The position numbers and the translations under genes are program-made. A stretch of DNA of 48,512 bases from the NCBI GenBank assembly GCA_903889565.1, contig CAISYC010000030.1, positions 1 through 48,512 of the forward strand, in the 5' to 3' direction. The notes under the pieces were generated by a model. It ran no database searches. It was not told the DNA's origin and saw only the letters and a list, made by a program, of their open reading frames with translations. Shown piece after piece: positions 1 to 48,512 of the stretch (position 1 is the stretch's first letter; each line of letters begins with the position of its first letter). The DNA is from an uncultured beta proteobacterium. Its GTDB lineage: Bacteria; Pseudomonadota; Gammaproteobacteria; Burkholderiales; SG8-41.

Positions 1-45
1 CTGAGCCAGCGTAAGCAACTGCTTGTCGTTCATATCGATCACCAT
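1..45 (-). CDS. Probable 5' end of a DDE transposase gene, cut by the window edge
   Basis: The minus strand reads MVIDMNDKQLLTLAQ and runs off the left edge. From memory, MND.QL.TL.QVR is the usual N-terminus of a family of DDE-type integrase/transposases common in Betaproteobacteria, so I infer an insertion-sequence gene. Only about 15 codons are visible. ATGs at 57, 54, 45 and 33 are all possible starts and none has a convincing ribosome binding site. The nearby copies of a 21-bp repeat fit an IS end. Confidence 0.35.
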   Translation of the reverse strand, partial: MVIDMNDKQLLTLAQ

Positions 46-77
46 GCCTCGCATCATGATCGATCCCAGATACCCGC

Positions 78-196
78 TCAGACTCAAACCCCGTTGGAAT
101 CACGCTCCCCGTTCAGACTCAAACCCCATTGGACAAGGCTGCGGTTGGACGTTGGGGGCGAAAAACGCTATGCTTGCCCCCCTGTTTTGAGTCTGA
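78..196. repeat. Three copies of TCAGACTCAAA, two direct and one inverted
   Basis: Positions 78-98 and 113-133 match at 20 of 21 bases and both begin TCAGACTCAAACCCC. The reverse complement of the first 11 bases lies at 186-196, between the tRNA promoter and the tRNA. Clustered subterminal repeats next to a transposase start suggest transposase-binding sites at an IS end, but the IS boundary cannot be fixed here. Confidence 0.5.
145..174 (+). promoter_or_regulatory. Promoter of the left tRNA-Arg gene
   Basis: TTGGAC (145-150), an 18-bp spacer and TATGCT (169-174) resemble a sigma-70 promoter. A C-rich discriminator follows, as at many stable-RNA promoters. Transcription would start about 20 bp before the tRNA. 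The left tRNA copy therefore appears to keep the host's own promoter. Confidence 0.55.
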
Positions 197-197
197 C

Positions 198-278
198 GCT
201 GCGCCCGTAGCTCAGCTGGATAGAGTGTCGGCCTCCGAAGCCGAAGGTCGCCCGTTCGAATCGGGCCGGGCGCACCAA
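198..278 (+). repeat. attL: left 81-bp direct repeat containing tRNA-Arg
   Basis: This 81-bp stretch is identical to 17367-17447. It covers three bases before the tRNA, the complete 77-base tRNA and one base after. Identity stops on both sides, which sets the limits of the repeat. The crossover point within it cannot be located from sequence. Confidence 0.85.
201..277 (+). tRNA. tRNA-Arg (anticodon CCG), left copy
   Basis: A full cloverleaf is visible. The acceptor stem is GCGCCCG/CGGGCGC, the D stem GCTC/GAGT, the anticodon stem TCGGC/GCCGA with loop CTCCGAA, and the T stem GCCCG/CGGGC with loop TTCGAAT. A discriminator A and an encoded CCA complete it. The anticodon CCG reads Arg codon CGG. 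The gene serves as the attachment site of the element that follows. Confidence 0.97.
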
Positions 279-287
279 GGTATTCAG

Positions 288-309
288 AGAGTTACTTCTC
301 GGTAACTCT
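288..309 (+). terminator. Stem-loop between tRNA-Arg and integrase
   Basis: AGAGTTAC and GTAACTCT form a perfect 8-bp stem with a 6-base loop, 10 bases past the tRNA. The stem is AT-rich and only a short broken T run follows. It may process or end the tRNA transcript before the integrase, or be an integrase or excisionase site. Its role is unclear. Confidence 0.4.
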
Positions 310-336
310 GTTTCGTTACTCCAAAAAGTCCCAAAA

Positions 337-353
337 AACACAATTCCAACACA
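337..353 (+). repeat. Putative integrase arm site, left
   Basis: AACACAATTCCAACACA matches 17242-17258 at 16 of 17 bases in the same orientation, 60 bp inside the left tRNA. Direct repeats flanking the core on both arms are typical of attP sites of tyrosine recombinases. A 10-bp sequence CCAAAAAGTC at 321-330 also recurs, inverted, at 17344-17353. Confidence 0.5.
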
Positions 354-366
354 GTTGGAGGCGTGA

Positions 367-1335
367 TTGGCGACTATTACACCGCGTAAAACCGGATGGC
401 AGGTTCAAGTTCGGCGTCACGGATTCAAACCGCTCTCAAAGCATTTCAAGACCAGTGCCGATGCGAAGGCTTGGGCACGCACCGTCGAGGCGGAGATGGA
501 CCGCGGCGTGTTCGTGGATCGGTCGCACGCAGAACAAACCACCCTTGCAGGGATTCTTGAGCGGTATCGAAACACAGTAACGACGCTCAAGCGGGGGCAG
601 AAGCAGGAGAGCTCGCGAATCAACGTCGTGTTGGCCCATCCGATCACCTGCCAGACGCTTGCATCGCTTCGCGCCGCTGACTTTGCAGCCTATCGTGACG
701 ATCGCCTGCGGCAGGTCTCGGGCTCAACGGTCAATAAAGAACTCAATCTTTTCGCTCACGTGATTGATACTGCGAGGCGGGAATGGTCAATTCACATTGA
801 AAATCCAGTCCGCCTTATCAAGAGACCGAAGTCCAACAAGCCAAGGGACAGGCGTCTTGATCCCGGCGAAGAAGCAAAGCTGCTCACTGCAGCAAGGTTG
901 TCCGGGTCGGCAAAGATAATTGAATTTGCCATCGAAACCGCAATGCGGCGAGGTGAGCTGGTCGGCATGTGCTGGTCCCACGTCGATTTGGCAAAGCGGG
1001 TCTTGTATATCCCGATGACAAAAACCGAAACGCCGCGTTACATCCCGCTATCGTCCAAGGCGGTCGAAATCCTCCGTGGATTGACCAGAAGGATTGACGG
1101 CCGAGTATTCGGTGTTCGTCCCCAAGGCATCACCCAGGCATTTGAGCGGGCATGTCTGCGAGCAAAGATCGCAAATCTAACGTTCCATGATCTGCGGCAT
1201 GAGGCGGCCAGTCGTCTGTTTGAACGAGGCCTGAACCCGATGCAGGTCGCAGCAATTACGGGCCATAAGACATTACAGATGCTCAAAAGGTATACACACC
1301 TCAGAGCGGTTGATCTGGTCGCGCTATTGGCTTAA
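367..1335 (+). CDS. int: Tyrosine-type integrase
   Basis: A 322-residue site-specific recombinase that would integrate and excise the element at the tRNA-Arg gene. An N-terminal AP2-like arm-binding region (about 1-60) and a SAM-like core-binding region (about 60-160) precede the catalytic domain. Catalytic residues are recognisable: Arg in MRRGEL, the HDLRH box, GH in ITGHKT, and the nucleophile Tyr in KRYTHL near the C-terminus. The start is TTG at 367, preceded by GGAGG at 357-361. It lies 89 bp from the tRNA and reads away from it, the usual arrangement for tRNA-integrating islands. Confidence 0.95.
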   Translation: MATITPRKTGWQVQVRRHGFKPLSKHFKTSADAKAWARTVEAEMDRGVFVDRSHAEQTTLAGILERYRNTVTTLKRGQKQESSRINVVLAHPITCQTLASLRAADFAAYRDDRLRQVSGSTVNKELNLFAHVIDTARREWSIHIENPVRLIKRPKSNKPRDRRLDPGEEAKLLTAARLSGSAKIIEFAIETAMRRGELVGMCWSHVDLAKRVLYIPMTKTETPRYIPLSSKAVEILRGLTRRIDGRVFGVRPQGITQAFERACLRAKIANLTFHDLRHEAASRLFERGLNPMQVAAITGHKTLQMLKRYTHLRAVDLVALLA

Positions 1336-1450
1336 TGGTGGGGCACCTTACAGAACAGGATTGAGGTAGCCTAAAATCGACCTGATCTCTTCGACAAGCG
1401 GCGCGAGTTGATGGAGTTGTGGGCAGTTTGTTGCAGCGGGCGGGGAAACA

Positions 1451-2266
1451 ATGATCAAAAATAAACCGCGTTATGATTCGGACATAAACAAGTCGCCATC
1501 GGGCATGTCGACCCTTGGACTTCCTCCGCCCCCATGGTTGAAGAAACTACTCGACCGAGCTAACGCGGCTGACGCAAACGATGACGAAGTAACTTTGCTT
1601 CGGCATTACAAAGGCGTGACTGCCCTGCATCGCGTGAGCAAAGATCCTGACATACTCGATAGCCTATCCTCGATGCGGATGAGCCTGGTAAGAAAAAATT
1701 TCAGCGATGCAGACGAACGCCTCACGCAGTTTCTTTTTGAAGCATGTATCGGCTGTAGCTTCGCTAAATCAACATTCAGACTCCCGCCGAGTGAGCGCGC
1801 GCCCCGTATTAAACGACTTGCCCACCAAGCGCATAAGCTGGCAAACATGATTACGCTGGAGCTGGAAGCCAAATCCTTTCTGTCAAGCACTGATCGACTG
1901 TCATATCTTATTGAACAACAGAATCATCCGCGGGGCGTTTCCGTTGCAGCGCTAATGGGCCTTAGGGGCGAGCGATTCAAAATAAGCACGCTACCAACAC
2001 TTCGTGAAACGCTACTCTGCTTTGAGAAAGTGCTTGAAGAGCAAGCCTTGTTAGTCAAGGAACGCGCGAGAACAAACCAAACACCGATATCTAACTATGT
2101 CGATCGCCTCATCCGCGCATCGGTGAGCCTTTTCCCCGATATTAACCGCGCATTAATTGCTAAAGTTGCCTCGGTAGTAATCGGCGAGGACGTAGACCCG
2201 ACTACCGTCGGATATCGCGTCGATAAGCTAATGCCAAGCAGCAAGCCGCGGTCCCGCAAGAAATAA
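1451..2266 (+). CDS. Hypothetical protein of the mobile element
   Basis: A 271-residue protein I do not recognise. It looks soluble and mainly helical, with no membrane segment or signal peptide. It opens with a polar segment followed by Pro-rich GLPPPPWLKKLL and ends in a basic tail (SSKPRSRKK) that could contact nucleic acid. The ATG at 1451 follows GGGGA at a normal distance. It is 115 bp downstream of the integrase and on the same strand. Its codon use is less GC-biased than the chromosomal genes, in keeping with acquired DNA. Confidence 0.75.
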   Translation: MIKNKPRYDSDINKSPSGMSTLGLPPPPWLKKLLDRANAADANDDEVTLLRHYKGVTALHRVSKDPDILDSLSSMRMSLVRKNFSDADERLTQFLFEACIGCSFAKSTFRLPPSERAPRIKRLAHQAHKLANMITLELEAKSFLSSTDRLSYLIEQQNHPRGVSVAALMGLRGERFKISTLPTLRETLLCFEKVLEEQALLVKERARTNQTPISNYVDRLIRASVSLFPDINRALIAKVASVVIGEDVDPTTVGYRVDKLMPSSKPRSRKK

Positions 2267-2597
2267 GCAATTCAGCCGCGCGCCAAATGCGCGGTGCCGA
2301 CCGTCCACGGCCGGAAAACCCCTCCTAAAAAATAGAGCGCTTTGCCGCGTGCGGTTTTCGGCCTTCACATACAATATTGAATCGTGGTCGCGCATCCCTG
2401 TGCAGGCCATCTGAACCGGAAAATAGGTTCAAAAATATAGATTTCTTTTCCGCGCGAAGTTTCCTAAATCCCCACGCGACCTTGCGGAAATCGGTCAACG
2501 AAGAAATGTGATTTCGAAGAAAACGTCGAATTGACGCATCGCGAAACGCGCGCGAGCGCAACCATAACTGAAATCAAATTTTTAAAGGAGTCAGATC
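2267..2597. other. 331-bp intergenic region before the replication operon
   Basis: No gene is seen. A small GC-rich hairpin (CCGCGC/GCGCGG, starting near 2276) lies just past the upstream gene and could end its transcript. The rest is AT-richer and probably holds the promoter of the 2598-5726 operon, but I cannot point to a convincing -35/-10 pair. A clear AAAGGAG ribosome binding site precedes the ATG at 2598. Confidence 0.4.
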
Positions 2598-3422
2598 ATG
2601 GCAACAAAAACAGACATCGCCTGGACCGACAGCACGTTCAACCCCTGGGTCGGGTGCACAAAGGTGGGGCCAGGTTGCGACGGATGCTACGCTGAGGTGC
2701 AAGACAAACGGAAACTTTTGGGCGGCGTCACTCATTGGGGCGCCGGCGTCCCGCGTCACCGGACCTGCGCCAGCTATTGGAAACAACCAGCAAAGTGGAA
2801 CAAGGAAGCCGCAAGCACTGGCAAACGGCATTTGGTCTTCTGCGCCTCGCTCGCCGATGTGTTCGACAACGAGGTCCCAGCGCAATGGCGCACCGACCTG
2901 TTCGATCTGATCCGGTCGACTCCTGCGTTGACATGGCAGATCGTCACGAAACGCATCGGCAACGCCATGGCAATGCTCCCGCCGGACTGGGGTGCCGGCT
3001 ACCCAAACGTCTGGCTGATCTCGACCATCGTAGATCAGACGGAGGCCAACCGAGACCTGCCGAAGCTCCTGGCGATCCCCGCGAAAGTGCACGGCGCCAG
3101 CTACGAGCCGGCCCTAGGACCAGTCGATTGGACGCCGTGGTTCGCGCTCGGATTGAAGTGGGTAATCGTCGGAGGCGAAAGCGCGCAACGAGGGCATGCC
3201 ACGAGGCCCTTTGATCTGGCGTGGGCGCGCAGCACGATCTCACAATGCCACAAAGCGGGCGCTTTCCCGTTCGTGAAGCAGGTCGGATCCGTTCATTCTC
3301 TGGACACAACGCTACGTGATCCCGCGGGCAGCGATCCGAGCGAATGGCCGGACGATATTCGCGTGAGGGAGTATCCACTGGCGAGAATCGCTTGCGCGGG
3401 GGGCCAACATGCAGTCCAGTAA
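2598..3422 (+). CDS. DUF5131 / phage Gp37-Gp68 family protein
   Basis: A 274-residue protein of the phage Gp37/Gp68 family. Hallmarks are the N-terminal TFNPWVGCTKVGPGCDGCYA, with three clustered cysteines (CX6CX2C) that could hold a metal or Fe-S cluster, then the later motifs FCASLADVFD, WQIVTKR and VIVGGES. Members occur widely in phages and islands; their biochemical role is not settled to my knowledge. A radical-SAM-like activity has been suggested from the cysteines but is not proven. It overlaps the next gene by 14 bp, so it is probably co-transcribed with the replication genes. Confidence 0.88.
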   Translation: MATKTDIAWTDSTFNPWVGCTKVGPGCDGCYAEVQDKRKLLGGVTHWGAGVPRHRTCASYWKQPAKWNKEAASTGKRHLVFCASLADVFDNEVPAQWRTDLFDLIRSTPALTWQIVTKRIGNAMAMLPPDWGAGYPNVWLISTIVDQTEANRDLPKLLAIPAKVHGASYEPALGPVDWTPWFALGLKWVIVGGESAQRGHATRPFDLAWARSTISQCHKAGAFPFVKQVGSVHSLDTTLRDPAGSDPSEWPDDIRVREYPLARIACAGGQHAVQ

Positions 3423-4035
3423 TAACGCTGAGATTACAGCCGAGAACAGTCCGACACTAACACCGCTTGAACCGGACTTTGAAGAAGCGTGGCGATTTCT
3501 CGAACTTCTCGATCCGGAGGATGGGCAATTCACGTTTCAGACTTTTCCGGATAAGAAGGACGCGTCCGGTGTGGGCGGGCTGACACGCGTCCTACACGGC
3601 TTCTTCCATCAACATGCGAATACGCTGGCCTCCTTGAATCGTGATGGGGCCGGAGTGTTCGTTATGATCAACCAGGGCGACGGTGTGACACACCCCGGAA
3701 ACAAGACATGTCGGACGATCAAGAACGTCGTTCGCGTGCGCTACGCCTTCGTCGATCTTGACGGCAGTCCGCTCGAACCTGTTCTGGCAGCGCCGGTGGC
3801 GCCTTCGATTGTCGTCGAGAGCAGTCCGAGCCGCTGGCATGCGTATTGGCATTTGAACGATTGTCCGCTGGAGCAATTCAAGCCGATGCAGATTGCGTTG
3901 GCCGAAAAGTTCGGCGGCGATCCATCAGTCAACGACTTATGTCGCGTCATGCGACTCCCAGGGTTCATTCATCATAAGCACGATCCGTTTATGACGCGGA
4001 TCGTGAATACCAACAAGAATCAGGAGGAGAAATAA
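3409..4035 (+). CDS. RepB-like DNA primase (AEP-type catalytic protein)
   Basis: A 208-residue protein resembling the RepB primase domain found in phages and plasmids, a member of the archaeo-eukaryotic primase superfamily. The FVDLDG acidic motif (about residue 118) would bind the catalytic metals, followed by SSPSRWHAYW and LCRVMRLPGFIHHK, which are typical of the family. It would lay down primers for replication of the element. Its stop codon shares a base with the ATG of the helicase gene (TAATG), so the two are translationally coupled and probably work as one primase-helicase. Confidence 0.82.
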   Translation: MQSSNNAEITAENSPTLTPLEPDFEEAWRFLELLDPEDGQFTFQTFPDKKDASGVGGLTRVLHGFFHQHANTLASLNRDGAGVFVMINQGDGVTHPGNKTCRTIKNVVRVRYAFVDLDGSPLEPVLAAPVAPSIVVESSPSRWHAYWHLNDCPLEQFKPMQIALAEKFGGDPSVNDLCRVMRLPGFIHHKHDPFMTRIVNTNKNQEEK

Positions 4036-5726
4036 TGGAAACGATTGAAAGCGGCACTGTAGAGGCGAGCTATTCATACGAGGAGTTCATCGCCAAGCTG
4101 GGGCTGAAAGTTCGAAAGGGACATGGCAGCAAACGGACCGAGGTATTGGAGCCAGAGCAGTCAGGAACGACCAAGCTGCAAACGACCTCGGAGGGTGGCC
4201 GTAATACGGCATTAACGAGCCTGGCCGGGACGCTCCGCCGTCGTGGTATGCCAGCCGACCTCATGCGCAGTGTCCTGCTGACTCAGAATCAGCTGGTATG
4301 CAAACCTCCATTGCCGGAAGACGAGGTCGAGCGCATTGCCAGCAGCGTAGGACGATATGAGCCTCAGCCAAGCGCAGATATTGCGACGACACTGACTGAT
4401 ACCGGGAATGCTGAGCGTTTCGAGCAGAACTGGAAGGACTGTCTGCGGTATGTTCCGAAGTGGAAGAGATGGTTGCTTTGGGATGGCACGCGCTGGGTAA
4501 AAGACGACTCCAGTCACGTCGTGGAACTCGCCAAGGAAACTGCGCGTCGCATTTATGAGGAGGGCGTTGGGCTACCCGACGAGAACGTCAGGATCAGCAT
4601 CGCCAAGCACTCCGCCAGGAGCCTGCAGGCCGAACGGCTCAAAGCTATGATCAACCTGGCAACGAGCATTCCGTCGTTGGTTGCTCAGGAGTCTCAGTTG
4701 GACGCGGACCCCATGCTGCTGGGAGTCGTGAACGGTGTCCTGGATCTTCGAACTGGTGAACTGCAGCCAGCCAAGCCCGAAGATCTGATCACAAAGCAAT
4801 CCCCGGTGCAATTCGATCCTGCCGCCAAGTGCCCGAGGTTCGAGGCATTCGTTCAGGAAATCATGAATGAGAACGAAGAACTTATCGCGTATTTGCGCCG
4901 CGTCATGGGCTATTGCCTCACCGGACTCACCGAGGAGCAATGCCTGTTCTTCTTCTATGGCAGCGGGGCGAATGGCAAGAGCACGTTTCTGAATGTGATG
5001 AAGGACGTGCTTGGTGATGACTACTGCAAGCAGACTCCGTCGGAGACGTTGATGGTCAAAAAGAACGGGCGGAACTCAACCAACGATATTGCCAGACTGG
5101 TCGGTGTTCGGTCGGTCCTGAGCAACGAGGTTGAAGAGGGTTCAAGGCTCAGCGAGTCGTTTATCAAAGAAATGACGGGCGGAGATCAGATATCGGCAAG
5201 ATTCTTGTATGCCGAGTATTTTGAATTCCGCCCGGAGTTCAAAATCATCATTGCTGGCAATCACCAGCCGGTCATTCGTGGCGACGACACGGGTATCTGG
5301 CGGCGACTGCACATGGTGCCGTTTACCGTGACGATTCCGGCCGAGAGGCGAGATCCGAAACTGGCGGAAACCCTCCGGGCAGAGCTTCCTGGTATTTTGA
5401 ACTGGGCGCTCGCCGGATGCCTCGAATGGCAACGTCAGCGGCTGAATCAACCGAAGCTGGTAACTGACGCCGTCGCGGAGTATCGCTCGGACATGGACGT
5501 CCTCGGCCAGTGGATTGAGGATCGGTGCGAGCTTGGCGATGACAGAACCGCTGGCGCAACAGATGCCTACCAGAGCTACAAGTTCTGGGCCGAGTCGAAC
5601 GGCTTTAGTCAGATGTCCAACAACGCCTTCGGACGCAAGCTCAAAGAGCGGTTTATCAGAAAGGCAACGAGCACCGGGAAGGTTTACCTCGGCCTTCGAG
5701 TGATACCAGGAAGGGGCTACAACTGA
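4035..5726 (+). CDS. P4-type replicative helicase (D5_N / SF3 family)
   Basis: A 563-residue phage/plasmid primase of the P4 family. A PriCT-like segment (about 55-110) is followed by a D5_N region (about 145-290) and an SF3 helicase core. The Walker A motif is GSGANGKSTF near residue 315; arginine-rich GIWRRLHMVPF comes later. The N-terminal catalytic primase of P4 alpha is missing here and is supplied by the preceding gene. A 104-bp iteron sequence begins only 2 bp after the stop codon, suggesting that this protein recognises that origin, as P4 alpha recognises its own. Confidence 0.93.
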   Translation: METIESGTVEASYSYEEFIAKLGLKVRKGHGSKRTEVLEPEQSGTTKLQTTSEGGRNTALTSLAGTLRRRGMPADLMRSVLLTQNQLVCKPPLPEDEVERIASSVGRYEPQPSADIATTLTDTGNAERFEQNWKDCLRYVPKWKRWLLWDGTRWVKDDSSHVVELAKETARRIYEEGVGLPDENVRISIAKHSARSLQAERLKAMINLATSIPSLVAQESQLDADPMLLGVVNGVLDLRTGELQPAKPEDLITKQSPVQFDPAAKCPRFEAFVQEIMNENEELIAYLRRVMGYCLTGLTEEQCLFFFYGSGANGKSTFLNVMKDVLGDDYCKQTPSETLMVKKNGRNSTNDIARLVGVRSVLSNEVEEGSRLSESFIKEMTGGDQISARFLYAEYFEFRPEFKIIIAGNHQPVIRGDDTGIWRRLHMVPFTVTIPAERRDPKLAETLRAELPGILNWALAGCLEWQRQRLNQPKLVTDAVAEYRSDMDVLGQWIEDRCELGDDRTAGATDAYQSYKFWAESNGFSQMSNNAFGRKLKERFIRKATSTGKVYLGLRVIPGRGYN

Positions 5727-5728
5727 TG

Positions 5729-5832
5729 ATGACGGATCGTGACGGATTAGGGTCCATTTTCATTAATTACCCTTGGAAATTACTTCATGTAGGTATTAAG
5801 GGAAAAGCCCTCAATTCCGTCACAATCCGTCA
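5729..5832 (+). repeat. Iteron region copy A, probable replication origin or crr
   Basis: This 104-bp sequence starts with two TGACGGAT repeats (5730-5748) and ends with their inverse, TCCGTCACAATCCGTCA (5816-5832). The two 17-base arms are complementary except at one base. The middle is AT-rich. The whole unit matches the reverse complement of 12915-13018 at about 85 %. By analogy with P4 ori and crr I infer helicase-binding origin sequences. Confidence 0.7.
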
Positions 5833-6047
5833 TTGATTGAATCTGCAGCGGCGTGGGCATAGCAATTTTGCCCTCGCCGACGCAGCCCGATTGGCATCAC
5901 GCTTTATCCGCGAGCCACAGGCACCTTCCAGCGCGCATTGCCACCCCACTCCACAGCCTTCAATCCGCGGTTTCAGTGCGGGCGGTTTCTGCCGTGCGCA
6001 GGGCCGTTTAATGCATTCTGGCCACAGGACTGATCCGTAATCGATGG
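5833..6047. other. Intergenic region between origin copy A and the ParB-like gene
   Basis: No supported gene is seen. A 67-codon frame at 5837-6040 lacks a ribosome binding site and resembles nothing I know. This stretch lies between the end of the replication operon and the 3' end of the leftward gene. Confidence 0.4.
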
Positions 6048-6971
6048 CTAATCTGGAGCCACGCTATCTTCACTTCCCCACGTCACTTTCACAATTTTTC
6101 GCCGGGGTTTTAGCCTCAACTCGGTCGTAAGTGCATCGTCAAAAAAATCTTTGACAACGACCGGCCGCTCTTGCTCCAGTAGATAAGCTCGGGAAAGGCC
6201 CAAGAACTGTTCTGGAAATTCAATTTCGGCATTCGCCACATGCTGAACCACGATCGGAATATGGGTGACGCCGGCCATTCGAAGAGCAACGACCCGGTGA
6301 AAGCCATTACCAAGAACAAGTCGACTACCGATCATCCACGAATTTATTGGCGCAGCGCCAAATCCAACCAATAAACTAACAGCCTCAACAGGATGTCCAC
6401 CAGCGTAAGCCACTGCCAGATCATCTTCACCTACTCTCTTCGGAGCGCCACTGATGAAGCGAAGATCAAGACTCCTGCTGCTATAGGTCATTTGATTTTG
6501 AGCCGTTTGTAGTGCTTGCAACTCAGGCGGCTCTGTCCGCGGCCCCACACAATATTCGACGAGATCCGTTACTTCATGCCCAGGGATTCGACTTCGTAGG
6601 ACCTCAACGTAGTCAAGATTAACATCCCGTTGAGGCGCAACCAGAGAATCAATTTCTACGATCTTAATATCCGTGGGCATAGCTGAGAAACTTGCCCGGA
6701 ATAAGGGATCCTCTTCAATCTCTATCAGTCTCGCCCGCATACTAGCGGGCGCATCTGCCACGGAAATTCGATCTGGCAGCCCCCCCTCACTCGCGGCCAG
6801 ATTTGCCATCCTCGTGGATGCACCACGCCAAGCGCGCACAATTTCATCAATGCGAGTGACGTCTTCAGGAATACACGTCAGACGAACCGTCATTGCTAGT
6901 GCATTTTGCTGCATCGCCCCCATCAAAAAACGATAGCGAAAGCATGCAGTGGTCGATCGATGCTCACTCAT
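6048..6971 (-). CDS. ParB/Srx-like domain protein
   Basis: A 307-residue protein. The segment around residues 105-125 (IVEIDSLVAPQR) and the later GNGFHRVVALRMAGVTHIPI resemble the first strand and the G.G.HR box of the ParB/sulfiredoxin fold, separated by an unusually long insertion. ParB-like proteins bind nucleotides and act in DNA partition or as nucleases or kinases; which applies is unknown. I chose ATG 6971 because GAGGTG precedes it at the right distance. It is divergent from the RNase H gene. There is no ParA partner, so a plain partition role is doubtful. Confidence 0.6.
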   Translation of the reverse strand: MSEHRSTTACFRYRFLMGAMQQNALAMTVRLTCIPEDVTRIDEIVRAWRGASTRMANLAASEGGLPDRISVADAPASMRARLIEIEEDPLFRASFSAMPTDIKIVEIDSLVAPQRDVNLDYVEVLRSRIPGHEVTDLVEYCVGPRTEPPELQALQTAQNQMTYSSRSLDLRFISGAPKRVGEDDLAVAYAGGHPVEAVSLLVGFGAAPINSWMIGSRLVLGNGFHRVVALRMAGVTHIPIVVQHVANAEIEFPEQFLGLSRAYLLEQERPVVVKDFFDDALTTELRLKPRRKIVKVTWGSEDSVAPD

Positions 6972-7171
6972 TAATTCACCTCTTGCAATTGTCTCTTCGC
7001 ATTGGGACTCGTAGTGGCTCACTAGCTCGGCACTATATTAGCCACGGATCCACGCAAACGAATGCTGCACTAAGATTTGGGGCGGCGCAAATTTTCACGC
7101 GCCAGTTATCTGCGACTCCGAATTAGGGCGTTTTAACCGTTTGGAACAAGCATTTAAAAATCCGTCAGAAT

Positions 7172-7966
7172 ATGCAGATGGTTTACGAAAATGCCCTGAA
7201 CATCTATACAGATGGATCATGCTATCCCGGTCCGCGCCGCGGTGGCATCGGAATCATTTTTGTTACGGTCGACGAAACTGGGAATGACGCTATCGAGGAA
7301 ATAGGGCTGCCTGGCTACCAGCAGGCAACCAACAATCAGATGGAACTAATGGCGTGCATCAAAGCGATGCGGATTGCTTCTACACACAAATCCATCAACT
7401 CAGTCAACAAAGTCTATGTCTTCACTGACTCGATGTATGTTTCCGATAATTTGAACCGAGCTAAGTATGAATGGCCAAAACAAAGGTGGAACAACCGGGA
7501 TGGCCGACCTGTCGAAAACGCCGATCTGTGGAAAGACCTAGTCAAACAAATCAAGAAGGTTCAACGCGGTGTCGAATTCAGATGGGTGAAGGGGCACGCC
7601 AAAAACACATACAACAAGGCGGTCGACAAACTCGCAAAGCAGTCAGCGAAAGGCGTTCTCAACCGGCCGCTAAATGTGACCACGGTGAGGCGCAAGAAAA
7701 CTTCTCAGTCAGTGGAACGCGGGAGCGTTCGAATGTTGGGCCAAGAACTCTCGGTAAGGATTGTTACCGATACCTACCTGCGCACTCAAAAGATATACAA
7801 ATATAAGTATGAAGTGCTATCACCAGATAGCGAATACTGCGGCAAGGTCGACATAATTTTTTCAGAGCATATTCTGCGATCCGGCCATCACTACCGTGTG
7901 AAGGTCAACGATATAAAAAACAACCCGCGTATTCTGGAACTGCTGGAGGAGTTAGATCGAACCTAG
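7172..7966 (+). CDS. RNase HI-domain protein with C-terminal extension
   Basis: A 264-residue protein with an N-terminal RNase HI domain (about 8-160). The catalytic carboxylates are all present: Asp in YTDGS, Glu in NNQMELMA, Asp in FTDSMYV and Asp in the C-terminal YNKAVDKLA after GHAK. It should cut RNA in RNA-DNA hybrids. Host RNase HI is about 150 residues; here roughly 100 further residues form a basic linker and a second small domain I do not recognise. On an island, removal of R-loops or primers during replication, or a defence function, are plausible. Confidence 0.88.
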   Translation: MQMVYENALNIYTDGSCYPGPRRGGIGIIFVTVDETGNDAIEEIGLPGYQQATNNQMELMACIKAMRIASTHKSINSVNKVYVFTDSMYVSDNLNRAKYEWPKQRWNNRDGRPVENADLWKDLVKQIKKVQRGVEFRWVKGHAKNTYNKAVDKLAKQSAKGVLNRPLNVTTVRRKKTSQSVERGSVRMLGQELSVRIVTDTYLRTQKIYKYKYEVLSPDSEYCGKVDIIFSEHILRSGHHYRVKVNDIKNNPRILELLEELDRT

Positions 7967-7989
7967 TAAGCGCTCCACCCGCGGCGGCA

Positions 7990-8460
7990 TTACTGCCGGG
8001 CGGCACTCGCATACATCGCCGTGCCCTGCAAAGCTTTACTGTTGGAATAGGGAAGATGGTCTACCAGGTAGCCCCTAGCGCGGTCGTCCGCCAGCACCGC
8101 GGTCTGGTTTCCTTCGATCGCGGGGGCATTCTGCTGCAGGCTTTGCAAAGCCATCCCGCCGACGAATGCGACGAAGGCCACCGCAGCGACCTTTGCAGGC
8201 ATTGCCAAAGCGAACCGACTCAACTTTTCCGGCTTTTCGCGGGACCGCGGCGGTAACAGCACCGTTGGCTCGGTCCTGAGATGGGCGCAGATCCGGGCGC
8301 CTAGATCAGAACCGTCCATACCGCGTATGGTGTCCCCGATCAGGTGGTAACAGGCCCAATCTTCGCGGATAGTGAAATCGCGTTTCAGCTTTGGCAGCAG
8401 GTCGCGGGCCTCCTCGGGTTTCAGCTCTCCATCCATCCAAGTTGATAAGCGTTCGGTCAT
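7990..8460 (-). CDS. rseA: RseA-type anti-sigma factor, without its sigma factor
   Basis: A 156-residue homologue of RseA, which holds sigma-E (RpoE) inactive at the inner membrane. The N-terminus (MTERLSTWMDGEL, then EDWACYHLIGDTIRG) is the cytoplasmic sigma-binding domain. One membrane helix lies at about 85-108, followed by a short periplasmic tail ending GYLVDHLPYSNSKALQG, as in full-length betaproteobacterial RseA. In chromosomes rseA directly follows rpoE and precedes rseB/mucD. None of these is present here. I infer that it could bind the host's own sigma-E. It may be an old captured gene; the 253 bp upstream hold no rpoE remnant I can recognise. Confidence 0.82.
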   Translation of the reverse strand: MTERLSTWMDGELKPEEARDLLPKLKRDFTIREDWACYHLIGDTIRGMDGSDLGARICAHLRTEPTVLLPPRSREKPEKLSRFALAMPAKVAAVAFVAFVGGMALQSLQQNAPAIEGNQTAVLADDRARGYLVDHLPYSNSKALQGTAMYASAARQ

Positions 8461-8713
8461 CGCTTCACCATCCCGTGTTATTAGCAGCAGCCGTCGTGCC
8501 CAATATCTGAGGCAGCCAATTTACGCGTTGGTTCAACGCTTATGCGAACTTTTACCAAGCCAACCCCTTGCTTCACTCAACCCCAGTGACACACCTCTCT
8601 CCTCGACCGGAGACAGGCGCTCCCAAAAGTTCATTTTGGCCGCGCCCAATGCCCAACCGGTCGCGCCCACAATAAAATTTAGGCTCCCTCTGTGACCGTC
8701 TTGCTCAAGGGTT
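8461..8713. other. Intergenic region upstream of the rseA-like gene
   Basis: About 250 bp with no supported gene. If rseA had been captured with rpoE, remnants should lie here on the minus strand, but none is recognisable. The promoter of the rseA-like gene is presumably inside this stretch unless it is read through from 8714-10614. Confidence 0.4.
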
Positions 8714-9106
8714 TCATACAGGCATCGCCTTCGGTTCTGATATTGGAGGGCGATTGTTCTCTTGGGATGGAGACAGCCACCTATTTATATAGATGCCACA
8801 GATCGTCGTAAGAATGAAGATGATGACAGCGGCCAAAACGTGGTCTTTGAGCCACCTACCGATTGCCTTCAATCGAGAAAATCTCTCGTCTTCTGGCAAC
8901 TCCAATAGATACGAATCAATTTCTTTCTTGACGTCAGTAGGGCCGTCCGTCCGTCGTGAATCGATGGGCACGTGGAGATTGCAATCGATCTTTGTGCCTC
9001 TAATATCCCCTTGATTATCGATCAATGCATCGCCACCGATTTGGATATTTCCCGTCACCGTTGAGTCAGTAAGTTGCGCGCCGGGACCAATTTTTATGAT
9101 TGCCAT
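8714..9106 (-). CDS. Small membrane-anchored protein of the HEPN/nuclease operon
   Basis: A 130-residue protein I cannot assign to a family. The first 45 residues are rich in Gly, Asn, Ile and Thr (GNIQIGGDALIDNQGDI), a spacing like a short beta-helix. A charged helical linker follows, then one membrane helix at about residues 89-108 and a short Pro-rich tail. Only 5 bp separate it from the upstream nuclease-like gene, so the two are almost surely co-translated. It may anchor or sense for its partners; that is inference. Confidence 0.72.
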   Translation of the reverse strand: MAIIKIGPGAQLTDSTVTGNIQIGGDALIDNQGDIRGTKIDCNLHVPIDSRRTDGPTDVKKEIDSYLLELPEDERFSRLKAIGRWLKDHVLAAVIIFILTTICGIYINRWLSPSQENNRPPISEPKAMPV

Positions 9107-9111
9107 GATGC

Positions 9112-10044
9112 TTATCCGCCTACTTGTTCATAGGCCAGCTTCATGAACGGCTTGGCAAGCTCAAGGTCTGCCGTATTTTTGATTGCAATCTCAAGATTTC
9201 CGGTTCCGAAGTGACCGATTTCGGATACGTCACGAGAAATGCCCGGCGGCCCCACATGCTTCGCAGGATCAAGCTTCAGAAACACTAGAACCTTCTGTTT
9301 TTGGGGCTCAACACATGCAATGTTCTGTGTTGTTCGATATGCAATGTAGAGTTTTTTTGCAGCCTCCTCCACTGCCGGATCTAACCCCATCATGTATTCC
9401 TGAATTCCGAGAACAAGCGCTCGGATGTGCTCTGGCTTTGACTCGATGTGCTGCTCGAAAGTCCATCCACCGAGAGCCTTGGTCATCGCCGCCTTCTTGC
9501 CTGCAGCCACCATGACCGGATCCTTTCCAGACTCCACAGTCGACGATGCACCCGCAGTGTTCTGGACAACTTCCTCCAAATAGAAAACGCCGTTTGCAAA
9601 AAGGCGGTATGTCCACAACTCGATATTCGCACCCATGACCTGAACCGCATGCAGGTCGTATTTTTTATAGCTTGGCGCTATGCAAATTACTCGGACATCA
9701 GACCAATCGATTTCTATATTCGACCCCAACGTCTTCTGCACAGCAATCTCGAAGTCACCGTGGTGATCCCGTATCCATGCCAGGTAAAACAGGCTCTGGT
9801 TAATCAGTTCTGATGAAGCGACCCGCTTGTATTCAATGATGACAGGGTTGCCATCTTCGGAAAGTGCAAGGCTGTCAATCCGTCCCGCATGCACTGAACC
9901 CGTAGAGAATTCTGTGGCCACAAATCGAAAGTTGAAAACCGACTTTAGATTATGCTCAATCAGACGCTGAAGCGTCCGCTCATCTGGAAAATCCGATTGC
10001 GCAACAGGAACAAGTTCGTCATTAGACAGTTGGAAAAGGGGCAT
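9112..10044 (-). CDS. NucS-like nuclease domain protein with DUF5655
   Basis: A 310-residue protein. The N-terminal half resembles DUF91/NucS-type PD-(D/E)XK nucleases: Asp in GRIDSLAL and E-x-K in VIIEYKR, about residues 55-75, would form the metal site, followed by VIIC-like strand VRVICIAPSYKKYD. The C-terminal third (about 190-310) matches the DUF5655 pattern, including PAVEEAAKKLYIAYR and VLVFLKL. Such proteins are common in islands and are thought to be DNA endonucleases of unknown target. It is second in a three-gene leftward operon with a HEPN protein upstream. Confidence 0.8.
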   Translation of the reverse strand: MPLFQLSNDELVPVAQSDFPDERTLQRLIEHNLKSVFNFRFVATEFSTGSVHAGRIDSLALSEDGNPVIIEYKRVASSELINQSLFYLAWIRDHHGDFEIAVQKTLGSNIEIDWSDVRVICIAPSYKKYDLHAVQVMGANIELWTYRLFANGVFYLEEVVQNTAGASSTVESGKDPVMVAAGKKAAMTKALGGWTFEQHIESKPEHIRALVLGIQEYMMGLDPAVEEAAKKLYIAYRTTQNIACVEPQKQKVLVFLKLDPAKHVGPPGISRDVSEIGHFGTGNLEIAIKNTADLELAKPFMKLAYEQVGG

Positions 10045-10101
10045 CGGAACAGGCCTTTTCTAAAGAACGAATTCAACGCTTTTTAGACACGTTAGAACGT
10101 A

Positions 10102-10614
10102 TCAGTGGAGCACTTCATCTGGAGGTGCGTCATCTGGAACATATTCGTCAAAGACAGAAGCAGAAAGTGATTCGACGGACTTGCCGTATCTTGCAAGGTA
10201 GCTATCCACAAATTTTGTAACCAAACGGTCAGCATCTCGAATTTGATCGCTTTTCTTGTCAATGTCATCCACCAACCAAGCCCTGCCAGCCGGCGTTAAG
10301 AATGCCTGCAGCTTGTGTGGACTCCAATAGGAGTGAATGAGTAGATTTCGGATTCTTGCCGCCTCTTGTATCTGACGCTTTTCGGGCACGGTGATGTATT
10401 CCACTGCGCGCACTTCTGCAAAAAGAGCGCCAATAGTTTTTGGCATGCGGGGGTCAACCGGACTTGTGCGGGGGGGCAGACCTTGGCGCTTACGCTCATC
10501 ATCGATGACACCCAGAAGCAAAGCCAGACAATTTTCAAGCAAGTGGCATGTATAGACCGCCAGTCCATACGAGTGAAAAATTGGAGCCAACTCTGTGGTA
10601 TTTGGTCCGGACAT
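10102..10614 (-). CDS. HEPN-family protein, probable RNase or toxin
   Basis: A 170-residue, largely helical protein. The segment ARIRNLLIHSYW (about residues 87-98) contains R-N-x3-H, the R-x4-6-H motif of HEPN ribonucleases, with the usual polar residue after Arg. HEPN proteins act as toxins, tRNA or mRNA cutters and effectors of anti-phage systems. GAGAGG precedes ATG 10614. It leads the operon that also encodes the NucS-like protein (57 bp downstream) and the membrane protein. No MNT-type antitoxin partner is visible. Confidence 0.68.
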   Translation of the reverse strand: MSGPNTTELAPIFHSYGLAVYTCHLLENCLALLLGVIDDERKRQGLPPRTSPVDPRMPKTIGALFAEVRAVEYITVPEKRQIQEAARIRNLLIHSYWSPHKLQAFLTPAGRAWLVDDIDKKSDQIRDADRLVTKFVDSYLARYGKSVESLSASVFDEYVPDDAPPDEVLH

Positions 10615-11000
10615 TTGATCCTCTCAATTTGGACCGCATAAGGTCTCAAAAGACCATATACGAGCCCTGAACATTCAGATTACGCTTAAGCTGTTGTTCT
10701 CTCAAGCAGCAGAAACATAATAGATGCTTGCCCCCCATCGCCATCGATGGTAACGGGAAATCCGGCGGTCGCATTCAACGATGACCGGTAGGGCTCTTCT
10801 TTACTTTCCTTGCAGAATTTTTTTATTTCTCGTTTCTGAATGTTCGAGGTTGCGGTCCCTCCCCCCACCGGTCCCTGAAACCTACCCCCCGTTTCGATCT
10901 GGATTTCATCCCGGCCAAAAAGAATTCTTTCCCTTGCGCTTCGCGCTCTGTCCTCAGTGTTCTGAGCAACTTCGCTCAAACACTCCGAAAGGACAGCATC
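10615..11000. other. Divergent intergenic region, 386 bp
   Basis: This stretch separates the leftward HEPN operon from the rightward 11001-12910 operon and should hold promoters for both. I see no convincing consensus promoter and no gene. It contains short C-rich and T-rich runs (10855-10900). Confidence 0.4.
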
Positions 11001-11189
11001 ATGGGTCTCAAGCTCGTTCCACCCAGGACTCCCCGCCCCTCGCGCACGAAGGCCTGCGCCCTCGTCGCATTTCGCGCAATCCGCATAGTGCAGGCTAAAG
11101 CTGCACGAGTCCCCGGCGTCTTGGCTCAAGCCCGCAATGACGTTGTCACTGCGTGGCGTGAATCGGACATCGTAAGCCCAAAAGCCTGA
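11001..11189 (+). CDS. Small basic protein of the element
   Basis: A 62-residue basic protein ending in NDVVTAWRESDI. Small proteins with a similar AWRES ending are, as I recall, found in integrative elements, with no known function. AAGGA precedes the ATG at 8 bp, which supports it as a real gene. The next gene starts 6 bp after its stop with its own AAGGGG site, so the two form an operon leading into the ArdC-like gene. Confidence 0.55.
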   Translation: MGLKLVPPRTPRPSRTKACALVAFRAIRIVQAKAARVPGVLAQARNDVVTAWRESDIVSPKA

Positions 11190-11195
11190 AGGGGA

Positions 11196-11477
11196 ATGAC
11201 CATGATCGAATCTGGAATTCTGGTCTTTCTCGGGATTGCGTTCCTGATGCTGAAACTGCCTCGCCGCCTTGCGCTGCGCCTGCTGAAGCACGACCTAGCG
11301 ATCGACATAGCAGTGTCGCTCCTGGTCTTCCTGATGCATTTCGGGACCTTCAGCGGAGTGATGGCCGCGACAGTTGCGGGGTTGCTCACATCACTGATGA
11401 CGAGCGGGCTGAAGAGGCTCTTCGGATACGTCGACGGGAATCGCTACGTCCCCGGCCGAATCAGGCTGGACGTGTAG
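11196..11477 (+). CDS. Small integral membrane protein
   Basis: A 93-residue protein with two to three membrane helices (about 6-22, 36-52 and possibly 54-68) and a basic C-terminal tail containing KRLFGYV and RYVPGRI. Similar small membrane proteins of unknown role occur in plasmids and islands. ATG 11196 and ATG 11202 are both possible; AAGGGG at about 11189 fits the second a little better. It lies directly upstream of the hairpin that precedes the ArdC-like gene. Confidence 0.65.
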   Translation: MTMIESGILVFLGIAFLMLKLPRRLALRLLKHDLAIDIAVSLLVFLMHFGTFSGVMAATVAGLLTSLMTSGLKRLFGYVDGNRYVPGRIRLDV

Positions 11478-11567
11478 GCCTAACCCCGCTCGATCTTTTC
11501 CTTGGCGCCGCAGCCGCGGAGATCGCACGTCAGATCGTGCGCCGCGGTATGCGCATCTTGTTCAGAT

Positions 11568-11590
11568 AGCCCCGCATCGTCGGGGCTTTT
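11568..11590 (+). terminator. Intrinsic terminator or attenuator just before the ArdC-like gene
   Basis: AGCCCCG (11568-11574) and CGGGGCT (11581-11587) make a perfect 7-bp stem with a 6-base loop and a T run. The ribosome binding site GGAG starts only 7 bases later and the ATG is at 11607. Either it ends the upstream transcript and a promoter is hidden nearby, or it works as an attenuator. The same layout recurs before 13158. Confidence 0.7.
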
Positions 11591-11606
11591 CTATTTGGAG
11601 ATTCAC

Positions 11607-12476
11607 ATGAATGATCTTTATCAGGAAGTGACTGATCGTATCGTCGCAGCAATCGAAGCTGGCACGCCGCCTTGGGTGAAGCCTTGGAGTGTTTCGGATT
11701 TTCGCCCTCGGAACGCAACCACCAATCGCCCTTATCGCGGAGTTAACACAGTGCTGCTTAGCCTTGAAGCTGATGCAAGGGGCTACACCGATCCGCGCTG
11801 GCTCACGTTTCGCCAAGCGATCGAAATCGGTGCACGCATTCGTGGTGGTGAACGCGGAACGACGGTCGTGTTCTACAAGCTCACGAAACTGCCGGAGCAA
11901 AGCCAGGATCGACAGGAGCTTCAATACCGCACGGTGCCGCTTTTGCGGAGCTTCACCGTGTTCAACGTCGCACAGGTCGATGGCTTGCCGGAGTCCATGA
12001 CAAAACCACCTGAGCCTGTCGTGTGGGATTCACATGCCGAAGCGGAAGCGTTGCTCTACGCATCTGGCGCCGAGATCTATCACGGTGGCGAGCAGGCGTA
12101 TTACCAGCGTGCGAAGGACGAGATACATCTTCCGCCGAAGAGCTCTTTCTCGGACGCAGGTGCCTACTACACCACGGCGCTACATGAACTCGTGCACTGG
12201 ACCGGATCGCCAAGCCGCTGCAACCGCGAACTCAAGGGCCGGTTCGGTGACAACGCATACGCTGTTGAAGAACTCATCGCAGAGCTTGGTTCTGCGTTTC
12301 TATGCGCCCACTGTCGCATCGACGGTCAGTTACAGCATCCGGCTTACCTGAGGGCTTGGCTGCAGGTGCTCAAGGCAGACAAGCGGGCGATCTTTACCGC
12401 GTCCGCGAAGGCACAGGCCGGAGCGGATTTCGTTCTTCGCACTCAACAGCCAGCGGAAGCTGAGGAGGCAGCATGA
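11607..12476 (+). CDS. ArdC-like antirestriction protein (ssDNA-binding domain and zincin)
   Basis: A 289-residue protein with the ArdC layout. The N-terminal ssDNA-binding domain (about 1-125) contains [16 protein letters not shown] and [10 protein letters not shown]-terminal metallopeptidase-like domain carries HELVHWTG (HExxH, about residue 192) and a downstream [11 protein letters not shown] glutamate. ArdC proteins protect incoming plasmid DNA against host restriction. I start at ATG 11607, preceded by GGAG at 6 bases, rather than at the frame-open position 11502, because the N-terminus then matches the family. It overlaps the next gene by 4 bp (ATGA). Confidence 0.9.
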
Positions 12477-12910
12477 ACCAAGACCGACTGATTCAACGGG
12501 CATTGAAGGTCCTGGACGGCAGGATACGGACAGAGCCCGCGCTCAATTCACCGAGCGCCGTGCGTGATTACCTGAGGCTGAAGCTCGCGTCGCTTGAGCA
12601 CGAGGTGTTCGTCGTCATTTTCCTCGACGCACAAAACCGTGTAATCGAGGTCAATGAAATGTTCCGCGGGACGCTGACTCAAACATCAGTTTTCCCAAGG
12701 GAAATCGTGAAAGCCGCGTTGAAGTGCAACGCGGGCGCGATGATCTGTGCCCACAACCATCCGTCCGGGGTGGCGGAGCCATCGCATGCCGATGAAACGC
12801 TCACGTCGGCTCTGAAGCAGGCGCTGGCGCTGGTGGACGTTCGGGTCCTAGACCACTTCGTTGTAGCCGGAGCCGGCGTTCTGTCGTTCGCGGAGCGGGG
12901 GCTGATCTAA
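12473..12910 (+). CDS. RadC-like JAB-domain protein
   Basis: A 145-residue protein with the MPN/JAB fold of the RadC family. The metal motif is intact: Glu near the N-terminal third ([10 protein letters not shown]), then [12 protein letters not shown] (HxH-x-PS) and the Asp in the following HADETL. It lacks the helix-hairpin-helix region of full-length RadC (about 220 residues), as do most plasmid and island copies. RadC-like proteins are found beside antirestriction genes on mobile elements; no DNA-repair role has been firmly shown. It overlaps the ArdC-like gene by 4 bp and is likely co-translated with it. Confidence 0.9.
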
Positions 12911-12914
12911 AAAG

Positions 12915-13018
12915 TGACGGATTGTGACGGAATTGACCCTAAATCCCTTAATACCCTTATGAAGTGAATTCCAAGGGTAATTAATGGAATTTGACCCTAA
13001 TCCGTCACGATCCGTCAT
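12915..13018 (-). repeat. Iteron region copy B, inverted relative to copy A
   Basis: The reverse complement of this 104-bp stretch aligns end to end without gaps with 5729-5832, with about 15 mismatches, mostly in the centre. It has the same paired TGACGGA motifs at both ends and begins 4 bp after the RadC-like stop codon. In this copy the inner motif TTAGGGTC also occurs twice. It is probably the second half of a bipartite origin. Confidence 0.7.
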
Positions 13019-13120
13019 TCAGCCAGTGGATGACAAGGCAGGGGCTCAAAACGAGAGCATTTGACACCGAATTAGATATGCTAAGCCATTGTTTTTAAAT
13101 GTAACGTTTAGGGTAATCAC

Positions 13121-13145
13121 GCCTCGGCAAAACCGAGGCTTTTTT
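13121..13145 (+). terminator. Intrinsic terminator or attenuator just before the DUF1071 gene
   Basis: GCCTCGG (13121-13127) and CCGAGGC (13133-13139) form a perfect 7-bp stem with loop CAAAA, followed by six T. The ribosome binding site GGAG starts 2 bases after the T run and the ATG is at 13158. The leader GGAGATTCACATG is the same as before the ArdC-like gene. Confidence 0.72.
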
Positions 13146-13157
13146 ATGGAGATTCAC

Positions 13158-13745
13158 ATGGAAAACCACTTCACAAAGCTCGCTCAGATCAACGTATCGG
13201 AACACATTGAACACAAAGGAAATTTCGCGTATTTGAGCTGGCCATATGCTGTCGCGCAACTGCGGCAGGCTGATCCCACAGCGACATGGCAAGTCGAGCG
13301 CTTCGATGGCCTGCCCTACCTCCAGACGGACCTAGGCTTCTTCGTTGAGGTCGCTGTGACCGTCGAGGGCGTCAGGCTTTCGCAAATTCATCCGGTATTG
13401 GACTCAAGGAACAAACCGATCGAGATGCCGAATGCTTTCGACATCAATACGAGTTTGCAGCGCTGTTTGGTCAAGGCCATCGCTCTGCACGGCCTAGGTC
13501 TATCGGTCTACGCCGGAGAAGACCTGGTTACGGCTGCCGCGAACGACGCTCAGCCTCAGCAGCCTACGACAGAAATGGTGAGCGCCGACCAGATCGCACG
13601 AATCAAGAAGTTGCTGGCTGACTCAGGGCAGACCCTACAGCGCCTCCTCGGCTTCCTGAAGGTCGAAGCTCTGGAGCAGATCCCTGCCGCGGATTTCCAA
13701 CGTGTGGTGCAGCTACTGGAACGCGCCAAGCGCCGGGCAGCGTAA
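13158..13745 (+). CDS. DUF1071 (Sak-like) single-strand annealing protein
   Basis: A 195-residue protein of the DUF1071 family, placed among the Sak/Rad52-like annealing proteins of phages. Diagnostic stretches are FAYLSWPYAVAQL near residue 20 and the INTSLQRCLVKAIALHGLGLSVYAGEDL block at about 95-122. It would anneal complementary strands during replication-linked recombination of the element. A C-terminal helical segment (about 140-195) is typical. ATG 13158 has GGAG six bases upstream; ATG 13146 is possible but would overlap that site. It follows origin copy B and the hairpin. Confidence 0.87.
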   Translation: MENHFTKLAQINVSEHIEHKGNFAYLSWPYAVAQLRQADPTATWQVERFDGLPYLQTDLGFFVEVAVTVEGVRLSQIHPVLDSRNKPIEMPNAFDINTSLQRCLVKAIALHGLGLSVYAGEDLVTAAANDAQPQQPTTEMVSADQIARIKKLLADSGQTLQRLLGFLKVEALEQIPAADFQRVVQLLERAKRRAA

Positions 13746-13754
13746 ACCGAAATA

Positions 13755-14126
13755 TCAGGCGTGCTCACTTGATCTGGGAGCTTCTGCCTTTGCTTTTCGA
13801 ATCTGCTCGGCAAGCTCTTCGTGTGAAAGCGGGACGTCGGAATCGTCCCCTTTCCATTTGTGTTGTTCCATGGTCTCCGCATCGGCGACGATGGCACGGG
13901 CCTCCAGGCGCTTTCTGTTCCGGCGATATTCCAATTGTTCTTTTATCAGCCTCTTGAAGCACAGCAACAACACAAGCGTTCCGATACCAACGCTGGCCAC
14001 AACCACCCAAATCCAGAAATCGTGACAGATGACTGTGCGGATGTCGTTTTCTGCACAATATTGCGCGAAGATTCCAAGCCGCTTGAGCTGCTCCCAATAC
14101 TGCTGAATTATTTTGATGGCTTCCAT
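13755..14126 (-). CDS. Membrane protein at the end of the pseudopilin operon
   Basis: A 123-residue protein of unknown family. A helical N-terminus (about 1-35) with two cysteines is followed by one membrane helix at about 39-58 (WIWVVVASVGIGTLVLLLC) and a long charged, probably coiled-coil tail rich in Arg, Glu and Lys. It is the last gene of the leftward operon, 46 bp after the second pseudopilin. A role in anchoring or assembling the pseudopilins is a guess from position alone. Confidence 0.68.
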   Translation of the reverse strand: MEAIKIIQQYWEQLKRLGIFAQYCAENDIRTVICHDFWIWVVVASVGIGTLVLLLCFKRLIKEQLEYRRNRKRLEARAIVADAETMEQHKWKGDDSDVPLSHEELAEQIRKAKAEAPRSSEHA

Positions 14127-14172
14127 ACAGAAAAGTCCCCTTCGCTGAATGCCAACTTTTTTTGAATCTCGA

Positions 14173-14871
14173 TTACATCAGCGGCACAAACAATGTGATC
14201 AGTTGCGGTGGGTCTTGGCAAATCGGTGTAGGCGGTGCAGGTGGGGCTGGATTAGAAAATATTTTCCCATTCCCCATATCGCCGTTATCTAACTTTGTAT
14301 CAAGCGCAAGAGCAACATTACATGGCAAATTGTCGATTTGAATAAAATGCGGAATATTGCGATTGATCGTAAGAGCGGTAATCGCTGGCAACGCACCGAT
14401 TAGCGTATTCGTGTCTACGATGTGAATCGGCTCCTGAAACGGCGTAACCGTATGGTCCAATCCTGAAAAAAATGGATGGATCTGAAAGTGAACCAAAGTC
14501 TGCGGATCTACATTGGCCTTGATAAGACCTGCGGCATATAAGTGTTCGGTTACACAACCCGACTTCAAAGCAGTATCAATACGCGTATCCCCAGGCCCCG
14601 CCCCACCAGTCCCAACGGCGTAGTTACATGTGCCACTAACAGAGGGAAACGCCACCGCCGCGTTGGGCATGTCTCCCGGAAAATATCCAGTCGTTTTTCG
14701 AAAGCTATATACCGCCTCGGTCAAATCTTTTACTTGCGTTATCAGCGCAGTGGTTTTGGCATCTCTAATGACTGCCTCACCCTTAAGAACTGCAGCCAAA
14801 ATTAAAGTGACAATAAATAATACGACCCCTATCTCGACTAGCGAAAAACCACTTTGCGCTCGCAAGATCAC
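14173..14871 (-). CDS. Type IV pilin-like protein (pseudopilin) 2
   Basis: A 232-residue prepilin-like protein. The leader is 7 residues before the cleavage site in QSGFSLVEIGVVLF; the +5 Glu needed for processing and packing is present, followed by a hydrophobic helix to about residue 30. The conserved YSFRKTTGYFPGDMPNA region follows, as in some GspG/pilin-like families. Later cysteines could form disulfides. Cleavage and assembly would need the host's prepilin peptidase and pilus machinery, since none is on the element. Its start overlaps the stop of the upstream gene (ATGA). Confidence 0.83.
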   Translation of the reverse strand: MILRAQSGFSLVEIGVVLFIVTLILAAVLKGEAVIRDAKTTALITQVKDLTEAVYSFRKTTGYFPGDMPNAAVAFPSVSGTCNYAVGTGGAGPGDTRIDTALKSGCVTEHLYAAGLIKANVDPQTLVHFQIHPFFSGLDHTVTPFQEPIHIVDTNTLIGALPAITALTINRNIPHFIQIDNLPCNVALALDTKLDNGDMGNGKIFSNPAPPAPPTPICQDPPQLITLFVPLM

Positions 14872-15119
14872 TTTTCTTTCTCTGCAAATTTCTCTAACGC
14901 CTCGTCGACAAACATCGCTGCGGAGTAAGAGAGAAGCATGCCAACACCGATCGCAAACAAGCCGATCAAATAATTAAATCCGTTGGCCGTGAACGAGTGA
15001 GGGGACATGATGGCAATAAACATACAAACCCCTGCCGCGCCAGGGAGCAGGGCCAAAGCGAGTCGGAGCCGGCGCCTTATACCAGTGCGTATGCCTTGGC
15101 GATCTGGACTGGCATTCAT
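14868..15119 (-). CDS. Small membrane protein of the pseudopilin operon
   Basis: An 83-residue protein with two membrane helices (about 18-37 and 46-66), a basic N-terminus and a charged tail ending EKFAEKEK. I do not recognise the family. I chose ATG 15119 because it overlaps the upstream pseudopilin stop codon as ATGA; the longer reading frame from 15176 would run well into that gene. Its own stop overlaps the start of the next gene in the same way, so three genes are tightly coupled. Confidence 0.72.
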   Translation of the reverse strand: MNASPDRQGIRTGIRRRLRLALALLPGAAGVCMFIAIMSPHSFTANGFNYLIGLFAIGVGMLLSYSAAMFVDEALEKFAEKEK

Positions 15120-16495
15120 TGGATTCCCTGGAGGTATGCTTTTGGAAGCGGGGTTGAAAACGTAGTGCCATTGCAAGACGAAACAAATACGACGCCACCA
15201 CCGCCGACCGAAGCGTTCCCGGCGCAGGGGGAGATAACATTAGATACAGCAAGATAAGGTGTGACGGTGTTGTTAGGAGACGACGCCGTCGGAAAAATGG
15301 TTGGGGAAGTGGGAGGTATGGATGCCGACTGGTCTAGGAGAGTCGATGCCAGGGCCGCCTTGGTGGTTGTTAGCGGAGGCCCACCGCAATTATTAGTATT
15401 GGGGGCGCCGAAATTTTTTATGTCATAAACGACAAAATACCCGATTGTTGTCGATGGGTTGCATGGATCGACTGCGCTTGTTGCAGGAAATGTGCAAGGA
15501 GTAGGACTACAAGTGGTTGTAGATGGTAGATAATAAATATTTGCAGGAAGGCATGACGCGCTCGGCGGAGTAACGGTGCAGCTGGCATTTGCCGTTGTGT
15601 TAGCTCTCACAAATCCAATGAGTTCTAATTGCGCCTGTTGGAATGCTGCTGCTACCTGGCTTTCGATAGGTTGAGTAAGGCCGCTTTTCGTCATTGTTAC
15701 AGTGAAGTCCTCGCGTCGAATAATCTGCACGACGTCATCAAAGACCCCGCCAACGTTCGCGGTATTGTCAGTGTTCACGTTCGTGTCACGTATTACCAGA
15801 GAAGGCCCACCACGAATTACATTTCCCACGAGAATCGGAACTGCTGCAGTTAGTGCGCCAGGTGCGTTTGCTGCTTCATCCACGTCAGCCGCATTTATTG
15901 CAGCGACGCGCGCCCCCTGCTGAGTCGAGAAGGCCCCTGCGCCGTTTGGCCCATGAGAAACAATTACCACTACTGCGCCGGCTGGAGGCGAAGCCGCGGG
16001 ATCAGCAATTTTGATAGGTGTGGCTGTCGGAATTGTGCGGGTATACACAGGGATAAGCCCCGGTGCATTCGTATTCGTATTTAAGTTAAAGGGATTTCCA
16101 GTAGTATCGAAAGCCCAGTTAGGCGAAACGTAGTAATCGAACGGATTGGCCCATCCATCGAGAGCAGTCTCTTTTGAAAGTCCTAGGGTGACATATGGAA
16201 TTGGCCCCCAAAGATTCAAACACTGTTTTGTGCCCGCGGTCCAATCTGACGTGTCCTCTACCCCATCAAAATTTGCGTCTGGGCACGGCAGGCGCTTACT
16301 TCGCATCAGGAGTCCAAGTAACGCGTCCTTGATTGCTTGCTGGCGCAGTTGGGTTAACGTCACCGACTCTTTCGCCAGATAAGCGTTTAGTGCCGACAAC
16401 CCCATCGTCAGAGTCATCGCAACGATGAGCACCACGACGGCAATCTCGATGAGCGTAAAGCCAGCGATTTTCTTATGTGCTGTGCGCTTATGCAT
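15116..16495 (-). CDS. Type IV pilin-like protein (pseudopilin) 1, large
   Basis: A 459-residue prepilin-like protein, far longer than a normal major pilin (about 150). An 11-residue basic leader precedes the cleavage site in IAGFTLIEIAVVVLIV, with Glu at +5 and a hydrophobic helix to about residue 36. A conserved early region contains RLPCPDANFDGVED, LWGPIPYVTLGL and DGWANPFDYYV. The remainder is Thr, Asn and Pro rich with many cysteines in short CxxxxC-like pairs, as in secreted adhesin-like domains. It leads the leftward operon, starting 183 bp from the divergent XRE regulator. Minor pilin, adhesin or pseudopilin tip are all possible. Confidence 0.85.
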   Translation of the reverse strand: MHKRTAHKKIAGFTLIEIAVVVLIVAMTLTMGLSALNAYLAKESVTLTQLRQQAIKDALLGLLMRSKRLPCPDANFDGVEDTSDWTAGTKQCLNLWGPIPYVTLGLSKETALDGWANPFDYYVSPNWAFDTTGNPFNLNTNTNAPGLIPVYTRTIPTATPIKIADPAASPPAGAVVVIVSHGPNGAGAFSTQQGARVAAINAADVDEAANAPGALTAAVPILVGNVIRGGPSLVIRDTNVNTDNTANVGGVFDDVVQIIRREDFTVTMTKSGLTQPIESQVAAAFQQAQLELIGFVRANTTANASCTVTPPSASCLPANIYYLPSTTTCSPTPCTFPATSAVDPCNPSTTIGYFVVYDIKNFGAPNTNNCGGPPLTTTKAALASTLLDQSASIPPTSPTIFPTASSPNNTVTPYLAVSNVISPCAGNASVGGGGVVFVSSCNGTTFSTPLPKAYLQGIQ

Positions 16496-16598
16496 GGACA
16501 GTAGGTTAGAAGCTCACACTTCTCGGACCGAGATGGTGATCGAGGCACCATGCCATGATCACGCCGCTTAGATTTGCCAAGTAATATGCTATCTGGCT

Positions 16599-16621
16599 GA
16601 TACTAAGGAAGTCTTAGTATC
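16599..16621. promoter_or_regulatory. Palindromic operator between pseudopilin operon and XRE regulator
   Basis: GATACTAAG (16599-16607) and CTTAGTATC (16613-16621) are perfect 9-bp inverted repeats with a 5-base spacer. The site lies midway between two divergent genes, where a dimeric XRE repressor would bind to control both. Sequences resembling a -35 (TTGCCA, 16575-16580) lie beside it. Binding by the 16679 protein is inference. Confidence 0.65.
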
Positions 16622-16678
16622 GCGTCAACGTCAAAGCTAAGAATCTCTGAGCCTCAGTTGGATTAATGGGGCAAAGGG

Positions 16679-16981
16679 ATGGATGCGGTCTCGGTCGTTG
16701 CGAAGCGCCTGAAAGAAGCGCGGGTTGCGGCAGACATTTCGCAGAAAGAGCTGGGAATCAAAGCAGGAATTGACGAGTTTTCAGCCAGCGCTCGAATCAA
16801 TCAATACGAGCGTGGAAAGCACGCGCCTGACTTTTTGACGGTCGAACGTCTTGCTAAGGTGCTGCGAGTGCCTACCCCGTTCTTCTATGCCAGGGACGAC
16901 GACCTAGCTGAGGCCATTTTGCAATTCGGCAAACTAACTCCGCGGCAACGCCGACAGAACAAGCCTCAACAACGGTCGTAA
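16679..16981 (+). CDS. XRE-family transcriptional regulator
   Basis: A 100-residue Cro/CI-type regulator. The helix-turn-helix spans about residues 8-62: RLKEARVAADISQKELG, then ASARINQYERGKHAPDFLTV and LAKVLRVPTPFFYA. A short C-terminal tail without a ligand or peptidase domain suggests a simple repressor. It is divergent from the pseudopilin operon across a palindrome and probably controls it and itself. The ATG at 16679 is directly preceded by AAAGGG with no proper spacer; an in-frame stop lies shortly upstream, so no better start exists nearby. Confidence 0.85.
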   Translation: MDAVSVVAKRLKEARVAADISQKELGIKAGIDEFSASARINQYERGKHAPDFLTVERLAKVLRVPTPFFYARDDDLAEAILQFGKLTPRQRRQNKPQQRS

Positions 16982-17241
16982 GCTTATCCACAAAGAGCTC
17001 GCCGAGCGATGCGGGCATTCCAGGTCCCACCTGAGCCAAATTGCGTGCGGCAAAGCGAATGACCCACGTCCTACCATTTTGGACTTCGGGTAGGAACGTA
17101 AAACTCACCGCATTTTCCTGTCACCGCTAATCGGTTCCGATTTCTTGGCGCTGCGGAGGAGGTGGAAGAAAATGTATGTTCGCTGCTCGATAATTCTTGC
17201 TGTCACCTAGATTTCACCTATGAAAATCCATCGAATCACGA

Positions 17242-17258
17242 AACACAATTTCAACACA
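17242..17258 (+). repeat. Putative integrase arm site, right
   Basis: AACACAATTTCAACACA differs from the left copy at 337-353 by a single base and has the same orientation. It ends 111 bp before the right tRNA copy. In the circular form the two copies would sit on opposite sides of the crossover region. Confidence 0.5.
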
Positions 17259-17265
17259 CCCAGCC

Positions 17266-17294
17266 TTGAAAATGCTTCTATGACGCGTTATTCT
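17266..17294 (+). promoter_or_regulatory. Possible promoter for the right tRNA copy
   Basis: TTGAAA (17266-17271), a 17-bp spacer and TATTCT (17289-17294) fit a sigma-70 promoter reading toward the tRNA about 75 bp away. It lies within the element, so expression of this copy would depend on element DNA. The match is moderate. Confidence 0.3.
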
Positions 17295-17366
17295 CGGAGC
17301 CGACTTAACTCGAATTATTTAACCAAGAATTGTTGTTATTAAAGACTTTTTGGGGGCATGACGGGT

Positions 17367-17447
17367 GCTGCGCCCGTAGCTCAGCTGGATAGAGTGTCGG
17401 CCTCCGAAGCCGAAGGTCGCCCGTTCGAATCGGGCCGGGCGCACCAA
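17367..17447 (+). repeat. attR: right 81-bp direct repeat containing tRNA-Arg
   Basis: Identical to 198-278 over 81 bp. It marks the right boundary of the element. Chromosomal genes with stronger GC bias start directly after it. Confidence 0.85.
17370..17446 (+). tRNA. tRNA-Arg (anticodon CCG), right copy
   Basis: All 77 bases equal the left copy, including the CCG anticodon loop and the encoded CCA. Both copies look functional. Upstream sequence differs from the left copy and belongs to the mobile element, so this copy would use an element promoter or be silent. Confidence 0.95.
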
Positions 17448-17545
17448 TTTACCATGGCGGATTTTTCACGGCGCCGCGATGCGCCGCAGCGAAAAATTAC
17501 GGCACGTCGAATCTTGTCATTGATCCCAACTTGAACAGCGCAGCG

Positions 17546-18688
17546 ATGTTTGACGCCGATACCCGCCAGCTTGCGTTCAAGCTGCGCCATGGCATGCGCC
17601 CGTCGGCGCTTTTCGATGGCCGGCCCGGGGCGGAGATTTTCAAGGTCGAAGCGCGTCATGTCGGCGGCCATCTGCGCGAAGCCGTCGTCGGTGAGGGCGC
17701 CGGCGGCAGCGCATGGCGCTTTTTGTCGGACGAGGGCTTGCATCTCAAGGGCACCGATCTCGCACCCTTTCCGTTCGGCTATTTCAATGCGGGTTTGCAG
17801 TCCGACCTCATGCGCTGCCTGCGCAATGCGGCGGTGGCGCGCGCGGTTGCCCTCGACTCGCTCGAACTCACGCTCGACAACGAATACTGGCTGACCGGTT
17901 CATTCGCGCTTGGCACGGGCCGCGGCTTTGCGGCGCCGACGCGAATCGAAATTCGCATTGGCAGCGCGGCACCGGCCGACACAGTTGCCGACGTCGTCAA
18001 GGCGGCGGTGGCTGCATCGCCGGCGCTGGCCTTGCTGCGCATGCCGCTCACCAATACCTTCGCGCTCTATATCAATGGCCGTCGCCGCAGGGTTGCGGCG
18101 GGGGCTGCATCGCCGGCTGCCGATGTGGCGGATCCTTTTCTGAAATATGCCGCGGCGCCGCAGGCGGTCGAGCCGGTGTCGATCGTGCCGGTCGAAAAGT
18201 GCGCAATGCGCGAAGCCGGTGAAATCACCATTGCGCCGGCGGCGACGACCACGCGCATCACACGCAAGGTTACCGGACGCGGCCGCTTGCTTGATGCGAG
18301 CGGCTTATGCGAAATCGAAACCTGGCTGCAATTGCCGGGCATGAGCCATTTTTTGTTTCGCACGGATGAAAGCGCAGAGGACCGCGCGCCGTCTGGACTC
18401 GCCCTGGTGTCGGCGGGGCTCGCATTTTGCTACATGACGCAGCTCGCGCGTTATGTCGAGGGCATGCAACTCGGCGTCGATTCGATCCGTCTCGTGCAGT
18501 TCAGCCCGTTTGCAAACGGCACCGCCGCCGGTTTCGATACCCATCTGTTTCTCAATGGCGATGCGCCGGAATCGGCGCAGTCGAATCTGCTGTCGATCGC
18601 CGCGCGCACCTGTTATCTGCATGCAACGATGGGGGACGCGCTCACGCCGCTGATCAGCCTCCGGCACAACGGCATTGCGCTGGACTGA
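17546..18688 (+). CDS. OsmC-like domain protein
   Basis: A protein of about 380 residues, called OsmC-like with moderate confidence from weak resemblance. The pattern of a beta-rich half ending in a hydrophobic segment with SPALALLRMPLTNTF, and a second half ending ARTCYLHATMGDALTPL, suggests a two-domain protein of the OsmC/Ohr type. I do not see the classical pair of catalytic cysteines clearly. ATG 17546 is used; TTG 17531 is in frame just upstream and no strong ribosome binding site favours either. It is the first chromosomal gene after the element. Confidence 0.5.
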   Translation: MFDADTRQLAFKLRHGMRPSALFDGRPGAEIFKVEARHVGGHLREAVVGEGAGGSAWRFLSDEGLHLKGTDLAPFPFGYFNAGLQSDLMRCLRNAAVARAVALDSLELTLDNEYWLTGSFALGTGRGFAAPTRIEIRIGSAAPADTVADVVKAAVAASPALALLRMPLTNTFALYINGRRRRVAAGAASPAADVADPFLKYAAAPQAVEPVSIVPVEKCAMREAGEITIAPAATTTRITRKVTGRGRLLDASGLCEIETWLQLPGMSHFLFRTDESAEDRAPSGLALVSAGLAFCYMTQLARYVEGMQLGVDSIRLVQFSPFANGTAAGFDTHLFLNGDAPESAQSNLLSIAARTCYLHATMGDALTPLISLRHNGIALD

Positions 18689-18766
18689 TATCGTCGGGGC
18701 GGCCGGCGTAGAATCGCCGGCAACCATGAGCCCGATTAAATCGACCGCTCGGGGCGGGCACGCCGC

Positions 18767-19984
18767 GTGAGCCGCCTTCAGCTTCGTTCGCCCGTCGGCA
18801 TGACGGCACTGATGTGCGGCGCCGAAGCCCTGAGCATGACGGGTTTTGCCTGCTATACGACGCTGCTGCCGATCCTGATGAAGGAATGGGAGCTCAGCAA
18901 TACGCAGGCGGGCTTCGTCGGCGGCATTTTTTACACCGGCTACATGGTTGCCGTGCCGGTGCTGGCGAGCCTTACCGATCGCGTTGATTCGCGCAGGGTC
19001 TACGTATTTTCCTGCGTGCTGTCGGCGCTGGGCGCAGTTGGTTTTGCTCTGTTTGCCGACGGTTTGTGGGGCGCGTTGCTGTTTCAATTCATCATCGGTG
19101 CAGGTCTCGGCGGCACCTATATGCCGGGGCTGAAGACACTTACTGATCATCTTGAAGGCCGCGCGCAATCGCGCGCCACCGCGTTCTACACGGCTGCTTT
19201 CGGCGTCGGTTCCAGCATCTCGATCCTGTTGAGCGGCAAGATCGCCGCCACGCTCGGCTGGCCGGCCGCGTTTGCATTCGGCGCCGGCGGCCCGGTGATT
19301 GCTGCGATGCTTGTTTACGCAGGCATGCCCGGTGGCCGCGTGCGCGCGGCGCACGCGGCCTCGCCGGCCTTGCTCGATTTCCGGCCGGTGCTGAAGAACC
19401 GCATGACGCGGTTGTACGTGATTGGCTACTCGCTGCACAACTACGAGTTATTCGGCCAGCGTTCGTGGATGGTGGCTTTTCTGGTGTTCTGCGGCAGCCT
19501 GCAGGCCAAAGGTGCTGGACTGCCGCTCGCAGCGGCGACCTTCGCCGCCATCGTCAACGCACTGGGGCCGGTGATGAGCGTGTGCGGCAATGAATTAGCA
19601 CTGCGCTTCGGTCGCGAGCGCATGATCTTTTTCTTCATGGGGGCGTCAGGCCTCCTCGCCTGCGTACTCGGCTACACTGCGTCGTTGCCGTGGCTGTTCG
19701 TGATTCTGTTGATGTGCGTGCATTACGGCTGCATGCTCGGCGATTCGGGTGCACTGACCTCGGGTGTGATCGCCACCACGTCGCCGGAGCAGCGCGGCGC
19801 CACCATGGCGGTCTATTCGCTGTCGGGATTCACCGCAGCATTTCTGGCGCCGCTGATTTTCGGCGTGGTGCTTGATCTGGCCGGCGGGAACACCAATCCG
19901 GTGGCCTGGGGGCTCGCCTTCGGCAGTATCGGTATCTTCGGCGCGCTGGCGCCGCTGGCGCGCTGGTTGGCGCAGCGCCGCTGA
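18767..19984 (+). CDS. MFS transporter
   Basis: A 405-residue major facilitator with about 12 membrane helices. The loop between helices 2 and 3 has LTDRVDSRRVYV, the family's D-R-x-x-x-R signature. The helix 4-5 region GLGGTYMPGLKTLTDHLEGRAQSRAT resembles sugar/nitrate-type MFS proteins. The substrate is unknown. The start is GTG 18767; ATG 18800 is possible. It lies 78 bp after the OsmC-like gene on the same strand and converges with the leftward cluster, its stop being 10 bp from the next gene's stop. Confidence 0.88.
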   Translation: MSRLQLRSPVGMTALMCGAEALSMTGFACYTTLLPILMKEWELSNTQAGFVGGIFYTGYMVAVPVLASLTDRVDSRRVYVFSCVLSALGAVGFALFADGLWGALLFQFIIGAGLGGTYMPGLKTLTDHLEGRAQSRATAFYTAAFGVGSSISILLSGKIAATLGWPAAFAFGAGGPVIAAMLVYAGMPGGRVRAAHAASPALLDFRPVLKNRMTRLYVIGYSLHNYELFGQRSWMVAFLVFCGSLQAKGAGLPLAAATFAAIVNALGPVMSVCGNELALRFGRERMIFFFMGASGLLACVLGYTASLPWLFVILLMCVHYGCMLGDSGALTSGVIATTSPEQRGATMAVYSLSGFTAAFLAPLIFGVVLDLAGGNTNPVAWGLAFGSIGIFGALAPLARWLAQRR

Positions 19985-19993
19985 CGGCAGGCG

Positions 19994-20548
19994 TTATTTG
20001 CCCGTGTACCAATCGGGCCAGCGTTCCTTCACCCACGCGCCGTCTTCCTTGTACATGTGACAGGCGTTGATCTGGAACGGCCGTTTCGCCGTCTGCGGAT
20101 TGGCGGCGCGGTGATTTTCGCGCGCGCGGTTGGTGGCTTGAAACGCCGTTGTTGCGAGCGGACCGAGCAACTCGACGAGGTGTGTGCAGCCTTTGGCGCC
20201 GCCCAGGTGTTCGAGCATTTTCTTGCGCCAGCCGGGTCCGATCGTGATGCCGATGAGTTGCTTGAAGCTGGGCGTGATCGACGGGCACAGGTTGTAGGGG
20301 CTGGCATCGGTCACGGCTTCGACGTCGCGGATCACCATGTCGAGATCGATGGTCAGGCGCAGCCACATGTTGTGCACCGGTTCACCGGGCTGGCGCGCGC
20401 GACCGGTGTCACGCGCGGTAGTGGCGAAGGCCTTGGTATCGACCAGATGACCCTCGATATCCCACAGGCCGTCGGCGCGTTCATAGCCGCAACACTGGAT
20501 GTCGCGGGTATGCATGAGTTGTCGGGGGGCGGCGGGCGGCAGTGGCAT
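19994..20548 (-). CDS. DUF2889 family protein
   Basis: A 184-residue cytoplasmic protein of the DUF2889 family, function unknown. Recognisable blocks are RDIQCCGYERADGLWDIEGHLVDTK-like opening, the MWLRLTIDLDMVIRDVEAVTD centre, and CTHLVELLGPLATTAFQ. I start at ATG 20548 because the family begins near this point and upstream codons overlap the DUF1289 gene. It is the last gene of the leftward catabolic cluster. Confidence 0.8.
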   Translation of the reverse strand: MPLPPAAPRQLMHTRDIQCCGYERADGLWDIEGHLVDTKAFATTARDTGRARQPGEPVHNMWLRLTIDLDMVIRDVEAVTDASPYNLCPSITPSFKQLIGITIGPGWRKKMLEHLGGAKGCTHLVELLGPLATTAFQATNRARENHRAANPQTAKRPFQINACHMYKEDGAWVKERWPDWYTGK

Positions 20549-20585
20549 GAGCGGACTCCGTGGGTCGTGAATGGCCGTGCGGCGC

Positions 20586-20765
20586 TCAGCGCGACGCGGC
20601 GGTTTTGCGGTGTTCGAGTTCGGCGAGCAGTGCGCGTTGCTGCTCGGGTGTATAGGTGGTCCAGCTGGAAATCTCGTGCAGCGTGCGATAACAGCCGCGG
20701 CAATAACCGCTGGCGTCATCGATCACGCACTCGCGGATGCACGGCGATTCGACGGCGTCGTTCAT
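20586..20765 (-). CDS. DUF1289 small cysteine protein
   Basis: A 59-residue protein of the DUF1289 family. The CIRECVIDDASGYCRGCYRT segment carries four cysteines (C-x3-C-x8-C-x2-C), likely a metal site, followed by the usual EI.SW......R. Its ATG overlaps the stop codon of the HMG-CoA lyase gene as ATGA, so it is translated with it. The family often accompanies acyl-CoA metabolism genes but its role is unknown. Confidence 0.85.
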   Translation of the reverse strand: MNDAVESPCIRECVIDDASGYCRGCYRTLHEISSWTTYTPEQQRALLAELEHRKTAASR

Positions 20766-21676
20766 TTGGCCGCTGCCGGTTTGCCGGCGCGCGCACGCGC
20801 CACGCGCGACTGCGTTTCGCGGCCGAGTGCCGCACAGATGAAGCTGCCGGCGGCGATCAGCTTTTCCATGTCGATGCCGGTCGCGATGCCCATGCCGTCG
20901 AGCATATAAAGCAGGTCTTCCGTGGCGACGTTGCCGGTGGCGCCTTTGGCATAGGGGCAGCCGCCAAGTCCGGCGACCGAACTGTCGAAGGTCGCTACGC
21001 CGCATTCGAGTGCCGCCAGCGTGTTGGCAAGCGCCTGGCCGTAGGTGTCGTGAAAATGGCCGGCGATTTTTGCGACCGGAATATGCTGCGCGACGTCTTC
21101 GATCACTGCGCGCGTCTTGCCCGGTGTGCCGGCGCCGATGGTGTCGGCGATGGTGATTTCATAACAGCCCATCGCATAGAGGGCTCGCGCCACGCGCGTG
21201 ACTTGCGACGGTGCAACCTCGCCCTCATAGGGGCAGCCGAGGCAGACCGAAATATCGCCGCGCACCCTGAGGCCGCGCGCGATCGCTTCGGCGCACACTT
21301 CGTAAAACCGTGCGAGGCCCTCGTCGATCGAGCAATTGGTATTGCGCTGCGAAAACGCTTCGGTGGCGGCGCCGAACACCACCACTTCGTCGCAGCCGGC
21401 TGCGATGGCGGCGTCGAGACCCTTGCGATTGGGTACCAGCACCGGATAGCCGACGCCGGCTTTGCGGCGGATGCCGGCCATCACGGCGGCAGCGTCGGCC
21501 ATCTGCGGCACCCACTTTGGCGAGACGAAGGCGGTCGCCTCGATCACCGGCAGGCCGGCGTCGGTAAGACGGTCGATCAGCTCAATCTTGATTGCGGCCG
21601 GCACCTGTTGCGCTTCGTTCTGCAGGCCGTCGCGCGGACCGACTTCGACGATGCGGACTTTGTTCGGTATGACCAT
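20762..21676 (-). CDS. mvaB: Hydroxymethylglutaryl-CoA lyase
   Basis: A 304-residue HMG-CoA lyase that splits HMG-CoA into acetoacetate and acetyl-CoA, the last step of leucine breakdown. Key motifs are VGPRDGLQNE near the N-terminus (substrate and metal binding), GHFHDTYGQALAN (metal-binding His) and GLGGCPYAKGATGN with the catalytic Cys. Length is normal for bacteria. I chose ATG 21676 since MVIPNKVRIVEVGPRDG is the family's usual opening. It lies 93 bp after the enoyl-CoA hydratase gene on the same strand. Confidence 0.95.
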   Translation of the reverse strand: MVIPNKVRIVEVGPRDGLQNEAQQVPAAIKIELIDRLTDAGLPVIEATAFVSPKWVPQMADAAAVMAGIRRKAGVGYPVLVPNRKGLDAAIAAGCDEVVVFGAATEAFSQRNTNCSIDEGLARFYEVCAEAIARGLRVRGDISVCLGCPYEGEVAPSQVTRVARALYAMGCYEITIADTIGAGTPGKTRAVIEDVAQHIPVAKIAGHFHDTYGQALANTLAALECGVATFDSSVAGLGGCPYAKGATGNVATEDLLYMLDGMGIATGIDMEKLIAAGSFICAALGRETQSRVARARAGKPAAAK

Positions 21677-21769
21677 GACAAGCCTCAAATCACGCCGCAA
21701 AGGGCGCAGGTCAAATCAAAGCCGGAATTCATGCGGGGATTATTCTCATGAAACCGGCGGACTCTGCAG

Positions 21770-22588
21770 CTAACGCCGCCTGGGTTTTTTTACTGTCGAT
21801 GCGGGCACCACCCAGGCGGCGCGCCGTTTTTCGAGAAAAGCACCAAGGCCCTCCTGCGCTTCCGGCGTGGCACGGATCTCGGCGATGGTGTGCGCGGATT
21901 GTTCGACGACCGCGAGGTTGATGTCGGCGTGCGCCACTTTCGCGATCTGGTGTTTGGCGGATACGATCGCCCTGGGGCCGCCGCAATAAAGCTCCGCCAG
22001 CACGTTGCCGATGCGTGCATTGAGCTCGTCGGTCTCGACGATGTCGTGCAGCATGCCGAGGCGAAAGGCCTCGGCGGCATCGAAAATTTCACCGGTCAGA
22101 AAATAACGCCGCGACTGGCGCTCGCCGATCGCTGCCACCACATAGGGGCTGATCATCACCGGCGCAATGCCCAGCCGCACTTCGGTCAGGCGGAAGGTTG
22201 CATCGCGCGAGCCGATCGCGATATCGCAGGCGGCGACGATGCCGACGCCGCCGCCACGCACCGCGCCATGCACCCGCGCGATGGTCGGTTTTTTCAACGA
22301 GTAGACCGTGTGGTAGATCTGGGCGTGCGCCAGCGCCGCCTCGTAATTCTGCTTTTTGGAAAATTTCGCGCTCTTGCGCATGTGGTCGATATCGGCACCG
22401 GCGCAAAAGCTGTCGCCCTGGCCCATGATGACGACGGCGCGCACTTTGGCGTTGGCTTCCAGCGCCTTCAGCGTGGTGATCAACTGCGCGCCCATTTCCG
22501 GATCGAGCGCGTTGTGCACGTCCGGGCGGTTGAGGGCGACGGTGGCGTTGCCGTCGCGATCGATTTGCGACAAGATTTTTTGCGGCAT
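21770..22588 (-). CDS. Enoyl-CoA hydratase/isomerase, probably methylglutaconyl-CoA hydratase
   Basis: A 272-residue crotonase-fold protein. The oxyanion-hole segments SFCAGADIDHMRK and GAVRGGGVGIVAACDIAIGS are present, with a candidate catalytic Glu in RLTEVRLGIAPVMISPYV. Beside HMG-CoA lyase this is most likely a methylglutaconyl-CoA hydratase (liuC type) of leucine degradation, though other enoyl-CoA substrates cannot be excluded. The C-terminus ends in a basic KKPRRR tail. The start is ATG 22588, matching the family start MPQ.I. Confidence 0.88.
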   Translation of the reverse strand: MPQKILSQIDRDGNATVALNRPDVHNALDPEMGAQLITTLKALEANAKVRAVVIMGQGDSFCAGADIDHMRKSAKFSKKQNYEAALAHAQIYHTVYSLKKPTIARVHGAVRGGGVGIVAACDIAIGSRDATFRLTEVRLGIAPVMISPYVVAAIGERQSRRYFLTGEIFDAAEAFRLGMLHDIVETDELNARIGNVLAELYCGGPRAIVSAKHQIAKVAHADINLAVVEQSAHTIAEIRATPEAQEGLGAFLEKRRAAWVVPASTVKKPRRR

Positions 22589-22721
22589 GCGGATTCCAGT
22601 CGGGGCGGGATGATGCGTAGCTATGCGGCGCGCCCGCAGATTCGTGTGCCGTCGATTATATCTGCGCGGGGCGCGTCCGGCTTGTGCCGCCGAACGCGCG
22701 GTGCATGGCGGGCCGCAGCGC

Positions 22722-23243
22722 CTACAGACGCGCGAGTTCCGCGGCGTAGGCTTCGCGCATGGCAGGGTCGAAGCAGGCGAAAATGATTTTTTCGAACGCC
22801 GGCACGGCATCCGCAAGCGTCGCCGTCTCTCGCACCGCAATCGTCACCGCCTGCGCCACCGGGTAGCGATAGACGCCGCAACTGATGGCCGGAAACGCGA
22901 TCGTCCGGATAGCGTGCGCGCGCGCCAATGCCAGGCTCTTGCGATAACAGGAGGCCAGCAGATCCGCCTCGCGCCGGTGGCCGCCCTGCCAGACGGGGCC
23001 CACCGTATGAATGACGAACTTTGCCGGCAGGCGATAGCCGCGTGTGATTTTTGCGTCGCCGGTCGGACAGCCGTTGAGCGTGCGGCATTCTTCCAGCAGC
23101 GCCGGACCGGCGGCGCGATGGATGGCGCCATCAACACCGCCGCCGCCAAGCAGCGATGTATTGGCGGCATTGACGATTGCATCGACCGCGAGGGTCACGA
23201 TGTCGGCTTCCATCGCCTGCAGGATGTCGCGCACTGCCGGCAT
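22722..23243 (-). CDS. Macro-domain protein, ADP-ribose deacetylase type
   Basis: A 173-residue single macro domain. The ligand motifs are clear: [26 protein letters not shown]-type loop (about residues 22-46) and [13 protein letters not shown] later. Homologues such as YmdB remove acetyl from O-acetyl-ADP-ribose or ADP-ribose from proteins. It follows the DsbA-like isomerase gene by 4 bp and belongs to the leftward operon. Confidence 0.93.
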
Positions 23244-23247
23244 CGGC

Positions 23248-23850
23248 TCAGAACGGTCCCTGCGTCAACCAGCGTTCCATCTGGTCGAAACGATCCACGC
23301 CCCAGAACGGCTCGCCATCGATGACGAAATACGGCGAACCGAACACGCCGCGCGCCAATGCCGCATCGACTTCATTTTTGAGACGGGCTTTGATGGTTTC
23401 GCTGCCGATCGCTGCGAGCAGCTCTTCGCGCTTCAACCCCAGTGTTGCCGCCACATCGGCGGTGACGTCCGGACTTGAAATATCGAGGTCGCTCACGAAG
23501 TAAGCGCGGTAGAGCGCGCGTGCCAGTTCATGCGCAAGCGGCGGGTCGCGCTCGTCGAGCCAATAGAAAGCGCGCGCCGGGGCCTGGCTGGCGATCGGGA
23601 ATTTCGACGGATGCCGGTAAGGCAGGTCGTGAAAGTTTGCCGAGCGCGGAATATCGCGCAGCGAATAATCGCCCTTGAGCGGCAGCGTCGGCAGCGGCTT
23701 GCCGCCGGTCACTTTGAATACCGCGCCCAGCAGCACCGGTTTCCAGTTCACGCGGCGTCCATGGCGGGCGGCAATGCCGTCGATTTTCATGGCTGCGATG
23801 TAGCCGTAGGGCGATGAGTAGTCAAAATAGAAGTCGATCGGGTTGGCCAT
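23248..23850 (-). CDS. 2-hydroxychromene-2-carboxylate isomerase-like (DsbA family)
   Basis: A 200-residue thioredoxin-fold protein of the DsbA/kappa-GST group. The active-site region is [10 protein letters not shown], with Ser replacing the CxxC of DsbA, as in HCCA isomerases, and [20 protein letters not shown] is the cis-Pro region. Related enzymes use glutathione to isomerise aromatic intermediates, but many homologues have unknown substrates. It is the first gene of the leftward cluster; a palindrome like that before phaC lies 82 bp upstream. Confidence 0.88.
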
Positions 23851-23931
23851 AGCTTCCTTCGCGCTGGAGGTGAATTAGTGGTCTAAAAAGCGGCCGATAA
23901 GTGAATTTTGATCAAAACCGACTCAATTTTA

Positions 23932-23952
23932 TTGACGTTTACGTAAACGTAA
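23932..23952. promoter_or_regulatory. Palindromic operator upstream of the catabolic cluster
   Basis: The core ACGTTTACGTAAACGT (23935-23950) is a perfect 16-bp palindrome. TTGACGTTTACGTAA (23932-23946) matches TTGACGTTAACGTAA at 24430-24444 at 14 of 15 bases. It sits between the MerR gene and the first gene of the leftward cluster and is a likely MerR (LiuR-like) site. Confidence 0.7.
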
Positions 23953-23969
23953 CTACATTTTGCGTAGCA

Positions 23970-24374
23970 TCACGCTGGCTTGGTTTCGACCGTTTGGCGG
24001 TGCGAGCCGGCCAACGAACGGCGGCACTGATTTTCGAAAAATGCAAATTCGTCCAGCATCGCTGCGATGTCCTCGCTACGCTGTTCCAGTTCGATGCGAT
24101 GACGTTCCAGTTTGGCCAGCAGGCCTTCGAGTTTTCTGCGCTCGTTGCCGGCATTGTCGTAGAGGTCGAACAATTCGTGGATTTCCGCTAGAGAAATTCC
24201 CAGGCGCCGGGCGCGCAAGGCCAGTTTGAGACGGGCGCGGTCGCGATTGCCGAAGAGCCGGTTGATGCCATCGCGTTGCGGGCTGAGCAATCCAACGTCT
24301 TCGTAATGACGGATCGCCCGCGTGGTAATCTTGAATTCTTTGGCAAGCTCGGAAATAGTGTAGACTGGCGTCAT
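23970..24374 (-). CDS. MerR-family regulator, LiuR-like
   Basis: A 134-residue MerR-family protein. The winged HTH occupies about residues 1-70 (ISELAKEFKITTRAIRHYEDVGLLSPQRDG), followed by a coiled-coil dimerisation helix (RRKLEGLLAKLERHRIELEQRSEDI) and a short tail without clustered cysteines, which speaks against a metal sensor. Next to HMG-CoA lyase and enoyl-CoA hydratase genes it fits LiuR, the regulator of leucine/isovalerate degradation. Related palindromes lie on both sides of the gene. The start is ATG 24374; TTG 24386 would add four residues. Confidence 0.85.
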   Translation of the reverse strand: MTPVYTISELAKEFKITTRAIRHYEDVGLLSPQRDGINRLFGNRDRARLKLALRARRLGISLAEIHELFDLYDNAGNERRKLEGLLAKLERHRIELEQRSEDIAAMLDEFAFFENQCRRSLAGSHRQTVETKPA

Positions 24375-24424
24375 GGTGCGTTGCAATAAAATTGGTTGGA
24401 CGGCAAAAAAGGTATTAAAGGTTA

Positions 24425-24444
24425 TTACGTTGACGTTAACGTAA
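24425..24444. promoter_or_regulatory. Palindromic operator between the MerR gene and phaC
   Basis: TTACGTTGACGTTAACGTAA is an inverted repeat with two mismatched positions. It lies 51 bp upstream of the MerR start and about 50 bp upstream of phaC, so it could control both divergent genes. It shares its core with 23932-23946. Confidence 0.65.
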
Positions 24445-24495
24445 TAGCAAAGATTTGAAAAGTCAATGCTGATTACTTAACAACGGAGAATTGAA

Positions 24496-26325
24496 GTGAG
24501 TGAACCGCAAACCCCGCCGGCCTACGATCCGGTCGAACTCGCGCGCGCTTACTCCGAGATCGCGCAACGCAGCAGCCAGATGGTCAGCCGCTACATGGCC
24601 AGCCACGACACCAACGGCGCGCCGGTTTTCAAGGACGAATTGGGCGTCGCCAAGGCGTTTTACGACATGGCGGGCAAGCTGTTCTCGGACCCGTCGAAGC
24701 TGGCCGAGATGCACGTCAAGATGTGGCAGGACTACACGTCGCTCTGGCACAACACCATGCTGCGGTTCTGGGGGCTCGACGCCAAGCCGGTGATCGAGCC
24801 GGCCAAGGGCGACCGCCGCTTCAAGCACGACGACTGGCAACAGAATTTTCTGTTCGATTACATCAAGCAGTCCTACCTGATTGCGTCGCGCAACCTGCAC
24901 CAGATGGTCGGCAGCGTTGAAGGTCTTGACGAGACAACCGCGAAGAAAGTCGAGTTCTACACCCGCCAATACGTTGATGCGCTGTCGCCGACCAATTTTC
25001 TGGCGACCAATCCCGAGGTGTTGCGCGAAACCCTCAGCAGTCACGGGCAGAATCTGGTCAAGGGCCTGAACAACCTGCTCGACGACATGGAGTCGGGCAA
25101 CGGCAAGCAGTTGCGCGTCAAGATGAGCGATCCCTCGGCCTTCGCAGTCGGCCGCAATCTCGCCACCACGCCGGGCAAGGTCGTCTACCAGAACGAATTG
25201 ATGCAGCTGATCCAGTACGCGCCGGCGACCACCGAGGTCTGGCGCAAACCGCTGCTGATCATTCCGCCGTGGATCAACAAGTACTACATCCTCGACATGC
25301 GCGAAAACAATTCCTTCGTGCGCTGGGCGACGCAGCAGGGACACACCGTTTTCATGGTGTCGTGGGTGAATCCGGACGCTGCTCACGCGCGCTGCAGTTT
25401 CGACGACTACCTGAAGTGCGGCCCGCTGGCCGCGCTCGATGCGATCGAGCAGGCGACTGGGGAGAAGTCGGTCAATGCCGTCGGCTTTTGTCTCGGCGGC
25501 ACGCTGCTTGCGTGCACCCTCGGCTATCTCGCGGTGCGCCGTGACAAGCGTATTGCCAGCGCAACTTTCTTCGCCACCATGATCGATTTTTCGGAGCCCG
25601 GCGAACTCGAGGTATTCATTGACGAACAGCAGGTCGCCAATCTCGAAAAAAAGATGGAGCAGCGCGGTTACCTCGAGGGCGCCGAGATGGCGCAGACTTT
25701 CAACATGCTGCGCGCCAACGATCTGATCTGGTCGTTCGTCGTCAACAATTACCTGCTCGGCAAGTCACCTTTTCCGTTCGACCTGCTCTACTGGAACTCG
25801 GACTCGACGCGCATGCCGGCGGCGATGCACAGTTTTTATCTGCGCAACATGTATTTGCGCAACATTTTGCGCGAACCCGGCGGCATCACGCTCGATGGCG
25901 TGGCGATCGATCTGACGAAGGTGAAGACGCCGGCCTATTTCATATCGACCATCGAAGATCACATCGCGCCGTGGAAATCCACTTACGCCGGCGCCCGCCT
26001 GTTCGCCGGCGAGACCCGTTTCGTGCTCGGCGGATCAGGGCATATCGCCGGCATCATCAACCCGCCTGCGGCGAATAAATACTGCTACTGGACCGGCAAC
26101 AAACTCGCGCCTACCCCGCAGGCCTGGTTCGATGCGACCGAACAACATCCGGGCTCGTGGTGGACGGACTGGCAGCAATGGATCGAGTCCCGCGCCGGCG
26201 ACAAGGTGCCCGCACGCGAGCCGGGCGCCGGCGAACTGCCGGCAATCGAAGACGCGCCCGGTTCCTATGTAAGGGTTAAATTGTCCGCCGAACAGCCGCC
26301 TCCAGCGGCGCCCAATCCCGCGTAG
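24496..26325 (+). CDS. phaC: Class I poly(3-hydroxyalkanoate) synthase
   Basis: A 609-residue PHA synthase that polymerises (R)-3-hydroxyacyl-CoA into storage polyester at granules. The lipase-like box GFCLGG holds the catalytic Cys near residue 332, and the other triad residues are Asp in EDHIAPW and His in GSGHIAGIINPP. Length and the N-terminal domain fit class I (PhaC alone). GGAG precedes GTG 24496. No phaA, phaB or phaR follows directly, unlike the common phaCAB order. It is divergent from the MerR regulator and has a matching palindrome in its promoter region, hinting at co-control with acyl-CoA breakdown. Confidence 0.96.
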   Translation: MSEPQTPPAYDPVELARAYSEIAQRSSQMVSRYMASHDTNGAPVFKDELGVAKAFYDMAGKLFSDPSKLAEMHVKMWQDYTSLWHNTMLRFWGLDAKPVIEPAKGDRRFKHDDWQQNFLFDYIKQSYLIASRNLHQMVGSVEGLDETTAKKVEFYTRQYVDALSPTNFLATNPEVLRETLSSHGQNLVKGLNNLLDDMESGNGKQLRVKMSDPSAFAVGRNLATTPGKVVYQNELMQLIQYAPATTEVWRKPLLIIPPWINKYYILDMRENNSFVRWATQQGHTVFMVSWVNPDAAHARCSFDDYLKCGPLAALDAIEQATGEKSVNAVGFCLGGTLLACTLGYLAVRRDKRIASATFFATMIDFSEPGELEVFIDEQQVANLEKKMEQRGYLEGAEMAQTFNMLRANDLIWSFVVNNYLLGKSPFPFDLLYWNSDSTRMPAAMHSFYLRNMYLRNILREPGGITLDGVAIDLTKVKTPAYFISTIEDHIAPWKSTYAGARLFAGETRFVLGGSGHIAGIINPPAANKYCYWTGNKLAPTPQAWFDATEQHPGSWWTDWQQWIESRAGDKVPAREPGAGELPAIEDAPGSYVRVKLSAEQPPPAAPNPA

Positions 26326-26730
26326 AAAAGGGCCGCGCGCGGCGAGCCGGGATTTTCAATACATCATCCTTGCGCAGGCCGGGCGCAGCATTGCGCTGAA
26401 CGTCGCAAAGGCGCCGCTGGCGGTGCGCGCATGCAAGGCGCCAGCGCCGAACGTCGCGAAGTCATGATGATCTTGGTCGAAAACGCCGCCCGTTTCAAGG
26501 CCAAATAGCACGCTGCCGGCCTGCGGCCTGATTGATCATCGACCGCGCGTTATTTCCATACCAGGCCAGCACCGTTCGCATCGGGCGCCTGCAGCTTTCG
26601 CGCAATTGCCCGCCTTCGGGGGCTGCGACGCGATGATATAATCGCGAAAAACCGCCGGCGCCAAAAGTGCCTGTTGCGGTGCCGGGGTGTCTCACCAACC
26701 AGACACCGACAACCCCACAAAGGTAGGACT
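26326..26730. other. 405-bp intergenic region between phaC and aceE
   Basis: No convincing gene is seen. A reading frame ending VENAARFKAK at about 26508 looks faintly protein-like but has no clear start and may be a remnant. The aceE promoter lies at 26634-26642. Confidence 0.45.
26634..26642 (+). promoter_or_regulatory. Extended -10 promoter for aceE
   Basis: TGATATAAT contains a perfect TATAAT (26637-26642) with the upstream TG of an extended -10 element. The -35 position (about 26614) is poor, as is usual for such promoters. The leader to the aceE ATG is about 80 bp. Confidence 0.55.
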
Positions 26731-29400
26731 ATGGACATGCAGGATATTCCTGACGTTGATCCGCAGGAAACCCAGGAATGGCTTGACGCGCTCGACGGCG
26801 TGATCCGGCAGGAGGGCGTCGAACGCGCCCACTTTCTGCTCGAACAGCTGGTCGACAAGGCGCGGCGCAACGGTGCTTATCTGCCGTTTTCGCTGAATAC
26901 CGCCTACCTCAATACGATTCCGCCCGGGCGCGAAGATCGTTCGCCCGGCAATCACGAAATCGAAAACCGCATCCGCGCCTATGTGCGCTGGAATGCGATG
27001 GCGATGGTCGTGCGCGCCAACAAACACACCAACGTCGGCGGGCATATCGCGAGCTTCGCCTCGGCGGCGACGCTCTACGATGTCGGCTACAACCATTTCT
27101 GGCGCGCGCCGAGTGAAAACTTCGGCGGCGATCTGGTTTTCGTGCAGGGGCATTCGGCGCCGGGCGTATATGCGCGTGCTTTCATGCTCGGCCGGCTCAG
27201 CGAAGAACAACTCGACAACTTCCGCCAGGAAGTCGATGGCAAGGGTCTGTCTTCCTACCCGCACCCGTGGCTGATGCCGGATTTCTGGCAGTTCCCGACG
27301 GTGTCGATGGGACTGGGGCCGTTGATGGCGATCTATCAGGCGCGCTTCATGCGGTATATCAAGGATCGCGACATCATCCAGCCGCAGGGCCGCAAGGTGT
27401 GGGCCTTCATGGGCGACGGCGAGATGGACGAGCCGGAATCGCTCGGCGCGATATCGCTCGCCGGCCGCGAAAAACTCGACAACCTCGTTTTCGTCATTAA
27501 CTGCAATCTGCAGCGCCTTGACGGTCCGGTGCGCGGCAACGGCAAGATCATTCAGGAACTCGAAGCCGATTTCCGCGGCGCCGGCTGGAACGTGATCAAG
27601 GTGATCTGGGGCGGTTACTGGGATTCGCTGTTCGCGCGCGACACCAAGGGCCTGCTCCTGAAACGCATGGACGAATGCGTCGATGGCGAATTCCAGACCT
27701 TCAAGTCGAAGGACGGCGCCTATGTGCGCAAGCATTTCTTCGGCAAATATCCGGAGCTGCTCGAACTCGTGTCGACCATGTCCGACGACGATATCTGGCG
27801 GCTCAATCGCGGCGGCCACGATCCGCACAAGATTTACGCCGCCTATTCGGCCGCGATGAAACACAACGGCCAGCCGACCGTCATTCTCGCCAAGACCATC
27901 AAGGGTTACGGCATGGGCGAGGCGGGCGAATCGCAGAACATCACCCATCAGCAGAAAAAGATGGGCACCTCGTCGATCAAAACGTTCCGCGACCGCTTCA
28001 ACATTCCGGTGCCCGACGACCAGCTCGAAGAAGTGCCTTACCTCAAGCTCGCGCCCGATTCGCCGGAACTCAAATACATGCGCGAACGGCGCGAAGCGCT
28101 GGGCGGTTATCTCCCGGCGCGCCGGCGCAAGGCCGATTCCCTCGAAGTGCCGCCGCTGTCGGCGTTCGATGCCTTGCTCAAGGCGTCCGGCGAAGGCCGC
28201 GAGATGTCGACGACGATGGCCTTCGTGCGCATTCTGACGACGCTGGTGCGCGACAAGAAGATCGGCAAGTTCGTGGTGCCGATCGTGCCCGACGAATCGA
28301 GAACCTTCGGCATGGAAGGCATGTTCCGCCAGCTCGGCATCTATTCGCATGTCGGCCAGCTCTACACGCCGCAGGATTCCGAGCAGCTGATGTTCTACAA
28401 AGAAGACAAGAAGGGCCAGATTCTCGAAGAGGGCATCAACGAAGCCGGTGCGATGTCGTCGTGGATCGCGGCGGCGACCTCTTACAGCACGCACGGCGTG
28501 CCGATGATCCCGTTCTACATTTATTACTCGATGTTCGGTTTTCAGCGCATCGGCGATCTGGCGTGGGCGGCGGGCGACATGCGCGCGCGCGGCTTTCTGC
28601 TCGGCGGCACCGCCGGGCGCACCACCATCAACGGCGAGGGCCTGCAGCACGAAGACGGCCACAGCCATCTGCAGGCGGCGACAATCCCGAATTGCGTCTC
28701 GTACGACCCAACCTACGCCTACGAGTTGGCAGTCATCATCCAGGACGGCATGCGCCGCATGTATCAGGTGCAGGAAGACGTTTATTACTACATCACGGTG
28801 ATGAACGAGAACTACGAGCATCCGGCGATGCCCGCGGGCGCCGAGCCCGGCATACTCAAGGGCATGTATCTGCTGCGCGAAGGCAAGGGCAAGAAGGGCG
28901 CGCCGCGCGTGCAGCTGCTGGGCAGCGGCACCATACTGCGCGAAGTCATCGCCGGCGCCGATATTCTGGAGAAGGAATTCGGCGTTGTTGCCGATATCTG
29001 GAGCGTGACCAGCTTTAACGAACTGCGTCGCGACGGACTTGATGTGCAGCGCTGGAACATGCTGCATCCGGAGCAGCCGCCGCGCCTCGCCCATATCGAA
29101 GAATGTTTGAAGGACCGGCCCGGCCCGGTGATTGCCGCGACCGATTACATGAAGCTGTTCGCCGACCAGGTGCGCGGCTTTATTCCGGGGCGCAATTTCT
29201 TCGCGCTTGGCACCGACGGCTTCGGCCGCTCCGATACGCGCGAAAAGCTGCGCGGCTTTTTCGAAGTCAACCGCCATTACGTGACCGTTGCCGCATTGAA
29301 ATCGCTGGCCGACGAAGAGGTTGTGCCGCAAACGACGGTCGCCGCCGCCATCCAGAAGTTCGGTATCGATCCTGAGAAGCCGAACCCGACCACGGTATAG
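26731..29400 (+). CDS. aceE: Pyruvate dehydrogenase E1 component, homodimeric type
   Basis: An 889-residue thiamine-diphosphate enzyme that decarboxylates pyruvate and passes the acetyl group to the E2 lipoyl arm. GDGEMDEPES near residue 230 is the ThDP/Mg motif, and length matches E. coli AceE (887). Family blocks such as TAGRTTINGEGLQHEDGHS are intact. ATG 26731 gives the standard MDMQDIPDVDPQETQEWL start and has AGGTAGGA before it. aceF starts 3 bp after the stop codon, so the two form an operon. Confidence 0.98.
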   Translation: MDMQDIPDVDPQETQEWLDALDGVIRQEGVERAHFLLEQLVDKARRNGAYLPFSLNTAYLNTIPPGREDRSPGNHEIENRIRAYVRWNAMAMVVRANKHTNVGGHIASFASAATLYDVGYNHFWRAPSENFGGDLVFVQGHSAPGVYARAFMLGRLSEEQLDNFRQEVDGKGLSSYPHPWLMPDFWQFPTVSMGLGPLMAIYQARFMRYIKDRDIIQPQGRKVWAFMGDGEMDEPESLGAISLAGREKLDNLVFVINCNLQRLDGPVRGNGKIIQELEADFRGAGWNVIKVIWGGYWDSLFARDTKGLLLKRMDECVDGEFQTFKSKDGAYVRKHFFGKYPELLELVSTMSDDDIWRLNRGGHDPHKIYAAYSAAMKHNGQPTVILAKTIKGYGMGEAGESQNITHQQKKMGTSSIKTFRDRFNIPVPDDQLEEVPYLKLAPDSPELKYMRERREALGGYLPARRRKADSLEVPPLSAFDALLKASGEGREMSTTMAFVRILTTLVRDKKIGKFVVPIVPDESRTFGMEGMFRQLGIYSHVGQLYTPQDSEQLMFYKEDKKGQILEEGINEAGAMSSWIAAATSYSTHGVPMIPFYIYYSMFGFQRIGDLAWAAGDMRARGFLLGGTAGRTTINGEGLQHEDGHSHLQAATIPNCVSYDPTYAYELAVIIQDGMRRMYQVQEDVYYYITVMNENYEHPAMPAGAEPGILKGMYLLREGKGKKGAPRVQLLGSGTILREVIAGADILEKEFGVVADIWSVTSFNELRRDGLDVQRWNMLHPEQPPRLAHIEECLKDRPGPVIAATDYMKLFADQVRGFIPGRNFFALGTDGFGRSDTREKLRGFFEVNRHYVTVAALKSLADEEVVPQTTVAAAIQKFGIDPEKPNPTTV

Positions 29401-29403
29401 CCG

Positions 29404-30690
29404 ATGAGCATTGTAGAGATCAAGGTTCCCGATATCGGGGACTACAAAAACATCCCGGTGATCGAAGTGCTGGTCAAACCCGGCGACAGCGTCAGGGCGG
29501 AGGATCCGTTGCTCACGCTCGAATCGGACAAGGCGACGATGGAAGTGCCGGCGCCGGTGGCCGGGATTGTCAAAGAGCTCAAGGTAAAGGTTGGCGACAA
29601 AGTGTCGGAAGGCGTGCTGGTAATGACGCTCGAAGGCGCAGCCGCACCTGTCGCCGAGAAAAAGTCGGCAGCGGCGCCCGTCGCCGCACCGGTTGCGACG
29701 GCGCCCAAGCCCGCGCCGGTTGCCGCCGCGCCGCGCGCGGCGCCGTCGCCGATGCCTGCGCCGGTTGCGATCGACGAAGTCGCGGCGCGCTCGGCGCACG
29801 CAAGCCCGTCGGTACGCCGCTTCGCACGCGAACTTGGCGTCGATGTATCCAGGGTCCCGGGCAGCGGGCCGAAGAACCGCATTCTGCGCGAAGACGTGCA
29901 GGCCTTCGTCAAGGCCGCGCTGGCGCGGCCGGCGGGCGGCGGCGGTCTTGGCTTCAATCTGCCGCCGATGCCGCAGATCGATTTTGCCAAGTTCGGCGCG
30001 GTCGAGACGCAGCCGCTGTCGCGCATCAAGAAAATCTCGGGCGCCAGTCTGCATCGCAACTGGCTCAGCATTCCGCATATCACCCAGCACGACGAAGCCG
30101 ACATCACCGAACTCGACGCGTTTCGCAAGAGCGAGGCCGATGAGGCGAAAAAGACCGGCATCAAGGTTACGGTGTTGGGTTTTCTGATCAAGGCGGTGGT
30201 GGTCGCGCTGAAGGAGTTCCCCAGCTTCAACGCATCCCTGTCGCCCGACGGCGAAAGCCTGATCCTCAAGCATTATTTCAACGTCGGCGTGGCGGTCGAC
30301 ACACCGAACGGCCTTGTCGTGCCGGTGATCCGCGATGCCGACAAGAAGGGCCTGCGCGAACTGGCGAAGGAGTTGGGCGAGGTCAGTGCGCGCATGCGCG
30401 ACGGCAAGATCAATCCGGCCGATTTGCAGGGCGGCTGTTTTTCAATTTCCAGCTTGGGCGGGCTTGGCGGAACTTTTTTCACGCCCATCATCAATGCGCC
30501 CGAAGTGGCGATCCTCGGCGTCGGCAAGGCATCGCTGCGGCCGGTGTGGGACGGCAAGCAGTTCGTGCCGCGACTGATGCTGCCGCTGTCGCTGTCCTAC
30601 GATCATCGCGTGATCGATGGCGCGCAGGGCGCGCGATTCATCGCTTTTCTCGGCAGCGTGCTGTCCGATATCCGCCGCCTCGTTCTTTGA
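29404..30690 (+). CDS. aceF: Pyruvate dehydrogenase E2, dihydrolipoyl acetyltransferase
   Basis: A 428-residue E2 component. One lipoyl domain (about 1-75) carries the modified Lys in ESDKATMEV. An Ala/Pro-rich flexible linker follows (about 78-125), then the E1/E3-binding domain ([20 protein letters not shown]) and the catalytic acyltransferase with [15 protein letters not shown] near the C-terminus. E. coli AceF has three lipoyl domains and some betaproteobacterial forms two; a single one is also common. The usual lpdA gene for E3 does not follow, nadD does. Confidence 0.97.
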
Positions 30691-30786
30691 TCCCTGCATT
30701 TTCGCCGCGCGCAATCGTCGCGCCGATTGTGCGCGCTTTGCGCGACCGCTTTGACTCCATCCCCATGACGCATTACCCTTGAACTG

Positions 30787-31467
30787 ATGTCTATTGCTCC
30801 CATCGGGATTTTCGGCGGCACTTTCGATCCGGTTCACTACGGTCATTTGCGCCTTGCACAGGAACTCGGTGAGTTGCTGCGGCTGGCTGAAGTGCGCATC
30901 ATCCCCGCCGGCACGCCGCCGCACCGCGCAGCACCCCAGGTCACCGCCGAACAGCGTCTGGAGATGACGCGCTTGGCAGTGGCCGGCAATCCGCTGCTCG
31001 CGGTCGATGATCGCGAAGTGCGCCGTAGCGGCCCCGGCTATACCATCGACACGCTGACCGAGTTGCGCCGGCAATTGGGGCCGTCGCGCCCGCTGTGCCT
31101 GTTGCTCGGCGCCGACGCATTTCTTGAACTTGCAACATGGCACCGCTGGCACGATCTGTTCGGCCTCGCGCATCTGGTGATCGCGCACCGCCCGGGCTTT
31201 CCGCCGGAGTCGTGGCCGGCGCGCATGCCGGAACCGCTGGCGCGGGAATATTCGGCACGCTTGCTGCGCCAGCCGTTCGGCGTGCATTTGTCGCCGGCCG
31301 GCGGCATCGTCACCCAGGCGATCGCCGCGCTCGACATTTCGGCTTCAATGATCCGCGATTCGCTTACGCGCGGGGTGAGCCCGCGTTATTTGCTGCCCGA
31401 TCCGGTTCTCGACTATATTGGCCGCAACAACCTATATGTCACGCAGGAGGTGAATGAAACCCGATAA
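30787..31467 (+). CDS. nadD: Nicotinate-nucleotide adenylyltransferase
   Basis: A 226-residue enzyme that adenylates nicotinate mononucleotide in NAD synthesis. GGTFDPVHYGHL is the nucleotidyltransferase HxGH region, and ISASMIRDSLTRG is the ISST-x-x-R-like motif. LLGADAFLELATWHRW is typical of NadD. The 3' end overlaps rsfS by 14 bp, the conserved nadD-rsfS-rlmH order. Confidence 0.96.
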   Translation: MSIAPIGIFGGTFDPVHYGHLRLAQELGELLRLAEVRIIPAGTPPHRAAPQVTAEQRLEMTRLAVAGNPLLAVDDREVRRSGPGYTIDTLTELRRQLGPSRPLCLLLGADAFLELATWHRWHDLFGLAHLVIAHRPGFPPESWPARMPEPLAREYSARLLRQPFGVHLSPAGGIVTQAIAALDISASMIRDSLTRGVSPRYLLPDPVLDYIGRNNLYVTQEVNETR

Positions 31468-31813
31468 GATTTTGAAAGCCGCCGTTGATGCGCTCGAAGA
31501 TATCAAAGGGCGCGAGATCGTTGTGATCGACGTGCGGAAAATGACGCCGCTGTTTGATCACGTGATCATCGTGACCGGCGAATCGACCCGCCAGAACAAG
31601 GCGCTGGCCAACAACGTGCAGGAAAAGCTCAAGCCGCTGGGGCTCACCGTGCACGGCGTCGAAGGTGTGGATCCGGGCGAGTGGATACTGGTCGATCTCG
31701 GCCAGATCGTGGTGCATGTCATGCAGCCGGCGATTCGCCAGTACTACAATCTCGAAGAACTGTGGGGCGCCGCGGCATCGCTGCCATTGCGGCGCGCCGG
31801 CGGCGCGCGCTAG
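31454..31813 (+). CDS. rsfS: Ribosomal silencing factor
   Basis: A 119-residue RsfS (Iojap) protein that binds ribosomal protein uL14 and blocks subunit joining when growth slows. Conserved stretches are ALEDIKGREIVVIDVR, FDHVIIVTGESTRQ, GVDPGEWILVDLGQIVVHVM and YYNLEELW. AGGAGGTGA lies directly before its ATG within the nadD coding end, so translation is coupled. The C-terminal end is short and Ala/Arg-rich. Confidence 0.96.
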   Translation: MKPDKILKAAVDALEDIKGREIVVIDVRKMTPLFDHVIIVTGESTRQNKALANNVQEKLKPLGLTVHGVEGVDPGEWILVDLGQIVVHVMQPAIRQYYNLEELWGAAASLPLRRAGGAR

Positions 31814-31831
31814 CTTCGAAGCCTGCAATCC

Positions 31832-32326
31832 ATGAAGTTTCAGGTAGTGGCCGTCGGGCACAAGATGCCGGCGTGGATTGCCGACGGTTTCACTGAATAC
31901 GCGCAGCGCATGCCGCGCGAATCGCGCATCGAGCTCGTTGAAATCAAACCGGCCATTCGTGGAAAAAGCGGTGGCAAAAGTGCCGCCGGCGAAACGACCG
32001 CCGCAAAATGGATGGCGCTTGAAGCTGAACGCATCGCCGCCGCACTGCCGGCGCGCTGCGTCAGAGTGGTTCTCGACGAACGCGGCAAGGCGCTCACGAC
32101 AGCGGATCTCGCGCGGCGTATCGAACGCTGGCGGCAGGACGGCAGCGATGTCGCCTTCATCATCGGCGGCGCCGACGGCACCGCGCCGGAATTGCGCCGC
32201 GACGCCGACCTCTTGCTGGCGCTGTCATCGTTCACCCTGCCGCACGGATTGTGCCGCGTGATGCTGGCCGAACAACTCTATCGCGCGGTCTCGCTGCTGG
32301 CGAGCCATCCCTATCACCGGGAATGA
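31832..32326 (+). CDS. rlmH: 23S rRNA pseudouridine-1915 N3-methyltransferase
   Basis: A 164-residue SPOUT methyltransferase that methylates pseudouridine 1915 in helix 69 of 23S rRNA. The AdoMet knot is visible in [14 protein letters not shown] and in [17 protein letters not shown], and it ends with the conserved HPYHRE. It lies 18 bp after rsfS. It is slightly longer than E. coli RlmH (155) owing to a Gly/Ser/Ala-rich insertion at about residues 47-55. Confidence 0.96.
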
Positions 32327-32333
32327 ATATATC

Positions 32334-32957
32334 GTGGTGACCATTGAGCAGGCCGCGGCGAGCGCGCCGCGTTTTTATCTGGCCTCACGCAGCCCGCGCC
32401 GGCGCGAACTGCTGACGCAGGCGGGATTCGCCTACGCCGAATTGCCGCCCGGCGCCGCCGATGTTGATGAAACCCCGCAAGCGGACGAAGCGCCGGTTGA
32501 CTATGTGCTGCGCGTCGCGCGCGAAAAAGCCGCCGCCGGCTGGCGCGCCGTCGTTGCCGGCAATCTCGGCGCCCTGCCGGTGTTATCGGCCGATACCACG
32601 GTGGTGGTCGAAGGCGCCATCATCGGCAAGCCGGATGATGCCGCGCACGCGCGTGAAATGCTGGCCATGCTGTCGGGTCGTCCGCATCAGGTGTTAACAG
32701 CGGTGGCACTCGCGGCAGCCGCCGGCGTGGTGACGCGGTTATCGGCATCCACGGTAGAATTTCGCGAACTCGCCGCCGCGGAGATCGAACGCTACATTGC
32801 CTCCGGTGAATCGCTCGACAAAGCCGGCGGCTACGGCATTCAGGGACGTGCCGCGGTTTTTGTGCGCGCCATCAGCGGCAGTTATTCGGGCATCATGGGC
32901 CTGCCCTTGTTCGAAACGGCGGAATTGCTCGGCAGCCAGGGGATTTTCCCCGGCTGA
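32334..32957 (+). CDS. maf: Maf-family nucleotide pyrophosphatase (YhdE type)
   Basis: A 207-residue Maf protein that hydrolyses non-canonical or pyrimidine nucleoside triphosphates such as dTTP and UTP. Signatures are YLASRSPRRRELL, LSADTTVV with the catalytic Asp, GKPDD and AGGYGIQG, which matches the YhdE subgroup. The start is GTG 32334 or GTG 32337; neither has a good ribosome binding site. It lies 7 bp after rlmH. Confidence 0.93.
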   Translation: MVTIEQAAASAPRFYLASRSPRRRELLTQAGFAYAELPPGAADVDETPQADEAPVDYVLRVAREKAAAGWRAVVAGNLGALPVLSADTTVVVEGAIIGKPDDAAHAREMLAMLSGRPHQVLTAVALAAAAGVVTRLSASTVEFRELAAAEIERYIASGESLDKAGGYGIQGRAAVFVRAISGSYSGIMGLPLFETAELLGSQGIFPG

Positions 32958-32974
32958 TCACAGTCAGGACCAGC

Positions 32975-34429
32975 GTGAGCGAAGAAATACTGATCAACGT
33001 GACGCCGCAGGAAACGCGCGTCGCGGTCATCCAGCAGGGCGTGGTGCAGGAGGTGCAGATCGAGCGCACCTCGGCGCGCGGCTGGGTCGGCAATATTTAC
33101 ATGGGGCGCGTGGTGCGGGTCCTGCCCGGCATGCAATCGGCGTTTGTCGATATCGGCGGCGCGCGCGCAGCCTTTCTGCATGTTGCGGATTTGTGGGGGC
33201 ACCGGCAGGACGGCGCCGAGGCGAAACCGATCGAGCGCCTGCTGTCGGAAGGGCAGAACCTGATGGTGCAGGTGATCAAGGACCCGATCGGCACCAAAGG
33301 CGCGCGGCTGTCGACGCAGATCAGCCTCGCCGGCCGCCTGCTGGTGTACCTGCCGCAGGAATCCCATATCGGCATTTCGCAACGCATCGAAGACGAGGAA
33401 GAGCGCCTGCATCTGCGCGACAAGCTGCAGCAGCTGCTGCCGCCCGAGGTCACCGGCGGCTTCATCATCCGCACCATGGCGGAAGCGGCAAGCGATCGCG
33501 AACTTACCACCGACATCGAATACCTGCGCAAGCTGTGGGGCGACATCAAGGAAAAGGCGAAATCCGCCGCACCGGCCGCCGCGCTCTATCAGGACCTCAA
33601 TCTCGGTTTGCGGGTTGCGCGTGATTTCGTCAACGACGACACCACCCGCATCCTGATCGATTCGCGCGAGACCTTCCAGAAGGTGCAGGGCTTCGCGCAG
33701 GAGTTCACGCCGAATGTGGCGCCGCGCCTCGAGCATTATTCGGGCGAGCGGCCGCTGTTTGACCTCTACGGCGTCGAGGACGAAATCGAAAAGGCGCTGG
33801 CGCGCCGCGTCGACCTCAAATCCGGCGGCTATCTGATCATCGACCAGACCGAGGCACTGACCACGGTTGACGTCAACACCGGCGGCTTCGTCGGCGGACG
33901 TAGTTTCGATGACACCATTTTCAAGACCAACCTGGAGGCGGCGCAGGTGGCCGCGCGCCAGCTGCGCTTGCGCAATCTGGGCGGCATCATCATTGTCGAT
34001 TTCATCGACATGGACAACGAAGAGCACAAGAACGCGGTGCTCAACGAATTCCGCAAGGCGCTGGCGCGCGACCGCACGCGAATGACAGTGAACGGCTTTA
34101 CGCAGCTGGGGCTCGTCGAGATGACGCGCAAGCGCACGCGCGAAAGCCTCGCTCACGTCCTGTGCGAACCCTGCCCGGTATGCGAAGGGCGCGGCGAACT
34201 GAAAACCGCGCAGACCGTGTGTTACCAGATTTTGCGCGAACTGCTGCGCGAGGCGCGCCAGTTCGACGCGCGCGAATTCCGCATTCTTGCCTCGCAGTTC
34301 GTGATCGACATGTTTCTCGACGAGGAATCGCAGAGCCTTGCCATGCTGTCGGATTTCATCGGCAAGCCGGTGTCACTGCAGGTCGAGTCGCAATACAACC
34401 AGGAGCAGTTCGACATCGTGCTGATGTAA
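32975..34429 (+). CDS. rng: Ribonuclease G
   Basis: A 484-residue RNase E/G family endoribonuclease that matures 16S rRNA 5' ends and degrades mRNA. An S1 domain (about 35-130) is followed by the catalytic core with VDVNTGGFVG and IIIVDFIDMDN, whose Asp residues bind Mg, and the Zn-link CEPCPVCEG. The length equals E. coli RNase G and no long disordered C-terminus is present, which separates it from RNase E. GTG 32975 is the start. It closes the nadD-rng operon. Confidence 0.96.
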   Translation: MSEEILINVTPQETRVAVIQQGVVQEVQIERTSARGWVGNIYMGRVVRVLPGMQSAFVDIGGARAAFLHVADLWGHRQDGAEAKPIERLLSEGQNLMVQVIKDPIGTKGARLSTQISLAGRLLVYLPQESHIGISQRIEDEEERLHLRDKLQQLLPPEVTGGFIIRTMAEAASDRELTTDIEYLRKLWGDIKEKAKSAAPAAALYQDLNLGLRVARDFVNDDTTRILIDSRETFQKVQGFAQEFTPNVAPRLEHYSGERPLFDLYGVEDEIEKALARRVDLKSGGYLIIDQTEALTTVDVNTGGFVGGRSFDDTIFKTNLEAAQVAARQLRLRNLGGIIIVDFIDMDNEEHKNAVLNEFRKALARDRTRMTVNGFTQLGLVEMTRKRTRESLAHVLCEPCPVCEGRGELKTAQTVCYQILRELLREARQFDAREFRILASQFVIDMFLDEESQSLAMLSDFIGKPVSLQVESQYNQEQFDIVLM

Positions 34430-35027
34430 TCTGCGCTGCCGCGCCGGGCGACTGTTTGCGGTCGAGGCCGAAAAAGCTGCGGATGCGGGCGAGTATCCCC
34501 GGGTGTTCGCGCAACGCGCGCCGGACGAACAATTCGGCGTCGGCCGCCTTGAGTTTTCGATCGAGATCGGCCTGACGCGCGGCCAGCCTGCGCGAAAAAT
34601 CCTCCGCCAGCTGCTCCTGCTTGCGCGTCCGGTAATCAGGTTGACGAGCCGCCAGCTTGGCGGCGATGGCCGATCACGCACGAAATCGGTCAAACAGCAG
34701 CGCGGCGTGCAGCGGTCGTAGCCAAGCTCAAAACGGCCGCATGCATTGCGGCGCGGGTGCGGTGGCGACTGGTCACGACGCCAAACGCGGTGCACACTGT
34801 GCTCAGCGGCGGTGACGCCAGATTTGCCGCGTAATGCAAGGCGACCGACCCAGCGCGAAGGGGGCTTTGGGCGGCTCACGAATAACGACCGCGCCGGCAG
34901 CAATATCCTCTCCGTCAGAGATGGTATTTGCGGCGGTCTCGCCGCGGCGGTTGGTTGTCGCCGCGAGAGTAGATTGTCCGGTTCGACCATCCTTTACTGG
35001 CCTGCATACATCGCTGATGGTCAAATT
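34430..35027. other. ~600-bp gap with a possible decayed gene on the minus strand
   Basis: No intact gene is supported. On the minus strand, frame 34673 down to about 34440 reads like true protein (RTRKQEQLAEDFSRRLAARQ, later REHPGILARIRSFFGL) but begins right after an in-frame TGA with no start codon. It could be the 3' remnant of a gene or a frameshifted one; I do not recognise the family. The rest, up to 35027, has no convincing frame. Confidence 0.35.
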
Positions 35028-35213
35028 TTAGTGATGCCAATCGACGAGGTCGTCGGCTTCAAGCTGAATGTCATTCCACGCCTCGACGACCGCTTGATCA
35101 TTCAACCGTACAAGTTCAGCAATTCGTACCGGATCATCTTTTTCCGGCGGGAAATGGTTGATTTGAGCAGTCGTTAGTCGGAATGCCTGTTCAAAAAACT
35201 GTTCGGGATCCAT
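35028..35213 (-). CDS. Small acidic hypothetical protein
   Basis: A 61-residue acidic protein, MDPEQFFEQAFRLTTAQINH onward, ending in LEADDLVDWHH. I do not recognise it. A strong ribosome binding site AGGAGG precedes the ATG at about 6 bases, which argues that it is real. It is helical in character with no membrane segment. It lies upstream of the decayed-looking stretch on the same strand and may once have been the first gene of a small operon. Confidence 0.6.
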   Translation of the reverse strand: MDPEQFFEQAFRLTTAQINHFPPEKDDPVRIAELVRLNDQAVVEAWNDIQLEADDLVDWHH

Positions 35214-35385
35214 ATGCGCCCTCCTTTTCTAACGCGTCCGCCAAGGCGGACCGATAAATTCCGGACTTTAAATTAGTTTACTTGTGTCAAACCGCGGAGG
35301 CATTTGACCGAAATCAATCCGCATCCGGCGGCGCCCGCCGACAATGTTCGTTATGCTGGCGGTTGATGGTGAGGAGGGTTCTGAC

Positions 35386-36861
35386 ATGTTCGAATCGGCT
35401 GAAATCGGTCACCGCATTGCCAAGCGCGAATACGACGGCACCGTGCCCAAGCTGCGCGAAGCCCTGCTCAAGGCGCAATACGATCTGCTCGCGGACAGGG
35501 GCTTTCCGGTGATCATCATCATCGGCGGCGTCGATGGCGCCGGCAAGGGCGAGACGGTCAACATCCTGAACGAATGGATGGATCCGCGGCATATTCATAC
35601 GCATGCCTTCGCCGAAATGTCCGATGAAGAACGCGAACGTCCGCGCATGTGGCGCTACTGGCGCGCGTTGCCGCCGAAGGGACGCATCGGTATTTTGTTC
35701 GGCGGCTGGCACACCGATCCGATCGTCAATCGCGTGATCGGCCGCACCGATGCCAACGAGATGCGGCTGGCAATGGAGGAAATCGTCCATTTCGAGCGCA
35801 TGCTCGCGGACGAAGGCGCGCTGATTCTGAAGTTCTGGTTCCATCTATCGAAGAAGGCGCAGCGTACGCGGCTCAAGGCGCTGGAGGCCGATCCGAAGAC
35901 GCGCTGGCGGGTTACCGATACCGACTGGGAGCGCTTCAAGCTCTATGACCGTTTCCGCAAGGTGTCGGAGAGCGCATTACGCGAAACCAGCACCGGTTAT
36001 GCGCCGTGGATCGTGGTCGAGGGCAGCGATCCGAACTACCGCTATGTGACGGTCGGCCGCACGGTGCTCGACGCGCTGAAAAAGCGGCTTGCCGGCAAAC
36101 GGCCGGCGGTGAGCCGGGCGGCGGCGCTGCCGGAGCCCGCGCTTGACGGACGCACGGTGCTTTCAAGTCTCGACTACACCAGCACGCTTGCGCACAAGGC
36201 ATATGGCAAGAAGCTCGAAAAATACCAGGGACAGTTGAATCTGCTCAGCAGGCACAAAAAATTCAGCCAGAAGTCGCTGATTGTCGTTTTCGAAGGCGCG
36301 GATGCCGCCGGCAAGGGCGGTGCCATTCGTCGCGTTACCGGCGCGCTCGACGCGCGTCATTACCAGGTGACTCCGGTGGCGGCGCCGACCGAAGAGGAAC
36401 GCGCGCAACCGTACCTGTGGCGCTTTTGGCGCCATTTGCCGCGCAAGGGGCGGGTGACGATTTTCGACCGCTCGTGGTACGGCCGCGTGCTGGTCGAGCG
36501 CGTCGAGAAATTCTGCTCCGAGGAGGACTGGATGCGCGCCTTTCACGAAATCAATGATTTCGAGGCGCAGCTCGCCGAGGCCGGCGGCGTGGTGGTCAAA
36601 TTCTGGCTGACCATCACCAAGGAGGAGCAGTTGCGGCGTTTTCGCGAACGTGAAAAAACGCCGTTCAAGACGTTCAAGATAACGGCCGAGGACTGGCGCA
36701 ACCGCAAGAAATGGGACGACTACGAGCGCGCGGTGTGCGACATGATTGAGCGCACCAGCAACGATCAGGCGCCGTGGGTACTGATACCGGCCAACGACAA
36801 ATACAGCGCGCGTATCCGGATTCTGCAGACGCTGTGCGAGCGGCTCGAAGCCGCGCTTTGA
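35386..36861 (+). CDS. pap: Polyphosphate:AMP phosphotransferase (double-domain PPK2)
   Basis: A 491-residue class II PPK2-type enzyme with two fused PPK2 domains, which phosphorylates AMP to ADP using polyphosphate. The first domain has IIGGVDGAGKGETVN (about residue 45) and the second EGADAAGKGGAIRR (about 305) with FDRSWYGRVLVERVE. Double-domain forms are the AMP-specific Pap type; the catalytic copy is normally the C-terminal one, consistent with its better lid motifs. ATG 35386 has GAGGAGGG 7 bases upstream; the longer frame from 35344 is less likely. Confidence 0.94.
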   Translation: MFESAEIGHRIAKREYDGTVPKLREALLKAQYDLLADRGFPVIIIIGGVDGAGKGETVNILNEWMDPRHIHTHAFAEMSDEERERPRMWRYWRALPPKGRIGILFGGWHTDPIVNRVIGRTDANEMRLAMEEIVHFERMLADEGALILKFWFHLSKKAQRTRLKALEADPKTRWRVTDTDWERFKLYDRFRKVSESALRETSTGYAPWIVVEGSDPNYRYVTVGRTVLDALKKRLAGKRPAVSRAAALPEPALDGRTVLSSLDYTSTLAHKAYGKKLEKYQGQLNLLSRHKKFSQKSLIVVFEGADAAGKGGAIRRVTGALDARHYQVTPVAAPTEEERAQPYLWRFWRHLPRKGRVTIFDRSWYGRVLVERVEKFCSEEDWMRAFHEINDFEAQLAEAGGVVVKFWLTITKEEQLRRFREREKTPFKTFKITAEDWRNRKKWDDYERAVCDMIERTSNDQAPWVLIPANDKYSARIRILQTLCERLEAAL

Positions 36862-36877
36862 ACGCGCAAGCTTCGGG

Positions 36878-38842
36878 TTAGACCGTTGCCGGCGCCGGCA
36901 GCGGCGCGGGTTCAATCACGGCAGGCTCGACCGCTTCGCCGTCGAGGCTGGCCTGAATGCGGGCCAGCACCTCGCGCTGCTGCTCGAGTACCACGCGCTG
37001 CGTTTCAAGCTGTTTCATGCGGCTTTCGACCGAACTGATGTTGTCGCGGATTTTCTTGAAATTCTCCAGGCGCTTGGACAGCACCTGTTCGTGTTCCTTG
37101 ATCTGCAGATTGAGCGGATTGAGCGCCGATTTGATCCAGCTCTCCGCATCCATGCGCGTCATTTCGAACACCTGCCGCGCTTCGCCGACCAGGCTTTCAT
37201 AGAATTTGACGACGACAAAATCCTTGTATTTGGCGACATTGACCGGGTCTTTGCAGAACTGCCGCGCGGTCGCCTGCAGACCGGTCATGGTCAAGGTGTG
37301 TTTTTCGAGATTGAGCGATGGCGGAACGAGTTTCGCGAAACCGAATTTTTCATGGAAGTGGGCGTAGGTCATGTCGACCAGCCCCTTGATCTGGTTTGCG
37401 AAGTTCAGGATCTTGCTCGAGACCGAGGTGAAATGCTGGAACAGCATCTGCATGTTTTTCCAGAGGCCGGCTGTGGTCCATGCGCCTTCGATGAATTCGC
37501 GGTCCTTGTTCAGCACTGCCTCGATCGAATCATCCTCAAGTTGCTTCAGTAACGTCGCGCCCTGGCCGGTCACGGTGTTGTAGGTGGCGCGGAAGGCCTG
37601 CACCGTGGCCTGGTAATTGGTCCGGTCGGCTTCAAGTCGCGCCACCATCGATTGCGCCATGCTGCGGCTTTTGCCGGACATGCCCGCAAGCTCCTTGAGT
37701 TCGGTGTGCGTCGCCGTCAGCTGGTTCGCCACTGCCGTGCGCGAGGCGGCGACCATGGTGCCGATCTCGCGCTGCACCGCCGCGCGCATGATTTCCTGCT
37801 TGGCAGGGATGATTTCGGAGGCGAGCAGGTGTTCGAGTTGCTGGATGCCGCTTTTCAGCAGCAGTTCGTTGTCGTCGCGCACGCGCGCGAGCAGCGCTTT
37901 TTGCGCCGACACCGCCATCACATGCGAGCGCGGCAGCATCAGCATATTGGCGGTGGCATCGATCTGGCGGTCGACGTCGCTGCTGATCTGCTCGCCGGTT
38001 TTCAATTCATCCCACATCAGATCGATTTTGTTCAACACGGCAATGCGCCGCGTTGCCGCCGGCTGCACGTATTTCTGCCAGACCTCGAGGTCTGACTTGG
38101 TGACGCCGGTGTCGATCGCCAGCAGAAACAGGATCGCGTGCGCGTTTGGAATCATCGACAGCGTCAGCTCGGGCTCGGTGCCCAGCGCGTTGAGACCCGG
38201 CGTATCGAGCACGACGAGACCGCTTTTCAGCAGCGGGTGCGGATAGCTGATGATGGCGTGGCGCCACGCCGGCACTTCGACCTGGTCGCCGTCCTTGACG
38301 ACGACCGTGGTCGACAGCGGGTCGTTTTCGTCCCACAGACCGAGTGACTTGGCCTCGTCGAGACTGACCGTCTTGACCTCGACCAGGTGTTTCATCGCCT
38401 TGGCCATTTCGTCGCGCGAATCGATGTCGAGCCTGACCTTGATCCACTCCACCGGCTGGCGTTTTAACGCGCCGACGCTTTCCTGACGCTTGCGGGTTTC
38501 GATCGGCAGCAGCCGTATATAGGGTTCGTCGGCCGGGTCATGAAAAATTTCGGTCGGGCACATGGTCGTGCGCCCCACATTCGACGGCAGCAGGCGCTGC
38601 TTGAAGTCGGAAAAGAACATCGCATTGATGAGTTCGGTCTTGCCGCGCGAGAACTCGGCGAGAAATGCGAGCGTCATGCGATCATTGCGCAGACTTTCGA
38701 TCAGATCGTAAATCCGCAGCGATTGCTGGATGTCGGCATAGCCGTTCGTATCGAGCCACGATTTATAGGACTCGATGCCGGAAATCATTTGCGTGCGCCA
38801 CTCCTGATAGTGCGCGACTTCCTGTTCGAGTTGGCTCGTCAT
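36878..38842 (-). CDS. Dynamin-like GTPase (DLP1)
   Basis: A 654-residue bacterial dynamin-family protein. The GTPase motifs are recognisable: G1 AEFSRGKTE (residues 62-70, with Ala for the usual first Gly), G2 threonines in GRTTMCPTE (90-98), G3 DTPG (213-216) and G4 NKID (271-274). Long helical stalk-like segments follow to about residue 630, then a Pro-rich tail. Such proteins remodel or repair membranes. It lies 158 bp downstream of a collinear paralogue on the same strand. The pair differs mainly in the GTPase motifs, suggesting a heteromeric machine. Confidence 0.92.
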   Translation of the reverse strand: MTSQLEQEVAHYQEWRTQMISGIESYKSWLDTNGYADIQQSLRIYDLIESLRNDRMTLAFLAEFSRGKTELINAMFFSDFKQRLLPSNVGRTTMCPTEIFHDPADEPYIRLLPIETRKRQESVGALKRQPVEWIKVRLDIDSRDEMAKAMKHLVEVKTVSLDEAKSLGLWDENDPLSTTVVVKDGDQVEVPAWRHAIISYPHPLLKSGLVVLDTPGLNALGTEPELTLSMIPNAHAILFLLAIDTGVTKSDLEVWQKYVQPAATRRIAVLNKIDLMWDELKTGEQISSDVDRQIDATANMLMLPRSHVMAVSAQKALLARVRDDNELLLKSGIQQLEHLLASEIIPAKQEIMRAAVQREIGTMVAASRTAVANQLTATHTELKELAGMSGKSRSMAQSMVARLEADRTNYQATVQAFRATYNTVTGQGATLLKQLEDDSIEAVLNKDREFIEGAWTTAGLWKNMQMLFQHFTSVSSKILNFANQIKGLVDMTYAHFHEKFGFAKLVPPSLNLEKHTLTMTGLQATARQFCKDPVNVAKYKDFVVVKFYESLVGEARQVFEMTRMDAESWIKSALNPLNLQIKEHEQVLSKRLENFKKIRDNISSVESRMKQLETQRVVLEQQREVLARIQASLDGEAVEPAVIEPAPLPAPATV

Positions 38843-39000
38843 CCGCGATTGGGGTCATCACCGGCGCCGCAGCCGGAAGGATAAAAAATCCCGCTTTTTC
38901 CGGAGCTTATGCGCAACACTTCATATGATACATCGGATTTGACGGAACGCAAACCGGCGCCCCGGCGGCGCGCCGGCAGGGCGGCGATGCTATGCCGGGG

Positions 39001-40890
39001 TCATGCCGCCGGCAGCGGATTGTTTTCGGTCGCGGGCCGGGCCGGCGGCGCGGTATTCAGCGCCAGATTGGTGCGCAGCAGGTCGAGTTGCTCGCCCTGC
39101 TTTTTCAGCGACTGGCGCTGGAAGTCGAGCTGCTTGATGCGTTCCTGCACCGAGGTCAGGTTGTCCTTCATGTTGCGCAGGCTTTCGACGCGTTTGAGCA
39201 TCAGCGTCTGCCGTTCCATGATCTGGCCATTGAGCGGGCCCAGCGCGCCGCGCAGCCAGTGTTCGGTGTCGATCCGGGTTAGTTCGAACTGCTGGCGCGC
39301 TTCTTCGACCATCCCGTCGTAGAATTTCTTGATCAGAAAGTCCTTGTAGGTCGCGATATTCAGCGGGTCGTGGCAGAACGAGCGCGCGTTTTCTTCGAGG
39401 CCGCGCATGGCGTCAAGGTGTTTTTGCAGCGTTAGCGGCGGCGGGCTCAGTTTGGCGAGACCGAAATTTTCGTGAAACTGCTGGTAAATGCCTTCGACGG
39501 CTTCGCGCAGTTTCACCGCGTAATTCATGATTTTTTCGACCTGCATGGCGAAATAGCCGAACAGGCCCTGCATGTTTTTCCACATGCCGGCGGTGGTCCA
39601 GGCACCCTGGATGAACTCGCGGTCGTGGCTCAGAATATCCTCGATGCGGTCGTCGTGCAGTGTTGCCAGCAGTTCCTGGCCCCGCGCATTGAGATCCGAG
39701 TAGATGACGTTGAAGGCGGCGACGCTTTTCTGGTAGAGCTTGCGTTCGTTTTCAAGCCGCGTCAGCATGTCCTGCGCGACGTTGCGGTTCTTGCCGAAGG
39801 TCGAGGTCAGATCCTGCATCTCCTTCACCGCGGCGATGAAGCGCGCCGCCACCGCCTGCCGCGCCGACTGCACCAGCGGACCGATTTCCTTGGCCACCGC
39901 CGACAGCAGCAGCGTCTGCCGCTCGGGAATCAGTTTTTCCGCGTGCAGTTTTTCGACGCGGTCGAAGGCGCTCATCAGCGCGGCCGATTCCTCATGCGCA
40001 AGGCGCGCCGCCACCGCCTGTTTGATCTGCAGCGAGAGCACGTTTTCGGCCGGCAACTCGAGGGTCTTGGCCACGCTTGCCGCGGTCGCCGCATCGGCGC
40101 CGGCGCCGCTGTCGAGAACGACGAATTTATGCGCCTGGGAATTTTGCGCGTATTGTTTCCAGACGTCGTGCGACGAGGTCGACAGTTCCTTGCCGAGCAC
40201 CATCAGCACCGATTGCGCGCTCGAAGCGATGCGCAATGCCACTTCCGGCTCGGCGGCCAGCATCTGCGGTCCCGGCGTGTAGAGAACGATGAGGCCGCTT
40301 TTCAGCATCGGGTGCGGCATGTTGATCAGCGCGTAGCGCCAGGCCGGGATCATGACTGCGTCGCCGCTGCGCTCGACGTTGGAGAGCGTCAGCGATTTGG
40401 CTTCGTCGATGCCGACCGCGCGTGATTCCATCAGGCTGCGCGTCGCCTCGGCGATCGATTCGGGCGAATCCGGATTGAGCCGCATGGTGATCCACTCGAT
40501 CGGACTGCGCCGCAGGTTGGCGATGCTCTCCTGCTTCTTGCGCGTGTCGATTGGCAGCACCCGCACGTACGGCGATTCGCTCGGATCATGAAAGATTTCC
40601 GTGGCGCAAAGGAATTCACTGCCGGCGCCGAGCGGCAGCAGGCCGCCGGGCAGGTCGGAAAACAGCAGCGCATTGATCAGACCGATCTTGTCCTCGGCCG
40701 ACTCGCCCATGAAGGCGAGGCGGATGCGGTCGTTGCGCAGTCCTTCGACCATGTCGTAGATGCGCAGCGTCTGCTCGATGTCGGCGTGGCCGTAGGTGTC
40801 CTGCCACGAGCGGAATTCGTCGATCGCCGCGACCAGTTTGGTGCGCCAATCGGTGTACTGGGCAATGCGTTGTTCTAGTTGGCTGGGCAT
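39001..40890 (-). CDS. Dynamin-like protein with degenerate GTPase motifs (DLP2)
   Basis: A 629-residue paralogue of the 36878-38842 protein, aligned in register from MxSQLEQ. Every nucleotide-binding motif has changed: G1 is GESAEDKIG (62-70, no second Gly and no Ser/Thr after Lys), the G2 threonine pair is SEFL (91-94), G3 is YTPG (204-207), and the G4 NKID is replaced by DSGA. The stalk regions stay similar (EFI.GAWTTAG.WKNMQ in both). It is probably a pseudo-GTPase that supports or regulates DLP1. Its start overlaps the end of the DUF167 gene by 16 bp, placing it in the proC operon. Confidence 0.9.
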   Translation of the reverse strand: MPSQLEQRIAQYTDWRTKLVAAIDEFRSWQDTYGHADIEQTLRIYDMVEGLRNDRIRLAFMGESAEDKIGLINALLFSDLPGGLLPLGAGSEFLCATEIFHDPSESPYVRVLPIDTRKKQESIANLRRSPIEWITMRLNPDSPESIAEATRSLMESRAVGIDEAKSLTLSNVERSGDAVMIPAWRYALINMPHPMLKSGLIVLYTPGPQMLAAEPEVALRIASSAQSVLMVLGKELSTSSHDVWKQYAQNSQAHKFVVLDSGAGADAATAASVAKTLELPAENVLSLQIKQAVAARLAHEESAALMSAFDRVEKLHAEKLIPERQTLLLSAVAKEIGPLVQSARQAVAARFIAAVKEMQDLTSTFGKNRNVAQDMLTRLENERKLYQKSVAAFNVIYSDLNARGQELLATLHDDRIEDILSHDREFIQGAWTTAGMWKNMQGLFGYFAMQVEKIMNYAVKLREAVEGIYQQFHENFGLAKLSPPPLTLQKHLDAMRGLEENARSFCHDPLNIATYKDFLIKKFYDGMVEEARQQFELTRIDTEHWLRGALGPLNGQIMERQTLMLKRVESLRNMKDNLTSVQERIKQLDFQRQSLKKQGEQLDLLRTNLALNTAPPARPATENNPLPAA

Positions 40891-41207
40891 GAAGCCTCCA
40901 GGCGGGCAAGCAATTTCATTGTATCGGCGTCGCAGCGGGCAAGTTCAACGATTTTTCGCCGGTTGCGGCTGCCCTGGCGGATGTTGATCTGCGAGAGAGG
41001 AAGCTTAAACCATTGATGCAGAAAGTCAATTACGGCCCGATTGGCTTTGTCATCGACCGCCGGCGCGGCGATTTTCAGTTTCAGCGCGTCGCCGTGCAGG
41101 CCCACCATCGCGGTGTTGCGCGCGTTGGGCTGGATATGCAGGGTCAAGGTGATTTTGCTGCGCGCGGGGTCGGTTTTCCACCAGCGCGCGACCGGCGCTG
41201 TCGTCAC
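40875..41207 (-). CDS. yggU: DUF167 (YggU) family protein
   Basis: A 110-residue YggU protein. The hallmark segments are LHIQPNARNT, GDALKLKIAAPAVDDKAN and INIRQGSRNRRKIVEL. Its function is unknown. I start at GTG 41207, which overlaps the yggT stop codon as GTGA; the long open frame beyond belongs to yggT in another frame. The first residues, VTTAPVARWWK, fit the family. It sits in the common yggT-yggU order. Confidence 0.9.
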   Translation of the reverse strand: MTTAPVARWWKTDPARSKITLTLHIQPNARNTAMVGLHGDALKLKIAAPAVDDKANRAVIDFLHQWFKLPLSQINIRQGSRNRRKIVELARCDADTMKLLARLEASCPAN

Positions 41208-41779
41208 AGCAGCCGCCCCAGATTGGCCTCCAGCCAGACCAGCGGCACGCCAAGCAGCAATTGGCACACCAGCAAAGCCGCCAACGGCGACAGATCGACG
41301 CCGCCGATCAAGGGGATCACCTGTTGAAACGGTCGCAGAAAGGGCCGCGTCACGCTGTTCAAAAGCGGCGCAATCGGGCTGTAAGGATTCACCCAGCTCA
41401 ACACGGCTTGCAGAATCAGCGCGCCCATTACGAGGTAAACCGCGAGCTGAAATAGCTGTATGGCGGCCATCGCCAGCAGCGCGACCGCCGCCACACCGGT
41501 CACCGCGCCGATTTGAAAGCCCTTGATCTCGACGATCAGCCACAGCTTCAGCATTTCCGTCAGCCACGCCAGCAGCAGGGTCGCCAGATCAAGTCCCCAC
41601 AGACCGGGGATCACCCGCCGCGTCGGGATGACAATGAAATTGGTGAGGGCGGCGACGAATTCGGAGAGCTGATTGCGTGCCGGCGCGCGCACCCATTGCA
41701 GAATGAAGCGCGCAAGCAGCGCGAAGGCGAACAGGTCGCCGAGCGTGGTGACGATAAAGGTCAGCGTCTGAGCCAGCAT
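41204..41779 (-). CDS. yggT: YggT family membrane protein
   Basis: A 191-residue integral membrane protein with two copies of the YggT unit, each a pair of helices. Each unit has the (L)QWV..P..N / SWVNPYSPIAPLLNSVTRPFLRP type signature. The family is linked to osmotic resistance in E. coli and to division-site membrane organisation in other bacteria. ATG 41779 is chosen because the family begins M(L)xQxL.F. It begins 7 bp after proC. Confidence 0.93.
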   Translation of the reverse strand: MLAQTLTFIVTTLGDLFAFALLARFILQWVRAPARNQLSEFVAALTNFIVIPTRRVIPGLWGLDLATLLLAWLTEMLKLWLIVEIKGFQIGAVTGVAAVALLAMAAIQLFQLAVYLVMGALILQAVLSWVNPYSPIAPLLNSVTRPFLRPFQQVIPLIGGVDLSPLAALLVCQLLLGVPLVWLEANLGRLL

Positions 41780-41786
41780 GATGAGG

Positions 41787-42611
41787 TCAGTATTTGCCGG
41801 GTTCGGCGCCGAGTTCGATGCCAAGCGCGCGGCTGCGGTCGTTCGCTGCATTAACGGCACGCATGATGGATTCCTTGACCCCGTTCGCGTGCATGCTTTT
41901 CAGCGCCGCTTCGGTGGTGCCGCCCTTGGAGGTCACGCGCTCGCGCAGAATGGCGACATCTTCGCTGCTGGCAGCCGCGAGGCGGGCCGCGCCGAGCACG
42001 GTTTCGAGCGTCAATTCCGCCGCCGTGGCGGGTGCGAGACCCAGCGCGCAGGCGGCGTCGCGTATCGCTTCCATGAAATAAAACACGTAGGCGGGGCCGC
42101 TGCCTGAAATTGCGGTCACCGCATCCAGTTGCGCTTCGTCATCGACCCACACGACTTTGCCGATGGCCTTGAGGATGCGCTCGACGCCGGCGCGTTGCTC
42201 CGCGGCCAGCCCCGCGGGTGCGCAGGCCGCAGTAATGCCGGCGCCGATGAGGGCCGGTGTGTTCGGCATGCAGCGAACGATACGCGCATAGCCGCCGAGC
42301 CAGCGCGCCAGATCGGTCACGCGTAAACCGGCGGCAATGCTCAACACGACCTGATTTTGCAGGCGTGCGCCGAGCGGCTGCAGGGCGCCGCGCATTTGTT
42401 GCGGCTTGACTGCCAGCACCACGACGTCACCGATCGCGCCGAGTTCTGCGAGGCCGGCCACCGCGGTCACACCGGCGTGTTTTGACAGTTGTGCACGCGC
42501 CGTTTCCAGCGGCTCGACAACACTGACCGCGCCGCCGTCGAAACCGTCGCGCAACAGTCCGCCGATGATGGCGCCGGCCATGTTGCCGCCGCCGATAAAG
42601 GTGATTTTCAT
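41787..42611 (-). CDS. proC: Pyrroline-5-carboxylate reductase
   Basis: A 274-residue enzyme that reduces pyrroline-5-carboxylate to proline with NAD(P)H. The dinucleotide-binding FIGGGNMAGAIIGGLL is at the N-terminus, VLAVKPQQM in the Rossmann region, and the ProC signature with SGSGPAYVFYFMEA and TSKGGTTEAAL at the C-terminus. The order yggS-proC-yggT is common in Proteobacteria. Confidence 0.97.
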   Translation of the reverse strand: MKITFIGGGNMAGAIIGGLLRDGFDGGAVSVVEPLETARAQLSKHAGVTAVAGLAELGAIGDVVVLAVKPQQMRGALQPLGARLQNQVVLSIAAGLRVTDLARWLGGYARIVRCMPNTPALIGAGITAACAPAGLAAEQRAGVERILKAIGKVVWVDDEAQLDAVTAISGSGPAYVFYFMEAIRDAACALGLAPATAAELTLETVLGAARLAAASSEDVAILRERVTSKGGTTEAALKSMHANGVKESIMRAVNAANDRSRALGIELGAEPGKY

Positions 42612-42697
42612 GAAGATGTCCGATTTAAACGCAATTAACGTGTCGCTCAGCCCTCGACCGCTATTCTAGGGCGTTGGCGCCAGTTCCGTGCCGTCGC

Positions 42698-43387
42698 TTA
42701 ATGCTGCTGCCGCGTGCCGAATATCGCGGTGCCCACACGCACCATGGTCGAGCCCTCGGCGATCGCCGATTCGAGATCCGCCGACATGCCCATCGACAGG
42801 GTGTCGAGCGCGAGCCCCTGCGCGACCAGTGCGTCGCGCAGCGCGCGCAACTGGCTGAAGTAACCGCGCTGAACGCGCGGATCGTCACTGGCGGGCGGAA
42901 TCGACATCAATCCGCGCAGACAAAGTCGCGGCAATGCCGCCAGCGCGCGCGCCAGCGCCGGCGCCTCGGCGGGGGCGACGCCGCTTTTCGAGTTTTCGTC
43001 GCCGATATTGACCTGCAGACAAATCTGCAGCGGTGGCTGAGCTGCGGAACGCGCCGCCGACAGACGCTCGGCAATTCTCAGGCGATCGACGCTGTGCACC
43101 CAGTCGAAATGCGCCGCGATCTGGCGCGTCTTGTTGCTCTGGATGGGGCCGATAAAATGCCAAATCAGATCGGACTCGGCGAGCGCCGCAATCTTGTCGA
43201 TCGCTTCCTGCAGGTAATTTTCGCCAAATGCGCGTTGTCCCGCGGCGCGCGCGGCGCGCACCGCACCGGCGTCGAAGGTCTTGCTGACGGCGAGCAATTG
43301 AATGCCGGCGGGATCGCGTCCGCATTGCGCGGCAGCGGTCGCGATGCGGGCTTTCACCGCTTGCAAGTTGGCGCCGATTGTGTCCAT
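42698..43387 (-). CDS. yggS: YggS-type pyridoxal phosphate homeostasis protein
   Basis: A 229-residue PLP-binding protein with an alanine-racemase-like barrel. The PLP lysine is in LLAVSKTF, and FGENYLQEA, WHFIGPIQSNK and SMGMSADLESAI are conserved. It balances vitamin B6 and amino-acid pools and is not a racemase. ATG 43387 fits the family start; TTG 43399 would add four residues. It is divergent from pilT with about 100 bp between, the classical arrangement. Confidence 0.96.
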   Translation of the reverse strand: MDTIGANLQAVKARIATAAAQCGRDPAGIQLLAVSKTFDAGAVRAARAAGQRAFGENYLQEAIDKIAALAESDLIWHFIGPIQSNKTRQIAAHFDWVHSVDRLRIAERLSAARSAAQPPLQICLQVNIGDENSKSGVAPAEAPALARALAALPRLCLRGLMSIPPASDDPRVQRGYFSQLRALRDALVAQGLALDTLSMGMSADLESAIAEGSTMVRVGTAIFGTRQQH

Positions 43388-43486
43388 AATTTCAAGCAAT
43401 TATTCGGATTCGGGCGTGTGATTTTTCACGGTCCTTGCAGGCGTCCCCGACTTTGCCTGCCCGCCCGCTTTAACAGGGAAATTATA

Positions 43487-44527
43487 ATGGACATCTCAGA
43501 ACTGCTTGCTTTTGTGGTCAAGAACAAGGCATCCGACCTGCATTTGTCGGCCGGCCTGCCGCCGATGATTCGCGTGCACGGCGACGTGCGCCGCATCAAT
43601 CTGCCGGCGATGGACCACAAGGACGTCCACGGCATGGTGTACGACATCATGAACGACGGCCAGCGCAAGTTCTACGAAGAAAATCTGGAGTGCGACTTTT
43701 CGTTCGCGATTCCCAACCTCGCGCGCTTTCGGGTCAATGCCTTCGTCCAGCAGCGCGGCGCCGGCGCCGTGATGCGGACCATTCCGTCGAAAATCCTCTC
43801 GCTTGAAGATCTGAAGGCGCCGAAGATTTTCGGCGAGATTGCCGACCAGCCGCGCGGCATGGTGCTGGTCACCGGCCCGACCGGTTCGGGCAAATCGACC
43901 ACGCTGGCGGCGATGGTCAATCACAAGAACGAAACCGAGTACGGCCACATTCTAACGGTCGAAGACCCGATCGAGTTCGTGCACGAGGCAAAGAAATGCC
44001 TGATCAACCAGCGCGAGGTCGGCCCGCATACGCTGTCGTTCTCGAACGCGCTGCGCTCGGCGCTGCGCGAAGACCCGGACGTGATTCTGGTCGGCGAAAT
44101 GCGCGACCTCGAAACTATCCGGCTGGCGATGACCGCGGCGGAAACCGGTCACCTGGTGTTCGGCACGCTGCACACGAGTTCGGCCGCCAAGACCATCGAC
44201 CGCATCATCGACGTCTTCCCGGCGGAAGAAAAGGAAATGGTGCGCGCGATGTTGTCGGAGTCGCTGCGCGCGGTCATTTCGCAGTCGCTGCTCAAGACCA
44301 AGGACGGCGCCGGCCGTGTTGCCGCCCACGAAATCATGATCGGCACGCCGGCGATCCGCAACCTGATTCGCGAGGCCAAGGTCGCGCAGATGTACTCGGC
44401 GATCCAGACCGGCCAGTCGTTCGGCATGCAGACGCTCGACCAGAACCTGCTCGAACTGGTCAAGCGCAACATCGTTTCGGTGGACGAGGCGCGCACCAAG
44501 GCGGCCAACAAGGATAACTTCAAGTAA
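43487..44527 (+). CDS. pilT: Type IV pilus retraction ATPase
   Basis: A 346-residue hexameric ATPase that powers pilus retraction and twitching. Motifs in order are Walker A GPTGSGKST (about 131-139), the Asp box EDPIEF, Walker B LVGEMRD, the His box GHLVFGTLHT, and the PilT-specific AIRNLIRE near residue 288. ATG 43487 follows AGGGAAATTATA and gives the standard MDISELLAF start. pilU follows 46 bp later. Confidence 0.98.
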   Translation: MDISELLAFVVKNKASDLHLSAGLPPMIRVHGDVRRINLPAMDHKDVHGMVYDIMNDGQRKFYEENLECDFSFAIPNLARFRVNAFVQQRGAGAVMRTIPSKILSLEDLKAPKIFGEIADQPRGMVLVTGPTGSGKSTTLAAMVNHKNETEYGHILTVEDPIEFVHEAKKCLINQREVGPHTLSFSNALRSALREDPDVILVGEMRDLETIRLAMTAAETGHLVFGTLHTSSAAKTIDRIIDVFPAEEKEMVRAMLSESLRAVISQSLLKTKDGAGRVAAHEIMIGTPAIRNLIREAKVAQMYSAIQTGQSFGMQTLDQNLLELVKRNIVSVDEARTKAANKDNFK

Positions 44528-44573
44528 ACGCGGGCGCCGGCGGCGTTCAACACAAGGCGACAAGGGAGTCTCA

Positions 44574-45710
44574 ATGGATCGTGATCAGGCAGTCCAGTTC
44601 ATGCATAACCTGCTGCGCGCCATGCTCAGCAAAAAGGCTTCCGACTTGTTCATCACCGCGGGTTTTCCGCCGGCGTTCAAGGTCGACGGCAAGATGACGC
44701 CGGTATCGAACCAGACGCTGACGCCGCAGATGACTGCCGATCTTGCGCGCGGCATCATGAACGACAAGCAGGCCGCAGAATTCGAAGCCTCCAAGGAGTG
44801 CAACTTCGCGATCGCGCCGGCCGGTATCGGCCGCTTTCGCGTCAATGCCTTCGTGCAGCAGCAGCGGGTCGGCCTCGTCATGCGGACGATCACCACGGCG
44901 ATTCCGAATTTCGACGCGATGAAACTGCCGCCCGTGCTGAAAGACGTGGTGATGAGCAAGCGCGGCCTGATCATTTTTGTCGGCGGCACCGGCTCGGGCA
45001 AATCAACCTCGATGGCGGCGATGATCGGCTACCGCAACGAAAACAGTTACGGCCACATCATTACGATCGAAGACCCGGTCGAATATGTGCACGAACACAA
45101 AAACTGCGTGGTGACCCAGCGTGAAGTCGGTGTTGACACCGATTCGTGGGAAAACGCCCTGCACAACACCCTGCGGCAGGCGCCCGACGTCATTCTGATC
45201 GGCGAAATCCGCCACAAGGAGACGATGGAGCACGCCATCGCCTTTGCCGAAACCGGTCACCTCGCAATGGGCACCTTGCACGCCAACAGCGCCAACCAGG
45301 CGCTGGACCGCATCATCAACTTCTTCCCCGAAGAGCGTAAGCAGCAATTGCTGATGGACCTCGCGCTCAACATGCGCGCGCTGGTCGCCCAACGCCTGAT
45401 CCCGACAAAAGAGGGCAAGGGGCGCCGCGCCGCGATCGAGATCCTGCTCAATTCGCCGTTGATCCAGGACCTGATCTTCAAGGGCGAGGTCCACGAGATC
45501 AAGGCGATCATGGCGAAGTCGCGCGAACTCGGCATGCAGACCTTCGACCAGGCGCTGTTCGATTTGTACGAAGAAGGTGCGATCAGCTACGAAGATGCGC
45601 TGCGAAACGCCGACTCGGTCAACGAACTGCGGCTGAAGATCAAGCTCGAGAGCAAGGAGTCGAAAGACAAGGATGTGATGGCGGGTATCGAGCATCTCAA
45701 CATCGTTTGA
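44574..45710 (+). CDS. pilU: PilT-like accessory retraction ATPase
   Basis: A 378-residue PilT paralogue that assists PilT in pilus retraction. It has Walker A GGTGSGKST, EDPVEY, Walker B LIGEIRHKET, GHLAMGTLHA, and a longer C-terminal tail of the PilU type (KIKLESKESKDKD). AAGGGAG lies before ATG 44574. It is the second gene of the pilT-pilU operon. Type IV pili of this host could also assemble the pseudopilins encoded on the island. Confidence 0.97.
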   Translation: MDRDQAVQFMHNLLRAMLSKKASDLFITAGFPPAFKVDGKMTPVSNQTLTPQMTADLARGIMNDKQAAEFEASKECNFAIAPAGIGRFRVNAFVQQQRVGLVMRTITTAIPNFDAMKLPPVLKDVVMSKRGLIIFVGGTGSGKSTSMAAMIGYRNENSYGHIITIEDPVEYVHEHKNCVVTQREVGVDTDSWENALHNTLRQAPDVILIGEIRHKETMEHAIAFAETGHLAMGTLHANSANQALDRIINFFPEERKQQLLMDLALNMRALVAQRLIPTKEGKGRRAAIEILLNSPLIQDLIFKGEVHEIKAIMAKSRELGMQTFDQALFDLYEEGAISYEDALRNADSVNELRLKIKLESKESKDKDVMAGIEHLNIV

Positions 45711-45797
45711 TTCCGGGCGCTGCGCGCCGGAACAAACTCCGCCGGTTTGAACGGACGGCTTGGCCGCCGATCAGCCGGCGGAAAATTAAAGATCGCG

Positions 45798-45857
45798 CAA
45801 AAAGAATCTCCCTCGCCCCGCTTGCGGGGAGAGGGCAGGGGTGAGGGGCAGCACACC
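45798..45857. repeat. REP-like GC-rich hairpin element
   Basis: The stretch contains CCCCGCTTGCGGGG within CTCCCTC...GAGAGGG, followed by GGGGTGAGGGG. It forms a strong hairpin in the pilU-TauE gap and looks like the dispersed intergenic hairpins common in proteobacterial genomes. No second copy is present in this window, so repetition is inferred from memory of such elements. Confidence 0.45.
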
Positions 45858-45881
45858 CATTTCGCAGCCTGATTTAATGTG

Positions 45882-45906
45882 ACGCCGGGAACAGCCCGGC
45901 GTTTTT
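45882..45906 (+). terminator. Intrinsic terminator directly before the first TauE/SafE gene
   Basis: ACGCCGGG and CCCGGCGT form an 8-bp stem with loop AACAG, followed by a T run. It would end the pilT-pilU transcript. The next ATG is only 4 bases after the T run, leaving no room for a normal ribosome binding site. Confidence 0.7.
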
Positions 45907-45910
45907 ATTC

Positions 45911-46654
45911 ATGCACATTCCATTCGAGTGGCACAGCCTTGCCGTCAGTGCGCTGGTCGTTGCCGGCGCCTACATCGTCTTCGGCATTACTGCCTTCGGC
46001 GCCGCATTGATCACGGTGCCGGTGCTGTCCTATTTTTATCCGCTCGATTTCGTGCTGCCGATGTGTGTGCTGCTCGATGTCGCCGCCGCGCTCGCGATGG
46101 GCGCGCGCTTTTCACGCGATGCCGATCTTGCGGAGCTCAAATGGATGGCGCCGCTATGCCTCGTCGGCGCGGTGCTCGGCGTTACGCTGCTCGTGAAATT
46201 GCCGCGCCAGGCGACGCTCGCCGCGTTCGGCAGCTTTCTGCTTTTCTACGGCGTCTATACGCTGCGCCGCAAAGAGGGCGGGCGCCTCGTCAGCCGCGCG
46301 TGGGCGCCGGTAGCGGGCTTTGCCGGCGGCTTGATGGGCACCATGTTCGGCATCGGCGCGCCGCCGTATGCAATGTATCTCTCGCACCGCAAAACCGAAA
46401 AGCTGGCGCTGCGCGCCACGCTCTCCAGCATGGTTTTGCTCTCTACCACCATCCGCGCGCTGGTCTTCACCGCCGGCGGTCTGATGCTGGCTGACCGCCT
46501 GCAGATGTTCGCGATATTGCTGCCCTTCGCGCTGGTCGGTCTGTGGCTGGGTAACCGGCTGCAGGGGCGCATTTCGCGCGAGCAGCTTGGTCGCTTCATC
46601 AGCGTGCTGGTGTTGCTGATCGGCGCTTCGGTACTGATCCGGGCATTTGCCTGA
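45911..46654 (+). CDS. TauE/SafE (TSUP) family exporter 1
   Basis: A 247-residue membrane protein of the sulfite/organosulfonate exporter family, about eight helices in two inverted halves. The repeats IVFGITAFGAALITVPVLSYF and the second-half GGLMGTMFGIGAPPYAMYL carry the family's G.G...G patterns. The substrate is unknown. ATG 45911 has no ribosome binding site because a terminator hairpin abuts it; the true start or mRNA end needs mapping. It overlaps its paralogue by one base. Confidence 0.88.
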   Translation: MHIPFEWHSLAVSALVVAGAYIVFGITAFGAALITVPVLSYFYPLDFVLPMCVLLDVAAALAMGARFSRDADLAELKWMAPLCLVGAVLGVTLLVKLPRQATLAAFGSFLLFYGVYTLRRKEGGRLVSRAWAPVAGFAGGLMGTMFGIGAPPYAMYLSHRKTEKLALRATLSSMVLLSTTIRALVFTAGGLMLADRLQMFAILLPFALVGLWLGNRLQGRISREQLGRFISVLVLLIGASVLIRAFA

Positions 46655-47397
46655 TGCTGCACAATACCGAATTCTGGCTGCTTGCGCTGCCGGTGATTTT
46701 CACCGGCTACTTCATGTTCGGCATTTCGGGTTTCGGCGCCTCGCTGATCACGGTGCCACTGCTGTCGCACGTCGAGTCGCCGGCGCAGCTGCTGCCGATG
46801 CTGGTGTTGCTCGACATGAGCGCCTCGCTGATCATGGGTGCGCGTTTTCGCGCGGATATGGCGCGCCGGGAGGTGATAGGACTGATTCCGTTCACCGTGC
46901 TCGGTTGCGCGCTCGGTGTCACGCTGCTGGTGAAACTGCCGCGTGAAGCGCTGATGATCGCGATCGGCGTGTTTACGCTTTTTTACGCGGCCTACCAGCT
47001 CTACGATCCGGTTAATGTAAAACCGATCTCGCGCGCCTGGTCCGCGCCGGCCGGTTTTGTCGGCGGCATGATGGGCACGCTGTTCGGCGCCGGCGCGCCG
47101 CCCTACGTCATGTACCTGACGCGTCGCGTCATCGACAAATCAGCCCTGCGCTCGACAATTGCCGCGATGGCGGTGCTGGCGATCGGCGCGCGCCTGCTGG
47201 CCTTTACCGGTGCCGGACTCATGTTCAACGGTGAACCGTGGCTGGTTTTTCTGCTGCTCACACCCGTCGCCGGTCTCGGTCTTTATTGCGGTCACCGCGT
47301 GCATCTGCGCATCAACCGCGCGCAGATGCTGCGCGCGATTTTCGTCATGCTGCTGGTATCGGGCGGATCGCTGCTGGCGCGTGCGCTGCTGAATTAA
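46654..47397 (+). CDS. TauE/SafE (TSUP) family exporter 2
   Basis: A 247-residue paralogue of the preceding protein, equal in length and with the same motifs: FGISGFGASLITVPLLSHV near the start and GGMMGTLFGAGAPPYVMYL in the second half. Its ATG overlaps the TGA of the first gene (TGATG), so translation is coupled. The two may form a heteromeric transporter or have different substrates. Its stop overlaps the stop of the convergent 47394-47975 gene. Confidence 0.88.
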   Translation: MLHNTEFWLLALPVIFTGYFMFGISGFGASLITVPLLSHVESPAQLLPMLVLLDMSASLIMGARFRADMARREVIGLIPFTVLGCALGVTLLVKLPREALMIAIGVFTLFYAAYQLYDPVNVKPISRAWSAPAGFVGGMMGTLFGAGAPPYVMYLTRRVIDKSALRSTIAAMAVLAIGARLLAFTGAGLMFNGEPWLVFLLLTPVAGLGLYCGHRVHLRINRAQMLRAIFVMLLVSGGSLLARALLN

Positions 47398-47975
47398 CGC
47401 GGCTCCGGTTTCGCGTTCGAGCCGTCGCGGATCACCCGTCGCAGCAGTTCGCGCAGGCGGCCCTTGTGCATGAACTGCCAGTCGCCGCCGTATTCGATGT
47501 CCTCGACCATCCAGCGGCGGCCCTGTTTGATCAGGAAGACCTTGTCGGCCCAGCGCGTCGGCGCCTGGCCGCCGGCGTCGGCATGTTGCAATGTTATCGT
47601 GCAAGTCGCGCTGCCGGTCGCGCCGCGATGACATTCCTGCACGGCAAACGATTGCGCGCCTTCGAACAGCGACGTGAAGAGATCGCCCTCGACCAGCGGC
47701 GGCACGGCGTGATTCGTCACCCGCGCGTAATGTTTTTCTGCGATGTCGCCTTTCTGCAGCAACTGCAGCAGCGAGGGCGAAACGACCGGTGCAAAGCTGG
47801 CGAGTGTTCTGGCTGAAGGCACGCCGGAGACGCGGGCGTCCAGATAGACGCGATAGAATGCGGTGGCGCCGCGGTTGATATCGGTAACGGTGTCGGCATG
47901 GCCCGGCAGCGGCAACGCGATCGCAATTGCGAGCAAGGCGCAAATGGGCAAGGCAAGTCGGACTGGATACCGCAT
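47394..47975 (-). CDS. Secreted hypothetical protein
   Basis: A 193-residue protein with a Sec signal peptide: a basic start, hydrophobic ALLAIAIALPLPG and a likely cleavage after GHA near residue 27. The mature part has paired cysteines (VQECHRG and SATCTI) and a C-terminal DKVFLIKQGRRWMVEDIEYG resembling DUF3828-like or NTF2-like periplasmic domains. I cannot name the function. It is convergent with the TauE/SafE pair. Confidence 0.7.
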   Translation of the reverse strand: MRYPVRLALPICALLAIAIALPLPGHADTVTDINRGATAFYRVYLDARVSGVPSARTLASFAPVVSPSLLQLLQKGDIAEKHYARVTNHAVPPLVEGDLFTSLFEGAQSFAVQECHRGATGSATCTITLQHADAGGQAPTRWADKVFLIKQGRRWMVEDIEYGGDWQFMHKGRLRELLRRVIRDGSNAKPEPR

Positions 47976-48050
47976 GTAATTTTTAACGTCTGAAACTAAC
48001 GAGGCTGTTTATGCCTCGGTATTGGATTGCGGGGTTAGATGGCACTGCTA

Positions 48051-48365
48051 CTACTCTTCTAACGTCATTCGATCAACAAACCATTCATCGCGCTTCCGCA
48101 GCGACAACAAGGCTCTACCGTTTGCATTTGCGCCTTTTACCGCAAAGTCAATGCTCCCATCTTTTTTTGTTAAGCGAAACGAGCGCAACGATAGATCGTT
48201 GATTGCCCCAAACCTCGCCGTTGCTTCCGGAGCATTGCGAACATACTCGGATGCGACAACATATGCTTCGAAATTTAATGCCCATAGCCACGCAGAAGCG
48301 CCGCCAATAAGTCCTATCGCAACACTCGCAATAAGCCAACGTCTACTTTGTGCTCGACGTCCCAT
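48051..48365 (-). CDS. Small membrane-anchored protein, Coa1-like
   Basis: A 104-residue protein with one N-terminal membrane helix (about residues 10-30) and a periplasmic domain with the pattern VVASEYVRNAPEATARFG, IDFAVKGANANGRALLSL and ending DRMTLEE. This resembles the cytochrome-oxidase-assembly Coa1-like family of bacterial proteins, but I hold this loosely. It appears as a single gene. Nothing is seen in the 147 bp that follow it to the window end. Confidence 0.6.
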   Translation of the reverse strand: MGRRAQSRRWLIASVAIGLIGGASAWLWALNFEAYVVASEYVRNAPEATARFGAINDLSLRSFRLTKKDGSIDFAVKGANANGRALLSLRKRDEWFVDRMTLEE

Positions 48366-48512
48366 ACCATCTAACGAATAGGATTTTATCCGTCGTGCGA
48401 AAGCATGGCGGATAAAATCGGTTGGACTGAACCGCTGGATATGGGGCGAGGCGGTTTGGAGTTTGTAAGGTGGATGGGGTGGCGCGCGGTGGCTGTAAAG
48501 GGCGGGAGATGA

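Follow-up and report, generated by a model that had tools for sequence, protein, structure and literature searches.

A bacterial tandem dynamin pair in which one member has lost all four GTPase motifs

Two adjacent dynamin-like genes lie on the minus strand of a 48,512-nucleotide stretch of DNA (the whole of which is called the window here) from an environmental betaproteobacterium. One of them, DLP1, encodes a protein with an ordinary set of GTPase motifs. The other, DLP2, does not. The locus raises the question of whether DLP2 is a gene on its way to being lost or a protein retained for something other than GTP hydrolysis and, in the latter case, what it does beside an active partner.

An intact and an altered copy

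The DLP1 features are as follows (motif positions are from the DLP1/DLP2 alignment and a re-reading of the window).

36878..38842, minus strand: DLP1, dynamin-like GTPase, 654 aa, motifs intact (Dynamin_N 2.2e-16; model pLDDT 82.4, predicted mitofusin/BDLP fold)
38636..38659, minus strand: G1/P-loop AEFSRGKT, residues 62-69
38564..38572, minus strand: G2 RTT, residues 91-93
38195..38206, minus strand: G3 DTPG, residues 213-216
38021..38032, minus strand: G4 NKID, residues 271-274
37448..37486, minus strand: stalk block GAWTTAGLWKNMQ, residues 453-465, where the long stalk helices of the model are interrupted

By sequence DLP1 passes as a bacterial dynamin-like GTPase, with a GTPase domain that carries G1-G4, and these motifs are present in 10/10 full-length DLP1 proteins. 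In the P-loop Ala replaces the first Gly of GxxxxGK[ST]; of the 58 homologues inspected from other genera, 57 have the same residue, which, judged from these sequences, is a family variant. In the DLP1 model the G domain is followed by a predicted long helical stalk. The best PDB sequence match is Nostoc BDLP (2j68/2j69, 4.8e-9). The remaining Dynamin_N matches in the genome of the window are Der and Era.

The corresponding DLP2 features are different at every motif.

39001..40890, minus strand: DLP2, dynamin-like pseudo-GTPase, 629 aa, each of the four GTPase motifs lost (model pLDDT 81.7, predicted dynamin fold)
40684..40707, minus strand: former G1 GESAEDKI, residues 62-69 (G67->D, T69->I, K68 retained)
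40612..40620, minus strand: former G2 SEF, residues 91-93
40270..40281, minus strand: former G3 YTPG, residues 204-207
40102..40113, minus strand: former G4 DSGA, residues 260-263
39568..39606, minus strand: stalk block GAWTTAGMWKNMQ, residues 429-441, near-identical to its DLP1 counterpart GAWTTAGLWKNMQ

Re-reading the window confirmed the original prediction that DLP1 is intact and DLP2 altered at G1-G4. The common descent it had proposed was also borne out: the two proteins are colinear over their full length, with 287 of 626 aligned residues identical (46%, score 1430) and no gap in the first 169 residues. They also have shared derived stalk residues. The stalks show no sign of being kept alike by gene conversion: DLP1-DLP2 identity within a genome is less than 0.01 away from that between genomes in 10/10 windows compared.

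Across the genus, K68 is found in 11/11 DLP2 proteins, position 67 is D in 10/11, position 69 is I or V in 11/11, and E92 is fixed (11/11). The G4 stretch is partly deleted, with D274, W277 and D278 (DLP1 numbering) missing in 11/11. Pfam Dynamin_N did not match the DLP2 of the window at E<=1, and 0/10 DLP2 proteins were matched at E<=0.1. DLP2 probably does not bind GTP, judging by the residues lost. As K68 is retained, some ligand may still bind.

Predicted fold and selection in DLP2

The predicted structure of DLP2 is a dynamin fold of the mitofusin/BDLP type, although the alignment behind the model contained active homologues and may bias the fold toward theirs. The top Foldseek match is Nostoc BDLP (2j68/2j69, E 1.3e-17). 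Over the whole structure the two superpose loosely (TM 0.43), probably because the domains are hinged. A search of the PDB with the DLP2 sequence profile found no dynamin, and the link to dynamins there comes from the predicted fold only. DLP2 thus lacks the GTPase domain signature, with G1-G4 all gone, while its model has the dynamin fold and stalk, and it is filed as a pseudo-GTPase descendant of the dynamin superfamily, not as a GTPase.

Maximum-likelihood omega is 0.069 for DLP2 (9 genomes) and 0.075 for DLP1. Within DLP2 the stalk (0.058) is under tighter constraint than the G domain (0.079), which is the faster-changing part. Of the 49 family-conserved positions lost in DLP2, 48 fall in the G domain; invariant columns are spread over the whole length. 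On its stem the DLP2 stalk was likewise accelerated (0.78 vs 0.23). Fragments from G006 and G007 were excluded from trees, selection and column counts, and the DLP2 of G012 from the omega, invariant-column and G-domain/stalk rate analyses. The motif loss in DLP2 is old and under selection as strict as that on DLP1. Lost catalytic residues, a retained predicted fold and purifying selection are together what is seen in a pseudoenzyme kept by selection.

The original prediction had argued that losing every motif while the remainder shows no decay points to selection on a non-catalytic role, and had named intact orthologues or dN/dS near 1 along the stalk as contrary outcomes. The argument held up, with an omega of 0.069 for the gene and 0.058 for its stalk. 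Intact motifs turned up in none of the DLP2 orthologues: both G1 and G2 are dead in 13/13 genomes, and G3 and G4 in 11/11 readable ones. Recent decay is ruled out by this genus-wide motif loss and the low omega. That DLP2 is a decaying pseudogene which has not yet broken is likewise very improbable. An in-frame TAG near residue 533 in G012 and faster evolution in G010 could be taken as its traces, but 9 of 13 DLP2 genes are whole and open, three are ended by contig ends and one has a stop. Invariant columns run along the full protein, and omega over the 9 genomes contradicts decay. The raised rate of the G010 DLP2 could be a lineage effect or the result of a poor assembly (69% complete). In the neighbour-gene tree, in which the pilU sequences of G003 and G006 are paralogues and which serves for these two points only, G001 and G010 are nested inside the genus and G010 is a fast lineage; pilU was left out of the rate comparison. 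Rate ratios reach 1.43 for pairs with G014, a genome having both genes.

Selection on the G domain also bears on a re-purposing of the altered pocket for another ligand; K68, together with the invariant E92 and a D67 that is absent from one protein, would form this pocket. The conservation of these residues (11/11, 11/11 and 10/11) and the G-domain omega of 0.079 would fit such a role. It is nevertheless improbable: the G domain changes faster than the rest of DLP2 and the G4 region is partly deleted.

Origin and distribution of the pair

DLP2 was found in 13 of the 15 genomes of the genus, and 12 of these 13 also have DLP1. The genes adjoin on one contig in 9 of the 12, contig breaks intervening in the other 3. 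G010 is the exception. Its DLP2 frame is open, the space at the locus is too small for DLP1, and DLP1 was not found in the assembly, where the other Dynamin_N matches are Era and FeoB. One genome of the genus, G001, lacks both genes. The heteromer had been predicted to be obligate, which G010 and the genome without either gene do not bear out. The correlation between DLP1 and DLP2 distances may be due to linkage and to unevenness in the coverage of core genes.

As G010 has DLP2 with no DLP1 beside it, DLP2 may act alone, scaffolding or tethering membranes without nucleotide, and the pairing would be a mere trace of tandem duplication. The retained stalk and a tip block slightly more hydrophobic than in 3 compared outgroup proteins agree with this. 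It appears unlikely, as nearly all genomes with DLP2 also have DLP1, the DLP2 rate is higher in G010, and derived stalk residues are shared by the two proteins.

The locus continues as follows.

38843..39000, minus strand: spacer between DLP2 and DLP1, 158 bases
40875..41207, minus strand: DUF167/YggU-family gene, its end overlapping the DLP2 start
41204..41791, minus strand: YGGT-family (YlmG) membrane protein gene, 5' end not fixed
41787..42611, minus strand: proC, a neighbour common to outgroup solo-dynamin loci
42698..43390, minus strand: yggS-family gene, 5' end not fixed

Measured between match ends, the spacer is about 131-201 bases long in 9 genomes. It is poorly conserved; a consensus scan of its 158 bases in the window found no promoter of DLP1's own. 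The DLP2 ATG and the end of the DUF167/YggU gene overlap by 16 bases. This overlap and the upstream position could couple DLP2 expression to the upstream genes, as might suit a role of DLP2 in inhibiting or timing DLP1, in which it would be a decoy capping or poisoning the active polymer and not one of its building blocks. The same predicted fold, the similar length and the conserved stalk would also serve a decoy, but stalk constraint fits inhibition and structural support alike, and this role is doubtful, more so than that of a lone scaffold.

Outside the genus, all 58 inspected homologues keep the GTPase motifs. A solo dynamin lies near yggT and proC at 19 of 20 outgroup loci, with 51-59% identity to DLP1 in the order and 37-43% in the class. 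These loci hold a DLP1 homologue in a matching neighbourhood; unlike the DLP1/DLP2 locus, they have one dynamin each, with intact motifs and no dead partner. The solo gene is still carried by other families of the order. A DLP1 search of 74 family genomes (59 outside the genus) gave matches confined to the genus, and no DLP2 orthologues were seen outside it in the family, order and class samples. The best outside match of DLP2 in 399 sampled order genomes scored 521.5 bits vs 587 for its DLP1 paralogue, and that of the DLP2 profile in 369 sampled class genomes 390 bits vs 687. Given the solo outgroup state, a tandem duplication specific to this lineage appears to have produced the pair, which differs from the usual case of two active GTPases side by side; this is new here. 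The DLP1+DLP2 sister grouping is weakly supported (71/25), and the AU test also admits a tree that places DLP2 with four proteins from a different family (p-AU 0.449).

A proposed non-catalytic subunit and known dynamin systems

The analysis establishes the lost motifs, the predicted fold, the conservation of DLP2 and the selection on it, the synteny and the solo outgroup state. We infer with a probability of about 0.6 that DLP2 is a true pseudo-GTPase derived from a duplicated solo gene and a non-catalytic subunit that would co-assemble with DLP1 via the stalk. Most likely, a solo dynamin gene after yggT/yggU was tandem-duplicated in an ancestor of the genus. DLP1, the downstream copy, would have remained an ordinary dynamin GTPase. 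DLP2, the upstream copy, would have changed in a burst that hit the G domain hardest, losing the Mg2+- and GTP-binding residues, and afterwards come under purifying selection that equals that on DLP1 in strictness. The most likely mechanism is co-assembly through the conserved stalk and tip, where DLP2 may anchor, space or limit DLP1 in a membrane-bound polymer, and GTP would be hydrolysed via DLP1-DLP1 G-domain contacts. More tentatively, at somewhat under even odds, the membrane polymer is mixed, with DLP1 alone performing the GTP work and the fixed, dead DLP2 setting geometry or timing.

Nostoc BDLP, the closest match of DLP2 by fold and of DLP1 by PDB sequence, is a GTPase, whereas DLP2 has no motifs. 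Mitofusins 1 and 2 are both GTPases; they are eukaryotic and show 13-16% identity in these alignments. LeoA/LeoBC are tandem dynamin genes, as here, and DLP1 partially matches PADLOC LeoBC (5e-14). PMC4159319 describes LeoBC as a dynamin-like protein that is split yet canonical, and LeoA as retaining most GTP-hydrolysing residues. An anti-phage assignment of the present locus was set aside, the DLP1 matches being only the partial LeoBC one and weaker ones and the neighbours not being defence genes.

In Campylobacter jejuni, GTP turnover by Cj-DLP1/Cj-DLP2 requires both P-loops, and the two are joined by an assembly domain said to be Campylobacter-specific (PMC6104087). The present locus has the two adjacent dynamin genes of a bacterial side-by-side pair but, with the DLP2 motifs lost, not the two active GTPase sites of Cj-DLP1/2. 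The proposed analogy to known pairs needs correcting on two counts: the outgroup loci are solo, and the two-P-loop requirement is impossible here. According to PMC6162298, the reason many dynamins form hetero-oligomers is open, a regulatory or stabilising second partner has been suggested, and DynA and Cj-DLP1/2 require two active sites for hydrolysis. Among the matches listed from the open-licence literature, no naturally GTPase-dead bacterial dynamin was found. If true, the mixed polymer would give a counter-example from nature to the two-active-site rule stated for Cj-DLP1/2 and DynA, and the solo relatives in related genomes would allow direct comparison. Evolution has separated the roles here, one copy keeping catalysis and the other the predicted fold and stalk only, while the order's other families remain solo. 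The locus makes the role of a non-catalytic dynamin subunit directly testable and is a natural test of bacterial dynamin pairing.

A dynamin pair with one partner lacking the GTPase motifs

Two dynamin-like genes lie head to tail in the window, separated by a spacer of 158 bases:

39001-40890, minus strand: DLP2, 629 aa, upstream member of the pair
36878-38842, minus strand: DLP1, 654 aa, downstream member of the pair

The proteins align end to end with 46% identity (287/626). Likeness is highest at residues 1-58 (57%) and 451-560 (55%) and lowest at residues 191-450 (~39%). DLP1 carries the motifs AEFSRGKT, RTT, DTPG and NKID; at the same places DLP2 has GESAEDKI, SEF, YTPG and DSGA, with a deletion within the G4 stretch. 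The Pfam Dynamin_N profile matches DLP1 (2.2e-16). It finds no match in the window's DLP2, nor in any of ten DLP2 proteins at E<=0.1, and in the window's genome its two remaining matches are Der and Era, both ordinary GTPases. The alignment, motifs and profile therefore bear out the tandem pair of the original prediction, with one partner devoid of GTPase motifs.

All 15 available genomes of the genus were searched, some dynamin genes being cut by contig ends; DLP2 was found in 13 and DLP1 in 12. No intact motifs were seen in DLP2 orthologues of these close relatives: G1 and G2 are dead in 13/13, and G3 and G4 in all 11 copies where the region is present. A good part of the replacements is fixed, not drifting. 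A62G, R83G, T92E, M94L, P96A and N271D (DLP1 numbering) occur in 11/11 copies and R66E, G67D and D213Y in 10/11; further positions are variable, and the P-loop lysine K68 is retained in 11/11. Outside the genus, G67, K68, T92, T93, D213, G216, N271, K272 and D274 are kept in all 58 inspected homologues (order, 28; class, 29; Desulfovibrionaceae, one), mainly top-scoring loci; at the thresholds used, 149/300 order genomes and 93/369 class genomes had matches. Of these 58 homologues, 57 have the Ala type of P-loop.

The 11 loci with record names come from MAGs, and for eight the record title reads Betaproteobacteria or beta proteobacterium. Two MAG records with close DLP2 relatives (L109, 90% identity; L114, 85%) carry the names Chitinophaga pinensis and Bordetella parapertussis, which look like mislabels.

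Selection on DLP2

Maximum likelihood codon models over nine genomes gave an omega of 0.075 for DLP1 and 0.069 for DLP2. By region, DLP1 has 0.060 in the G domain and 0.088 in the stalk, an order reversed in DLP2 (0.079 and 0.058); the DLP2 stalk is thus far from the dN/dS near 1 that was checked for. NG86 pairwise values, with genome G010 left out, were 0.05-0.20 (DLP1) and 0.03-0.20 (DLP2). In a tree of 49 proteins DLP2 forms a single clade (100/100) on a stem of 0.89, versus 0.17 for DLP1. In quick region-wise trees the DLP2 stems are 2.93 (G domain) and 0.78 (stalk), those of DLP1 0.17 and 0.23; within the genus, DLP2 changed less than DLP1 in the stalk (0.196 versus 0.268) and more in the G domain (0.59 versus 0.22). 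In 68 active proteins, 104 columns reach a conservation of 95% or more; 49 of these have been lost from DLP2, a single one in the stalk and the other 48 in the G domain. Because of the long stem, the region-wise rates and the confinement of column losses, the history of DLP2 is read as a burst of change followed by new constraint. DLP2 is very probably a pseudo-GTPase under selection (probability about 0.95).

Gene neighbourhood and origin of the pair

The window's gene order is pilT, yggS, proC, yggT, yggU, DLP2, DLP1, with the neighbours' family names confirmed; yggU and DLP2 overlap by 16 bases. A profile of active homologues found exactly one dynamin in each of 20 outgroup loci (~3 to 6 kb per side, ORFs of at least 150 aa scored). 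This solo dynamin lies near proC and YGGT homologues throughout the order and class (19/20 loci; L147-L162, L164-L166), with yggS in 15 and pilT in 15; yggU (~110 aa) mostly falls under the ORF limit. Given this shared neighbourhood, the pair most probably took the place of a solo gene that had been inherited. DLP1 had no match in 59 genomes of the same family outside the genus, and dynamin is absent from eight syntenic loci of seven sister genera; it was therefore lost there, or regained by the genus. Bearing on the depth of the duplication, the DLP1+DLP2 grouping has support of 71/25, and the alternative a p-AU of 0.449.

In six of the eight sister-genus loci (L175, L177, L178, L180, L181, L182) the slot between rng and yggT/yggU, occupied by the dynamins in this genus, holds a cardiolipin-synthase-like PLD gene, its family named from the L182 copy, which falls short of the NCBIfam equivalog threshold. 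The remaining two loci have rng next to yggU. No copy of the PLD gene turned up in the window or in those genus loci that were searched. That a lipid gene and a dynamin share one slot is suggestive.

Two further features of the window:

35344-36861, convergent to DLP1: PPK2 (polyphosphate:AMP phosphotransferase)
45911-47397: two tandem TauE/SafE-family genes, their ORFs sharing one base

PPK2 is missing from this place in G010, G011, G013, G014 and G001, and thus does not travel with the dynamins. The TauE/SafE cross-matches in relatives are ~46-51% identical.

The surrounding genes are a hint, not a demonstration, of a role in the envelope or in division. YlmG, a YGGT protein of Gram-positives, is encoded in a division cluster, and in plants a relative influences the nucleoids of chloroplasts as well as FtsZ rings; Streptococcus pneumoniae without ylmG is described there as not visibly affected in division (PMC2923531). 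By title or abstract, the three papers found to treat YggT together with dynamin all concerned plastids or apicoplasts.

Partnership of the two dynamins

An obligate heteromer with a structural or regulatory dead subunit had been predicted. The obligate part is not supported: G010 has DLP2 without DLP1 at the locus, where 76 bases separate the DLP2 match from the rng end, leaving no room for DLP1 or PPK2. DLP1 was not found elsewhere in this 69% complete assembly, whose Dynamin_N matches are Era and FeoB. The ratio of DLP2 to core distances averages 1.48 (1.27-1.60) for G010 versus 0.94 (0.41-1.43) for pairs without it, and pairwise dN/dS of its DLP2 is 0.19-0.37. Such raised rates are as expected if loss of DLP1 relaxed DLP2, with the caveat that G010 is a fast lineage anyway. 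G001 has neither of the two dynamins and no yggT (rng, yggU and proC are in line), and the G002 contig ends inside rng, making its locus unreadable for the pair. DLP2 of G012 (L006) has one in-frame TAG near residue 533 and is otherwise conserved; this may be an assembly error or the start of decay. DLP1 and DLP2 distances correlate at 0.93, versus 0.82 with core genes, which linkage could also cause.

On balance DLP2 is somewhat more probably a partner of DLP1 than not. A commentary treats the reason for hetero-oligomers as open, the second partner being perhaps regulatory or stabilising (PMC6162298). In the Campylobacter pair each protein alone is reported as nearly inactive, and mutating either P-loop stops turnover (PMC6104087). 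There both P-loops are needed; here no second active site is available from DLP2, and so a mechanism is proposed in which catalysis would proceed through DLP1-DLP1 G-contacts, with DLP2 acting as a putative stalk-level co-subunit of DLP1.
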